64,000 nt of DNA from Corallium rubrum (lineage: Eukaryota > Cnidaria > Anthozoa > Scleralcyonacea > Coralliidae): NCBI GenBank assembly GCA_964035015.1, contig OZ036007.1:5834997-5898996 (forward strand). The letters are read 5' to 3'. This document shows, in pieces, positions 1 through 64,000 of this stretch. Positions within the stretch are counted from its first letter, which is position 1, and every line of letters starts with the position of its first letter. Made by a program: the position numbers and the translations under genes. A model generated the notes under the pieces. The model searched no databases, was not told the origin of the DNA, and saw nothing but the letters and a program-made list of their open reading frames with translations.

Positions 1-232
1 AAATAAGTAAGTTAGCCAACATTCGAGGTACATAACTCTTAAGGCCGATTTAAGCAGCCCAACCTGCTCGCGCCATACCTACAACACAAATTGCGTCGTG
101 CAAATCAAGCCTATATAACTTGCTCGCAACACTTGTAAGCAGGTTGCGGGTGACAGTTCAAGGCAAAAGTTGTGCCATCTAATTAAAACCGGCCTTTACA
201 TACATCGAACTCAATCTACGTTTAAATTATTT

Positions 233-330
233 GAGTCCCAGTAGCTCAATGGTTAGAGCCTCTCACTGGTAATCAGAAGGTTGTGGGTCCGAGTTGGAAC
301 TTCGAGAATTTTCTGACTAAAATAGCTCAG
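233..330 (+). repeat. tRNA-derived SINE head (fragment)
   Basis: A box-A-like GTAGCTCAATGG is followed about 45 nt later by a degenerate box B (GGGTCCGAGTTGG). The same sequence body occurs in reverse at 21.6 kb and 52.5 kb, so this is a SINE copy rather than a functional tRNA. The aminoacyl stem does not close. Confidence 0.6.
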
Positions 331-1077
331 AGATCGTTTACGATAATAAGTGATTACTATACAACTGTTCCAGCCTACGTGTCGGGGGTCTAGCTTATGG
401 GGGCTTTTAATACAATGACTTGATACAATGTTAACAATAACTTTCTCTTGGCCTTTTCAAGAACCTATCACGCACGACAACCTCCGCAGGAAAAGTCAAC
501 TTGCCGCGGAAGTTGTGGAACCGCCCCGGAGATTAAAATGTATATTGGCTATTGTATATAGTCAATCATTGTATATTTTCTATTAATAAGTTGGCTTTCA
601 ATAGAAACGCCCGTTTCTATCGTAAACAATATGACAGAATATATGACAAAGTACTTGGCTCTCTCATCGCATTTTTAAAGAACAGTATATAGTCTTTGAA
701 AAATATTCAACTTCTGGCTATACCATGGCATATATACCCAGGCATCACAAGTATATACTATATTCCTTAATTCCTTAGTATTCGTTCTTATATAAACAGC
801 TTCACCTGTCATTATGTGATCACCGAGGGTCTCAACGATATCGTTTCTCAACCTAAGTGGCGACATATGTAAAAATATTTTTAAAGGCTGATAGAATACC
901 GCTATAAATAAACTGACGATTTGAGCCAAAAGCGCTCTAAAAAACGGCCTTGCTCGAAAACGTTCGGCTATTTTATTTTATCCAATTAAGTTTAATTAGC
1001 CCCTTTTTTCGATTAACATTATTATTGAGGCTATTAAAAGATATAATATAAAAATATAGCGAGGGTGTGAAAAAATG
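331..1077. other. no gene recognised
   Basis: AT-rich non-coding sequence. Open frames here are short and resemble nothing known. Confidence 0.6.
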
Positions 1078-1224
1078 AGTGCTGCGTAGGCAGTGTTCTA
1101 GATAGAGCAAAGTGAAAAGGTGGTTAACTGAAGATATTTTTGGTAAGAACTCCGAAGGATTCTGCTCGAAACGTCAGTTTTTATTGCTAAAAAAGTCTCA
1201 GCAGTTTACCATCTTTTCACTTTC
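1078..1224 (+). repeat. foldback repeat with hammerhead-like core (degenerate)
   Basis: The left arm contains GCAAAGTGAAAAGG and the right arm its approximate complement CATCTTTTCACTTTC. The centre has CTCCGAAGG followed by CTGCTCGAAACGTC, a decayed form of the CTGANGA-hairpin-GAAACGTC signature. It belongs to the same family as the tandem array at 26.1-26.9 kb. Confidence 0.55.
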
Positions 1225-2413
1225 ATATTATAATATAAACATTTGTCTCGTGTTACCAAATTTGTACATTTAAGCGATATAATTACCTAGTTTGGGTTGA
1301 CGTGTTTTCCTGTAAGATAAACGAAACAGTGGACACCTTTTGCCCAATAGAGAACCGATTAAATATACAACATTCAATTATAAGCCGTACTAACCTTTGC
1401 TGTGTTGATTTTCACATAGGATCAAATCAAATGTGATGACCAAGATTAAGAGATCAAACGCCAATAGGATTCTGGATCGAGATCGATGCACTGAACTAGC
1501 AATCCGTCCACTGCTCATTGTGGTTTGCGTGAGTAATACCCTCTCGACTTCAAATAACCGTTATTTTAATCGTTTAAGAAGTATAATATTAAATATTAAT
1601 GATTTTCTATGAACGTCAAAGTGTTTCCGGAGAGATTATAATTAAACAATGTATTCGCGTATTGGGTAAACGTTGAATGGCCGGTGTCCTTCTCTTAATT
1701 GCCTTTCCTTTCGCCAGTGTCTTTATATTTGCCGTAAGAGTTTAAGAATTTCTATCACGTATACCTCCCCCGCAGTTGATAACCAATGACGATTAAGTAA
1801 TAATCGCTTAGAAAGCAGTTTAATTTGAGCTACGGACCAAACTTATGCGTTGAGAAATCTATAGGATCAACATGTTCCATGACAATCTAAATTTAGTATA
1901 ATATTGATATTTTGAAATTAAAATAAGAAAAAATAACAATAGTTTATATGCATAGATAGCACAAGGAAAAGGACAATATAAACACCGGTTCTGACCTCTA
2001 TTTAATCAAGGAGAGACCTCTGCCTTGAAATCTCAGTGCTTTGTTTTTAAATCGTGCGAGGTTTTACCAGCTTTTTAGTGGTAATATATATGAGCGGGCT
2101 TTATGTTATATACAAGGTCATATTTTAATATATAAAACCCTGATAATTTCGACTTTAGCTAAATAGTTGGACTCCATTGGGGTTGCGAGCCACACGCTGT
2201 TTCGAAATAAACAGCACATGTTGTTGTTTGCGCACCGGTTTCTTGCACATGGCTGTGTTTGAACAAACGCTTTTGTTCTTGGGATCACGTTGCGGTCAGG
2301 GTCATCCACACTCGTCAATGCATTTATTTACAAAGCTTGTCTCAAGTAGCAGGAAAGCCCCATAAAAGCTTATCGTTTCGGGAGTTAGTAAGGTTAAATG
2401 CGGAAAAAAATAC
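1225..2413. other. no gene recognised
   Basis: AT-rich sequence with no credible coding potential, tandem repeat or long inverted repeat that I can see. Confidence 0.5.
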
Positions 2414-2572
2414 CGTGGCGTGCTCCATCGAGTTATGGATGCACGCGGGAAGTTCGGAGAGCACGAAAAAAGTGTAAGAGTTGGTCGAGGTGATAGCCAA
2501 GAACAACTGTAGATTTTTGAGTGCTTTCCCAACTTCCCAAGTGCATCCATAACTCAATGGCGCACGCCAAAC
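2414..2572. mobile_element. MITE-like element with about 55-bp imperfect inverted repeats
   Basis: The left arm, with GAGTTATGGATGCACGCGGG, is mirrored by the right arm, with CCCAAGTGCATCCATAACTC. About 55 bp pair imperfectly around a 40-bp centre. No target duplication was resolved. A partial match to the arm (GTGCTCCATCGAGTT) recurs near 2683. Confidence 0.6.
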
Positions 2573-2985
2573 CATGAACCATTTCTTTTATAACAGAGAA
2601 TCAGACACAAAACAACGGAAAACAATATTTATTTCGCTGATTTAAAATGAGTTTCTCATTACGTTTGAAATCACCGTGCTCCATCGAGTTTTATACAATA
2701 ATTTGAATAGTACGTGCGTTTCTATTGGTCGATAGCCATGATCTAGCTGTCGAGGACAGATGCACAGATTACGTCACTGACGTGGTCTGATTTCTCTAAA
2801 CCAATCACGGATCTCACTGCAACATCACGAGCCAATGACGTTGCTTGATTTGTATAGATCATGGATCACGTCAGATGAAGTGATTTATCTTTTTCAATGC
2901 TCCGGAAATTCACCGGGAAAATTTAGTAAGTCTGTTAAAACATAATTTTTCTATTTTTGTATTGTATAAAACAAATAGATTCCAT
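2573..2985. other. no gene recognised
   Basis: Non-coding sequence, with one partial copy of the arm of the preceding inverted-repeat element near 2683. Confidence 0.5.

Positions 2986-3076
<91 letters not shown>
2986..3076. repeat. (TTG)n microsatellite, about 30 units
   Basis: An uninterrupted trinucleotide run ending 6 bp before the Harbinger target duplication. The poly-Gln, poly-Thr and poly-Cys frames it creates are artefacts. Confidence 0.95.
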
Positions 3077-3269
3077 CTGTTCAGTAGGGAGGTTACGAAA
3101 CGACAACGCGAACGTCGACGCGACGTCAACCGGAAGCTTCCAACTTTTACGTAGTCTACTGCGCATGACAGCAGTACTGTTTACGTTCTCGTGGTCGCGG
3201 CCCCGACTTCATTTTCGCTGTTTTGACGTTGTCGGGGACGTCACTTTTTTAACAAACGTTTTTGTCAGC

Positions 3270-4563
3270 ATGGACAAGGCAAGTGAAATTTCCGATCCAA
3301 AAAGGTACGTGGGACACTCTTGTTTACACTTTAGCCTTTTCAAACGAACAAAATAGGTAATTAGATAAGTAGATTTTATGTTGAATTTCGAGTTACCGTG
3401 GATGTCGTCTGGCACATTTATTCGAGACTCGATGGTTCTTTGACTTAATAAACCTGACCAATTATTTTGCAAATGCAATTTGTGCTACCGTATGTACATT
3501 TAAAAACTTCAAGAGTATCAAGAAACTGGATTATTTAGCCAATTTCGATAAGTTTATTTTTGAGATAATCGGGCTAAAAACACAGTTTATATCGATTCGA
3601 AACTCGAAGGTTTTCTTTACTTTCATCTTAAAGTTTATAGCGATAAGTATTAATCTAAAACTTATATCAAGCTGGTTTTTGTTTACGTTAGAATTCATAT
3701 ATAAATTTGACTTTCATAAATGTTTTCATGCATATTGGCCTTTTTTCAAACATATATATTTGGGTTTTTTTTAAATATTTTAGACCACGTAATAATAGTA
3801 ACACTCAGTATATGCAATGGACAGACGAACACGATCAAGTTTTTGTTAGAGAAATCCTTTGTTTTGAACCATGGAAGTTCAGACACAATTCGTTGGAGCG
3901 TGGACAAATATGGACAAATGTGGCGGAGTCTCTGTGCCTGCTCGAAATTCCAAAGTTTAGGGTAACCCAAAGGTCCGTTCGAGACAGGTTTTCTCTTCTT
4001 ACCAAAAAATACAAAAAAAAATCGCCGCAGAAGAAAAAGCAAGTGGGATAAGTCCTAATGAAACGGAGCTCGACATTGCTATGGGAGATATACTTGAACG
4101 ATTTAGTGAAGCGGACGCTGAGCACGAGAAAGCAAATAACGAAAAGAAGAAAAAAGTCGAAGAAGACAGTGGTAAGGCCGAAGAAATGCGAAAACGATCG
4201 TTGGAGACGTTTAGGGAAACAATGCAGCGAAACGAAAACACTACACCAAAAAAGAAGAAACGCAGCACAGGATCCGAGGTTCTTGAATATTTAAAAGAAA
4301 AGGGAATTAGAGATGAAAAATTGCGAGAAACCGAGCTAGAATTGAAAAAAACCGAGAGCGAGAATCGAGAAAAACAACAAAATAGAACATTCGAACAACA
4401 GCAGTCGTCGTTTCAACATCTGCTTGAAAGCCAAAATCGCCAAATGGAACAGATTCGAACAATGAACGAGATGATGATGCGGCAACAACAACAGCAATTT
4501 GTCCAGCAAGAACGACAAAATGCTATTCTGATGGCTTTACTTGAGAAAACTATTAAGAAATAA
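3270..4563 (+). pseudogene. Harbinger Myb/SANT-like DNA-binding protein, one frameshift
   Basis: In the family this accessory protein binds the element ends and brings the transposase to the nucleus. Exon 1 is 3270-3304 (starts MDKASEIS, donor GTACGT). Exon 2 begins at 3784 after TTTTAG, and the phases agree (2 to 2). The Myb-like trihelix region lies at about 3810-4015 (MQWTDEHDQ, then W and F/W landmarks, then RDRFSLLTKKYKKK). The frame breaks in an A9 run at 4012-4020; reading continues one frame over (IAAEEKASGISP) through a long charged, Gln-rich coiled coil (about 4081-4560). The break may be a real mutation or a homopolymer sequencing error. AATAAA overlaps the stop codon. Confidence 0.8.
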
Positions 4564-4727
4564 ACTATATACAATGAGCACAAATTAGTCAAACTGTTTA
4601 TTAACTTTTTGTCATTGTCAGGTAAAGCTAAAGTGTTCATGCATAATTGTTTAAAAAGTTCATAAACTGTTATATAGAAACTGTTGTTATGCTATGTTGT
4701 TGTTTATATTCTTTCAAATAAAATCTT

Positions 4728-5810
4728 TCAAACAAAATACTCTTCCAGATCTGGTGGGGGTAAATTAAAATACTCAGACGTATTCGATCCATATATACAA
4801 GAATGTGCGTTTCTGAGTAAAACACAAACAATATACATTTTACCTACAGAGCTAAGGCCAACTTTTAAGTTTCTCTTAAAGTCAAGAAATTTAAAATAAT
4901 TTGTAATATCCCCAAAAAGCCACTCGACTGAAACTCGAACTTTGCTCATTGATTTGTTCCAAGCTTCTTGTTGGGGAGTCAACACTAGTACTGCTCTTTT
5001 AAACGGGGCTTGTAAATGAGGACGTAAGAGATACGCCGGATCACCATAAACACACAGCAAGGTACCATCAGGTGCAAATGAGTGCTGTTGAAGTTTCTCA
5101 AGAAGGCCAGAGTCAGCTAGCATCCCACTGTCGTGCCTTCTTCCTTCTACTGGCCCAAAAAGATTAGCAACAAGGCCATTTGGTGCAGCAATAGCTTGAA
5201 ATTTAAGTGAATGTATTTTTTTGTGGCCATTGTACAGCGTTCGCTGATGGACCCCGGGACGACAAACACCTCGGACTGTTCCGTCAATAAAACCCCAGCA
5301 GTTTTGTAAAGCTCCACCTTTTGCATGAATAGAATCTGCAAAGATTTTCAAATTAGCTGGAGACAACCACGGTTGATTTAGCGTAGTCAGAAGGTGATGC
5401 CATAAAGCATAGACTATGTCGAGCACTTGATTTTTGATAATGCATATCTGAGAAGGATGTCGGCCAAATCGGGAAACCATATCCAAATGCCGACATGGAT
5501 ATGCAAAATATTTCAACAAAATGCATAAGCCTTCCACTGCAGAAACATTCAGACCGTTATAACAAACAATTGGATCCGGTAAACGTAAAACTTCTAAAAG
5601 TTTCAGTAAGTCTGTCTTATGGAAGCGAAACTCTGCTTTACATTCATCTGTTGTAAGGCGATCGAGATTGAATCGTTCGTAATTCCAATAAGGTATTTCT
5701 ACGCGTCTAGATTGGAAAGCCTCAAACAAGAGAAGAAACTCTTCAGTGTTGATTACATTATTTCCATACGCTAATAAAATCCCATTTCTAAGTTGTCCTA
5801 AACTTGCCAT
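4728..5810 (-). CDS. PIF/Harbinger transposase (DDE endonuclease), 360 aa
   Basis: Catalyses cut-and-paste excision and insertion of the element. It is a single uninterrupted frame. The catalytic triad is visible: D176 in GFIDGT, D227 in GRRHDSGM and E296 in SVEWLFGD, with the family motif GDPAYLL between the second and third. The first 150 residues are the helical N-terminal region typical of animal HARBI1-like proteins, and the length is normal for the family. The start is the only Met near the N-terminus, about 170 bp inside the right terminal repeat. It converges tail-to-tail with the Myb-like gene, with about 160 bp between stops. The element may therefore be active or recently active if the Myb frame is intact in vivo. 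Confidence 0.93.
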   Translation of the reverse strand: MASLGQLRNGILLAYGNNVINTEEFLLLFEAFQSRRVEIPYWNYERFNLDRLTTDECKAEFRFHKTDLLKLLEVLRLPDPIVCYNGLNVSAVEGLCILLKYFAYPCRHLDMVSRFGRHPSQICIIKNQVLDIVYALWHHLLTTLNQPWLSPANLKIFADSIHAKGGALQNCWGFIDGTVRGVCRPGVHQRTLYNGHKKIHSLKFQAIAAPNGLVANLFGPVEGRRHDSGMLADSGLLEKLQQHSFAPDGTLLCVYGDPAYLLRPHLQAPFKRAVLVLTPQQEAWNKSMSKVRVSVEWLFGDITNYFKFLDFKRNLKVGLSSVGKMYIVCVLLRNAHSCIYGSNTSEYFNLPPPDLEEYFV

Positions 5811-6001
5811 ATTTATGGTTTTCTGGTTTTCTCAATGTACACGTTCCCGCCTTTTCTTTTAACAAATTCGTAATCAAACTTTGGAGACAACGTCGACGCA
5901 ACCTCTCCCCATTCTCCTTGCTCGGTTGAGACGTCGCGTCGACGTTCGCGTCGACGTTCGCGTCGACGTTTCGTAACCTCCCTAGTTATAGACGCACAAC
6001 G

Positions 6002-6086
6002 GACGTCACAACGTGGTAAGAACATCAGTAACCCACTAGACTGCGTCTGGTGGTTCACTTTTTTGTTCTTACCACGTTGTGACGTC
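6002..6086. repeat. perfect 23-bp inverted repeat, 85-nt hairpin
   Basis: GACGTCACAACGTGGTAAGA (continuing ACA) at 6002-6024 pairs exactly with 6064-6086. The 39-nt loop contains a second, slightly imperfect palindrome (CCACTAGAC / GTCTGGTGG). It starts 16 bp outside the Harbinger target duplication. Confidence 0.8.
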
Positions 6087-6529
6087 ATCTGTGTAAAATG
6101 GAGCACGCAGGGTAGCCAATGAGAAACGCCGTTGTATTACATACATGTATGTTATAGAGCGTTTTCATCTTACGTCACGGCGGCCATATTGGTGTACCAA
6201 AACAATGAAATGGCGGCCATATTGGTGTACAGTATGGGAATTAGCTCTTTCTTATTTAAATATTTCATACCACTCGGAAGTGACGTCGCTAAAGGAATGA
6301 GCTTTTGAAAAGAAACGCATCTATTTCGCACTTAATTATCCTCGTTATCGCGTAAATACAAAAAAAACTACAAGAACATTTTTTCGATTATTAAATACGA
6401 GCCACCTGAAACCTTGCCGAACCCTTTTGACCAAGTTTTTACACAAATCAGTAACCTTATAGAGCGTTTTCACTCACGTGATCGGTGGCCCATTGGGGTA
6501 AGTAGAGTTACCAACTTTGAGAGCGAAAA
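6087..6529. repeat. dispersed-repeat fragments
   Basis: GGCGGCCATATTGGTGTAC occurs twice (near 6181 and 6214). ATAGAGCGTTTTCA-(T/C) followed by an ACG-rich segment and GG(C/T)GGCC occurs at 6155 and 6457. These look like ends of a MITE family. No gene is present. Confidence 0.5.
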
Positions 6530-7846
6530 AGTTAATGACGATAAATTAAAATTTCGGAACAAGATGCATCGCAATTTTTCCCATGCACTCTAGTCTGTGA
6601 GTATGCACTTGGATGATATTGCATAAGAATTGCTTAACCCTTTAACAGGCAAGTTTGAAGTTTCTGCAAGGGGTAGCCAGTTAATGACTATAAATTAAAA
6701 CTTCGGAACAAGATGCATCGCAATTTTTCCCACTCTAGTCTGTGAGTATGCACTTAGATGATATTCCATAAGAATTGCTTAACCCTGTAACAGGCAAGTT
6801 TGAAGTTTCTGCAAGGGCCGGGGTAGCCAGTTAATGACGATAAATAAAAATTTCGGAACAAGATGCATCGCAATTTTTCCCACTCTAGCCGTGAGTATGC
6901 ACTTTGATGATATTGCATAACAATTGCTTAACCCTTTAACAGGCAAGTTTGAAGTTTCTGCAAGGGGTAGCCAGTTAATAACGATAAATTAAAATTTCGG
7001 AACAAGATGCATCGCAATTTTTCCCACTCTAGTCTGTGAGTATGCACTTAGATGATATTGCATAAGAATTGCTTAACCCTTTAACAGGCAAGTTTGAAGT
7101 TTCTGCAAGGGGTAGCCAGTTAATAACGATAAATTAAAATTTCGGAACAAGATGCATCGCAATTTTTCCCACTCTAGTCTGTGAGTATGCACTTAGATGA
7201 TATTGCATAAGAATTGCTTAACCCTTTAACAGGCAAGTTTGAAGTTTCTGCAAGGGGTAGCCAGTTAATAACGATAAATTAAAATTTCGGAACAAGATGC
7301 ATCGCAATTTTTCCCACTCTAGTCTGTGAGTATGCATTTAGATGATATTGCATAAGAATTGCTTAACCCTTTAACAGGCAAGTTTGAAGTTTCTGCAAGG
7401 GGTAGCCAGTTAATAACGATAAATTAAAATTTCGGAACAAGATGCATCGCAATTTTTCCCACTCTAGTCTGTGAGTATGCACTTAGATGATATTGCATAA
7501 GAATTGCTTAACCCTTTAACAGGCAAGTTTGAAGTTTCTGCAAGGGGTAGCCAGTTAATAACGATAAATTAAAATTTCGGAACAAGATGCATCGCAATTT
7601 TTCCCACTCTAGTCTGTGAGTATGCATTTAGATGATATTGCATAAGAATTGCTTAACCCTTTAACAGGCAAGTTTGAAGTTTCTGCAAGGGGTAGCCAGT
7701 TAATAACGATAAATTAAAATTTCGGAACAAGATGCATCGCAATTTTTCCCACTCTAGTCTGTGAGTATGCACTTAGATGATATTGCATAAGAATTGCTTA
7801 ACCCTTTAACAGGCAAGTTTGAAGTTTCTGCAAGGGGTAGCCAGAG
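6530..7846 (+). repeat. 145-bp satellite array, about 9 units
   Basis: The landmark GGGGTAGCCAG recurs ending at 6680, 6830, 6974, 7119, 7264, 7409, 7554, 7699 and 7844. The last six intervals are exactly 145 bp; the first two are 150 and 144. Each unit contains TTAACCCTTTAACAGGCAAG and AAGATGCATCGCAATTTTTC. The right-hand units are almost identical; the left ones are diverged. A partial unit follows at 7918. Confidence 0.95.
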
Positions 7847-8594
7847 TAAAATTTATACTGAGTAGGGACAAAAATGTCCAATTGCCTGTCAAAGGGTTAT
7901 AAAGGAGATAGTTTATTAACCCTTTAACAGGCAAGTTTCTGCAAGAGGTACCCAGTTGACAAGTAAAATAGTCTGGCGTCAGAGTAAAATATATAAGGTG
8001 TATATTCTACACTCGGAATATATAAGGTATATATTCTCTACACTCGAATTTTCCTTCACCCAAAATCCTTAGTACACGCTATGTAATCGAGTGAAATGCC
8101 CAATATTACTTATAATATACCCAATTCTCTCCTGGCATTACCACCACCTTATTATATATACAGAACTCGCGATCAAGCTCTCGGCAACGCCCTCCGTGGC
8201 TCAGTGGTCAGAGCATTGCACTAGAATCGCAAAGTCGTGGGTTCCATTCCTGCCGGAAGGCCTGTGTAGTTGCATTTTTCGCAAAAATCACCCAAAATCC
8301 TTAGTACACGCTATGTAATCGAGTGTAATGCCCAATATTACTTATTATATAAAATATATAAGTGTATATAAGGACAAAAATGTCCGATTGCCTGTTAAAG
8401 GTTAAGAATATTCATTTTATGTACATAACTGACTGGAAAACAAACGAGGCCTATAGCCTTCTCTACAGGTAACTTGGGCGGATTTTCCGTTCCAAGCCCA
8501 TCAGAGCCCTTCCCTTTTTCTAATAAGGTGCACACCCGTTACTTAGTATAACATAGTTAGTTATACTCAGTATAACATATAAATTATCTGTTCT
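7847..8594. repeat. decayed satellite relatives and a duplicated 58-bp segment
   Basis: A 58-bp segment beginning CACCCAAAATCCTTAGTACA lies at 8057-8114 and again at 8289-8345, bracketing a tRNA-like sequence. ACAAAAATGTCC(A/G)ATTGCCTGT motifs occur near 7869 and 8372. No gene is present. Confidence 0.6.
8191..8260 (+). repeat. tRNA-like sequence (probable SINE head or tRNA pseudogene)
   Basis: Box A GTGGCTCAGTGG and box B GGTTCCATTCC are well formed and spaced as in a tRNA. The acceptor stem does not close convincingly. It sits between two 58-bp direct repeats. Confidence 0.5.
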
Positions 8595-8821
8595 TTACTT
8601 AGTGTGCACTCCACTGATCAATATATAACGGTGAATCGTCTGTTTGAAACTTTTATGTGTGGATCAGTGGAGCACACCCACTACTTACTTTGTACTATAG
8701 CTTATAAATTTGTTCTTTACTTAGTGTGCACTCCACTGACCTATATATGACCGTTAAATAACCGTTACATGTGAGTGGTTGGCTGTGTAGCTGTTATATA
8801 TGGGTCAGTGGTACACGCCCA
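8595..8821. repeat. two tandem stem-loop units
   Basis: TTAGTGTGCACTCCACTGA at about 8597 pairs with TCAGTGGAGCACAC at about 8665. A second copy of the same arm at about 8719 pairs with GGTCAGTGGTACAC at about 8803. The repeat distance is about 122 bp. Confidence 0.6.
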
Positions 8822-8881
8822 TCATGGAAATCAGCTTTTGTTGACGTTGTAAGCGTGTTTAAATAAAGTTATCTATCTATG
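8795..8881 (+). mobile_element. LINE 3' end fragment with TATC tail
   Basis: CAGCTTTTGTTGACGTTG-TAAGCGTGTTTAAATAAA followed by (TATC)n matches the 3' end of the LINE remnant at 50.7-51.5 kb (51.41-51.48 kb). Only the last 80 bp remain. Confidence 0.7.
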
Positions 8882-9195
8882 TTTATCCGGAAGCTATAGC
8901 CTCGCAGCTTCGTCATGGGAGAGTTCGTTTGCTCTTGTTGCCGTCTTTATTATAATTTTCTTCTTTTCCTGATGTCGGTTTACCCTCGCCTTATTTGGTC
9001 GCCTTTTGGTCACTCTCTTAATATGGCGCCGGTCAATCACATGATCTAAACTATTCGGCATTCATAACATAACAAGGCATGTTTTGATTTTTGTTTATAT
9101 GTTGTATATCGCATATCACCTTACCCTTTAACTTGACAAGACTACACCACTAAGGTTAGTACACGGCGAGATATTTTTTTATTAGAGTGTACAAA

Positions 9196-9340
9196 AGTAG
9201 AGTGTTGTGTAGGCAGTGTTTTAGATAAAGCAAAGTGAAAAGATGGTGAACTGTTGAGATTTTTTGTAACGAAATACTGAGCCCTTCACTCAGTATCTTA
9301 TTGCTAAAACTTTTTGTAGTTTACCGCCTTTTTACTTCGC
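9196..9340. repeat. truncated copy of the 26.1-kb tandem-repeat family
   Basis: Contains AGAGTGTTGTGTAGGCAGTG, GCAAAGTGAAAAGATGG and a decayed GAAATACTGAGCCC core. It immediately precedes the hAT target duplication. Confidence 0.6.
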
Positions 9341-9416
9341 TCTATCTTTTTATTGTGACGTTATTTCACGGCAGCAGGGCCGGATTAACCACGTGGCAGA
9401 TGCGGCATATGCCACG

Positions 9417-10098
9417 GGCCTCGCGCTTTTGGGGGCCTCGCGCTTTACTGGGCCACGCCCATTTTACTGGGCCACGCCCATTTTTACTGGGCCACGCCAA
9501 TTTTTTATTGGGACACGCCCACTTTAAGTAAATGCGCGAGGCCCCTAAATGTGCAAGGCAGGGGCCTCGCGCATTTAACGGCCTCGAGCATTTAGGGGCC
9601 TCGAGCATTTAGGACCCTCGAGCATTTAGGGGCCTCGCGCATTTAGGGGCCTCGCGCATTTAGGGGCCTCGCCCCCTACACCTGGCCACAGGAAAATATG
9701 CAATATGCATGTGCAATATGTGCAAGACAGGGGCCTCGCGCATTTAACGGCCTTGCGCATTTAGGGGCCTCGCGCATTTAACGGCCTCGCGCATTTAGGG
9801 GCCTCGCGCATTTAACGGCCTTGCGCATTTAGGGGCCTCGCGCATTTAACGGCCTCGCGCATTTAGGGGCCTCGCGCATTTAACGGCCTCGCGCATTTAG
9901 GGGCCTCGCGCATTTAACGGCCTCGCGCATTTAGGGGCCTCGCGCATTTAACGGCCTCGCGCATTTAGGGGCCTCGCGCATTTAAGGGCCTCGCGCATTT
10001 AACGGCCTCGCGCATTTAGGGGCCTCGCGCATTTAACGGCCTCGCGCATTTAACGGCCTCGAGCATTTAGGGGCTTCGAGCATTTAGAACCCTCGCTC
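9417..10098 (+). repeat. hAT subterminal GC-rich array (GGCCTCGCGCATTTA units)
   Basis: Two alternating variants, GGGGCCTCGCGCATTTA and ACGGCCTCGCGCATTTA, repeat with a combined period of about 34 bp. Their shared motif GGCCTCGCGC is also present in the right subterminal region (15865-15905), so the array was amplified from a transposon end motif. Subterminal repeats are known transposase-binding sites in hAT elements; that role here is inferred. Confidence 0.85.
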
Positions 10099-10379
10099 CC
10101 TACACCTGGCCCAAGTTGCGCTGAGCTGTTATATGATACTGTTTATACTTGTTGTCAGGCCATTTTGATGCGACTCGAACGAGTATATTCAATTGAATAC
10201 AAGGCGTTGTAACACTGTTCGTAGACAACAGCTTTGAAAATTGCAATTGAACATTGACTGATTTAATTCATATCGAACTATCGGAGCCCTGAGTCAAACT
10301 TAAAGGAGGCTGAAGTTTGGTAAGTATTAATTATATTGCTAGAATAATATTACAGTATATGAAATTTCAAAGCATGCAT

Positions 10380-12072
10380 CTGAATTGACGGAATCTATCA
10401 TAATTCACCTGGTCCGGATAAGATAAACATGCGTGTTATCAAAGACTGCCTCCCTGTCATTTTAGGTCCTCTTACACATATAATAAACTGCTCTCTTATG
10501 ACAGGCATGTTCCCTGACTTATGGAAGATTTCTGAAGTAATACCATTGCTAAAGGACGGAGACCACGAGGTTGCCTCAAATAATCGACCCCTTTCACTTC
10601 TTGTGGTTGTATCAAAGGTGTGTGAAAAAGTTGCTCTACAACAATTCAGCTCATACCTAACAGAGAACCAGCGTATATCATCACATCAAAGCGGAAACAG
10701 AAGATTTCACTCTACAGAAACCCTAAACATCTTCATTAGTGACACCATGTTGAATGCCATTGATAAAAAGAAGGTAACAGCACTTATCTTATTGGATTTA
10801 TCCAAAGCCTTTGACAGTGTCAGCCACTCAATTTTATTGCACAAACTGAGCTGTGTCGGCGCCTCGTCCGAAACGGTTAAATGGTTTAAGAGCTATTTGT
10901 CAGGTATATCTCAATACGTACGGATCGGATCATCTGTGTCATCAACTCTTCCCATCACCCATGGTGTACCGCAGGGCGCAATATTATCACCGCTTCTATT
11001 CTGCATTTATATAAACGATCTACCAGCGGCCACACAATCATGTAATCTTGACTCATACGTTGACGATTCAAAACTTTATCAGTCATTCTCTATTAAAGAT
11101 ATGGAACAGACAACAGTCAATCTGGAGGAAGACCTTCACAGAGCCGCTAGGTGGTGTTTTGAGCACCAATTATTAATCAATCCCGACAAAACCAAATTTC
11201 TTCTCATCGGCTCAAGGCCCATGTTACAAAATTTACGCACAGAAATGTCTCTGAAATTCTTGAAAAAGACCATCAGTCCGGTACCGTCAGCCAAAGATTT
11301 AGGAATCAACTTTGACACATTCTTATCGTTTGACGATCATATCTCTAAACTGGTTTCGACGTGTATGAGTAAATTGTGTCAGATTAACCGTGTCAAGGAT
11401 AGTTTGGACAGAGAAACATTACTACTAGTCATCGAAACACTTGTAATTAATAAGCTCTTGTACTGCTCTACGGTTTGGTCCAACACATCATCTAAGAATA
11501 TAAAGAAGCTTCAAACAGTACAGAACTTCGCCTGCAGAATCATTACAAAAACCAGGAAATTCGATCACGTTACACCAGCTCTGCGTGAACTTAATTGGCT
11601 TCCTGTTGAACAATTGCTTTTGTACAGAGATACTGTAATGGCCTATAAATGTTTCAACGATCTTGCACCTAGTTATTTAATAAATAAGTTCACCAAGCGC
11701 TCTGAAATATATAATTGCTCGACACGAAATCATCACCTTTTAGACATTCCACTTTTTAAAACTTCTTCAGGGCAAAGAACATTTTACTATAGAGCAGTAA
11801 AAATATGGAATGATTTAGATGACGATCTTAAGCAGATTACAACGCTTAGTAAATTTAAACGAAAACTCAGAGAACAATTATTAAGAAATTTTTATAGCAT
11901 ATCTTAACCATTTAGGGTGCATAACATTTACTTATGTAATTTTTAAATACAACATTGTAAATATATTCGATACACATATTATATAAATAGTTTTTAATAT
12001 TTAATCATTGTAATTGAGTGTAGAAAAGCCCTTAGGGGAACACACAATAAAGTATCTATCTATCTATCTATA
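10380..12072 (+). mobile_element. 5'-truncated CR1/L2-like LINE inserted in the hAT element
   Basis: Reverse-transcriptase coding sequence ends at 11907. A 3' untranslated region ends with AATAAAG and (TATC)n at about 12046-12072, the tail type of the other LINE remnants in this window. The upstream end lies within the RT domain, as expected for incomplete target-primed reverse transcription. No target duplication was resolved. Confidence 0.85.
10429..11907 (+). pseudogene. LINE reverse transcriptase, C-terminal 492 codons
   Basis: Copies LINE RNA at the insertion site. The frame is open from 10384 and runs through the SPGPDKIN motif just before the first Met, so the Met is not the native start. 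RT motif A is LDLSKAFDSVSH, motif B is HGVPQGAILSPLLF and motif C is SYVDDSKLY (YVDD instead of the common YADD). The thumb and C-terminal region follow (NKLLYCSTVW, LNWLPVEQ), ending with FKRKLREQLL. The endonuclease domain and N-terminal RT are missing, so the copy is dead although its remaining frame is intact. CR1/L2 clade assignment rests on motif style and the microsatellite tail. Confidence 0.85.
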
Positions 12073-12726
12073 ATTTATATGGTCTACCATCTACGGAACG
12101 TTAAAAGTAAACCGTATACCTAAGTGTGTTACATGTTGCGTCTTAAAACTGCGTCTATGGACTATTATGATATTATGTAAAATGTTAATCATAGAAAATG
12201 GAAGGCAATATGCAGGAATTTACCGCTTGCTTGAATTGAACGTGGCTAAGCTTATGCGTCAATTTATATTATAGGCTTTATAGCTACTAAACAGCGAGAG
12301 AAACAAAACTAAGCGCCGATATAATAAAATCTCAATCCATTTCCTGCGAGTTAGGAAACCGTAATTCAAGATATTTTTCACATATATCTGAAAACGCGCA
12401 AATGTGTATATGAAATATATACTGTGTAGCTGACAATGCCTGACATTGAAATAAGACCCGACTATGCATTACGGCATGTTCCGCGGGGGGTGATTTCCCG
12501 TTTTGTCTCATAATTATGCACTTTCACCTACGTCACCGTACCTGATTAAGCCCGCAGTTTATTTTGTCACTTTTAAATTCATGGGCTAACACACATCGAA
12601 TACGTACGCCGTGAAACTTCGGGAATTTTTTAAAATTTTAGTCTCTGTATTCTGTAACAGTGTAATGGCATTTTAAAAACCTTTTAGCGTACAGAATGCT
12701 ACAGTAGAGGCCCAGTAGAGTGAGCA
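12073..12726 (+). other. hAT 5' non-coding region downstream of the LINE
   Basis: No coding sequence. It presumably carries the transposase promoter; no clear TATA box was identified. Confidence 0.5.
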
Positions 12727-15432
12727 ATGAGTTCTGCAAGTGGCGGTCGAGACCGAGACAAGAATCGTAAACACGTCTCTGGAGCAGCAAAACGCAAAGC
12801 GAAGGAACAACGTGCCGCACGGGAAAGGAACGTATTGAGCAAAGTACCAAAAATCTCAACACTGTTTAGTTCCAATAGCAGCGCTCCAAGCGGTGAGACT
12901 AGCGACGCGGACGCCGGTAGTAGCAGTATCTCTATAGATGTACTCGCGGATGTGCAATATCAGCATCATGACGAAGGCGCTAGTGCATCGAGCACAACTG
13001 TGTCTGAGACAATACCGGCAACAGAGACACCTGTAACATCTAATGATCCTTCCGATCCCCATTCGTGTGATTTAGGAATTCGGCCTGATAACATTTCGAA
13101 CAGTATGAGAGAATACTGGGCGACGAAAGGAAGTAGCGACTGCAGTAATTCGGACGCAGATTTTAGTGCTACGTCTATGCTGCTCGAAGGAGATAAATAC
13201 AAGCGACAGTGCCAGAAAAGTATGTTCACATACACGCACCAACTCACGAAGGAGCAACATCCTCGCACTTGGCTCTGTTACTCACCATCTCAACATGCAC
13301 TGTACTGTTTTGCATGCAAACTGATGACAGATGTCTCCGTTTTTGGAAAGCAGGGATGCAGTGACTGGAAACACGCTTCTCAACAAATTTCACGCCATGA
13401 GAAAAGTTTAAATCACCGACAAGCCATGGTTCAGCTACTACAACGCAGTGATGCAAATTATCGTGTTGATGCAGAACTTGTTAGACAGGCGAAGGCAGAG
13501 CGCGATTATTGGTGTTCAGTCCTAGAGCGGGTGGTCGAAACTATTGGCTTACTGGGTGAGCGCGGCTTAGCATTTCGTGGCTCAGATGAAGTTGTCGGTT
13601 CATCCAAGAACGGAAACTACTTGGGCATATTGGAACTGGTGGCGAAGTTCGATCCCTTTCTTGCGCAGCATATTAAGTTAAACGCAAACAAGGGACGGGG
13701 TCACACATCTTATCTGTCTAAGACAATTTGTGAAGAATTAATCGATTTGATGGGAAATCGTGTGCTCGATCACATTATTTCGGAAGTGAAGTCGGCAAAA
13801 TATTTCTCGGTTTCTGTCGATTCAACCCCAGATATATCTCACGTTGATCAGCTCACCTGCATTCTACGGTACGTTTTGCCATCGGGTCCTGTTGAACGGT
13901 TTGTAACCTTCCTGGACATGCAAGGTCACAGTGGGCGGGAACTAGCGGAAAGCTTACTCACATCCTTGAGAACACATGGCATTAATATAACAGACTGCCG
14001 AGGTCAGTCATACGACAACGCGAGCAACATGAGTGGTAAGTATAATGGCATGCAGGCCATTATCCGGCAACATTGTGAGATGGCTCATTATGTCCCCTGC
14101 GCTGCACATTCTCTTAACTTGGTTGGTCAATCTGCAGCAGGTTGCTGCCTGGCAGCCGTTGCCTTCTTCAAATTTCTTCAAGGATTGTATTCCTTTTTTT
14201 CTGCTTCAACGCATCGCTGGAAAGTTCTAAATGATAAACTTTCAAGCAGAAGTCTTCCAACTGTCAAACGCATGTCTGATACTCGCTGGTCCGCACGCGC
14301 AGATGCGACGAAAGCACTAGTGGACGGATATGACGAAATTTGCGATGCCTTGGTGGAAATTGCCGACGACGATGAACAGAAAGCTGACACCCGGGAAGAA
14401 GCTCGTGGTCTTGTCAACAACATGAACCGCCTGGAAATAGCCATACTTGCTGTTTTGTGGTACCATATTCTGCATCGTTTTCACGGCAGCAGTCAAATTC
14501 TACAGTCCGCCGAGCAAGACCTCAATTCAGCCGTTGCGATCTACGAGTCTCTTGTGGATTTTATCCGAAAGCTGCGGACCAGATTCAAAGAGTTCGAAAC
14601 CAATGGAAAGGTACTGAGTGAATGTGACCATTACAAGGAAGAAGTCCAACGAGTGTGTCAACGTAATCGCCGTTACGATGATCCAGAAGCAGCGCCTGAA
14701 CTGCCGCAGACTCCAGTCGACAAGTTTCGTACAGGAACGTTTCTGGTAATTGTTGACAGCATCGCCAGTGAATTGCAGAAACGACTGGGTGCGTATTCAG
14801 AAATTGCTGCTAAGTTTGGCTTCTTGCGAACGCTCAAGGACTTGCCAAACGAGCAAGTGACCGAATGCGCGATAAATCTGCAAAACGCATACCCCGCAGA
14901 TCTCGAAGACAGCCTATCTGACGAACTATTGCAATTTTCAAGTTTTCTGAACACAGATTTTGTCAAGAAATCGTTAGAAGAAACTGTTTCTCCAACAATC
15001 CCTGCCACTTCTTCAGCGGCCATGCCTGAGACATCCTCTGATGAATCTGAGAGTGAAGAAACTGAGTGGGTGCCTGTGGTCACGAAAGATGACGACGATG
15101 TCAGACTGGGCGTGGAGTCGATGGAATTGCGCCTTTACCGCCTAATTGTTGCCAACAATCTGGAGACAGTATTTCCTAATACTGTAATCCTATTTCGGAT
15201 ATATTTAAGTCTGATGATCTCGAACTGTTCCGGCGAAAGGTCGTTCTCTAAGCTGAAGCTGCTTAAAAGCGAACTTCGATCTTGCATGGGGCAGGAGCGG
15301 CTGAACAGCCTCGCGCTTCTCAGCATGGAAGCCAAACTTCTGCGAAACATTTCCGTTTCATCGATCATTAATGATTTCGCAATAAAGAAATCGCGGCGTA
15401 GGCATAACGTTTACAGGGCATCTTCGGATTGA
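12727..15432 (+). CDS. hAT-family transposase, TTF/ZMYM-like type, 901 aa
   Basis: Catalyses excision and integration of the hAT element. A Ser/Asp-rich N-terminal tail (about 1-150) precedes a TTF-type zinc finger (about 158-240: YKRQC, CFACKLM, C/H residues around SDWKHASQQISRHEKSLNH). The RNase-H-like core follows, with SVDSTPDISHVDQLT and the second acidic stretch near RWSARADATKAL; a large helical insertion lies between. The C-terminal hAT dimerisation domain is about 805-885 (NTVILFRIYLSL, GERSFSKLKLLKSELRS, LALLSMEA). The frame is uninterrupted and of full family length. It starts at the first Met after the LINE insertion. It resembles ZMYM1-like proteins, which derive from this type of transposase. 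The intact frame plus perfect target duplication suggests a young insertion. Confidence 0.92.
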   Translation: MSSASGGRDRDKNRKHVSGAAKRKAKEQRAARERNVLSKVPKISTLFSSNSSAPSGETSDADAGSSSISIDVLADVQYQHHDEGASASSTTVSETIPATETPVTSNDPSDPHSCDLGIRPDNISNSMREYWATKGSSDCSNSDADFSATSMLLEGDKYKRQCQKSMFTYTHQLTKEQHPRTWLCYSPSQHALYCFACKLMTDVSVFGKQGCSDWKHASQQISRHEKSLNHRQAMVQLLQRSDANYRVDAELVRQAKAERDYWCSVLERVVETIGLLGERGLAFRGSDEVVGSSKNGNYLGILELVAKFDPFLAQHIKLNANKGRGHTSYLSKTICEELIDLMGNRVLDHIISEVKSAKYFSVSVDSTPDISHVDQLTCILRYVLPSGPVERFVTFLDMQGHSGRELAESLLTSLRTHGINITDCRGQSYDNASNMSGKYNGMQAIIRQHCEMAHYVPCAAHSLNLVGQSAAGCCLAAVAFFKFLQGLYSFFSASTHRWKVLNDKLSSRSLPTVKRMSDTRWSARADATKALVDGYDEICDALVEIADDDEQKADTREEARGLVNNMNRLEIAILAVLWYHILHRFHGSSQILQSAEQDLNSAVAIYESLVDFIRKLRTRFKEFETNGKVLSECDHYKEEVQRVCQRNRRYDDPEAAPELPQTPVDKFRTGTFLVIVDSIASELQKRLGAYSEIAAKFGFLRTLKDLPNEQVTECAINLQNAYPADLEDSLSDELLQFSSFLNTDFVKKSLEETVSPTIPATSSAAMPETSSDESESEETEWVPVVTKDDDDVRLGVESMELRLYRLIVANNLETVFPNTVILFRIYLSLMISNCSGERSFSKLKLLKSELRSCMGQERLNSLALLSMEAKLLRNISVSSIINDFAIKKSRRRHNVYRASSD

Positions 15433-15920
15433 CTCATTATAAACTACATTATAGACACCAATGCTTTGAATGTTCTAACTGCTAATGTTCTCACATGTAC
15501 ATTTGAATTTGATTTGTATGACTTTTTGTTAGGTATTTTTAGCCTTGTTAAATGTTAACGTTTTGTACGTTTGTTGTTGGATACTAAAAATGTATTTGTA
15601 AAGACCCAATTATATCCAAGTAATCCAACAAATCGTCGCAATTAATTCAGGTTGTTCAAACACCCAAATTAGCAAAATATAAAGGTTTCATTGATGTTTG
15701 AAACAAGTTTTAACGACGTAACGGAAAATTATTCATAAATCCTGGTGGAGATAGATTGGCTGCGAAATTGCGATGATTTGCGGATAAAATTGAAAACATT
15801 ATTTAACAATTTTGTGTCTTTGAATTCAATTAGTTAGGTTTTTATAAGGGGGGGGGGGGGGGACGGGGGCCTCGCGCTGAAAATCTGCCACGCGCCTCGC
15901 GCGCCGTTAATCCGGCCCTG
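15433..15920 (+). other. hAT 3' non-coding end with G15 tract
   Basis: AT-rich sequence, then an uninterrupted G15 run (15848-15862) next to the subterminal GGGGGCCTCGCGC motif and terminal repeat. No gene is present. Confidence 0.7.
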
Positions 15921-16097
15921 CACGGCAGTATGCTGTGAAATTCCCGCCTTGTTTATCGATTAGGTTCAGATTCAGATCAAATGTCGAACTTTTCAATGAA
16001 TTGAACTCAATGTAAATGAACTTAAACAATATGTTTCCTATATATTGAGTTCGACATTTGATCCGGATCTTACTAAGATTATTATGTTTTTAAAAGT

Positions 16098-16280
16098 AGC
16101 GTGCTGCGTAGGCAGTGTAGAAACAACAATCGAAATATAGCAAGGTTAGATATACTGCCGAAACAGTGAACGTAGGAGTCTAACGTTTCGAGCGAAGGCC
16201 CTTCGCTCGAAACGTTAGATTCCTTACGTTATCTGTTTCGGTAGTATATCTAACCTTGCTATATTTCGATTATTGTGTTT
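16098..16280. repeat. near-perfect foldback element
   Basis: The sequence folds on itself around position 16200. CGAAATATAGCAAGGTTAGA on the left is matched by its complement on the right, and the centre is CGAGCGAAGGCCCTTCGCTCG followed by AAACGTTAG. It begins with GTGCTGCGTAGGCAGTG, shared with copies at 46.2 kb and relatives at 27.9 and 41.5 kb. This copy lacks the CTGACGA block the others have. Confidence 0.8.
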
Positions 16281-16556
16281 TTACCGTTTCAACATCATGA
16301 AATATCTCATTGAGGGGGCGATTATATTTTACTTAAGTTTTACACTAATTAGTCTATTATTTATTTTGTAATAAGCCCATCGTTAATAAAAAGATAGCTA
16401 ACCCAGGAAAGCGTCTTCACGAAGACTAATTAATTTATTAAATCTTCGCTTTGATCACGAAACACACAAACAACGTTGATGTTCTATTTCAGTTCCTTTC
16501 AGCACTGTTTATTCACACAGTCAAGCGAACGAACGCGTATCGAAGCGAGTTCAACA

Positions 16557-16752
16557 GTTTTACAGCCTGGTTTGCTGGGATGAAAACAATCGATTACATG
16601 GACATTTTCATCCCGGGCTAGCCCGGTTGCGACAACTGGGATCCTGGCGAACCGGACTAGCTAGCCCGCTTGCCATGTAATCGAAATGTTAAAACAACAT
16701 GCGTTTTATATATAAAGCGGGCTAGCCCAGTTAACCGAGCCAGCCCGGTGGC
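16557..16752. repeat. MITE-like repeat with GCTAGCCCGG arms
   Basis: Repeated GGGCTAGCCCGG and CCCGCTTGCCATGTAATCGA segments and their complements. Related sequences with the same GGCTGGCTCGG / CCATRTAAAC theme occur at 20.8-21.0 kb and 23.4-23.6 kb. Confidence 0.5.
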
Positions 16753-16763
16753 GTGTGCTGTTA

Positions 16764-17050
16764 GGGCGCTGCCTCTCACTAATAAGGGAATAGTTAACCC
16801 CGGTTAGACGGGGTTAGTACTTGGATGGGTGACCGTCTGGGAATAACCCCGTTCTCGAGCTTGGAATACATGTGAGCATAGTAGAGTTTCGTTTGTCCGT
16901 ACTGCGAGGGGTTTTCGCCGGGTTCTCCGGTTTTCCTCCCTCCGTAAAATCAACACCTAACATCTTAGCTGTGATCCGTGGTCTGAACAATATGTCGTAT
17001 GGCGGCTGCTTGGAGCGCCTTTGGTATACCTCGACACGGCCACGTTGAAA
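16764..17050 (+). mobile_element. 5S rRNA-derived SINE, 3'-truncated
   Basis: The head matches internal 5S rRNA sequence, including GGTTAGTACTTGGATGGGTG (box C region). The body has GGGTTCTCCGGTTTTCCTCC and GACACGGCCACGTTGA. The copy stops just after this point, without the ATCCTTT tail of its relative at 19.8 kb. Not a functional 5S gene: the 5' half is rearranged. Confidence 0.88.
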
Positions 17051-17704
17051 ATCCTTATGAAGAAATTGTAACTCTTGATTATGTAATATCAAAATTATCG
17101 ATAATAAGGACATTACCCGACATGACGTCATGACATGGTAATACTACCAAACATGTTTCGCTTCGTCCCCTCCCTGAACTGAAGCTAAATTCTCTGGCAT
17201 CACCCCCTATTAATTTATATACCACCCCCTCAACCACTTCCTTGTTTGTTTGAGGTCTGGACATACATAATTTTTCTCGACGTCTGCGAGTCGCTCTTGA
17301 ATATTTGTGTTTTCTGACAAAACCTTGAGCTTTGACTTTTGTATTCGTGGTTGCAGGTGTAAAATCAGTGCTGTGATACATTATCTCCAGCTGATTCGTC
17401 ACGCTTCAGGATATTCTTAACCAAGATATAGGGTATGTACTGATGTTATGCATAATACTTTAAAAGTTTATTTAAAATCATTGTAGCGATTGCGATCGCT
17501 TAACCAGAATACTGCAATAAGATGCGTCTATATACATCTGCGTTCTTCCGTCGTTCTGCCTGTGTATGCTTTCGAGATAGAAGTTAAAGGGTTAATAACT
17601 CATTCCTGTTCGAGGACTTCCCCAGAGGTGAAAAAAATCGTCTTGCGTTAGCCAGAATGAAACACTAAAGACCAATAAGTTAGTGAACGAATAAAAGTCA
17701 CATT
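17051..17704. other. no gene recognised
   Basis: A 107-codon minus-strand frame (17079-17402) shows no recognisable motif, and I do not call it. GTTAAAGGGTTAATAAC and CGTCTTGCGTTAGCCAGAAT near 17585-17660 are fragments of the dispersed repeat seen at 7.9, 25.2 and 40.8 kb. Confidence 0.5.
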
Positions 17705-17854
17705 GTGACTTGATATTAAAGTTCGATAGGACAATATGAAAGGTATATTGCGACTCTATTTCAAAGTTTTTGTCAAACCAATCATTATTGATTCATTGGT
17801 TTTTAATAAATACGTTCAAATAGAGTCGGAATATTACCTTGAATATCAAGTCAC
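17705..17854. repeat. foldback (MITE-like), about 150 bp
   Basis: GTGACTTGATATT at the left pairs with AATATCAAGTCAC at the right, and inner segments such as CGACTCTATTT pair with AAATAGAGTCG. Confidence 0.65.
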
Positions 17855-19805
17855 AAGATGACGATTTTCGGGTTATGTTTGTATTTTATTTTAATCTTAA
17901 ATTGCCGGCTGGAATGGCTATACGCTTTTTGGTTGAAAAAGTTAGGCTGATATATAGTTTATATCTTATCAGTTAATGGCTTTCTCAGAGGGCATGGTTA
18001 AACTCGCCTGACGTTAGTCTGAATAAAATACTGAATTAAATACTGACTATATAATTTGGACAGGAAATTCGAGTTAACCTTTGTTTGTTAGGGGTCTTTT
18101 GACAGCAACTACTCGGTTGACGTTAATTAAAGGACGCGTTTATATATGTATATAATTAATACACGGTATGGTATAGACATACTTTATCAGACAATTCACC
18201 ACAATATTTAACTTCCGCCTTTGTAAATATATTGTAACTCGAATGAAGGTAAAGAGAAATTTTTCGTTTCATTATGCGAATATGGATAATTGCGACATCA
18301 ATGTATCAATATTATTCAAGAATGTCAAATTGTAGCGGCTGATGTTACAATGTTTATGTTTTCATACAAATATACATTTAAAAATATTCAAAATAAAAGG
18401 CTACCTTCTTTGAAAATTCTACCGCTAACAGGTGTCCACTTAAAACAATCCAAAACAAGTCTAAACTCAGAGTTGTGTTTTTATTGTTTCGAATGTGATC
18501 AGTTCAGTGAGATTTCAATTGACAGTTCAATCGGATCAAAAAACGCCAGTGAAGTCAATCCGAGCTCATGTTTACATGGAGAATCCGATGTGCTTGGAAC
18601 TTTGTTTTCGGTTTTGGAACACTATTTGCTGTGCTTCCCTCAATGTCTGCCATTTAGCACGACATGCACCAACCTCACTCACCTCACTCATGCGAATCAA
18701 GTAATTTTCAAGTCAGACCGTTTTTAGACGAATCAGATTGGAGACATTCAAGTCGATCCTACAATCATGGAATAATTACATTGGGACAACTTGCAACAAT
18801 GTCACTTCTAAGCAAAGATGCATTTTGCACAGTTAAGTTATCCTCCTCCCCCCCCCCCCCCCCCCCCCTCCTCCCCAATGGTACAAACATGGAATGAGTT
18901 GTGGGTAAGGCCTACCCCCAGGGAGCAACATTGCATGGTGGGGGAAGGGGGGAGGGTAGACTTGTGGGGGTAGAGGAAGAACTGTGATGGTGGTTTGAAG
19001 CAAGCGACAAATCTTTTTAAAGAGTTTACGATGCTGTCAGAAATCGCGCTCCGACGGAAAATGTCCCAATTAATTATTCTATGATTGTAGCTTGAATCTC
19101 AAGTCAATCGACTCCACTGCGTGGATTGACTTCAGCCATTCGTTTCGATCAGATCGAAAACTATCAATCTTCTCCATGTAAACACAACAAGGAGAGACAA
19201 CATACGAGATTTGACTTAATAAATCTCGTCTTTCGTAAAGTTTAACAATTTTTAAACATGTTTCGTGACTTCCTTGTCAAAATGAAGTTTCAATCACGCG
19301 AATCATAAATGCGGAAGTAGATGCTGTCTCTGAATTGTTTAAGCCAAAAATAACTTCAATCTATCAAATAATGAAAGATCTTAAAGAAAGACTTGAGTTG
19401 TAATAATATGAGGATTATTTTGTTTTTCTATACGAAATAAATAAATAAATCTGAAAGTGAAAGTCACGCCATGCATATATACACTTATATATCGGATACA
19501 CTTCAAATCGGCTTTTGTGATGATCGTGCCGTTAATTAATTAATTAATCTAGGAAGTTTTTTAGCCAGACTAATTAAGGAAGTTGAGACGCTTATTATGC
19601 TTCTGAACTGTCCAAGGTTATGTCTTCAGTCCCTCGGCTACTGAAATCAACTAAATAAGTTTTATTTGAGCTCTGACGAGGTAAGGCTTACTTTGTTACT
19701 TTGTTGTAGTATTAATATTTTATTCAAAATAAGGAAGTGTAGTATAAAATCATTACGCCACACAAAACGCGTTTATTCCTGTTGAAATTTGAGAATCTTG
19801 GATCT
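17855..19805. other. non-coding, with a decayed inverted-repeat element and a C21 tract
   Basis: GTTTACATGGAGAA-like arms near 18573 and the complement near 19175, together with CTACAATCAT(G/A)GAATAATTA near 18756 and its complement near 19075, outline an old foldback of roughly 18.5-19.2 kb. An uninterrupted C21 run lies at 18848-18868. The 145-codon frame at 18290 has no recognisable domain. Confidence 0.45.
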
Positions 19806-20161
19806 CGCGCTGCCTCTCACCAAAAAGTTAAGCCCGGTTAGACGGGGTTAGTACTTGGATGGGTGACCGCTTGGGAATGACCCCCTTATCGGGCTTGGAC
19901 TCATGTGAGTAGAGTTGTAGTTGATCTCTCCTGTGCTTCGAGGGTTTTTCGTCGGGTTCTCCGGTTTTCCTCCCTCCATAAAATCAACACCTAACATCTT
20001 AGCTGTGATCCGTGGTCTGAACTGTGTCGTTGGCGGCTGCTTGGAGCGCCTATGATATGCCTCGACACGGCCACGTTGATCTGCGTCCTTCGCAATTCAG
20101 CCGCTAGCTGCAAGAAAGGATGATTAGCCACCTGTCCTTTATCCTTTATCCTTTATCCTAA
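19806..20161 (+). mobile_element. 5S rRNA-derived SINE (SINE3 type), full length
   Basis: The 5' part matches 5S rRNA, with AGTTAAGCCCGGTTAGACGG and GTTAGTACTTGGATGGGTGA, which form the internal pol III control region. A central body contains GGGTTCTCCGGTTTTCCTCC, and the end is a CTTTATC simple-repeat tail (20135-20160). It is about 80% similar by eye to the copy at 16.8 kb over the shared part. Mobilisation would rely on a LINE with a matching tail. Confidence 0.9.
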
Positions 20162-21571
20162 TTGAGTAGATTATCACACTAACTAAAAACTAAAAAATAC
20201 AAATAGATATCTAATATATAACATTCAAAATAAAGGTAAGAGTATTTAAATAGATATTTTTAAACAGTTTAGTTTTAAACAATTAACGAGTATGCTAAAA
20301 GTATTGTCTTTGGTAGACTATCAATTAGGGTCTGTTTATGTAGGCGAGTTACCCGGCCTGCAGGTGAATTACTCGGCACATGGCAAGTTCCCGGTCGGTA
20401 GAGCAAACACTAGGGACTTTAAGAAAACACAACGACTACGACGACGACAACGTGTTTGAACAATATAATTTTATGTCATATACAAAGAGCTTTTGCAAAT
20501 GACGGTCCCAAGATCAGAGTACTTTTCATTCCGTCGTGACTCTGTTGACAACGTAGAAAAAGCATTTTTACGTTGTAAAGACAACGCGGAACCTGAGTCA
20601 CTACAGGAGCCTTGGAGAAGCTTAACATTACTCTCGCGACCACCATAGATTGAACAAGTGTATCTCTTCAAGAATTTAAGAACAAAACCAGTCCGTGTGA
20701 TTATGTATCTTGAAATTTGAATGTATAAATACACTACCATTTAATACCACTGTTAAACTTTCTACCGTAGCCGTAGTCCGTTGTCTGAATCTTAAAGTCC
20801 CCACTTTTCCGCACCGCAGTGTTTATATGAGCCAGACGAATAACTCGCCCTGGCGAGAACTCGGCACTGGCAACCGGGATCTCGGTAAGGCGGGATAAAC
20901 ATTTCCCCATATAAACACTTTTCCCGGGTAACTCGGCATAGCGGGATGAATTTTCTATCTTCGTTGTTTGTGTCGTCACTTTCGTTGATGCTAATCATCT
21001 CAAATATTACAGCTTGCCAGGCAACTCGCTTTCATATAAACAGAACGTAAAGTTTTATCGCGCCCGGTAACTCGACTGACCTAGTGCTCCATTGCCTTAA
21101 ATTCTCTAGGATAAAACGAAAACGTCTTAAAAGTTTGTAGCGGGCTTGATGTACACATAAAGCGGGGAGGTAATTGTTTCAAGCAGTTTGCAGGTCTCAA
21201 TTGCGTATAATTAAAGCGGCGTCTATGTAGTTGTAGACTGTTGGCAAACAGAACTTTGATATTGTGTCTATATCTGATTTACACATGCGGTGTACATATC
21301 AATCTCATCCACTTCTATTCTATAATAATTCAGAATCTACTGAGTTTCTTTTTTAATTGGATAAAACATGGCATCAAAACTAAAAAGAATTTTTTACGCA
21401 AAGGTTATATAAAAACGTATAGCTATAGTGTCAGTTTTTCTTCTCGAAATTAAATATATAACTATCAACCGGATGCATCTTTCGCCTTTAAAAAGAACAC
21501 ACAGGATGAAGCTTTAATTAAAGTACACATTCGAGAAATTGATGGTAAAGAAAAATCTCAAGTATTAGAAC
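20162..21571. other. non-coding; dispersed repeats with CGGGTAACTCG / ATATAAAC motifs
   Basis: Near 20330-20410 and 20815-21080, segments such as CCCGGGTAACTCGGCA and TATAAACA recur in both orientations, as in MITE ends. No coding signal was found. Confidence 0.4.
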
Positions 21572-21900
21572 ATATTATATATTTTTTTCGCATGTTTTTG
21601 TTGTACAAGCTGTCGTACGTTAAACTCAGAGAAAAACTCTGAGCTCCAGACGGGACTCGAACCCACAACCTTCCAAATGGCAGCCGGACGCTCTCACCAT
21701 TCAACATGTCCTCCTACCTAGAATTACCAGTAATCAGTAAGTGTGAAACGGCCTTGAATTACCTTTTTTCCCGGAGGGTTGTGGTTAGGTTTAGGGCCAC
21801 CGGGGGGTTGTAGGTTAGGTTTAGGGTTGCCGGGGGTTGTGGTTGGGTAATTCTAGGTACTGAGGTTGTTTTCGATATTTATATACCTGGGAACTAGTCA
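21572..21900 (-). mobile_element. tRNA-derived SINE with internal insertion
   Basis: On the minus strand: box A region (disrupted here) then box B GGTTGTGGGTTCGAGTCCCG, then GGAGCTCAGAGTTTTTCTCT. The upstream part (GAGGTTGTTTTCGATAT, GGGAACTAGTCA at 21860-21895) is shared with the copy at 52.5 kb. Between about 21712 and 21855 this copy carries an extra segment containing two to three GGTTAGGTTTAGGG-type repeats. Confidence 0.75.
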
Positions 21901-22302
21901 AATCGACATGTCACCTGCATGTACTTCTGATGCTTTCACGTTAAGATTAACTACTACTAAACGCAAACTCCGTAATTACTTTCTTCATAAACTTACCTGT
22001 ATTAACCATCTGGAAGACCTTTTTTGCGTCAATTGTAATTTTTTATTGAATTGTAAATGTATTTCTACTTGACTAGTTTATCACTTGACATTATTTCCAT
22101 ATATAGTGTAACGAAAAACCTTTACCAACTCAAGCTGAAAACACGAATAACGTATTATATATATATTTTAAAAATCTATACATGGCTAACCATCGAAATT
22201 TCCCTAAAAATTGTGGGTATATTTTAATACTCGAAATGTTCTTTCAGTTTACAATTCTTATAGAATATGCAGTTAATCATGGTGAAATGCTAATATTACT
22301 TT
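21901..22302. other. no gene recognised
   Basis: AT-rich sequence with no recognisable element. Confidence 0.4.
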
Positions 22303-22502
22303 TAATAATAATAATAATAATAATAATAGTAATAGTAATAGTAATAGTAATAGTAATAGTAATAGTAATGGTAATGGTAATGGTAATGGTAATGGTAATG
22401 GTAATGGTAATGGTAATGGTAATGGTAATAATAGTAATAATAGTAATAGTAATAGTAATATTAATATTAATATTAATATTAATATTAATAATAATAATAA
22501 TA
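22303..22502. repeat. compound AAT/AGT/GGT microsatellite
   Basis: Blocks of (AAT)n, (AGTAAT)n, (GGTAAT)n, (AGTAAT)n, (ATTAAT)n and (AAT)n follow each other symmetrically. The tract directly abuts the 3' end of a minus-strand LINE, so it probably grew from the LINE tail. Confidence 0.9.
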
Positions 22503-23060
22503 ATCTTTATTTGAGGATGCCAACATCACCCTAAAGTGTTTTACAGAGGGGTCCTCAGATAACTATAGTTACAATATATAAAAGCCAACTGTATATATAC
22601 ATATATATATATATATATAATTACAAATGAAGAAAATATTGGGAAAAAATAATAATAATACAAACAATCAGGTAAATTACTGCAAAGCTAAACGACAAAA
22701 GTTGTACTAATGAAACAAAACTTATAAAACAATATATTGATCAACAACTATGAACTAGGCATGTATATAACTTGTGAAAGAACGATTAAAATAGAGCATC
22801 AGAAAGACCGCACTTAAAAAGTGCTAGGGTTTTTGCTTTTTGCAAAGAAAAATCAAGTTGGTTCCAGATATCCTCAACAAAGTTTATGGTGGTCCAATGA
22901 CTCCATCTTTTAATTAAATAGTTTTGTTTTTTGGTTTATCGCAAACTGATAAATTTGAATGACTCCACAAACAGCTGTCCTTAGGGGCCAAGGGAAAATG
23001 TGCATTTGTATATAAGGGTTCAGTTTAGTTATATTATGGCCGTGAAGGACCTTCTGCTAA
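22503..23060 (-). pseudogene. LINE C-terminal remnant
   Basis: On the minus strand a decayed frame reads through VEDIWNQLDFSLQKAKTL (compare the usual LWNSLP...SFK pattern at LINE C-termini) and ends in a 3' region with AATAAAGATTATTATT. Several stops are present. Orientation is set by the tail at the low-coordinate end. Confidence 0.6.
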
Positions 23061-24594
23061 AATTGCCTGTATATAGTGTTGACGAGATATATTAATTTTG
23101 CAGATTATGACGACCGGCTATACAGTAGGCCTAATTGATTGAATTTAAAATACGATCGTGCAACTATACTGTTCCTTCCTCGTTCAATTGAAGTTAATTA
23201 AGGCAAGAAAAACATCATAGCAATTAAGTATTATCTGCTATTAAAGGTTTTAATTCTATTTAAGGAATAAGAAAAAGACTTTTCTGTGTTTCCATCGGTA
23301 AGACACGAAGTTTCATTGTTTTAAATATGAACTGTACATGAACAAGCAGAATTTGTGAATTGTTAATATGTCGGAAAAAAGCTGATAAAAACAAATTTTG
23401 TCGCATGCACGAAGCTTTTAATGCCAGCCTGGGTTGGCGAGCTAGCTCGGTCAATCGTGTTTACATGGGAAAAACCAGCCCGGGTAACAAAGATCTCAGT
23501 CTCACAAAGCGAGTTCATGGCTAGGCGGGCTGGCTCGGTTCCCATATAAACATATGATGAAAATTAACAAGAAATAGCACAAGTACGATATCGGCAAATC
23601 GCTTTTGAATTGGATCACTATAGCTTGAATATTCCCTTTGTATATGGTTTTTAAATGTTATTTCATAAATGAAGCCTGATAAAAAAACCATGTAGCTTCA
23701 CGAAACCTTAAAAATATTGTTCCAAGTTATGAAAATACAATTCCAATTTGAAGCGAAGAAATATTAATTATTCAATACTTGAAAGGAATTATATATGTCG
23801 GCCTATTTTGAACAATTCTTACAGAAGAATAATTGTCCTAAACTTGCACGAAACCTTACAATAACGTTTTTATATTATATAAAAACATAAAAGACATGCA
23901 TACTAGAAACCAGCACAGAAATATGGATGGCCAAAATTAAAGTGAGATTGAAAGGGATTGCAAATGTGACATCTTGATTTCTGTTGGCCTGGCAAGCAAT
24001 CAAGTTTTAATAGGTCAATTTGTGTGAAAATTTGGTGTTGAATATTCAGAAATTCTCCATATAGTTCTTGGATGGCTCCTATTTTATGACTGAATTAATG
24101 TACAGCTTTAATTTTGAAGTTTTCAGTTCAGAATTTCAATTTTCAAGACAATTGAGGTGTATCGTGACTAGATTTTTAATTAGTTTATATTTTGCACGAA
24201 GCAGAAGCGGTGTTTTGCTAAATGAGATAAATAAAAAAGTTCTATAAATGTTGGAGAAACGAGGCGGTATATGGGTATTATTCATTTTATTAAATTGTCT
24301 TTTTTGATTGATTTCCAGAATCGATGATAAATAGAAATCGTACACACTTAATTTCACCTGCCTTTCCTTTCCCTACTATTGGTTAATGTCAGCTCGAGGA
24401 CAATCGCAATTAACACTGAGCTGTAATTACACAAACAGAAACCACGGTTCTTAAAGAGGACAGTTTGCTATTATCTGAGGTCGGCTGTGCTTTACATGAC
24501 GCCTTATCCTTGACGAGAAAAACATTGCAAGCGAATTAAAAGTAGACTGCAAAACTCATTTCTTAAAATCTTCGATAATTTCCGCCCGTATTGT
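23061..24594. other. non-coding; repeat fragments only
   Basis: A foldback with GGCGAGCTAGCTCGG and GGCGGGCTGGCTCGG arms and CCATATAAACA ends lies at about 23410-23560. GGATTGCAAATGTGACATCT at 23956 recurs at 40657, followed by a diverged shared tail. No coding sequence is recognised. Confidence 0.5.
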
Positions 24595-24653
24595 TATATA
24601 AAAAGGCTTTATCTCTAGACTCTACCACATACAGCGGGTATTTTATTCAAAGG
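24595..24653 (+). promoter_or_regulatory. TATA box and putative 5' untranslated exon of the GPCR gene
   Basis: TATATAAAAAGG at 24595 is followed about 30 bp later by a plausible start region and a strong donor (AAAGG|GTAAGTT, exon end 24653). The next good acceptor in sense, TCTATTTCAG at about 27765-27774, lies 20 nt before the receptor start codon. Linking the two is inference; RNA data would decide. Confidence 0.35.
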
Positions 24654-24892
24654 GTAAGTTTATTTGTGCCATGCATGCATGTACAATGTCGATTTAGTTT
24701 TTTGTTTGAGACAATATACAACTTGCCCGTGTTGTATTTTAGAGTTTTATCTCTACTATAACTGTATAATGGGGACTTTATATATACAGTAAAAGTCTAT
24801 TCGTTTATACGATCTTGATGCAGTTTTCCTTGATCATCTTTTTAAATTAAGATAGGAGTTAATACAATAATAATTACAGTATACCAAAAATC

Positions 24893-24962
24893 TGATTGTC
24901 CCAACTGGGAATCGAACGTAAGCTCTCTGAATCGACGCTCTGCGCACTGGGCTAGGTCTTCA
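24893..24962 (-). repeat. tRNA-like sequence (SINE head)
   Basis: Minus strand: CCTAGCCCAGTGCGCAGAGC (box-A-like) then CGTTCGATTCCCAGTTGGG (box B). The acceptor stem is incomplete. Confidence 0.5.
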
Positions 24963-26099
24963 AATCAACGCATCGACGCTCTGACCATGCACTGAGATAC
25001 GGTCAGGACATTCAAAGATTTTCATATTTATACATTGCCGTTCCTTCAAGCCGTATCCACAGAAAGACATCTCATCTTCACAAGGTAAAGCGGAGCCCTC
25101 CGAACGACTTCTGAAGATGAAATGTCTTCCTGTAAAGATTTGAGAAGAACTGTTTAACCCCTTCCCTCCTAGGGGTTCTCGCTTGACGAGCAAAATCGTC
25201 TGGCGTTAGACAGAGTAAAATAACAAAGTGGCCAGTTTTGGGCGACCTAATCGTGTCTCAGTATATCGCTCAATGGACAGATGCGTTGATTCGCGGCGAA
25301 GACTTTGGCTTGGATTCTCGATTGAGGCAGTCAGATTTTTTTATATAATTATTATATACTTGTCTATACCGTATTTACTCGTTTAACCGCCGCCCCCGAT
25401 TAAGCGCCGCATATGAGAGCAAAAATATTAAAGAGCGCCGCCCTCGAATAAGCGCCGCATTTATTCACAACAATGCGGTGCTTAATCGAAGCACCGTCAG
25501 ACAGAATTGTTCGAGAAGCCAAACTAAAAAGCAACTACAGCCTCGGAAATTTATTGTCCTGTATTACAGTGTTTATATGTTCAAAGTGAGTATATTTCAA
25601 TGTGAATGACAAGATAATATCTGAAACATGTTTATTTTGTTGATAAGATTTCTTGTTATCGTTTACAAATAAAATAATTTTTAAAGAGCGCCGCCCTCAA
25701 ATAAGCGCCGCATCCGAAACACTAAAAATGTAAAGAGCGCCGCGGCGCTTAAACGAGTAAATACGGTATTAGCAAAGTGAGAATGTGATGAACTCCCGAG
25801 TGTTTTTAGCAACGAAATACTCACGTTTCCACTGTAGCCCTTCGTCAGAGGAAAACCTGTGTACGTCAGATTACGACTGCGAGATGAATTGAAACTAGTT
25901 CTCGGCTTCTCGCCTTGCGGACACCCCGTTATTAAGGACAGTTGGTAAATCCCCGGCCGAAACTACTATGAAATGTATCGAAATAACTCGCTATTACGGA
26001 TTCTCGCTATTACGGAATTGCGGACACTTCATGTGGTCCCCAACAAGCAGAGGCCGCGGAACCGGGAGGGCACAAAAATAACCAAGGTGCCCCTTGAAG
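24963..26099. repeat. dispersed repeats, including a MITE at about 25366-25770
   Basis: ACCGTATTTACTCGTTTAA at 25368 is inverted at 25752-25770 (TTAAACGAGTAAATACGGT), giving a roughly 400-bp element. Its interior carries several GAGCGCCGCCCTCAAATAAG-type segments. The CGTCTGGCGTTAGACAGAGT repeat is at 25198, and a decayed CTGANGA-type core lies near 25830-25860. Confidence 0.65.
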
Positions 26100-26890
26100 T
26101 GAAAAGATGGTAAACTGTTGAGATTAGTTTTGATAACGAAATACTGACGTTTCAAGCAGAGCTCTTCATCAGAGTAAAAAGTAGAGTGTTGTGTAGGCAG
26201 TGTTTTAGATAGAGCAAAGCGAAAGATGGTAACCTGCTGAGATTAGTTTTGATAACGAAATACTGACGTTTCAAGCAGAGCTCTTCATCAGAGTAAAAAG
26301 TAGAGTGTTGTGGAGGCAGTGTTTTAGATAGAGCAAAGTGAAAAGATGATAAACTGCTGAGAATAGTTTTAATAACGAAATACTGACGTTTCAAGCAGAG
26401 CTCTTCATCAAAGTAAAAAGTAGAGTGTTGTGGAGGCAGTGTTTTAGATAGAGCAAAGTGAAAAGATGGTAAACTGCTGAGATTAGCTTTGATAACGAAA
26501 TACTGACGTTTCAAGCAGAGCTCTTCATCAGAGTAAAAAGTAGAGTGTTGTGGAGGCAGTGTTTTAGATAGAGCAAAGTGAAAAGATGGTAAACTAACTG
26601 TTGAGATTAGTTTTAATAACGAAATACTGACGTTTCAAGCAGAGCTCTTCATCAGAGTAAAAAGTAGAGTGTTGTGTAGGCAGTGTTTTAGATAGAGCAA
26701 AGTGAAAAGATGGTAAACTGTTGAGATTAGTTTTAATAACGAAATACTGACGTTTCAAGCAGAGCTCTTCATCAAAGTAAAAAGTAGAGTGTTGTGTAGG
26801 CAGTGTTTTAGATAGAGCAAAGTGAAAAGATGATAAACTGCTGAGAATAGTTTTAATAACGAAATACTGACGTTTCGAGCGAAGTCATTT
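26100..26890 (-). repeat. 120-bp tandem array with hammerhead-like core in each unit
   Basis: The landmark GAAATACTGACGTTTC recurs at 26138, 26257, 26377, 26497, 26621, 26741 and 26861 (periods 119, 120, 120, 124, 120, 120). On the minus strand each full unit reads CTGATGAAGAGCTCTGCTTG followed by AAACGTCAGTATTTC, a CUGAUGA-hairpin-GAAAC-GUC arrangement with short complementary flanks TACT/AGTA (CTTTGATGA in two units). Units are 95% or more identical by eye. An open frame on this strand is a by-product of the 120-bp period. Confidence 0.9.
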
Positions 26891-27370
26891 TAGCATTTTC
26901 TTCTGGCTTTTATTCACTTCTGGGGAAGCCCTCGTACAGCAATGAGTTAATACTTCAAGCGATTCAGTTTGGTACTATTTTTTTTATGAAAACATAACGA
27001 GTTGAATTGATGCATATATATATATACTGCTAAATCATTAATTATACCGACTTCGTAATCGGTGTAAATAATGTACCTGTCCCGCGGTGTCAGTCAAAAG
27101 CGACTTTGAAAATGAATAGTTATCCCCCAAACATGGCTCATTACTTGGGCTACCTGTGGTAGGCCGAGTCTAGGTTTCGGCTCGGTTTGCTTTTCAGTTT
27201 CCTTTTTGAGTGTCACGATTTTGCATTTTTGCACTTTTTTACTTCCGCTGCTCTTCATATACCTCCGGTGAGTTGTTAGCCGTGTGATGGAGTGAGGCTG
27301 TGTGTTAAGCATGTTGTAAGTTCTTTGCTCCTTTCGCTGTTGGAGTTCGACATAAAGTTGAACAGCTTTG
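26891..27370. repeat. dispersed repeat related to 57.18-57.43 kb
   Basis: TTTTGCATTTTTGCA-(C/A)TTTT and TTCTTTGCTCCTTTCGC followed by TTGGAGTT and AAAGTTGAACAGCTT occur in the same order here and at 57.19-57.42 kb. No gene is recognised. Confidence 0.55.
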
Positions 27371-27650
<280 letters not shown>

Positions 27651-27797
27651 GGCGTCTTGTTGAAATTAAAATATGTTGTAAATTCCAGAGTTTTTAAGAA
27701 AGTAACCGAAAACTGTGTGTTGGTAAATAGCTGTGTTTTAGCCAACAATTCTGATGCGTATATCTCTATTTCAGGTCACTCTATCGCACATTAAATA

Positions 27798-27864
27798 ATG
27801 AGAAGAGTTCTTTTTTTGATAATTGTCTCCATTTGGAGTCCTTCGTTGACTAATGCCAAAGATG
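27798..27864 (+). CDS. GPCR exon 1 (signal peptide)
   Basis: Too short for ORF detection. ATG at 27798, basic MRRV then a hydrophobic core, donor GATG|GTAAGA, ending in phase 1. An acceptor-like TCTATTTCAG ends 23 nt upstream, suggesting an untranslated exon before it. Confidence 0.75.
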
Positions 27865-30800
27865 GTAAGAGAAGAGATTACTGTTGCGCAAGTATAGTAA
27901 GGTTGGATATACTACCGAAACAGCTAGGAACGTAGGAGTCTGACGTTTCGAGCGAAGGCCATTTGTCAGAGAGAAACGTAAAGAGTGTAAACAAACAGCG
28001 AACTTATATATAACTTGCCCTCTTTACGTTTCTCTCTGACGAAGGGCCTAAGTCTCGCTCGAAACGTTAGACTCCTATCTTCCCTGCATGTTTCAGCAGT
28101 AATCAAACCTTACTATATTTCGACTTGTATTTCAACCACAGAAATAATATACCTAGAATGCGGGCTCCTATCTCCTGTCAGTCAAAAAATTGTCGCCACA
28201 AAATGGCGGATTTATAAGGGCAAAAGGAACTCGCCCTAGGACTTTTTAACAGTTTTTCACACGGCCGCGGTTGGTAACTGGTGTGGAGTGGACGATGGAT
28301 GTATTTTAGCACTGAATTTCTTTGTTTTTTACGCCGGGAAATTTACTGGATTAGTGAATTTAAAGATGAAGGCATGTGAAGTGCAATATCCTTCGCCAAA
28401 ACATTTCGAACATCAAACTCTGGATGTAGAAATGGCGACGATAGCGGCCTTTTAATACGAATGGTTTTAGTGTTTTTACTGTTTTACATTATATTTGAAT
28501 GATTCTCACTTGCCAGTCTGTATGTGATTTATACTGGGTGTGGAGGATTAATCTAGGAGACAGTAAGTGTTTTGTTCTTTTTTATCCAATCTAATAGGGA
28601 TTTCTAGCTTATGATTTTTGAAATATAAAATATGTTTATGCACCTGTCAAACTTTTTATACATCAGTCTTTTGGACATCGATTTATATTGACATTTTAAA
28701 TCGGTGTTTTTCTTAAGATTTTCTCCTAGTTTCCATTACGTTATTTGATTGTTTTCTTTCTTTTAAACGGGCTGTGATGCAGACAATTTCCAAGTTTCAA
28801 GTTTAGCATGAGCCTATCTTTTTGTTGTTTTTTGTAATTTGATCGAAATATAATTTTGAACTTATAGTTTTTTGTAAGTTTAATAAAGCAAGTGTCTTGC
28901 AAATTGTTTTATTTTATGCTAATGTGTATGTGGCTGATTTGTTGTCGTGCATGTATCCAATTTATCCCTATGAAACGTCCTCCAATTCTTTATTTTGAGA
29001 GGCGATCATTGTTGTATATTTATCCCACCCCTTTGCAAAATTCAAAATGGCGGATCTACAAGGGCAAAATAAAATTTAATTTGGACACCTGTCACGTGAC
29101 AGAGCACGCATTCTATTATTTCTATGATTTCAACACTGCCCACGCAGCACGCTACTTTTATTTTACTGTTTGATAATTGTTGCGTTTGGTTTCTTCTCAT
29201 GTTTTGCTAAATTTCATTGACATTGTGGCTTTTAACTTGTTGTTTTTTTTCTGGTGTTACATGTAGGTATACTCGTAATGTTAGTTTATTTTTTCTCATC
29301 TATCCTTCTATTCTTTTTTCCCATCTATTTACCCATCCGTCCGTTTCTCCATTCATTCATCCATCCATTTATTCATCCATCCATTTATTCATCCATCTAT
29401 CTATCCATCCATCCATTTACCTATTCACCTACCCATCCATACGTCCATTCATTCATTTATTCATTCATTCATTCATTCATCTATCCATTCATCCATCCAT
29501 CCGTCCATTCATTCATTCATTCATTCATTCATTCATTCATTCATTCATTCATTCATTCATTCATTCATTCATTCATTCATTCATTCATTTATCCATGTAT
29601 TCATTCATTCATTTATCCTGTCACCAAGGTGCAAACTACTTAATTGAAAAGCCTGTTTTCAATTCTCGTCATTATAGATCGTTTCTTTATCAAGAAACCA
29701 GGTGATCTTATCCTTGGCGGCCTCTTCCCTCTACATCAACGAGGAACAAGCGAAAACAGCTGCGGAGAATTTCAAACCATGCCAGGATATCACTATATGC
29801 AGGCGATGCTCTACGCCATCGACAAGATCAACAACGATACATCCATCCTTCCCAATATTACTTTGGGCGCGACGATCTACGACAGCTGTCGAAGTCAGAC
29901 AATCGGTGCGAAGATGACCAAGGAACTTATAACCTTGACCCTAGTCCCCTCTGACGACGGGGAACTTGTCGGCGTTATTGGGCCGCATTCGAGTGACTTG
30001 TCAAAAGTTGTTGCCGATTTTCTCCGCGTTTTCAAGATCCCACAAATCAGCTACGGCGCGACGGCGAATCTATTGAGCGACAAGAGCATCTACAGTTATT
30101 TCTTCAGAACAGTTCCACCCGATGTATGGCAAGCGCAAGCAATGGCTGACATTGTTCTTGAACTCGGATGGAATTATGTAATCACGATCAACTCGAACGG
30201 TCTTTACAGCGAGAAGGGAATAGAAGAGTTTCACAAAGCGGCTAAGGATCGTGGAATATGCATAGCAATGATCCGCGCGTTGCGTGCTTTTCCTTCCAAG
30301 AATGATTTCGACGACCTAGTTGGAAAACTTAACCTAGAACCCACCGCTCGTGGCGTGGTGCTTTTTACAGACCAACGTGATAGCCGTTCGATTTTGAAAG
30401 CTCTCAAACGAAATCCAGCTTCGAAAACATTCTACTGGCTTGCTAGTGATAGCTGGGGAAACAATCTGGATGTCGCCGAAGGAGTGGAGGGTTATGCGGA
30501 AGGCGCAATTACAGTGACTCAGCTGAACGAGCCAGTACCAGGATTTGTGAAATATTTTAAATCAATGAATCCGGCGAAAGACGTTCGACTGAGGAATAAT
30601 TCATGGTTCCAGGATTTTTGGCAAAGTCATTTTAATTGTTTATTAGATGGTTCATTAGATGGTTCATTTAAAAATTTCAGCGAAGCTTGTTCGGGAAACG
30701 AAAGTTTGTCAGGTAGCTCTCTTACTTTTGCTCCCATTCGAACTGTCGTCAACGCTGTGTACGCCATGGCGCATGCGCTTAATGATTCCATCAAAGCCCG

Positions 30801-32220
30801 CTGTACAGTAATGAATGGATCGTGCAATGCCTTGAAAAGCTTCAACAGAGAGTCTCTGGTTGGCTATTTAAAAAACGCAACGTTCAAGGACCAAGCGACT
30901 GGAGAAAAGCTTTCCTTTAACAAACAGCAAGAAATGCTCGGAAGTTATTCCATTTTCAACTTTCAAAAATCAGGAAAATACAAGCGAGTTGGTGTCTGGG
31001 AAGGCCCTAGTGCAAGTTATCCCCATGGAAACCTGAACTTAAACACGTCAGATCTGCTGTGGCCCAATAAGAGTAGTACACCCCCCGTATCTCGGTGCAG
31101 CCCGGAGTGCGCACGTGGACAAGTGCGCGAGAGGAAGGACAATCACAATATATCTTGCTGCTGGAACTGCGTCACGTGCGGATCACGTGACTACATTGTG
31201 AATAACACGTGTCTAAGGTGTGCGTATGGCTATTCCCCGGATGCGAACCTCACGACCTGCATGAAGCTTCGTATAGTTCGCGTCATGTCGAAAGCTTCCT
31301 CGAAGGCCATCATCGCGATATCGGTACTTGGTCTAATCTCCGTTATTATCGTCAGTGTTATCTTTTTCAAGCACAGCCATGTTCCTTTAATCAAAGCATC
31401 CAGTCGGGAACTTTCGGGGATAATTCTATTCGGCTTAGCCTTGCTTTTTATATTTCCTTGGTTTCTTCTCGCCGAACCCAGCCGTGCGGTTTGTGTTTGT
31501 CAGCCTCTTATCTTGGGCGTCGCTTTGGCTTCGTGTTACGCACCGCTTTTTATGAAAATCCTGCGTATATTTCGAATCTTCAACAGCGCAAGGAAGTCCG
31601 CTAGCAAACCGATCTTAGTGAGTCCTGCGTCACAAGTCCTCATAGCCGTCTCGCTTATCATGATTCAATTCTTCTTCGCAACAACCGCGTTTTTTCCGAC
31701 CATGCCAGTCCCTGTCGAACGCGAGTCGGGCGATGCTCGGAAGATATTCGTAGAGTGTTCGATAGAGAAAGAAGTTTTTGCTTCCCTTTTGTCTTATAAC
31801 ATGCTCCTTATGGCTCTGTGTACCATTGTAGCTTTTAAAACCAGAAAGTTTCCCAGGAACTTTAACGAAGCAAAGTACATTGGTTTCACCATGTATTTCA
31901 CTTGCTTTGTCTGGATTATATTCTTTCCGTTCTACCTCAGTTCGGGTAGTGGGCTCAAAAGGATCAACTGGGAGGCGAGCGCGGTTCTTTTTATAGGCTG
32001 GATTACCTTAATTGGGTTGTTTGCTCCAAAAATCGCCCTGCTGTACCTCGGTGGTCAGGTGTCAAACAAAGATCAGCTTGCTGTGACTAACAATACAGTA
32101 TCTGAAGCGGCTGTGGTGCGCGTGGATTGTCCTAAAACGCCTTCAGACGGACGGAGAAACGCCGTAGAAAAAGGGGACCAGGACAAACCAGAAAGCTCGT
32201 CAGCTGATGTATTAGAGTAA
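27798..32220 (+). CDS. class C GPCR, metabotropic glutamate receptor-like, 2 coding exons, 869 aa
   Basis: Seven-transmembrane receptor at the plasma membrane, predicted to bind an amino acid outside and signal through G proteins. Exon 1 (27798-27864) encodes a signal peptide (hydrophobic LFLIIVSIW, cleavage near LTNA). Exon 2 (29678-32220) starts after CATTATAG; both sides are phase 1 and join to give AKDDRFF. Residues about 35-500 form the Venus-flytrap domain; the nine-Cys domain follows (CSPEC, CCWNCVTC, CLRC); the 7TM region is about 560-820. Positions that bind the glutamate alpha-amino and carboxyl groups in mGluRs are kept: GPHSS, YGATA, VPPD, LYSEKG and SDSW. The motif FNEAKYIGFTMYFTC is typical of mGluR TM6. 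A short C-terminal tail lacks a Homer motif. The whole receptor lies in one exon, which may reflect intron loss or retroposition. Confidence 0.9.
27890..28125. repeat. foldback element in GPCR intron 1
   Basis: GTAAGGTTGGATATACTACC at the left pairs with the TATTTCGA-proximal right end. The centre has two CGTTTCTCTCTGACGAAGGG-type blocks in inverted orientation around 27995. On the + strand, CTGACGA (28036) is followed by GCTCGAAACGTTAG. Confidence 0.75.
28126..29319 (+). other. GPCR intron 1, no element identified except a short duplication
   Basis: AAAATGGCGGAT(T/C)TA followed by AAGGGCAAAA occurs near 28200 and 29045. A fragment CACTGCCCACGCAGCACGCT near 29135 belongs to the foldback family. 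Otherwise intronic. Confidence 0.55.
29320..29625 (+). repeat. (ATTC)n / (ATCC)n microsatellite next to the GPCR acceptor
   Basis: Mixed ATCC and ATTC tetramers become pure (ATTC)n from about 29508 and end about 50 bp before the exon 2 acceptor. The pyrimidine bias on the sense strand may serve as polypyrimidine tract; this is inference. Confidence 0.9.
29678..32220 (+). CDS. GPCR exon 2 (flytrap, Cys-rich and 7TM domains)
   Basis: Carries all domains described for the receptor and the stop codon. The upstream Met at 29644 is intronic: the phase-correct acceptor at 29676-29677 gives a continuous protein with the signal-peptide exon. Confidence 0.9.
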
Positions 32221-32952
32221 ATTAGCCGGGCGGGGTTTCTTCTTTCAAGGAGTAGTGAGGGGGGGGGGGGGGGGGAGGAATGAATATGATGCTATTGTGA
32301 CGAATTTCGCTGTCCACGTGGGTGTTGGTAAAACTCTATATAAAGTCTATATAGTATTCGAACTAAGATTTATTAATATGAATAATTAACCTTTCTAATT
32401 ACAAATACATGCAAATAACTACAGTTGTATTCGGTTTGTCAAGAAGGATACAGCAAGGATATGATGGTTCTCCCACGTTCTTCACCGTTCACACATCAAG
32501 GTTTCCACTAGCCATCCATCAGCAAGGTTCCAAATACGCAATAAAAGGGAAAAAGGAGGAGGAGGATAGGAAAAACTTTATTTGTACACGCTAACCATTG
32601 TCAACCTAGGCTGATTTCCACAAGGGGCGTGTAAACTATTAAAATTACAAAGATATAGTAACATAATATACACTGTAGAAGCAGAACAGTTGAAATAACC
32701 ACAAAGTTGACCATCTCAGATTAGATTGAATCTGAGATAACCAATCCCATGGTCACTCCAACTGCTCCGCTTCCACTGTGCAGTAGAAAGTTATAATGCT
32801 TCTAAATCTGAGTTCTCAACTCCAGTACGGTCTCTGAATAACTCCGTCTTTGTACTTCACTGGCTCTGGTCTCTGAAGACACTTTCTGAGCACCTTTGGT
32901 CACTAAAGACCCTTTACTACGTACTTTGACGTTACAAGTCTTCCGTACGGAC
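32221..32952. other. GPCR 3' flank
   Basis: A G17 tract lies at 32259-32275. The first clear AATAAA is near 32540 and could be the polyadenylation signal. No other gene is recognised. Confidence 0.5.
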
Positions 32953-33850
32953 CATGGTCATGGTCATAGTTGTGGTCATGGTCATAGTTGTGGTCATGGT
33001 CATGGTCATGGTCATAGTTATGGTCAAGTTCATAGTTGTGGTCATGGTCATAGTTATGGTCATGGTCATAGTTGTGGTCATGGTTGTGGTCATGGTCATA
33101 GTTGTGGTCATGGTCATAGTTGTGGTCATAGTCATAGTTATGGTCATAGTTGTGGTCATGGTCATAGTTGTGGTCATGGTCATAGTTATGGTCATAGTTG
33201 TGGTCATGGTCATAGTTGTGGTCATGGTCATAGTTGTGGTCATAGTCATAGTTGTGGTCATGGTCATAGTTGTGGTCATGGTCATAGTTGTGGTCATAGT
33301 CATAGTTGTGGTCATGGTCATAGTTGTGGTCATGGTCATGGTTGTGGTCATGGTCATAGTTGTGGTCATGGTCATGGTCATATGGTCATGGTCATAGTTG
33401 TGGTCATGGTCATAGTTGTGGTCATGGTCATAGTTATGGTCATGGTCATAGTTGTGGTCATGGTTGTGGTCATGGTCATAGTTGTGGTCATGGTCATGGT
33501 CATAGTTATGGTCATAGTTGTGGTCATGGTTGTGGTCATGGTTGTGGTCATGGTCATAGTTGTGGTCATGGTCATGGTCATGGTCATAGTTGTGGTCATG
33601 GTTGTGGTCATGGTCATAGTTGTGGTCATGGTCATGGTCATGGTCATAGTTGTGGTCATGGTTGTGGTCATGGTCATAGTTGTGGTCATGGTCATGGTCA
33701 TAGTTGTGGTCATGGTCATAGTTGTGGTCATAGTCATAGTTGTGGTCATGGTTGTGGTCATGGTCATAGTTGTGGTCATGGTCATGGTCATAGTTATGGT
33801 CATAGTTGTGGTCATGGTCATAGTTATAGTTATGGTCATGGTCATGGGAA
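32953..33850. repeat. hexanucleotide minisatellite (GTCATG/GTCATA/GTTGTG)
   Basis: About 150 hexamers of GTCATG, GTCATA, GTTGTG and GTTATG in irregular order. Long frames of His/Gly/Ser, Val/Met and Thr/Met on both strands are artefacts of the 6-bp period. Confidence 0.95.
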
Positions 33851-35301
33851 TATAGTTATCGTCGTGGTTATAGTTATGGTAATTATTTTGTCCAAGGTTA
33901 AGTTTATAATTAAAAGAGATATATTTCCGTCATCTGATTGAGGTAGACGTGAGGAGTGACTTCTGTACAGTTTATTAGACTTGCTAGTTGCTTGAACCTC
34001 ATTCATTTCCAATCTTAAAAAAAAACTGCCTATCTCATGCCTATAGTCTAACGTTTTCTCGGTAACAAAATTCTTAAAGCATGATAAACTGACTGAGACT
34101 GTTTACATGGGCGCGCCGGGACGGGTCAAGTAAGTGGGACAATTGTTTAATAAAATGTTAAATACGTATTACATCAGATATAAACACATTTTTCTAAGGC
34201 GCTATTGTATAGGATTTTTTTAAATTTACATATGTTATACAGAATTTCATGCTCTTTAATCTGGTATAAGTTTCCAGAGTGGGATAGAACCATGAACGAC
34301 GCAGGAAAGCTTTAAACAAATTGCGGCGCGGCGTCCTTACGACTGACGGTGGTTGTCACTTGTGTTGCGTATTTCATATTACATCAGATATAAACACATT
34401 TTTCTAAAGCGCTATTCTATAGGATTTTCTTAAATTTAGATGTGTTATACAGAATTTCATACTCTTTAATCTGGTATAATATATATATATATGTATATAT
34501 CCCCAAATACTTTGTTTCTATTGCAATTAATATAAAGAGGGTCCAGGATTCTTAAATCTCGAATCGCGCTCGATATTTGCAACCCTTCAGTCCCGTATCC
34601 CATATCCTACTCAACTTCTTTCGTGTTCAAATGACGTCAAACGTGCCTTTATAAGAGTACATATGCAACGGAGCTTTATGTTTTATTTGTTAATCAAAAA
34701 AATCCGCGTCCACACGAGAACAGGAAAACGGCGTTTTCAAACTGAAGTTCCACTTTGGTGACCGTCTTCGAAAAGTTCCGTTTTTGATTACCGCTTCATC
34801 GTTTACGTGTGGAAGGAAGGCCAATCCGTAACAAAAAAATTGCGTTTTCAAAAAAATCCGGATACGCGTGAACGTAGCCTTAGAAATCGTTCTTCAGTCT
34901 TCTTATTTCCCGAATCACGACAGGAAGAATTTCTAGATCTCCTTTCCCATTTTTTTTTGAAATCCCGAATCTCGTCTGCATTTTTGGCCATTTTTCACTT
35001 GTGTTCCGTTTGTTTCGTTGTCAAATTTATCGTTATCCCGACAAACCTATTGGCTGTTGTGGACCCTCTACAAGTTCAAAGGTTTATTTTTGGAATTTTA
35101 CAATATCCGTCTCTATCTGCTTCCAGGCAGCCGCTTACGACAGTAACCAGATCTAGTCATTTCTTGTTTATTCTTCGAATAGACACTCAAGTCTCGTGTT
35201 TGCTGTCGACGAGTGATTATTTACAGGGTATACAGGGTATTAAGTCACGTCACTATGACACACCTGCACTGGCCACAGCTATAAGTGATCTGATCAACAC
35301 T
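33851..35301. repeat. non-coding, with a 210-bp direct duplication
   Basis: ACATCAGATATAAACACATT starts at 34170 and 34380 and similarity continues for about 100 bp (to ATCTGGTATAA), so a roughly 210-bp unit is present twice, the second copy partial. The 180-codon frame at 34807 has no recognisable domain. Confidence 0.6.
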
Positions 35302-35309
35302 TATATATA
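35302..35309 (+). promoter_or_regulatory. possible TATA box of first ShKT-protease gene
   Basis: TATATATA lies 77 bp upstream of the start codon, leaving room for a short 5' untranslated region. Only position and sequence support it. Confidence 0.35.
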
Positions 35310-35385
35310 CTCCATTATTGCCTCGTCGTCTGTATTGAATCTACTGTGAACCACGACAAGAAGCGCTACAGTAAAGCCAAGCTAA

Positions 35386-35467
35386 ATGGAAGAAAGAAGG
35401 TTCCACAGCTTGCGCATCGTTCTTATGTTTTTGACATGCGCTGTGCCTGTTCGAGGACAACTAAAAA
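35386..35467 (+). CDS. protease gene 1, exon 1 (signal peptide)
   Basis: MEERRFHS then hydrophobic IVLMFLTCAV and the cleavage-like VRG-Q. The donor used for phase agreement is CTAAAAA|GTGGGT (phase 1), which is weaker than the usual GTRAGT; GG|GTATAC two bases on would break the frame. Confidence 0.65.
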
Positions 35468-38400
35468 GTGGGTATACAAAAATAATTAACTGCATGGATA
35501 TAGGCAGCGAGATAGGCAGTGTTTTGAATAGAGTAAACTGAAAAAGTGATTAACTGCCGAAATTTTTAGTAACCGAAGTACTGACGTTTCGATGTTTCCT
35601 TGTATAAGGGCTCTACTTGAAATGTCGGTTTAAGAAAGGTCGCTAGTTCACTTACACGCAGGCACTCGCGCAGGCACTGCGTTATAAACGCATAGGAACG
35701 CAGTCCGTCTTTTATAGTTTGACGGCGCGCGTCAGTATAAGTTAACCCACGGCCTGAATGACGCTTTGGTATAACATGATATACTGTAATTATTGACAGT
35801 GTGTATTTCCGATATAGTTAGATCGTTTGTGTCCGTGGCTGTCCATTGCAATCATCCTCATCAGCTGTTAAAGCATCGTTGCCGACCCATGATTTAGATG
35901 TATGTTAAGTAAAAGAATAAAAGCACTGCTTTTCTGCATTGTTCTTTATTACTTAACATGCTGCTGCACTTCCCGTTTTAACATGCATCTAAGTCACAAA
36001 TCGCCGACCATCGGCGGCCATCGGCGACATATGAGAACCAGGCTTTATAATAAATATCGGTATATATTTCCTATCGATACCATTCCATTTCGGTTGCGCT
36101 TTTTAGTGTAGAAAACACGGAGTTTTAGTGTCGCTTGTCAATACTGCGAAGCGCGCTTTCCAAAGAGAGATGGTGTATATGTGATCGACTATGGTGCATG
36201 TGTCATTGTTTACTATTTTGTATCGAAGTTGACTGCGGGTCGCAGTTTGTTTTGACAGAGCCAAATAGAAATAGGATATGTAATTTAGTACGATAACTAA
36301 CGTCCGCTTTATCTTCACCGTCACACTATAGCCGGCTGCCCAGATATTCAAATGCGTACACGTTCTCTATTTGCTGTCCTTTCTTTTTCCTTCGCTTTTC
36401 TTTTAACCTGTTGTACTGCCTTGTCCGCAAGGGTCCCTCTACGTGACCGCAGTGTGTGGCCACCATCACACCATGCAAGCTTTAGACCAAAGCTCATTAT
36501 GATTGGATAATTTTTCAACCTTGGCAACGTAATTCCGAACGAATATCTGAACTTCCCAACGAACTTCGTAACACAAGCGCAATAGTAATGTGAAATCAAT
36601 TGTAATATTAATGAATGTAAAACAAAAGATTTGCCACCAGCACTACCACCACCAGCACAACTTGACCATCACCACCAGCACAACTTCACCACCACCACCA
36701 GCACAACTTCACCATCACCACCAGCACAACTTGACCATCACCACCAGCAGCACAACTTGACCACCACCACCAGCAGCACAACTTGACCATCACCACCAGC
36801 AGCACAACTTGAGCACCACCACCAGCAGCACAACTTGACCACCACCACTAGCAGCACAACTTGACCATCACCACCAGCAGCACAACTTGACCACCACCAC
36901 CAGCACAACTTGACCACCACCACCAGCACAACTTGACCATCACCACCAGCACAACTTGACCACCAGCACAACTTGACCACCACCACCAGCAGCACAACTT
37001 GACTATCACCACCACCAGCACAACTTGACCATCACCACCAGCAGCACAACTTGACCACCACCAGCAGCACAACTTCACCATCACCACCAGCACAACTTCA
37101 CCATCACCACCAGCAGCACAACTTGACCACCACCACCAGCACAACTTCACCATCACCACCAGCAGCACAACTTGACTATCACCACCACCAGCACAACTTC
37201 ACCATCACCACCAGCAGCACAACTTGACCACCACCACCAGCACAACTTGACCATCACCACCAGCAGCACAACTTGACTATCACCACCACCAGCACAACTT
37301 CACCATCACCACCAGCGGCACAACTTGACCACCACCACCAGCAGCACAACTTGACCATCACCACCAGCAGCACAACTTGACCACCACCACCAGCACAACT
37401 TGACCACCACCACCAGCACAACTTGACCATCACCACCAGCACAACTTGACCACCAGCACAACTTGACCACCACCAGCACAACTTGACTATCACCACCACC
37501 AGCACAACTTGACCATCACCACCAGCAGCACAACTTGACCACCACCACCAGCACAACTTCACCATCACCACCAGCACAACTTCACCATCACCACCAGCAG
37601 CACAACTTGACCAGCACAACTTGACCACCACCACCAGCACAACTTGACCACCACCACCAGCACAACTTGATCACCACCACCAGCGCAACTTGACCATCAC
37701 CACCAGCACAACTTGCCCATCACCACCAGGTCCACCATTACTTGACCACCACCACCATCGCCACTAGCATTACAATCACCACCAATACCACCATCCCCAC
37801 CATTACTAACACTAGCTCCAGCACTAACACTACCGCCACCTTCAACAGTTTTCTCAGGACTACACTAACTCAAAACGAGCAACTTTTACTAACATCTACT
37901 AGTACTCAAATCATTTACTTTAACGCTAATTTCTTCCAACTTTTTGATTCTTTACAAGCTCGCCCATGTCTTGACAAAAATATATATTGTCAGTCTTGGA
38001 GTCAGGCGAATGAGTGCGTAAGAAATCCTGCTTACATGAACATGTATTGCCCTAAAAGTTGCAACACTTGTCAAGGATCCTTCTCGACATCGAGACCAAA
38101 ACAATACCGACAGGGTAAGTTGTCTTCCTTTCCTTTGCTTTTCCTTTCCTTTCCTTTCCTTTCCTTTCCTTTCCTTTCCTTTCCTTTCCTTTCCTTTCCT
38201 TCTATTTCCTCTCCTTCCATCTCCTTCCTTTCATTTCTTTTCCCTTCCTTCCTTTTTCCTCTCATTTATTTCCCTTTTCTTCCTTTCCCTTCCCTTCCTT
38301 CCTTTTTCTTATTTTTCTAATCACTCTAAATTGCTCAAGAATTATTTCCTCAAAATTGAAACGCATTATTAAACCGATTACAGTGTGCCAAGACAGAAAT

Positions 38401-40169
38401 ATCTACTGTAGCGATTGGAAACGAAACAACCAGTGTACTACCAATCCTGGGTTTATGAATATTTATTGCGCAAAAAGCTGTAGCGTGTGTGGAGTAACTA
38501 TAGCAACAACGAGAACCTTGAGTCCGTCTACCCCTACCCGGACCACTAAATCGGGGCTTGGTGCCGACCCGACCTTACTGGATGACGATGACTCAGGGAG
38601 TGATGGGTCAGGGAGTGGTGACAATGTAGTGCCCACGACCACGCGGTCAGTCTCTACTGATGTTAGTAACCCTGGCAACACCAGCTATCCCACAACACCA
38701 GTCACCAGGACCTCGCCATCCCTCCAACCCGCCGACTCCATCAAATGTGGGAAGAAAGCCTTACTAGGGCGAATAGCCGGCGGGAAGAAAGCACCCCTGG
38801 GCAGCTGGCCGTGGCAAGTTGGTATCAAGTCATGCGCGAAGTGCAAGTTCTTTTGCGGCGGAACAATTGTTGGTAAGCAATGGATAATAACCGCTGCCCA
38901 CTGTTTTGCTAACTACCAACCAGATGAATTGATTATCGAAGCCGGGGTGGTGGATCAAAGCGCAGTGTCTAAGTACCGACAGACATTCAAATGTGTAGAA
39001 ATCCACAAACATCAAGATTATAGCGTGGCTGCAGTGTTTGACCAGGATATCGCTGTGCTGAAATTAGACAAAGCATTGACGTACAACGACAAAGTTCGAC
39101 CGTTGTGCCTGAATACGAAAACTTTAAACGTCAACCAACGGTGCGTGGTGACTGGATTTGGCAGAACAGTAGAACGTGGGTTCAATTCAGTTTACCTCAG
39201 ACAAGCCACTGTGCCTATTGTTTCTAGGAAAGTCTGTGCCAAGGTATTGTATACATATAATATACTTTTTTTTGCTATAAGGACGGCGCCGCTTTCTTGG
39301 AATCCGCAGATGGTCGTTGCACACTTCGTTCCCAGACGTAGACATGGAATTGGACATAGACATAGACGTAGACGTAGACGTAGACGTAGACATAGACGTA
39401 GGCGTACACATAGACATGGACATAGACATAGACATAGACATAGACATACCGACATACAGACATAGACAAACATAGACATACAGACATAGATAGACATAGA
39501 TAGACATAGACAGACAGACGATAGACATAGACATGGACGTAGACGTGGACACGGACAAAGACAAATATAGGCATCGATACGGCATAAACATAGAATGGGC
39601 ATGGACATAAACACGGACATGGACATGGACATGGACACGGACATGGACACGGACACGGACACGGACACGGACACGGACACGGACACGGACAAAGACATGA
39701 ATATAGGCATCGATACGGACATAAACAAAGATATATGCTGATGGACATCGCCATAGATAGACATAGACCCGACATGGACGAAGACATAGATACAGACAAC
39801 GACATCGACATATGAACTTAGACGCTGAGACAATTTCATATTTCTTTTGAGTATTTTGGAAGTACGCAGCACAATACTTTTTTCATATCTTTATTTAATT
39901 CTCATCTTCACATATAGGCGTATAATTCATCCGTCTCTCGTCGAAAAGTCACGGACAACATGATATGCGCTGGCTTTGCCAAAGGAGGGATCGACGCTTG
40001 CGGTGGCGACAGCGGTGGACCTCTCACCTGTTACGATATCAAGGAACAACGATATTTTCTTGGGGGTATAGTCTCGTGGGGTGTTGGCTGCGCACGCGCA
40101 AATCAATATGGGGTCTACACAGACATGGCACACCTGATACCTTGGGTCAAGAAAATTATTAAGATCTGA
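35386..40169 (+). CDS. secreted ShKT-ShKT-trypsin serine protease, 4 exons, 449 aa
   Basis: Secreted trypsin-like endopeptidase with N-terminal ShKT domains. Exons: 35386-35467, 37959-38114, 38384-39243, 39918-40169; phases 1-1, 1-1, 0-0 all match. Residues 1-24 are a signal peptide. ShKT1 (about 30-64) and ShKT2 (about 81-115) each have six Cys in the C-x6-C...C-xxx-C-xx-C pattern. A Ser/Thr/Asp linker (about 116-205) is likely O-glycosylated. The zymogen site is LLGR|IAGG (I210). The catalytic triad is H252 (TAAHC), D301 (DQDIAVL) and S398 (GDSGGP); D392 six residues before Ser predicts cleavage after Lys/Arg. The first ShKT domain has its own symmetric phase 1-1 exon. A paralogue follows at 42.3 kb. 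The substrate is unknown; the ShKT domains may mediate binding or targeting. Confidence 0.88.
35505..35640 (+). repeat. fragment of the hammerhead-like foldback family
   Basis: Contains GATAGGCAGTGTTTTGAATA, GTACTGACGTTTCGATG and CTACTTGAAATGTCGG. It lies in intron 1 of protease gene 1. Confidence 0.5.
35893..36046. repeat. MITE-like repeat, copy 1
   Basis: TTAGATGTATGTTAAGTAAA has its complement TTACTTAACATGC and GTTTTAACATGCATCTAA further on. The same roughly 140 bp, including CATATGAGAACCAGGCTT at the end, recurs at 41913-42050. Confidence 0.75.
36631..37738. repeat. minisatellite of CCACCACCAGCACAACTTGA units
   Basis: About 45 units of 20-27 bp, built as CACCA/CCAGCA repeats plus the anchor ACAACTTGACC or ACAACTTCACC, with some runs repeated in the same order. 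It lies within intron 1 of protease gene 1. Long Val/Cys/Trp frames on the minus strand are artefacts. Confidence 0.95.
37959..38114 (+). CDS. protease gene 1, exon 2 (ShKT1)
   Basis: Acceptor TTTACAAG, donor CAGG|GTAAGT, 156 nt, phase 1-1. Encodes CLDKNIYC...CNTC with all six ShKT cysteines plus a short tail. Confidence 0.88.
38122..38305. repeat. (TTTCC)n microsatellite, intron 2 of protease gene 1
   Basis: A pure pentamer run at about 38138-38200 grades into TTCC/TTTCC variants. It supplies the pyrimidine-rich part of the intron. Confidence 0.9.
38384..39243 (+). CDS. protease gene 1, exon 3 (ShKT2, linker, trypsin N-half)
   Basis: Acceptor GATTACAG, 860 nt, ends AAG|GTATTG in phase 0. 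Carries ShKT2, the Thr/Ser linker, the activation site and catalytic His and Asp. Confidence 0.9.
39340..39810. repeat. (GACATA)n / (GACACG)n / (GACGTA)n satellite in intron 3
   Basis: Hexamers based on GACATA, GACGTA and GACACG, in partly homogeneous blocks. The Arg/His and Ser/Met frames across it are artefacts and are not part of the protease. Confidence 0.93.
39918..40169 (+). CDS. protease gene 1, exon 4 (trypsin C-half)
   Basis: Acceptor ACATATAG, in phase 0, joins CAK to AYNSSVS. Carries CGGDSGGP with the active Ser, GIVSWGVGCA and the final Trp-Val helix (PWVKKIIKI). Confidence 0.9.
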   Translation, partial: AYNSSVSRRKVTDNMICAGFAKGGIDACGGDSGGPLTCYDIKEQRYFLGGIVSWGVGCARANQYGVYTDMAHLIPWVKKIIKI

Positions 40170-40743
40170 AGATGAAGGACAACACTTTGGTTTGCAATCA
40201 GAACAAAGCACATGTTAATTAGTTATTCATAGTTTTCTTCCGTAATATCCCGACGTCTTATTGTCTTTTGTCAAGGACTTTATTAATGAATTCTTGTTTT
40301 CAAAGCCGTCTTAGTTCTTTCCTTTTGGCCAGCGAAATTGAGTCATTAGCTACACTGTCCAGCGAAGTCGTTCCGTCGTGCTGTCCAAAAGGACCAAAAA
40401 CTATGAGGACGAGAATTACTTTTCTGTTTTCGCACCATCCTAACATTTTCATTGCTTATTAAAAAAAATGAATTGATAACAAAAGCGCCCAGTTCTGACC
40501 TTGGCGCTTTCAGCAATCACTGCCCACTAGATAAGTGTTGAAGGCATTGTTGCAATGTTTAAATTGATTAGTGTCTGTCTGGGTACAGTGTCTACACGCA
40601 ACACGTCACATAAAAACAATGAAAACATAAAAAAAAATTAAAGCGAGAATAAAAAGGATTGCAAATGTGACATCTTGATTTCTGTTGGCCCATGAGTAAC
40701 TCGTATTTCACAATCGAATTAATGTACAGGTTTAATTTTAACA
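40170..40743. other. 3' flank of protease gene 1
   Basis: No gene is recognised. The end of this stretch (40640-40740) matches 23.93-24.12 kb over the conserved GGATTGCAAATGTGACATCT block. Confidence 0.5.
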
Positions 40744-41190
40744 CTTTGAAGCCTAACGCCAGACGATTTTATTCAGCACAGGGAGAGGTCCAGGCCTCAA
40801 AGTGTAGAAACCTATCTCTTTAACACTTTGAAACCTGAAGACGAGTCTTTAGTATTTTATTCTGGCTAACACCAGACGATTTTATTCAGCACAGGGAGAG
40901 GTCCAGGCCTCAAAGTGTTAAAACCTATCTCTTTAACACTTTGAGGTCTGACGACGAGTCTTTAGTATTTTATTCTGGCTAACGCCAGTCGCCAGACGAT
41001 TTTATTCAGCACAGGGAGAGGTCCAGACCTCAAAGTGTTAAAACATATCTCTTTAAAACCTATCTCTTTAACATTTTGAAACCTGACGACGAGTCTTTGC
41101 TATTTTATTCTGGCTAACACCAAACGATTTTATTCAGCACAGAGAGAAGTCCAGGCCTCAAAGTGTTAAACCTATCTCTTTAAAGCTTGC
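40744..41190. repeat. tandem repeat, about 4 units of 112-126 bp
   Basis: The landmark ACCTATCTCTTTAA recurs near 40809, 40923, 41059 and 41170. Units contain CAGACGATTTTATTCAGCAC and GACGAGTCTTTAGTATTTTA. The related single-copy motif CGTCTGGCGTTAGAC is at 25.2 kb. The array interrupts an older dispersed repeat whose uninterrupted copy is at 24.1 kb. Confidence 0.85.
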
Positions 41191-41459
41191 AGCTCAGAAT
41201 TTCAACATAAGACTAAAAATAGAAATAGAGGCTAAGAAAGCGTGAGATAAGCCCTTTTCACAAAGAGTACATGGTCATTCAGAAAATCAGTTCTTCTGAC
41301 TGCATGTACTTGAAATCAGAGCTTGGGCGAGCGTGGGTTTTAATAGAGTGAAAGCCATTCAGTTCTTGTGAGTGCGTAACTGAAATCCTAGCTTGGATGG
41401 AAGTTAATTCGTTGATTGAAATTAAAGACCAAATCACGTCCATGAAAAATAAGTAGGCG

Positions 41460-41665
41460 AGTGTGACGAAATCGAAATATAGAAAGGTTTGAGTAGTGCC
41501 GAAAATATTGAACGTAGCTTCTAACGTTTAGAGCGAAGGCCCTTCGGAACGTTTCTCTCTGACGAAGGGCCTTCGCTCGAAACGTTAGAAAACTATGTTC
41601 AATATTTTCAGCAGCATTCAGGCTTACTCTTTCAACACTGCCTACTCAGCACGCTACTTTAAGGT
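41460..41665. repeat. foldback element with hammerhead-like core
   Basis: CGAAATATAGAAAGGTTTGA at the left; GAAGGGCCTTCGCTCGAAAC near the centre preceded by CTCTCTGAC; the right end is CACTGCCTACTCAGCACGCT. Same family as 16.1, 27.9 and 46.2 kb. Confidence 0.8.
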
Positions 41666-41912
41666 GCGGTAAATGGAATCGAATTACTCAGTTTTTCGTC
41701 TTTTTATTCCCAGCTTTATTAAACCAATAGCTTGGACTTTGTTTTGGATACAGAATTATCATTGTAATAGAAGCGTGCATTTGTGGAAACCGACCAACGT
41801 TTATTATTTGTTACTGAGATTTCGAGCCTTGGATAAAAAGCTCAGCAATATATAGAGAATAAACGTGTTATTACCCCAAATCTCGCTCTATTATTATTCA
41901 CATCCTAAAGCC

Positions 41913-42050
41913 TATGCATGTTAAGTAAAAGAATAAAAGCGCTGCTTTTCTGTATTGTTTTTATTACTTAACATGCTGCTGCAGTTCCCGTTTTAACATG
42001 CATCTAAATCACAAATCGCCGACGATCGGCGACATATGAGAACCAGGCTT
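41913..42050. repeat. MITE-like repeat, copy 2
   Basis: About 90% identical by eye to 35893-36046 and ends 220 bp before the start codon of the second protease gene. Confidence 0.75.
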
Positions 42051-42271
42051 AACAAACATTTAAAGAATGAATCAAAATTCTCATTGTTTACAAAAAACTT
42101 CCTACAATTGATTCCCTACCACACGTCGATAATCATTGACGTAAATTAATTTGTCATCTCAGAAGTGAGTGGTAAAAGGAAGTTATTCAACCCACTCTGG
42201 ACACTGCCCATTTTGAAGGAAAGGAGTGAAGGAAAATTAGGTAGACAACCATTGAGTCTTACAATACCACG

Positions 42272-42383
42272 ATGAAGGTCGTCTTTTCGTTTGCTCTTCT
42301 ATTGCTCGTAAAAGCGACACTCACTGATCAAGCCTGCGTGGAACCGGAAAGTCACAGTTCCATTAATAACCTCATATTCCGAA
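42272..42383 (+). CDS. protease gene 2, exon 1 (signal peptide)
   Basis: 112 nt, donor CCGAA|GTAAGT, phase 1. Hydrophobic FSFALLLLV core; cleavage is likely near TLTDQA. Confidence 0.75.
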
Positions 42384-45300
42384 GTAAGTACGACATTCGT
42401 AAATTGTTCACATATGCTATCGTAGTTAATACGTGATTTCCTAAGTTTCTGTCTTGTGGTTACTCTTTACATGACTTCGATTTTAGTTTTGGTTGCCATA
42501 AAATAGGCACAGCGCGCGGTTCGTTTGTCGTGGTTTCGTTTTACTTATTTCGTCTCGGGTTAAGATCTTTCTCGAGTTAGTGTAGCAATCCAGTTTTAAC
42601 AGCGTAATATTTTCTTGACGCAAGTTTGACGCGAAGTTACTAATAAAAAAGTAGTTACGCAACGACCCCAATCTCGATCAAACAGTTGCGCAAAGGTTCG
42701 AAAATCTGTACCAAGTCCTGAGACCTCTCGAACATGGCAAAGTTATGCCATTGCGTGCAAGCCAAATGACATGTGATTCATCTTTTCCCCTTGCAGTATA
42801 AATGGCGCTATTTTAAGTATTTTTCTAGGCTTATGTATTAAATGTTAAGACTTTTTATCCTTTGATTTCTGGAAAGGAAGGGAAAGGAAGGATAATATCA
42901 TCCTTAATTAATCCATATCTTTGGCGTTAAACGCAACGGGTGATATCACCATGGAAATTAATGAAGAAAGTCGGACAGATCGGGTACAAAGAGCAACGTT
43001 TTCTTTTCTTTTTTGTGCGTTGGAAGTTCCCATTTCCATCATGGAAGGCAGTACATTTAGAAGAACAATTATATGTTTTGCTTGTTGATGAGAATTGTTT
43101 TCTATCTTTAGTTCTTCGAAAATGTCGTCTTTTTGAAATATGCGACAACTTGGCCACAAAACTAAAATCAAATGGCCCGTTGCGTTTAACGCCAAAGATA
43201 TGGTAGCCGGTAGTTGAATTGCGAAGGAGTTGTGGGTCTATGCACCTGGCAGCCAGCATACGACTCATTTATGACGTCATTAATACGAAGGGTGGAAAGC
43301 TGGAAAACAACCCTCGAATGACAGGAGAAACCAACTACAGCAACGCTACCCACATACACGAGTTTCAAGCTTGGGACTCCCACCCAAGCACTGACCTTGT
43401 CTGACCGAACACTTAACTTTGGACCTCTGCGGCGAGCTAAAAACCGCATGGACTGACTCGCCACTTGTGTTTCTCGGCCTTACAACCCATTCTTTGCCAA
43501 CTCATCCTTTTCCTTACAGCATATTTCCGCCAATCTTCCGCAGGACGGATAATTTTCGCTGCGGCTAAACAACGAACGATGCGTCCGGTAATAGAATATC
43601 TTGCTCATTATGACTTGAGCGAAAAGATGATGTTTTCATAGAAAACAAAACCAGACACAGTGATAGCCTTATTTGGCGTAAAAACATTGCGCCAAAAACA
43701 TCGCATCAAAAAAGTCTCGTCAAAAAGGTCACGTCAAAAAAGTCGCGTCAAAAAGGTCCTGTCAAAAAAGTCGCGTCAAAAAGGTCGCGTCAAAAAGGTC
43801 CCGTCAAAAAGGTCGCGTCAAAAAAGTCGCGTCAAAGAGGTCCCGTCAAAAAAGTCGCGTCAAAAAGGTCCCGTCAAAAAAGTCGCGTCAAAGAGGTCGC
43901 GTCAAAAAGGTCCCGTCAAAAAAGTCGCGTCAAAAAGGTCGCGTAAAATATGTCGCATCAAAAACGTCGCATTAAAAATGTTGCGTCAAATAAGTTGCTT
44001 CAAAAACATCGCTTGCTATTGATTCCGCAGCAACCGAACGAACTAACAAACGCACTCACACAGAATATATACGCGCTCATAACTCGTTAGGCACCGCAAT
44101 TGCCTAAAATGCAGACTCGAACTGCAGACCGGAAAACGCAGAGGGTAATTAAATTATGCTCGAATTGTGTTGCTTCTACAACGCAACGTAAGTTTAAAAT
44201 TAAAATTTCAAAGTTCATCATGAATCCTTTCGTGAAGCGCCATTTCTTCCAAAACTAAAACTAAAGTCTCTTTCCAATCATGAAAGAAACAAGTTCGCGG
44301 CGAGCTTCGAATACTTCCGATAGTATATGTTGTACAAAATTTCAACTTGGACTGGCGTGTGCTGCTCTTATAGGAAAACGAAGCACTTGTGTGGATAGCT
44401 CAGCCAGCTTTTGTTTCAAGTGGAGGTATAATACTAAATGGCTGTGCGGCACGTACAGAAATTATTGCCAAAAAACCTGCGGTGTCTGCAGAGGTAAGTG
44501 TGTGCTGGGTAAAGCTTTGTCTATTGCCTAATTTCATGTCGCGAAAGAGACTGGCACTGTCCTGGAAAATCCGTTAGTACTAGTCTGATCTCCGGCGTGG
44601 TGTGAAACAAAGGAATATTGCACGCCGGAGGCTGGTACTAACGGATTTTCCAGGCCAGTGCCAGTCTCTTTTGCGACATGAAATTAGGCAATATGAGTGG
44701 TTCCTAAACTGTGAGTTCTGGCTTCCCTGATGAGCCACGTGGGGAGACCTAATAGAGCTATATGTAGACGTAATATGCCTAATAGACGCAATCGAATGAT
44801 AATTAAAGAGAAAGTGGTAATTAAATAGGGTGCTAATTAGAATGGATGCTAATTAGAGAGGGTGCTAATTAGAAAGAGGGTGTTAAGTAGAGAGGGTGCT
44901 AATTAGAAAGAGGGTGTTAAGAAGAGAGGGTGGTAATTAAAATGGATGTTAATTAGAGAGGATGCTTATTAGAAAGAGGGTGTTAATTAGAGAGGGTGCT
45001 AATTAGAATGGGTGTTAAGTAGAGAGGGTGCTAATTAGAATGGATGTTAAGTAGAGAGGATGCTAATTAGAAAGAGGGTGTTAAGTAGAGAGGGTGCTAA
45101 TTAGAAAGAGGGTGTTAAGTAGAGAGGGTGCTAATTAGAATGGATGTTAATTAGAGAGGGTGCTAATTAGAAAGAGGGTGTTAAGTAGAGAGGGCGCTAA
45201 TTAGAAAGGTGTTAAGAAGAGGGTGCTAATTAGAATGGATGTTAATTAGAGAGGATGCTAATTAGAGAGAGGGTGTTAAGTAGAGAGGGTGCTAATTAGA

Positions 45301-48300
45301 TTGGATGTTAAGTAGAGAGGGTGCTAATTAGAATGGATGTTAAGTAGAGAGGATGCTAATACGGTTAGGATTAAACTCAGTGACAGGGTCATGAATATCA
45401 GGGGCAGGCTTTCGTTTGTTCACACACCGCAAAAGCGTCGTTGTTAGTTGTTTTCGTGTTGACTATGTGGTTATTGTCGTTGTTGTTATTTATATTTTGG
45501 GCCCGCAGTAATTGGCAACTAGCTGTTGCGGTAACCCTGCCAAATTATTTACTGTGTATATTGTTATTGTTATTATTGGCAAAGTTATTAAATAAATAAA
45601 TTAGAAAGAGGGTGTTAAGTAGAGAGGGTGCTAATTAGAATGTATGTTAATTAGAGAGGATGCTAATTAGAAACATGGTGTTAATTAGAGAGGGTGCTAA
45701 TTAGAATGGATGTTAATTAGAGAGGGTGCTAATTAGAATGGATGTTAATTAGAGAGGGTGCTGATTAGAATGGATGTTAATTAGAGAGGGTGCTAATTAG
45801 AATGGATGTTAATTAGGATGGGTGTTAATTAGAATGGATGTTATTAGAGAGGGTGCTAATTACAATGGATGTTAATTAGAGAGGGTGCTAATTAGAGAAG
45901 ATGTTAATTAGAGAGGTTGCTAATTAGAAAGAGGGTATTAAGTAGAGAGGGCGTTCTAATTAGTGACTGCCGGTCCAAATATTTATTGTATCACTATATT
46001 TAAACAAATTTTGATAACCAAACAACGAAAGGCAATGAATGTTGTGCTGATAGAGTAATTTCATTATTTTTTAACTTTTCTAGTAACGACTGTTCCATCA
46101 GCACAAGGTAAAATATGATCCTACCTTCTATAATTAAAAGTAAAGTGACTTTATTTATTAAAGAACATATGACAGTATAACACGCGCCGCGTGCTGCGTA
46201 GGCAGTGTTGGAGCAACAATCGAAATATAGTAAGGTTAGATATACTGCTGAAACAGAGAACGTAGGAGTCTAACGTTTCGAGCAAAGGCCCTTCGTCAGA
46301 GAGAAACGTAAAGAGTTTATACGTTTTGTTTACACTCTTTACGTTTCTCTCTGATGAAGGGCCTTCGCTCGAAACGTTAGATTACTAACGTTCTCTGTTT
46401 CGGCAGTATATCTAACCTTACTATATTTCGATTGTTGTAACAAGTAAACATACGCTATCTTTTGACCCTTCTAATAGGGTGATCTTTGCAGTTGAGTTAC
46501 CCTACCACCATGTAAACGGTCATAAAGAGCTGTCTTTATTTTCCAGCTCTGTTCTATTCTCTCTCTTTTTTCAGCTTGCCGTAACAAGCACAGCTATTGT
46601 GCTACATACGCTACTAGAGGATATTGTAAAAATCAGCGCTACTTTAATTGGATGAAAGCTAACTGTGCACTGGCATGTCGTACTTGTCCTAAACTTTGTG
46701 GGAACCTACACAAGTCATGTGACTATTGGGCCGGGACTGGTGAATGTAAAAACAACCCCAAGTATATGTTGGTGTATTGCAAGAAATCATGTCGTGTTTG
46801 TGGTACTGTCATGGCAACGAAGAAGCCAAGTAAGTAATGAAATGCCACACCACACTACGCTACACTACATTATACCGTACCGCAACCGCACCGCACCGCA
46901 CCACACTGCACTGCACCGCACTGCACTGCACCGCACTGCACTGCACCGCACTGCACTGCACCGCACTGCACTGCACCGCACTGCACTGCACCGCACTGCA
47001 CTGCACCGCACTGCACTGCACCGCACTGCACTGCACCGCACTGCACTGCACCGCACTGCACTGCACCGCACTGCACTGCACCGCACTGCACTGCACCGCA
47101 CCGCACTGCACCGCACCGCACTGCACCGCACCGCACCGCACTGCACCGCACCGCACTGCACTGCACCGCACTGCACTGCACCGCACTGCACTGCACTGCC
47201 ACTGCACTGCCACTGCGTGACAACACTCTACATCACTATACACATCTCACACAATTACAATAATACTACCCTCGTACCATACCATATATATATATACCAT
47301 ACAACAACAATAATATATGCCACCACTACAGTTTATAATTGTATTCATTAAATTTGAATTTTGTTTTAATCTTTCAGCACCAAAGAAAATGACACCAAGT
47401 AAGTGACATAATTTAATTCAATAAAATCTATATCACATTATACCATTCCATACCACACCATACCACACCACACCAAACACACCATACCATACCATACCAT
47501 ACCATACCATACCATACCATACCATACCATACCATACCATACCATACCATACCATACCATACCATACCATACCAAACCACAATATACCATACCATACCAT
47601 ACCACACCATACCACACCATACCATACCATACCATACCATGCTATACCACACCATACCACAATATATCATACCATGCCATATGACACCACACCATATACA
47701 ATACCATACAACAACAATACTATATGCTACTACTACTGTATATAATTGTATTCATTAAATTTGAATTTTGTTTTAATCTTTCAGCACCAAAGAAAATAAC
47801 ACCAAGTAAGTGACATAATATAATGCAATAAAATCTATACCCCACCATACCATACCACACCATACCACACCATACCATACCACACCATACCATACCATAC
47901 CATACCATACCATACCATACCACACCATACCACACCGTACTACACCCTACCACACCATACCACACCATAACATACCACACCATACCACACCATACCACAA
48001 TATATCATACCATGCCTGCATGCCATACAACACCACACCATGCTACTACTACTGTATATACGTGTACTTGTATTCATTCAATTTGAATTTTGTTTTAATC
48101 TTTCAGCACCAAAGAAAACAACACCAAGTAAGTGATATAATATAATGCAATAAAATCTATACCACACCATACCATACCATACCACACCATACCATACCAT
48201 ACCATACCATACCATACCATACCATACCATACCATACCACACCATACCATTCCACACCATACCACACCATACCACACCATACCATACCATACCATACCAT

Positions 48301-51300
48301 ACCATACCATACCACACCATACCACACCATACCATTCCACACCATACCACACCATGCCACACCACACCATACCACACCATACCATACCATACCATACCAC
48401 ACCATACCATACCATACCATACCACACCATACCATACCACACCATACCGCACCATACCATTCCACACCATACCACACCATGCCACACCACACCATACCAC
48501 ACCATACCATACCATGCCATACCATACCATACCATACCATACCACACCATACCATACCATGCCATACCACACCATGCCATACCATACCATACCATACCAT
48601 ACCACACCATACCATACCATGCCATACCATACCATACCATACCATACCACACCATACCATACCATGCCATACCATACCATACCATACCATACCACACCAT
48701 ACCATACCATGCCATACCATACCATACCATACGTACCATACCATACCACACCATACCATACCACACCATACCACACCATGCCATACCATACCATACCATA
48801 CCATACCACACCATACCATACCATGCCATACCATACCATACCATACCATACCACACCATACCATACCATGCCATACCATACCATACCATACCATACCACA
48901 CCATACCATACCATGCCATACCATACCATACCATACCATACCACACCATACCATACCATGCCATACCATACCATACCATACCATACGTACCATACCATAC
49001 CACACCATACCATACCACACCATACCATACCACACCATACCATACCACACCATACCATACCACACCATACATACCACACCATGCCATACCATACCATACC
49101 ATACCACACCATACCATACCACACCCTGCCATACCATACCACACCATACCATACCACACCATACCATACCATACCACACCATACCATACCTCATCATACC
49201 ATACCTCACCATACCATACCATATCATACCATACCATACTATACCACACCATACCATACCACACCATACCATACCATACCATACCATGCTATACCACACC
49301 ATACCACAATATATCATACCATGCCATATGACACCACACCATATACAATACCATATAACAACAATACTATATGCTACTACTACTGTATATAATTGTATTC
49401 ATTAAATTTGAATTTTGTTTTAATCTTTCAGCACCAAAGAAAACAACACCAAGTAAGTGACATAATATAATGCAATAAAATCTATACCCCACCATACCAT
49501 ACCACACCATACCACACCATACCATTCCACACCATACCATACCATACCATACCATACCACACCATACCACACCGTACACCCTACCACACCATACCACACC
49601 ATAACATACCACACCATACCACACCATACCACACCATACCACAATATATCATACCATGCCTGCATGCCATACAACACCACACCATGCTACTACTACTGTA
49701 TATACTTGTATTCATTCAATTTGAATTTTGTTTTAATCTTTCAGCACCAAAGAAAACAACACCAAGTAAGTGATATAGTATAATGCAATAAAATCTATAC
49801 CACACCATACCATACCACACCATGCCATATACCATACCATACGTACCATACCATACCATACCACACCATACCACACCATACCACACCATACCATACCACA
49901 CCATACCATACCATACCATACCATACCATACCACACCATACCACACTGTACTACACCCTACCACACCATACCACACCATAACATACCACACCATACCACA
50001 CCATAAAACACCATACCACACCATACCATACCACACCATGCCATATACCATACCATACGTACCATACCATACCATACCACACCATACCACACCATACCAC
50101 ACCATACCATACCATACCATACCATACCATACCATACCACACCATACCACACCGTACTACACCCTACCACACCATACCACACCATAAAACACCATACCAC
50201 ACCATACCATACCACACCATACCATACCATACCATACCATACCATACCACACCATAACATACCACACCATACCACAATATATCATACCATGCCATACAAC
50301 ACCACACCATGCTACTACTACTGTATATACTTGTATTCATTAAATTTGAATTTTGTTTTAATCTTTCAGCACCAAAGAAAACAACACCAAGTAAGTGACA
50401 TAATATAATGCATTAAAATCTATACCACACCATACCATACCACACCATACCACACCATACCATACCATACCATACCACACCATACCATACCACACCATGC
50501 CATACCATACCATACGTACCATACCATACCATACCACACCATACCATACCACACCATACCACACCATACCATACCACACCATACCACACCATACCATACC
50601 ACACCATACCACACCATACCATACCATACCATACCATACCACACCACACCACACCATACCATACCATACCACACCATACCATACCACACCATACCACACC
50701 ACACCATACCACACCATACCATACCATACTGCAAAAAAATCACATCAGGGTTAAGTGCTCTCCGTCGTCTGAGGGCATTTGTCGACAGAGACTCGCTTCT
50801 TTCCGTCTACAATGCAATTATTCAACCCTACTTTATCTACTGTTGTGAAGTATGGAATGTTTTTGGTGAAACGCTGTCAACACGTCTGCAAAAACTTCAT
50901 AACAGAGCTGCTAGAATTATTACATATACGAGCAATGAAGTCGATCACAAAATTGTGTTAAGTGAATTGGGATGGCAACCACTCCAAACACAAAGAATAA
51001 AAGCCAAGGCTAAGATTATGTTTAAAATTTTAAATAATATGGGACCAAAGAGTCTCACAAACCTTTTTAGTTACAAAAAAGAGTTGTCAAGTTACAATCT
51101 TCGAGACATCTCATCTACCGTTTGTTTGCCGCAACCACGCACAAACAGCATGAAAAAGAGTTTCATGTTTGATGGAGCATCCATATGGAATTCTTTGCCC
51201 AAAGAAATTAGGGAAAGCAAATCTCTGTCGATCTTTGAACGCAAAATCGCTACTTATGACATGAAGTAATGTGTATGTAAATAAAATATGTAAATAATTA

Positions 51301-53326
51301 AATTATATTACTATATTACCTAGATACTTTACTGACATTTTTAACTACTTAAACTTCTATTTTTTACTATTGCTATATTCTATACTTTTTATTTCTCTTT
51401 ATTGTTGTACACGCCCTTCGTGGAAACCAGCTTTTGTTGACGTCGTTAGCGTGTTTAAATAAAATTTTCTATCTATCTTTCTATCTGTACCACACCATAC
51501 CATACCATACCATACCACACCATACCACACCATGCCATACCATACCACACCATACCATACCATACCACACCATACCATACCATACCACACCATACCATAC
51601 TTCACCATACCATACCTCACCATACCATACCATATCATACCATACCATACTATACCACATCATACCATACCACACCATACCATACCATAACATACCATAC
51701 CATACCATACCATACCACACCATACCACACCATGCCATACCACACCACACCATACCATACCACACCATACCATACCATACCATACCATACCACACCATAC
51801 CATACCACACCATACCACACCATACCATACCATATCATACCACACCACACCACACCATACCATACCATATGGGACGAAATACTGAGGTTTTGAAAACTTG
51901 ATTTTAGAGCCAATGAGAAACTGTGGTATACCTAGTACCAAACACTCTCGAATTGTTGGTGGACGTTTTGCGCAACCGGGTGCTTGGCCCTGGCATGTTG
52001 CCATTAAATCATGTCAGAACTGCACCACACTCCCATTCTGTGGCGGCACACTTATTAACAACCAATGGATAGTGACAGCTGCGCACTGCGTTCAAAACTG
52101 GTTGCCAACGGAACTATACGTCATCCTTGGAGACACGAATCTTCGTCGAAAAGACAGTCACGAGATCATCGTGGGGGTCAAGTCTATTTTTGTCCACAAT
52201 AATTACGCAATCAATGCCGCGTATGATAATGACGTCGCCTTGCTTCAACTAAAGAGTCCCGTGAAATTCACTACGCATGTGCGGCCTGCGTGCCTGGCTG
52301 ATGCTCAACCAAGGTTGCTTGCAGGAACGAACTGCACAGTGACCGGATTTGGAAGGACGTCTGAAAATGGTCAAAAATCACCAAGATTAATGCAAGCAGT
52401 TGTTCCAATAAAATCCACTGCCGACTGTAAAAAGGTAAACAACTTATACTCTAAAGATTTGTGTTTTGTTTTTTCGTATGATTTTGCTGTACAAGTTGTC
52501 GTAAGTTAAACTCAGAGAAAAACTCTGAGCTCCAGACGGGACTCGAACCCACAACCTTCCGAATGCCAGCCGGACGCTCTCACCATTGAGCCACTGGAAC
52601 TCAGATGGTAGACCGAGGTTGTTTTCGATATCATATACGCCTGGGAACTAGTCAGACCGTACGTGTGTTGGTATCAAGTACCAAGTACTTGTTGGGGACA
52701 CCACTGCCGCCAAACGTTTTGCGCATGTGCGACGTCCGAGCTCGTCCTCGGAAAAAGAGCGGGAAAACACTGAAATATTTGGACTGGTCCGAGAGTCCGA
52801 CACAAAAGTTAAAATTATAAGCATACTACCAAAACGATAAGGTAGGTAATTTGTGCATGGCTTCCTTGTCAATATTGTAACATATTCTGAACTTACCCCT
52901 TCGTAATTTTCTTTACCCTTTTTTTAAAACACAAATGAATAGTCGAGTCTTACTTAGTCTTCACTGTCTTCTTTTGCAATTTTACTCAGCGAATTCACGC
53001 ATGCGCAAACGTTTGGCAGCGGTGTTCTTGTTGGGTTGTTATTCAGACTATTGGTTTTATTGTATTTCTAGGTATTAGGTCAGTCAGTTACATCCAACAT
53101 GTTTTGTGCTGGATATGCCCAAGGAAGGATCGATTCATGCAGAGGGGATAGTGGGGGGCCTCTGGTCTGTCAGGGATCAGATGGATCATGGCGGCTGACA
53201 GGGATAGTGTCTTGGGGAAGAGGTTGTGCGCGAAAGAACCAGTATGGGGTTTACGCTGACGTGCAAGTTCTTCGGGGATGGATTCAAACGACCATCTCCA
53301 AGGAAACGTCTGTCCGATCTGGCTAA
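42272..53326 (+). CDS. secreted (ShKT)3-linker-trypsin protease with microexon array, 12 exons, 472 aa
   Basis: Paralogue of the upstream protease. Coding exons: 42272-42383, 44374-44493, 46084-46107, 46575-46829, six 21-nt microexons (47378, 47785, 48107, 49432, 49745, 50370), 51908-52434, 53072-53326. All junctions before the last are phase 1; the last is phase 0; the total is 1419 nt. Signal peptide [15 protein letters not shown]; ShKT1 about 43-77, ShKT2 about 87-121, ShKT3 about 124-160. The linker is six TPKKxTP units (about 171-212). Activation site SR|IVGG (I228); triad H272, D321, S415; D409 predicts Lys/Arg specificity. The three ShKT domains are less alike than those of gene 1. Introns hold MITEs, a SINE, a LINE remnant and satellites. 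The model rests on splice consensus and phase; expression would confirm it. Confidence 0.85.
42912..43203. mobile_element. MITE with perfect 28-bp terminal inverted repeats
   Basis: CCATATCTTTGGCGTTAAAC (plus GCAACGGG) at 42912-42939 is exactly inverted at 43176-43203. The element is 292 bp long and lies in intron 1 of protease gene 2. Its internal frames are not convincing genes. Confidence 0.88.
43690..43990. repeat. 14-bp minisatellite (AAAAAGTCGCGTC-type)
   Basis: About 21 units alternate between GTCGCGTC and GTCCCGTC cores with A5-A6 spacers. One frame stays open and reads Lys/Arg/Ser-rich because 3 x 14 bp is a whole number of codons; it lies in an intron and is not called. Confidence 0.92.
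44374..44493 (+). CDS. protease gene 2, exon 2 (ShKT1)
   Basis: 120 nt, acceptor CTTATAG, donor AGAG|GTAAGTG, phase 1-1. Encodes CVDSSASFC...CGVC with six cysteines. Confidence 0.85.
44524..44691. repeat. long near-perfect hairpin (MITE-like), 168 bp
   Basis: TTGCCTAATTTCATGTCGCG at the start is inverted at the end; about 70 bp per arm pair with few mismatches, including GACTGGCACTG, AAAATCCGTTAGTA and CTCCGGCGTG. It starts 30 bp after exon 2. Confidence 0.9.
44790..45962 (+). repeat. minisatellite (GAGAGGGTGCTAATTA / GAATGGATGTTAATTA), interrupted
   Basis: Units of about 16-18 bp alternate between GTGCTAATTAGA and GTGTTAAGTAGA or ATGTTAATTAGA forms. The array spans 44.79-45.36 and 45.60-45.96 kb and is split by a retroelement tail. 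Confidence 0.92.
45361..45597 (+). mobile_element. LINE 3'-end insertion inside the minisatellite
   Basis: A non-repetitive 235-bp block ending TTATTAAATAAATAAATTA separates two halves of the array. The A/T-rich simple tail and sharp left boundary suggest a 5'-truncated retrotransposed end. Confidence 0.55.
46084..46107 (+). CDS. protease gene 2, exon 3 (24-nt microexon)
   Basis: Acceptor TTTTCTAG, donor ACAAG|GTAAAA, phase 1-1, encoding VTTVPSAQ between ShKT1 and ShKT2. Identified only by splice sites and phase agreement. Confidence 0.6.
46190..46440. repeat. foldback element with hammerhead-like core, best preserved copy
   Basis: Begins GTGCTGCGTAGGCAGTGTTG. CGAAATATAGTAAGGTTAGA at the left is inverted at the right end. 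The + strand has CTGATGA (46351) GGGCCTTCGCTC GAAAC (46371). Long arms pair around position 46325. Confidence 0.85.
46575..46829 (+). CDS. protease gene 2, exon 4 (ShKT2 and ShKT3)
   Basis: 255 nt, acceptor TTTTTTCAG, donor GCCAA|GTAAGT, phase 1-1. Two adjacent ShKT domains (CRNKHSYC...CRTC and CGNLHKSC...CRVC) share one exon. Confidence 0.88.
46845..47218. repeat. pentamer array (CTGCA/CCGCA)n
   Basis: Mostly the 15-bp higher-order unit CTGCACTGCACCGCA, becoming irregular at the right. It fills the intron before microexon 1; Ala/Val/Gln/Cys-rich frames are artefacts. Confidence 0.95.
47378..47398 (+). CDS. protease gene 2, linker microexon 1
   Basis: 21 nt between TTTAATCTTTCAG and GTAAGTGACATAA; phase 1-1; encodes TPKKMTP. 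Confidence 0.8.
47430..47670. repeat. (ACCAT)n pentamer array A
   Basis: ACCAT units with ACCAC and AACAC variants in the intron between microexons 1 and 2. Confidence 0.95.
47785..47805 (+). CDS. protease gene 2, linker microexon 2
   Basis: 21 nt with the same flanking splice sequences; encodes TPKKITP. Confidence 0.8.
47840..48050. repeat. (ACCAT)n pentamer array B
   Basis: Pentamer array in the intron between microexons 2 and 3. Confidence 0.95.
48107..48127 (+). CDS. protease gene 2, linker microexon 3
   Basis: 21 nt; encodes TPKKTTP; donor GTAAGTGATATAA. Confidence 0.8.
48160..49340. repeat. (ACCAT)n pentamer array C with 45-bp higher-order units
   Basis: Between 48576 and 48960 the marker pentamer GCCAT recurs every 45 bp (48576, 48621, 48666, 48711; 48780, 48825, 48870, 48915, 48960), giving nine-pentamer units. 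The interruption ACGTACC occurs at about 48731 and 48985. Minus-strand frames of up to 395 codons are artefacts. Confidence 0.95.
49432..49452 (+). CDS. protease gene 2, linker microexon 4
   Basis: 21 nt; encodes TPKKTTP. Confidence 0.8.
49485..49690. repeat. (ACCAT)n pentamer array D
   Basis: Pentamer array in the intron between microexons 4 and 5; closely resembles array B, including CCTGCATGCC near its right end. Confidence 0.95.
49745..49765 (+). CDS. protease gene 2, linker microexon 5
   Basis: 21 nt; encodes TPKKTTP; donor GTAAGTGATATAG. Confidence 0.8.
49798..50320. repeat. (ACCAT)n pentamer array E
   Basis: Contains two copies of a longer segment (marked by ATATACCATACCATACGTAC at about 49825 and 50042), about 217 bp apart, showing internal duplication. 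Confidence 0.95.
50370..50390 (+). CDS. protease gene 2, linker microexon 6
   Basis: 21 nt; encodes TPKKTTP; the last one before the protease exon at 51908. Confidence 0.8.
50424..50728. repeat. (ACCAT)n pentamer array F
   Basis: Pentamer array in the last linker intron, broken by a LINE insertion; it resumes at 51486-51868. Confidence 0.95.
50729..51486 (+). pseudogene. LINE C-terminal remnant inserted in the pentamer array
   Basis: Decayed reverse-transcriptase C-terminus: [27 protein letters not shown] and [14 protein letters not shown] in one frame (about 50745-50955), then [17 protein letters not shown] to [11 protein letters not shown] (stop 51269). The 3' region ends GTTTAAATAAAATTTTCTAT with (CTAT)n. 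ACCAT pentamers on both sides show it landed inside the array. Dead: 5'-truncated and frameshifted. Confidence 0.85.
51486..51868. repeat. (ACCAT)n pentamer array F, right part
   Basis: Continuation of the array after the LINE; includes CTTCACC and CATATCAT variants shared with the right end of array C. Confidence 0.95.
51908..52434 (+). CDS. protease gene 2, exon 11 (trypsin N-half)
   Basis: Acceptor GATTTTAG, phase 1, ends AAAAAG|GTAAAC in phase 0. Holds the activation site (SRIVGG), catalytic His (TAAHC) and Asp (DNDVALL). Confidence 0.9.
52480..52660 (-). mobile_element. tRNA-derived SINE in intron 11
   Basis: Minus strand: AGTGGCTCAATGGTGAGAGC (box A) and GGTTGTGGGTTCGAGTCCCG (box B) followed by GGAGCTCAGAGTTTTTCTCT. 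The best preserved of three related copies (others near 0.25 and 21.6 kb). Confidence 0.8.
53072..53326 (+). CDS. protease gene 2, exon 12 (trypsin C-half)
   Basis: Acceptor TTTCTAG, phase 0. Carries [10 protein letters not shown] with the active Ser and specificity Asp, and [10 protein letters not shown]. An AATAAA near 53516 could be the polyadenylation signal. Confidence 0.9.
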
Positions 53327-53434
53327 TCAAGTCACAATTCTATACATATAGTCTATTGGGATTTGTCGTGATTTTAATGTAAAGAATTAAGAATCTATTT
53401 TTGTAAACAAATAATGTGTACTTAAAAACTTGTA

Positions 53435-53683
53435 ATAGGCGAGTTTCAGGGTGTTGCGCGCGCATTATTTTTTAAAAAAACTGGCAAGCTCCACTCAAAG
53501 TAAACATACTGTTTAAAATAAACAAAGTGTAGATACAGTTTCTGGATGTTTAACACTGTTATTCTACTGTTGTTGGCTCGCTAGCAAGTCTGTTTGCCAT
53601 TGCTTACTTTGTGGAGAGCCCGCCAAGAGCCCGCCAATTCCTTTGCAAAACGATGCGTGTGCAACACCCTGAAACTCGCCTAT
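53435..53683. mobile_element. MITE, Tc1/mariner-like, 249 bp
   Basis: Terminal inverted repeats of about 30 bp start ATAGGCGAGTTTCAGGGTGT and are flanked by TA on both sides (53433-53434, 53684-53685). No coding capacity. Confidence 0.85.
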
Positions 53684-54580
53684 TAACTAAACTGTATCAC
53701 AAAGTTAAAGGGCAATTTACGAATTTGTTATAAATAACAATAAATATTTATAAAATAACAACAATAGCAGCAGCAGCAGCAACAACAACAGCAATATCAA
53801 CATCATCATTAACAACAATAATCATGACGTCATTTCCGGTAAATAGTAAACCAATTTTAGCAGAAGAAAAAGGCATCAAGATGAAACTTTAGTTGATGAT
53901 AATATTGGTATTAAGCAATTTCTATCAGGAAGTGCCAAATATTATAAATTATTCCAAAAATCATTAATAATTCATGAGAGAACACAAAGGAAATCAGTAC
54001 CGTTGTCCGTAGGTTTATAAAAATGGTTGAAAAAAAATCTTCCTGATTTACATAAACGTTGGCTTTGGTTTAGACAACGTTGTTTTTCAAAATTACTACG
54101 CCAATCGACTTACCAAATATTTTATTAAATATTACAAAAAAAGTTCAAAATTCAAATATGAGACCGGCATGATTAAATGAATTCAAGATGGCTGTTCCCG
54201 CCTTCCCGAATCCCGGAGTATCACGACCAACGACGATGTATTTCGACTGTTTACGACAACGTTCCGATTGGCAGGAGGGAAATCTGAAATCACAAAATAA
54301 GCATTTTGTACACACGTGGGTCAATAAAAATGTTTTTAAAACCAAAACAAGTCAACCAAACCAAGAAAAAGATGAAGAATTTTAAAAAGGGAAGACTGGT
54401 ACTCCACGTAAGTAGTCTTTTGAAATATTTGACAAACAAACAATGCTCTTAATTAAAGAGCAAAGTCAGAGCGCTGTGGTGAAAGTGAATTACATTACAC
54501 TTAATATTACTAGTATTAAAAACCTTTTATCGGTAGCTGATTATATTTTACGTTTGTAGGAAATTCCGCTGTTAGGCCAC

Positions 54581-54584
<4 letters not shown>
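53684..54584. other. no gene recognised
   Basis: Short AAC/AGC trinucleotide runs near 53750-53825. The rest is AT-rich with no recognisable element. Confidence 0.5.
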
Positions 54585-54639
<55 letters not shown>

Positions 54640-54642
54640 CAA

Positions 54643-54697
<55 letters not shown>

Positions 54698-54812
54698 CAA
54701 CAAATAAAGATTTTTATCATTCCTTTTTTGATGTTTTATGATTGTACTTGGAATTGATGTTCAAAGCTGGCTCTTTGACAATTTGACAATATATATATAT
54801 ATATATATAATA
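54585..54812. repeat. (TA)n microsatellites
   Basis: Three (TA)n tracts separated by ATAAAACATCAA-type spacers. Confidence 0.92.
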
Positions 54813-54942
54813 TTTCGTTGTTTGTAGTAGATAAAAGAGTGCTCAATACTGTGAATATTCAGCAGAGCAATATAAATTTTTAACGTTGAATTTAATAACG
54901 TTTAATTTTTAACGTTTAATTTTTAACGTTAATTTTTTAATT

Positions 54943-55380
54943 TTGAACGTTGTCTATAAAGCTGAAGTTACAACAGTCGATGAAGGAATAACGAAAGAAT
55001 ACGTAGGTATGACAGCTACTTCTTTCAAGGAGAGACATAGCAACCACAAGAAGTCTTTTAAGGACATAAGATATTCGAAAGATACAGAGCTCTCGAAATA
55101 CGTGTGGAAGCTGAAGGAAAGCGAGAAAGAGTTTGCCCTAAAGTGGTCCATTCTAAAGCGTGCAAACTCATATTCAGCCGGAGGAAAGAGATGCAATCTT
55201 TGCCTTGAAGAGAAGTTGTGCTTAATGCAAGCGGACAAACGGCATTCACTGAATAGAAGGTCTGAAATCTTTGCGAAGTGCCGCCATCGAAACAAATTTC
55301 GCGCGGGAAGGTTCAAACGTGCGCGCGCGACCAACTTACGTCAGCAAACAGTTGCTGTTCTGACGCCATTAACGAACTGA
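54943..55380 (+). pseudogene. PLE GIY-YIG endonuclease domain, partial
   Basis: In Penelope-like elements this domain nicks target DNA. Visible: NVVYKAEV at the start, then EYVGMTATSFKERHSNHKKS (YVG, and the R and H of the family), ELSKYVWKLKE, and the C-terminal CNLCLEEKLCLMQ, all typical of PLE C-termini. The frame is intact but N-terminally truncated; the Met at 54943 is not native, since the preceding codons lie in AT-rich sequence. Confidence 0.88.
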
Positions 55381-55614
55381 ATTTGTGTTACCTCACTCAA
55401 TCGCCTGAAGATCGTCTCGACAAACGAGGCGTGAAACTCGGAGTAGCGATGTTTCAGTTTTAAGATATTTATTTAAAAATTTATATATATATATATATAT
55501 TGCGCACGCTCACTGCTTGCAGTTTGAGCGCTCTAGCATGGTTTTGATGTCCCACAATTTGTGAGGCACCAAAGGTGACTGTAAATAGCAGTTACCTTCA
55601 TCCTGCTCATCAGC

Positions 55615-55658
55615 ACTACACTGATGAGGCCCGAAAGGCCGAAACGGTACCGTCTGTA

Positions 55659-55660
<2 letters not shown>
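55615..55660 (+). ncRNA. type I hammerhead ribozyme
   Basis: Self-cleaving RNA motif. Stem I ACTACA/TGTAGT (55615-55620 with 55655-55660, 6 bp); core CTGATGA (55621-55627); stem II GGCC-CGAAA-GGCC (55628-55640); core GAAA (55641-55644); stem III CGG-TA-CCG (55645-55652); cleavage site GTC, cutting after 55654. All core nucleotides are present. The very short stem III is typical of PLE and retrozyme hammerheads. CTCATCAG just upstream can pair with CTGATGAG and compete with the active fold. Confidence 0.93.
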
Positions 55661-55699
<39 letters not shown>

Positions 55700-55702
<3 letters not shown>

Positions 55703-55850
55703 CACATACTTGTGTCTTTATCAGGGTGATAACAGCGGGACATAAAAACGGTATGTCCCGCTGTACCATATCTGTCCCGTCATATATCCCGCTGTCCTGC
55801 GTTGGGAACCCTAAAACATGATACAGGCACAAGTATGTGATAAATAGGTT
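55700..55850. repeat. foldback repeat
   Basis: TATCACATACTTGTG at the left is inverted as CACAAGTATGTGATA at the right; inner GGGACATAAAAACGG / GTATGTCCCGC segments also repeat. About 145 bp. Confidence 0.7.
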
Positions 55851-55927
55851 ATCACATTCGTGACTCAGTATATCAGTTTTATGGCTTTCAGGAGGATATC
55901 GTAATTGTCCCTCGTTTGCTGCACTCA

Positions 55928-56008
<81 letters not shown>
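55928..56008. repeat. (AT)n microsatellite
   Basis: Nearly pure AT run broken once near 55955. Confidence 0.93.
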
Positions 56009-56011
<3 letters not shown>

Positions 56012-56149
56012 CAGTGGCACTAGAAAGGCTGTTGAAGTGTGTGTGGAGATATAACCTTAAGTTGTAATATTTGGTAAAACACACTTTTAATTCAATTTCT
56101 GGATGTAGTTCAAAATGGCCTGCTGGACTGAATGATCAACAATCCTCCC

Positions 56150-56660
56150 CTACCCAGTTTCAACAATGTTTATATATTGTTCACAATAAAACTTTTTATT
56201 TCAAATTTTTCAACGTCTCGGGCACTGCCCCTTTATCAAGAATCAAACATACAAGTACAAGGAAGCTCTAGATATAATAAACCTAAACTAATTATAAATT
56301 AAAATAAATATTAGCATACTAGAGAAAATCCCTAAGGTTCAAACCATTCGGCACAAAAGTGTCCAGTTTATAAGTCCAAAATCCCTCTCTCACTGTTGGT
56401 TCACTCACATCTGTCTTATCAATAATCATAACTTCCTTATCTCTAATTCCCTCATGACCCTCTTAATAAAAGTGAGCATACAAATGCTCACCAGCTATAC
56501 CCCTCTGTCCCTTCCCATATCTATTAAGGCTACTTTTATCAGATTATTAAATCTTTTTCGAAAAGGTGTTGTGGTACTTCCTAGGTAAATTTTCGAACAT
56601 GTTTTACAGATTATGAAGTAAATAACCCCTGCTGAATCACAATTAAGTGAGTAATTTATA
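56150..56660 (-). pseudogene. Penelope-like element C-terminus (GIY-YIG), decayed
   Basis: Minus strand from 56660: LNCDSAGVIYFIICKTC, then SKIYLGSTTTPFRKRFNN, then frameshifts and stops, ending FWTYKLDTFVPNGLN near 56340. This is the classic GIY-YIG block (GVIY, YLGST, R) and conserved end. About 110 nt downstream the strand has TTGATAAAGGGGCAGTGCCC GAGACGTTG, a mutated CTGATGA-hairpin-GAAACGTT motif. Confidence 0.82.
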
Positions 56661-56674
56661 AAATAAGTACGGCC

Positions 56675-56677
<3 letters not shown>

Positions 56678-56723
<46 letters not shown>
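56678..56723. repeat. (AT)n microsatellite
   Basis: Pure AT run between a PLE remnant and a hairpin. Confidence 0.93.
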
Positions 56724-56730
<7 letters not shown>

Positions 56731-56868
56731 GAAGTATAGTTACCTTAAAGTCTTCCCTACCAGAGGTTTCACCCTAAATGGGATCATCAGTCGCCTGATG
56801 ATCCCGTTTAAGGTGAAACCTCTGGTAGCAAAGACATTAAGGTAACTATACTTGAACATGCTTTATAT
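56724..56868. repeat. near-perfect hairpin with hammerhead-like core on both strands
   Basis: TAAAGCATGAAGTATAGTTA at the left is inverted at the right end; the symmetry centre is ATCATCAGTCGCCTGATGAT. The + strand reads CTGATGA-TCCCGTTTAAGG-TGAAACCTCTGG; the minus strand gives the same order. Stem II is only about 3 bp, so activity is doubtful. Confidence 0.8.
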
Positions 56869-57179
56869 TTTGCTCTATCTATATGGTATTGAGCACTCTA
56901 ACATTTCGTGAACCAAAAACTCACTTTTGGTCTATATGTAAACAAAAGGAATTTTTTAGTTGAGTCATGAAATCATATCCTGAGAAATACTTTTGGGCTG
57001 AAAATAAAAGGAGTTATTTTTGGTCTGTTCAGGCAGGAATGGTTTAATCATGAATTTTAACACTTGACAGGAGAGTGGAGAGAGGTTTAATCTGCCTTTA
57101 ATCTTGCTATTTGTGTCTATATGTCTAACCTTGAATAATACAAGGGCAATATGAACCACCCTTGGCATATGACCAAACA

Positions 57180-57430
57180 GCATATTAATTTTGCATTTTT
57201 GCAATTTTACTTCCCTATACCGGATGGGCCTTCTCTACACACACAAAACGCCTGTTCCCGCACAATTTCTGTGCTGGAGCGCTGCTTCAATCTCGAAAGA
57301 GGAACATCTTTTTTATTATCGAATAGCTTTTTGTGCCGTTCAAGAGTTCGTGAGGCCGTGAGGCACGTTTGTTCTTTGCTCCTTTCGCCTTTGGAGTTGA
57401 ACAGAAAGTTGAACAGCTTGGGCGTCTTGT
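57180..57430. repeat. dispersed repeat, unexpanded relative of 27.1-27.66 kb
   Basis: TTCTTTGCTCCTTTCGCC ... AAAGTTGAACAGCTTG-GGCGTCTTGT is colinear with the region flanking the tetranucleotide array but lacks the array. Confidence 0.65.
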
Positions 57431-57579
57431 AGTATATGTCATATCTGAGCTGTTCTCTCCAGAGTTCGAGTAACTGGGGCCCATCTCTTATCTTTTGCGG
57501 ACCCCTTTTGTGTCTGACTGACTCGCTGTGCGGACCCCTACTGGATGTCGCGAGAATTTGATAATTGTTTCGTCAGTCA

Positions 57580-58200
57580 AATTTGTAGGTCCGCATTTCT
57601 GGGGAGTTCCAGGAGCACTTTCCCTCGGAAAATTTTTGGTTTCTGAAATGGCATTTCCAGTCCAGTATTCTGATAGAATTCTTGAGCAAAATTGAAATCT
57701 TAAAATATGGTTTTAATGACACATTTCATCATTTTAAAGAAGGATTTTGTCAACAAATGTATAGTTATGAATGATTAAACTTTCATTGACAGATTATCGC
57801 TCAGCGTGTTAAGGCGAGACACTCCCCAAAACAAAACAAAACAAAAACAGCCCATCCAGATCACGATTTATTTTTAAGCCAGAGTACTTCAGAACTTCTT
57901 TCAACAAACGTTAATACATCTAAATTATAATCTTGACATTTATTGGAAAAAACAAACTGAAATCAAGCATGTCTTTCCTTACTCAAGTGCATGGAAGTCG
58001 AGGGCGCAACAAGGATTTTTGAAATGGGAGTCGTTTTTAGGACAAAGTGACGACACAAATCTAGGGGGTCCAGGAGCATAACCTCAGGGGAAATGTTTGA
58101 ACTTTGGGTCTGTAAAATGGCATTTTATTCATTGAGGACGCTTTTGACCAAGTATAAAGGTTTTAAATCAAATGTTTTAGGCGTCAGAAAGAGTAGAAGT
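57580..58200. repeat. two copies of a GGTCCAGGAGCA...GGAAAATTT repeat
   Basis: Near 57605 and 58067: a (GT)CCAGGAGCA block followed by a run of C/T, GGGAAA(T/A)TTT and TGAAATGGCATTT-type text. A third, more complete copy is at 62.09-62.15 kb. No coding potential. Confidence 0.6.
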
Positions 58201-58387
58201 AATTTTTGACCTCCAAAATTTCCATCGCACTCCCGAAAAAGGGGATCGGTCGCACCCCCCGTTGCGCGCTTGATGGAGGTCGATTCGTTTCGATAAGCCT
58301 GTCTGTTTGACATGTTTGTACGTCATAGGTTATATACTCTGCGGGGTAATTAGCTCTTACGTTGAACAGCTTATGTGCTTCCTGAAC

Positions 58388-58765
58388 TGATACAATCCGA
58401 AGATAAACATTTTGAAAAAGCCAAGATATGGATCAAAGACAAGACAAAAAGAAGATGAATTTTTTGTCTTGTTTTTGATCCCATATTGTCCATATTATGG
58501 GCGCCCGTTACCACCAAAAATAGTACGACAGTGAAATGGAACAGCTTATTGTGAAATGACTCAACAAAAACACAAATGATCCATCCTAATATGAAGCGAT
58601 TCAACTTCCGGTGTGGAATCATTGATACTAAATAAAAATGATGATGCAACATAAATTGAAATGGCTGAACAGTGCGCAGTGTTCCATAAGTTGTTCCATT
58701 TCACTGTCGTATACCATATCTTGAGTTTTTCAAGATGTTGAAGATATCTTCGGATTGTGTTTCAT
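58388..58765. repeat. nested foldback element, about 378 bp
   Basis: GATACAATCCGAAGATAAAC pairs with ATCTTCGGATTGTGTTTC at the far end, and an inner pair ACGACAGTGAAATGGAACA / TGTTCCATTTCACTGTCGT is nearly perfect. Confidence 0.75.
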
Positions 58766-59064
58766 ATTATTTTTCTTAAATTGCCGGCTGGCTCTGGCTT
58801 TTGTACTTCCTATAGTTAATAGCATTTGATACAAAAAAACCCAAAAAAACCAACAAACAAAACATTTTAATCAACATTAATACCACTACTGGTACATATG
58901 ATACATACAAATTACAGTTAAATATAAAAAATTTAACATATTAAGCTAGTAACAATAAGGATAAACAAACTTTGATCAACTGCGATGCACCCCAGTCTTA
59001 GAGTCTAATTAGTACCTTAATACATTATAATTGATCAAAATTCGTTAATATATCAAAACAGAAC

Positions 59065-59544
59065 TTAGCTACTAGTGCCATTATAGATTTGTCTTTCACT
59101 GAAACCATATACATAGCAAAACGAATAGTTTATTTGATATAGTTTATGGATAAAATTAGTTCTGAGATCAGTAAACTTTGGATTCTTGCATTGCATTAAA
59201 TAATGTTGTTCACTCCCAATCTCATTTAAGTTGCAATGTTTACATATTCTTTCATCGTATGGAATATTAGTGATATCGACCAGTTTCAACAGGTAATCTA
59301 TGAGATGATATTCTGAGTTTTGTAACAGCTGTTTAACATTACTAATTTCAGAAATGTATTTTTCAAAGTCCAAATTTATTTTAAAATTTTTGAACGTTCT
59401 GAGCTTGCCTTGGTTTCCACCTTGTTGAATCTGCTCTCTCCAATTGTTAACAAAGTGTCCTTTTAAATTACTTTCTAAATAATGGCAAAAATTTTCCAAC
59501 TCTTTCTGGGGTATAGTAAAGTTTTTAAAGTTATTTAAACATAT
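59065..59544 (-). pseudogene. LINE-type ORF2 C-terminus with Cys/His motif
   Basis: Minus-strand frame reads NNFKNFTIPQKELENFCHYL, NNWREQIQQGGNQGKLRTF, then RICKHCNLNEIGSEQHYLMQ-C, the C-xx-C...H-xxxx-C motif near the C-terminus of several non-LTR retrotransposon proteins. It stops at 59065. Only the C-terminal 145 or so residues remain. Confidence 0.7.
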
Positions 59545-59673
59545 ATAAATAAGTTTTGTGGAAACACCACGTAAAATATTTCTTTGCTAAGCTTTCGGCC
59601 TAGTTTATAAATGACGTGAGCCAACAACTTGTTGTCAAATATTTTACGTGGTGTTTCCACAAAACTTATTTAT
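59545..59673. repeat. perfect 37-bp inverted repeat
   Basis: AATAAGTTTTGTGGAAACAC and flanking bases (59545-59581) are exactly inverted at 59637-59673 around a 55-nt loop. It abuts the upstream side of the LINE C-terminal remnant. Confidence 0.88.
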
Positions 59674-59872
59674 ATTACTTTATCGCCATGAAAACGTTCA
59701 AAGAATTAATTATTTAAACATGTTTGATACATGTGCACTAGCTTTGTAATGTACAGTAAAATGGACATATCCTTGTTCCTGATTTGTAACGCAATGATTC
59801 ATAATGCAAATCTTAAATACGATAGTATCTTAGAATCGTAGCAATTAAGTGATTTACCGAAGATGTTATTTT

Positions 59873-59905
59873 CTGAAGATGTTACTGGTTAAGTAACGAA
59901 ACGTC
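59873..59905 (+). ncRNA. hammerhead-like motif (stem III absent)
   Basis: CTGAAGA-T-GTTAC-TGGTTAA-GTAAC-GAAA-CGTC: a 5-bp perfect stem II directly before GAAA, then GTC. No stem III and only weak AT pairing in stem I, so cleavage activity is uncertain. Confidence 0.45.
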
Positions 59906-59945
59906 AATAAATATATTTTGTTTTTAAATGGTTTCCTTTCGTTAT

Positions 59946-60790
59946 AGTAGATAGATAGGTAGATATCTTTATTTAACGTGGTTATACGCTTAGCTAAACA
60001 GCTAGTCTACAGGTATTCCACCGTACATTAAAATAATGATAGAAAACATAATATTTACATATAAATATGAATAGAATTAAAACATATACAGATAGATATG
60101 TGAATTTCAAAATAGTGTAATTAGAAAATGAAGTCATATAAAACAATAAATTGTTGAATAATGTAAGGAATATAAGTAACTAGATCAAAAACTCTGTGCT
60201 CGAATGAAATTAGGGAATTGGTTCGTTCCAGCTGATGCCCGTACATTAATTATTAGGCAAATTATTCCACTGGTTTGGTGCAAAATAGCGCCAGGAGTTT
60301 AAACCATATTTAGTTGTCCTAACTTTTGGGATGTTCAATACATAGTCACCTCTTAAATTGTATCTAGCTAGATTCTCGAAATGCAAATAAATCTTTTATA
60401 GACAGAGGAATTGTATTGTTAAAATGACGATTTATCGTTAACATCATATCCTGGATTCTTTGGTTTTCAAGAGAACTTGTTTTCATATTTTGTAACAGAT
60501 CAGCATAAGAAGAGGATTTATCCTTATAAACATAACGAAGTGCTCGTTCATTTATCTTTTCAAGTTTTTGAGTGTTCCGCTTCCCCACTGTGCCAAACTT
60601 GATTACAATAATTAAAATATGGTTTTATAAAAGCCCAGTAGATGGATTCTCTTGACTTGGTAGGTAGTATGTTCTTGAGCCTCTGAAGAGCACCGATTTG
60701 ATTGCTCACTTTCCGACATATGTTATGTTTTAAAATTTTGAGCTGGGCTCTTATATTCATCTTGCGATTACAATAGTATCTTTTCAATTA
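59946..60790 (-). pseudogene. LINE C-terminal remnant
   Basis: Minus strand: NRKMNIRAQLKILKHNICRK, SRESIYWAFIKPYFNYCNQVW, then a frameshift to LEKINERALRYVYKDKSS and downstream decay. The 3' end (low coordinates) has TTAAATAAAGATATC with (TATC)n. Truncated at the 5' side. Confidence 0.8.
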
Positions 60791-61114
60791 GCAGACAACA
60801 AAACAAGTACTTCCCACTCTGCTATACATAAAAACGTTGACAGATTTGTTTTCAAAGCAGTTCCTATTGCCCCCAACTAACAATGCTGGAAGGATCCCCC
60901 ATGCGGTGTTATCTGTAATAACATTGACAGATGGCAACCGGTTTGCGATTGTGTTTTGTGCTTGTAGACGTCATAAACACAGCAGATTTAGAGGTAGACT
61001 CAGAGGGTAGACTCTTGGGGGAGAATTTTCCAACTAATGTCTTTTAACTCTTTAATCGTATTATAAGATTAGGGAAGTGTTTAAACAATACCGGGTGTAT
61101 ATTCTATTTTCATA
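60791..61114. other. no gene recognised
   Basis: No recognisable element. Confidence 0.4.
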
Positions 61115-61790
61115 ATAGAGTTGAGTTGACAGAATATTGTTGCAATAGATATACCAGGTTGGAAACGTAATTTGAAAATGAAAATAAGTGCCCAGCAAAT
61201 AACTCTTAGACAAGACATAACTTTAAATGCTGTGGTGTATTGTATGTCGGACAAACACGCCGACAATTCACACACGTATCTCAGAACATATGGGTGTTTC
61301 GCCGTTGACTAGAAAGAAGCGTTCTCTGTCAGTCATGTCAAGTGTTCTTTCTCACAAGCTCAAAACTGATCATCCTGTTGCTCCCACTGATTTTAAAATA
61401 CTTACGGCTTCTTCCACTTCTAAATTTGAACTCTTACTGAGGGAAAGTCTTCTAATTTCTAAACTTCACCCCGTCCTTAACGCAAACATAAGTTCAGTAC
61501 CTCTTTCTTTGTTCTAGCTTCATCTGAAACATGATATTTTATTTACTTTTTGTTATTATAATCTTAAAATCTTTACGTTCATTTGTTTCTTTAAATTTTT
61601 CAATTTGTTATTGTACTATTTTGACCGTTTGTAATATAATATTTGAACCATGTATATATAAATACTTAATTATCCTTAAGATTTCAAACTGCTCTGATAA
61701 CGTTAGCTAATTAAAATTTTATTTTTAAAGTTATGTCTTGTCTAAGAGTTTTTTGCTGCATGGGCACTTTTCATTTTCAAATTAGAGTTG
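61115..61790 (+). mobile_element. PLE fragment bracketed by inverted flanks
   Basis: About 85 bp at 61140-61225 (with AATTTGAAAATGAAAA and ACTCTTAGACAAGACATAAC) recurs inverted at 61725-61790. Between them is a GIY-YIG C-terminus. Inverted flanking segments are a known outcome of PLE insertion. Confidence 0.8.
61205..61517 (+). pseudogene. PLE-type GIY-YIG C-terminus, decayed
   Basis: CCGVLYVGQTRRQF (GVLY...YVG) then, one frame over, HTRISEHMGVSPLTRKKRS, SSVLSHKLKTDHPV and FELLLRESLLISKLHPVLN. One frameshift lies near 61262. This is the expected order for GIY-YIG proteins. Confidence 0.78.
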
Positions 61791-62421
61791 ACATAAATTG
61801 AACTCGAACTTGGTTGGTTTAATATTGAATTGTTTATGCTTCTTCTAGCAAAAGTGATTCGTTGTCCAGTTTTGATATATCCTGTACGTATACGAACAAT
61901 ACCGTATATATTACTGTTAATCAAATAAAAATGTGTTTTCGCAATTAACATCTTGAAGGAGGTGATGAGTGAGAGAACTGTAATTTGGTATAAATACAAT
62001 AACCTTATAACCACACCCGTGACCTTTGGGAGGGAACAAGCACGTAAGCCAGGATTTTGAAAGGGGGGGAGCCGAAATCAAAATAAATTTTTAGAGGGGT
62101 CCAGGGGCATGCTCCCCCGGGAAATTTTGAAATCGAGAGTCGCTGAAATGCCATTTCCTGGCTTTTGGAGGAAGATTTTACAGACTCTAAAGGTTAAAAA
62201 ACGTCATAAAATACTCAAAACACGCAAACGTCACATAGATACTCAAAATGCATACACTCAGTAGATTGAATACACTGTTTACAGTTTATTTCCTGACACA
62301 ATGGCACATTGCATCAGTTTTGTAGTTACATGTCTGTTGTTATCAAAAGGGGGGAGCCGCGGCTCCCTGGCTACGTCCCTTGGAGGGAAAGATGATATGC
62401 TATCAAGAAAGATCTGCAGAC
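61791..62421. repeat. dispersed repeat with GGGGTCCAGGGGCATGCTCC
   Basis: At 62040-62200 the third and best copy of the repeat seen at 57.6 and 58.06 kb (GGGGTCCAGGGGCATGCTCC, CCCGGGAAATTTTGA). GGGGGGAGCC is repeated at 62068 and 62351. No gene. Confidence 0.65.
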
Positions 62422-62428
62422 TATAAAA
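62422..62428 (+). promoter_or_regulatory. TATA box upstream of a signal-peptide exon
   Basis: TATAAAA lies 108 bp before the start codon at 62536. Confidence 0.45.
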
Positions 62429-62535
62429 TAAAGCTGACCAGCTTGCTGTTTACATGCAGTTCCTGTTTCTCAATCACCGAAGATAGAAGTCGCGTTTGAT
62501 CCAAATTCTGTTTTTAAATCTCGTGGTTTGCAAAT

Positions 62536-62616
62536 ATGATGACCCAAAAAGGTGGGACTTTTCTTTTTATGGCTCTTTGCATTGGCTTAATCCAGATGGC
62601 AAAGACACAAAGCATT
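62536..62616 (+). CDS. putative first exon of a secreted-protein gene
   Basis: MMTQKGG followed by hydrophobic TFLFMALCIGLIQ and a polar stretch, a typical signal peptide, ending at a strong donor (AGCATT|GTAAGTG, phase 0). Position and structure resemble the first exons of the two proteases, but those end in phase 1. No partner exon could be assigned within the window; the rest of the gene may lie beyond 64 kb. Confidence 0.45.
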
Positions 62617-62711
62617 GTAAGTGTTGTTTTGACTATACTTTTATAATCAACAGCTTCGTGTATTAACAACGTACATTAGTTCTTTTTCTCTGTACAGTGT
62701 GTATAAAAAAA

Positions 62712-62975
62712 AGCTGAACCCTTAGAAAACAACCTATTGTAGTAGCTTGAAAGCCCTAAAAGCGCTGCGTTATAAATTAATCAGCACATAAGTTAAACAG
62801 GAAGAGAAAAAGCTTTTAAATACTTTCACCATGCATACACTTCAATTGCAAGTTATCTTAATTTCCCAGGTGTATAAGACCGTGTGTTTTACGCATCTGT
62901 GGGTTCAGCGAAGTGCTTAGGGCTTTCAAACTACTACAGTAGGTTGCTTTCTAAGGGTTCAGTGCACTTTATTAT
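62712..62975. mobile_element. MITE-like element with about 55-bp inverted repeats
   Basis: CTGAACCCTTAGAAAACAAC and CTTGAAAGCCCTAA at the left are inverted at the right (TTAGGGCTTTCAAACTACTA, CTAAGGGTTCAGTGC). Confidence 0.78.
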
Positions 62976-63319
62976 CTGTGCTATTATTTTAACTATAGGC
63001 AGTGTACTACTGTGGTTTATACGAGTATGTGTTTTTTATATCACAGAACTTTCGTATAAAAAAACTTGTAAATTTAGTGTTCAGTATAGCGGTTATCGCT
63101 GTTTATAACTGCATATATTTTATGTACCGTTCTGTATTGGGATATACAGAAACGAGGCGAAGCCGAGAAAAAACCCGTCTAAGTCGAGAAAATCAAAGCG
63201 AAAGTTTATGTAAATCAAGAGGAATCTATATCACATGTACAGACCCTCATTAAACATGGATTTTCGTTGTGTTTTCATCATACACGCTTTACGAATTATT
63301 TGTGCAGGTTACTTCCCCT

Positions 63320-64000
63320 CAGTCGCACCCATCTACATTCACATTCACGTACATTTCCATTCACAGTCGTACTTCCTCACAATCACTGACACTGCATCCA
63401 CACGCACAGTCATGCGCACAGTCACATTACACAATTACATTACACCATTCACATCCACACTCACACAGTCTCACATGCATAGTCTCACACTCGCGCAATC
63501 ACACTCGCACAGTCACACTCGCAGTCTGACACTCGCGCAATCACACTCGCAGTATCACACTCGCAGTCTCACACTCACGCAGTCTCACATGCATGCATAC
63601 AGTCTCACACTCGCAGTCTCACACTCACATAATCTCACATGCATACAGTCTCACACTCGCAGCCTCACACTCGCGCAATCACTCGCACAGTCACACTCGC
63701 AGTCTGACACTCGCGCAATCACTCGCGCAATCACACTCGCAGTCTCACACTCGCAGTCTCGCACCCTCACTCGCGCGCGCAATGACACTCGCAGTCTCAC
63801 ACTAGCATTCGCACAGTCACACTCGCACAGTCTCACACTCGCACAGTCTCACACTCGCACAGTCACACTCGCAGTCTCACACTCTCACAGTCACTTTCGC
63901 ACATGCACTCACACTCGCGCAGTCACACATTCGCACATGCACTCCGTACTCGCACTGCCTCACACTCGCACAATCTCGAACCGTCACACTCGCACAGTCA
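63320..64000. repeat. degenerate CACACTCGCA(C)AGT / CACTCGCGCAATCA repeat
   Basis: Units of 11-14 bp built from CACACTCGCAGTCT, CACTCGCGCAAT and CACATGCATACAGT continue to the window edge. Ser/His- and Arg/Val-rich frames on both strands are artefacts. Confidence 0.9.

Follow-up and report, generated by a model that had tools for sequence, protein, structure and literature searches.

How can a linker between two protein domains come to consist of near-identical repeats that are spread over separate exons? Gene B, a protease gene in the 64-kb window (i.e. the whole stretch of DNA analysed), raises this question, as six copies of a 21-nt exon lie between the exons for its ShKT domains and its protease domain, in introns rich in satellite DNA.

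Gene model and domain organization

Gene B was modelled as a complete 12-exon gene on the + strand (42272-53326) with a product of 472 residues, in which an ShKT-like domain is followed by two ShKT domains, the linker and a trypsin domain (Table 1). Introns 1-10 are all in phase 1 and intron 11 is in phase 0. The protease is of the S1 trypsin-like type, i.e. it scored 236.4 bits (4.2e-70) with the Pfam model Trypsin PF00089 vs a curated cut-off of 20.6, and TAAHC, DNDVALL and GDSGGP are present in the translation. The ShK model PF01549 matched two stretches with 59.9 bits (3.5e-16) vs a cut-off of 20.9. The ShKT-like exon 2 was absent from the matches (at least 86) of the Pfam-model search of the genome for ShK, and gave a weak BLASTP match to the ShKT region of the neighbouring gene A (E 1.2e-4). 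The best 60 of 560 solved structures listed match only the protease part, with plasma kallikrein ranking first. The linker and protease start together reached 26.3 bits with a viral glycoprotein model of Pfam, just below its cut-off of 26.4, which we take to be an effect of composition.

Apart from the six 21-nt exons, a separate 24-nt microexon (exon 3) bridges exon 2 and exon 4; it sits 3' of two 16/32-mer minisatellite arrays (44814-45360 and 45607-45955). Within intron 11, ARAGORN placed a tRNA-Ala (ggc) at 52527-52600 on the - strand, possibly a tRNA or a tRNA-derived SINE. By eye, the stretch around CGAAACGTTAGA is found in inverted copies at 46230-46440 and 41470-41620, likely a short foldback repeat element.

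Table 1. Features of gene B, its introns and related loci (positions within the window unless a contig is given)
Feature	Position	Strand	Description	Basis
Gene A	35386-40169	+	Tandem paralog, 450 aa; signal-peptide-like exon, two ShKT domains, trypsin	
Gene B exon 1	42272..42383	+	Start codon; hydrophobic signal-peptide-like N-terminus (by eye); ends in phase 1	Gene model
Gene B exon 2	44374..44493	+	ShKT-like domain, phase 1-1	Gene model; cysteine pattern by eye
Gene B exon 3	46084..46107	+	24-nt microexon VTTVPSAQ, phase 1-1	Gene model
Gene B exon 4	46575..46829	+	Two ShKT domains, phase 1-1	Gene model, Pfam
i1 array	46885..47210	+	15-mer ACCGCACTGCACTGC x22, AG-free	
m1	47378..47398	+	TPKKMTP	
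Pentamer arrays of i2-i6 and first part of i7	47440..50729	+	ACCAT-type, m2-m6 among them	
m2	47785..47805	+	TPKKITP	
m3	48107..48127	+	TPKKTTP	
m4	49432..49452	+	TPKKTTP; flanks identical to m2	
m5	49745..49765	+	TPKKTTP; m3-type flanks	
m6	50370..50390	+	TPKKTTP	
Insert in i7	~50732-51480	+	Non-array, ends in short TCTA repeat	
Pentamer array, 3' part of i7	51488..51869	+	ACCAT-type	
Gene B exon 11	51908..52434	+	Trypsin domain, first part	Gene model, Pfam
Gene B exon 12	53072..53326	+	Trypsin domain end and stop codon	Gene model, Pfam
ShKT exon tandem arrays	C15:4.08 Mb, C15:6.0 Mb, C37:6.78 Mb		Near-identical units	

The microexons and their splice signals

We refer to the six microexons as m1-m6 and to the seven introns from exon 4 to exon 11 as i1-i7. 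An earlier note on this DNA had claimed six copies of a 21-nt exon with a shared acceptor and donor, all in phase 1-1, that join the end of exon 4 (46829) in frame to the start of exon 11 (51908) and encode (TPKK[M/I/T]TP)6. All of this held: the six copies lie where Table 1 places them and are the only ones at up to four mismatches on both strands of the window, the 17-nt acceptor stretch TTGTTTTAATCTTTCAG stands exactly upstream of each, the donor GTAAGTGA(C/T)ATA follows directly 3' of all six, and the phases and the in-frame join are borne out by the gene model. The consensus in which the exon had been written needs correction, as its four variable nucleotides would make 22 nt, whereas variation is confined to a single codon (3 nt; ATG, ATA or ACA) and the exons m3-m6 are identical. 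Both differences are missense, and a single variable codon is too little to gauge selection on the exon. Likewise, maintenance of the frame counts only once as evidence, because the copies inherit their frame from being copies.

None of the 31 splice-signal columns varies among the six copies, vs 20 of the 126 gap-free columns overall (P=0.002), or vs 12 of 107 when the alignment is restricted to -50..+56 (P=0.013). With the exon included, two of 52 columns vary (P=0.001 for the whole alignment, 0.018 in -50..+56), all these P values being indicative because the copies share ancestry, yet are treated as independent by the test. Within the span of gene B, the microexon donors rank 15-20 (tied) of 522 GT by U1 pairing, and the acceptors rank 4-9 of 475 AG by pyrimidine content. 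A scan of the 64-kb window for acceptor/donor pairs spaced 6-60 nt apart, with a home-made score, returned the six cassettes and no other pair on the + strand, and one pair on the - strand; it provides a background rate and no independent test, as its thresholds had been set from the cassettes, and it misses the 24-nt exon 3, the acceptor of which is marginally below threshold.

All 64 inclusion subsets of the microexons, including the empty one with exon 4 spliced straight to exon 11, keep an open frame and change the product in steps of seven residues, resulting in 20 distinct proteins of 430-472 residues. Retention of any of i1-i7 leads to a stop at the third codon, which is carried in frame by the donor GTAAGTGA or GTAAGTAA.

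Satellite arrays in the introns

The introns had been described as almost wholly arrays of ACCAT-type pentamers, which applies to i2-i6, but not to i1 with its 15-mer array or to i7 with its non-array insert. By eye, the reading frame of this insert resembles the 3'-terminal part of a non-LTR retroelement. Exact repeats at a 45-bp offset are present inside i4 (167 nt at 48775 and 48820), and i6 contains a copy at a 216-bp offset (102 nt exact).

When the donor hexamer and the acceptor are excluded, i2-i6 (292-1304 nt) contain 0, 0, 0, 0 and 1 internal AG, respectively, the sole one of i6 being situated 12 nt from the intron start, whereas 5-12 per intron are predicted by composition alone, given the low G content. 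One AG was found in i1 vs about 22 expected, and 35 in i7 vs about 50 expected; those of i7 begin only after its first array. AG is absent from the four pentamer stretches measured (0 per kb), in which GT occurs 0-8 times per kb, and the three arrays in earlier introns of gene B have 63-165 AG per kb. Therefore, the pentamer arrays offer no competing acceptor to splicing. Also AG-free among the 19 array stretches examined are those with the units TTG, GCTG, CATT and TTCCT (gene A) and the i1 array. Considering that arrays of four other units in the window are AG-free too, and that low G lowers the expectation, this feature need not be selected; AG-freeness is a property of some repeat units and no proof of selection.

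Duplication history of the cassettes

The cassettes are irregularly spaced (407, 322, 1325, 313 and 625 nt). The most diverged is m1, which differs from m2 at 11 of 112 flanking positions (5/70 upstream and 6/42 downstream), whereas m2 and m4 do not differ at any of the same 112 positions (70 upstream and 42 downstream nt). Moreover, i3, which follows m2, and i5, which follows m4, show a single mismatch in 282 aligned bases, besides four gaps (3-10 nt each), and m3 and m5 have the GATATA variant of the donor as well as a C at -28 in common. The local alignment is colinear across m2-i3-m3 and m4-i5-m5, with outer sides that grade into poorer-matching pentamer array, and 59 of 1047 positions differ over the entire aligned stretch, arrays included. 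The colinearity and the identical flanks therefore show that m2 and m3 were copied together with their intron to give m4 and m5, the ends of the block lying within the array, where they cannot be placed exactly because any two pentamer arrays align. As m4 combines the flanks of m2 with the codon of m3, block copying alone does not suffice, and either a second occurrence of the same mutation or conversion of a short tract has to be assumed.

The last two to four cassettes had earlier been called nearly identical, which is correct for the exons m3-m6, but the flanks reveal a two-cassette copy from 2-3 to 4-5. The related proposal that the arrays drive unequal exchange, by which whole cassettes are added or removed, fared similarly: the in-frame exons form modules that were duplicated locally, and the two-cassette copy fades within pentamer arrays, but the recent event copied two cassettes jointly and may have been either unequal crossing-over or template switching.

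We also considered whether the founding microexon was derived from an adjoining exon, either exon 4 at its end or exon 11 at its start; ten local alignments with 1000 shuffles each gave P values of 0.02-0.64, none of which is convincing after ten tests.

Genome context and related genes

Within the limits of the search, a 132-nt cassette query had six matches in the 474-Mb assembly (312 contigs). A mobile element carrying the cassette is unsupported, as all six matches lie in the gene B array. The protease exon of gene B had one perfect match in the 312 contigs, and neither a second haplotype nor a second copy of the locus was found there with the protease-exon and cassette queries. The pattern TTTTNNNNTTTCAG N15-33 GTAAGT occurs at 57 places in the genome vs 16 for a reversed control; by our own count, these comprise the six cassettes, 38 copies of one dispersed repeat and 13 single places. 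There was no other microexon cluster among the 57 places, and a looser pattern could find more. The dispersed repeat has acceptor-like and donor-like motifs about 30 nt apart (TTTTAGCCTTTCAG ... CCTGGTAAGT) and could serve as a seed of exons.

Among the matches listed, the next closest protease exons are those of gene A and of one gene on contig C1 (41%). Gene A is 36% identical to gene B over 425 aligned positions, and its linker, which is Thr/Ser/Pro-rich and acidic, lies within its 860-nt ShKT-protease exon. In the C1 gene, the open protease frame includes a linker with TPPPV and TPPLPN repeats; no clear ShKT domain was found in the 9.9 kb examined around this trypsin gene. The linker of gene B resembles the proline/threonine-rich linkers of these two related trypsins. 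By their coordinates, genes A and B are the only ones in which ShK lies within 100 kb of trypsin (at least 86 ShK vs at least 28 trypsin matches). The introns of gene A bear large arrays with 23-mer, TTCCT and AGACAT units.

Exon multiplication is not rare in this genome, since ShKT exons are tandemly multiplied at the three other loci inspected, in units of 659 bp (x14.6), 645 bp (x4.6) and 246/264 bp. In a tandem-repeat scan, the unit of the first locus was free of arrays, a GAACTA hexamer array was present in one interval at the second, and the third had two short ones. Their spacing is mostly constant, with two of six intervals deviating at the second locus. Gene B stands out by the minute size of its multiplied exon, the location of the copies among satellite DNA and their uneven spacing. 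At C37:6.78 Mb, two GTAAG motifs stand 12 nt apart after each of the seven ShKT exons listed, a possible in-frame tandem donor.

Origin and possible role of the microexon array

Judging from the sequence, we consider two things jointly as rather likely, namely inclusion of the microexons in the transcript and a change of their number through exchange, or template switching, among the arrays. The ancestor of the cassettes would have been a single 21-nt microexon of phase 1-1, flanked by strong splice sites and located inside a growing ACCAT-type satellite. Entire cassettes would then have been copied, at least once two together, as pentamer arrays recombined or the template was switched from one array to another. 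Every copy would add an in-frame TPKKxTP to the linker that connects the ShKT domains with the protease; this linker is basic and rich in proline and threonine, and its length may matter to the enzyme. Array expansion would presumably do little harm to splicing, as the sense strand is without AG and nearly without GT and the true acceptor would be the sole one offered; in this way, AG-freeness may permit the arrays to grow. If the microexons are spliced, the satellite could therefore change the length of a protein at little risk to frame or splicing. While the trypsins of gene A and the C1 gene hold their linker in the frame of the protease, the latter as plain coding repeats, the linker of gene B seems to have grown by exon copying in satellite DNA. 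As already proposed in the earlier note, a coding repeat need never have existed as such in one exon, given copied in-frame exons. More tentatively, and with some doubt on our side, the locus might be viewed as an evolvable hinge with a splice-silent satellite: AG-free arrays would expand freely, swap cassettes and tune the distance between ShKT domains and protease in 7-residue steps, and a non-coding VNTR would act like a VNTR in coding length, with individuals differing from one another.

Real microexons could also have been copied by ordinary tandem duplication, the arrays being bystanders that expanded later by slippage. The three ShKT exon arrays, which were multiplied as plain units with few or no arrays inside, are in line with this, as is the local growth of i4 and i6, which needs no cassette exchange; however, the cassettes lack the mostly constant spacing of the ShKT arrays and the homology of the 2-3 and 4-5 blocks peters out within arrays, which makes this origin unlikely. 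It is even harder to regard the copies as unspliced, i.e. as neutral or decaying intronic repeats that retained splice motifs by chance. Although 21 nt is short for exon recognition, and exon 4 could be joined straight to exon 11 in frame, both splice signals are invariant in all six copies despite the divergence of the m1 and m2 flanks, the splice sites rank high among the AG and GT of the gene, and the encoded linker is similar to those of two related trypsins; such a history is therefore quite improbable.

A third reading is compatible with spliced microexons exchanged between arrays, but moves the emphasis from a change in number between genomes to isoform variety in each individual, generated by alternative splicing as in the schistosome micro-exon genes. 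All inclusion subsets being open would allow this, and symmetrical microexons are taken as favouring it in the available part of a schistosome study (PMC4671649). Against this, an identical heptapeptide is encoded by four of the six microexons, so that length would be the main difference among isoforms, and the splice sites of all six are identical. From these sequence features, we regard such regulation as possible, though not the probable case.

Comparison with known systems

We consider gene B to be a variant form of tandem exon duplication that is closest to the schistosome micro-exon genes and to the KIV-2 repeat of LPA. It is a variant rather than a member of either the micro-exon genes or the coding exon VNTRs, because it departs from each in one feature, namely the mostly-microexon centre and the regular units, respectively. 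Schistosome micro-exon genes are described as having secreted products and runs of mostly symmetrical microexons of <36 nt between larger exons, which gene finders easily overlook (PMC4671649, consulted in part). Similarly, the product of gene B is presumably secreted and its tandem microexons are symmetrical, with all seven in phase 1-1 (six of 21 nt and one of 24 nt). In contrast to these genes, its central part is not mostly microexons, which account for 150 nt of the 1419-nt coding sequence (with stop codon), and six near-identical copies of one exon form only the linker of a multidomain protease, among satellite arrays.

In LPA, according to the portions of the sources consulted, coding exons in a tandem repeat lie upstream of the protease domain and the repeat number sets the number of modules (PMC11201333), each 5.6-kb unit carrying the two exons of a kringle domain (PMC11462820). 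Gene B likewise has predicted coding exons within near-identical tandem copies 5' of a protease domain, but its unit is a linker step of seven residues and not of regular length. The same arrangement was not recognised in the literature searched, as judged by titles and the starts of abstracts, which is no proof of its being unpublished.

Many small exons of the same phase also characterize the aphid bicycle and megacycle genes, the latter expanded by internal tandem duplication (PMC9168663, in part). However, internal bicycle exons are in phase 2, while exons 2-10 of gene B are in phase 1 at both ends, and satellite-embedded copies of one exon, as present in gene B, go unmentioned in the consulted part of that paper. 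Local exon duplication is likewise described, in the part of the source consulted, for tandem duplicated exons with mutually exclusive splicing (PMC9741552); such exons replace one another, whereas the copies in gene B appear to be additive.
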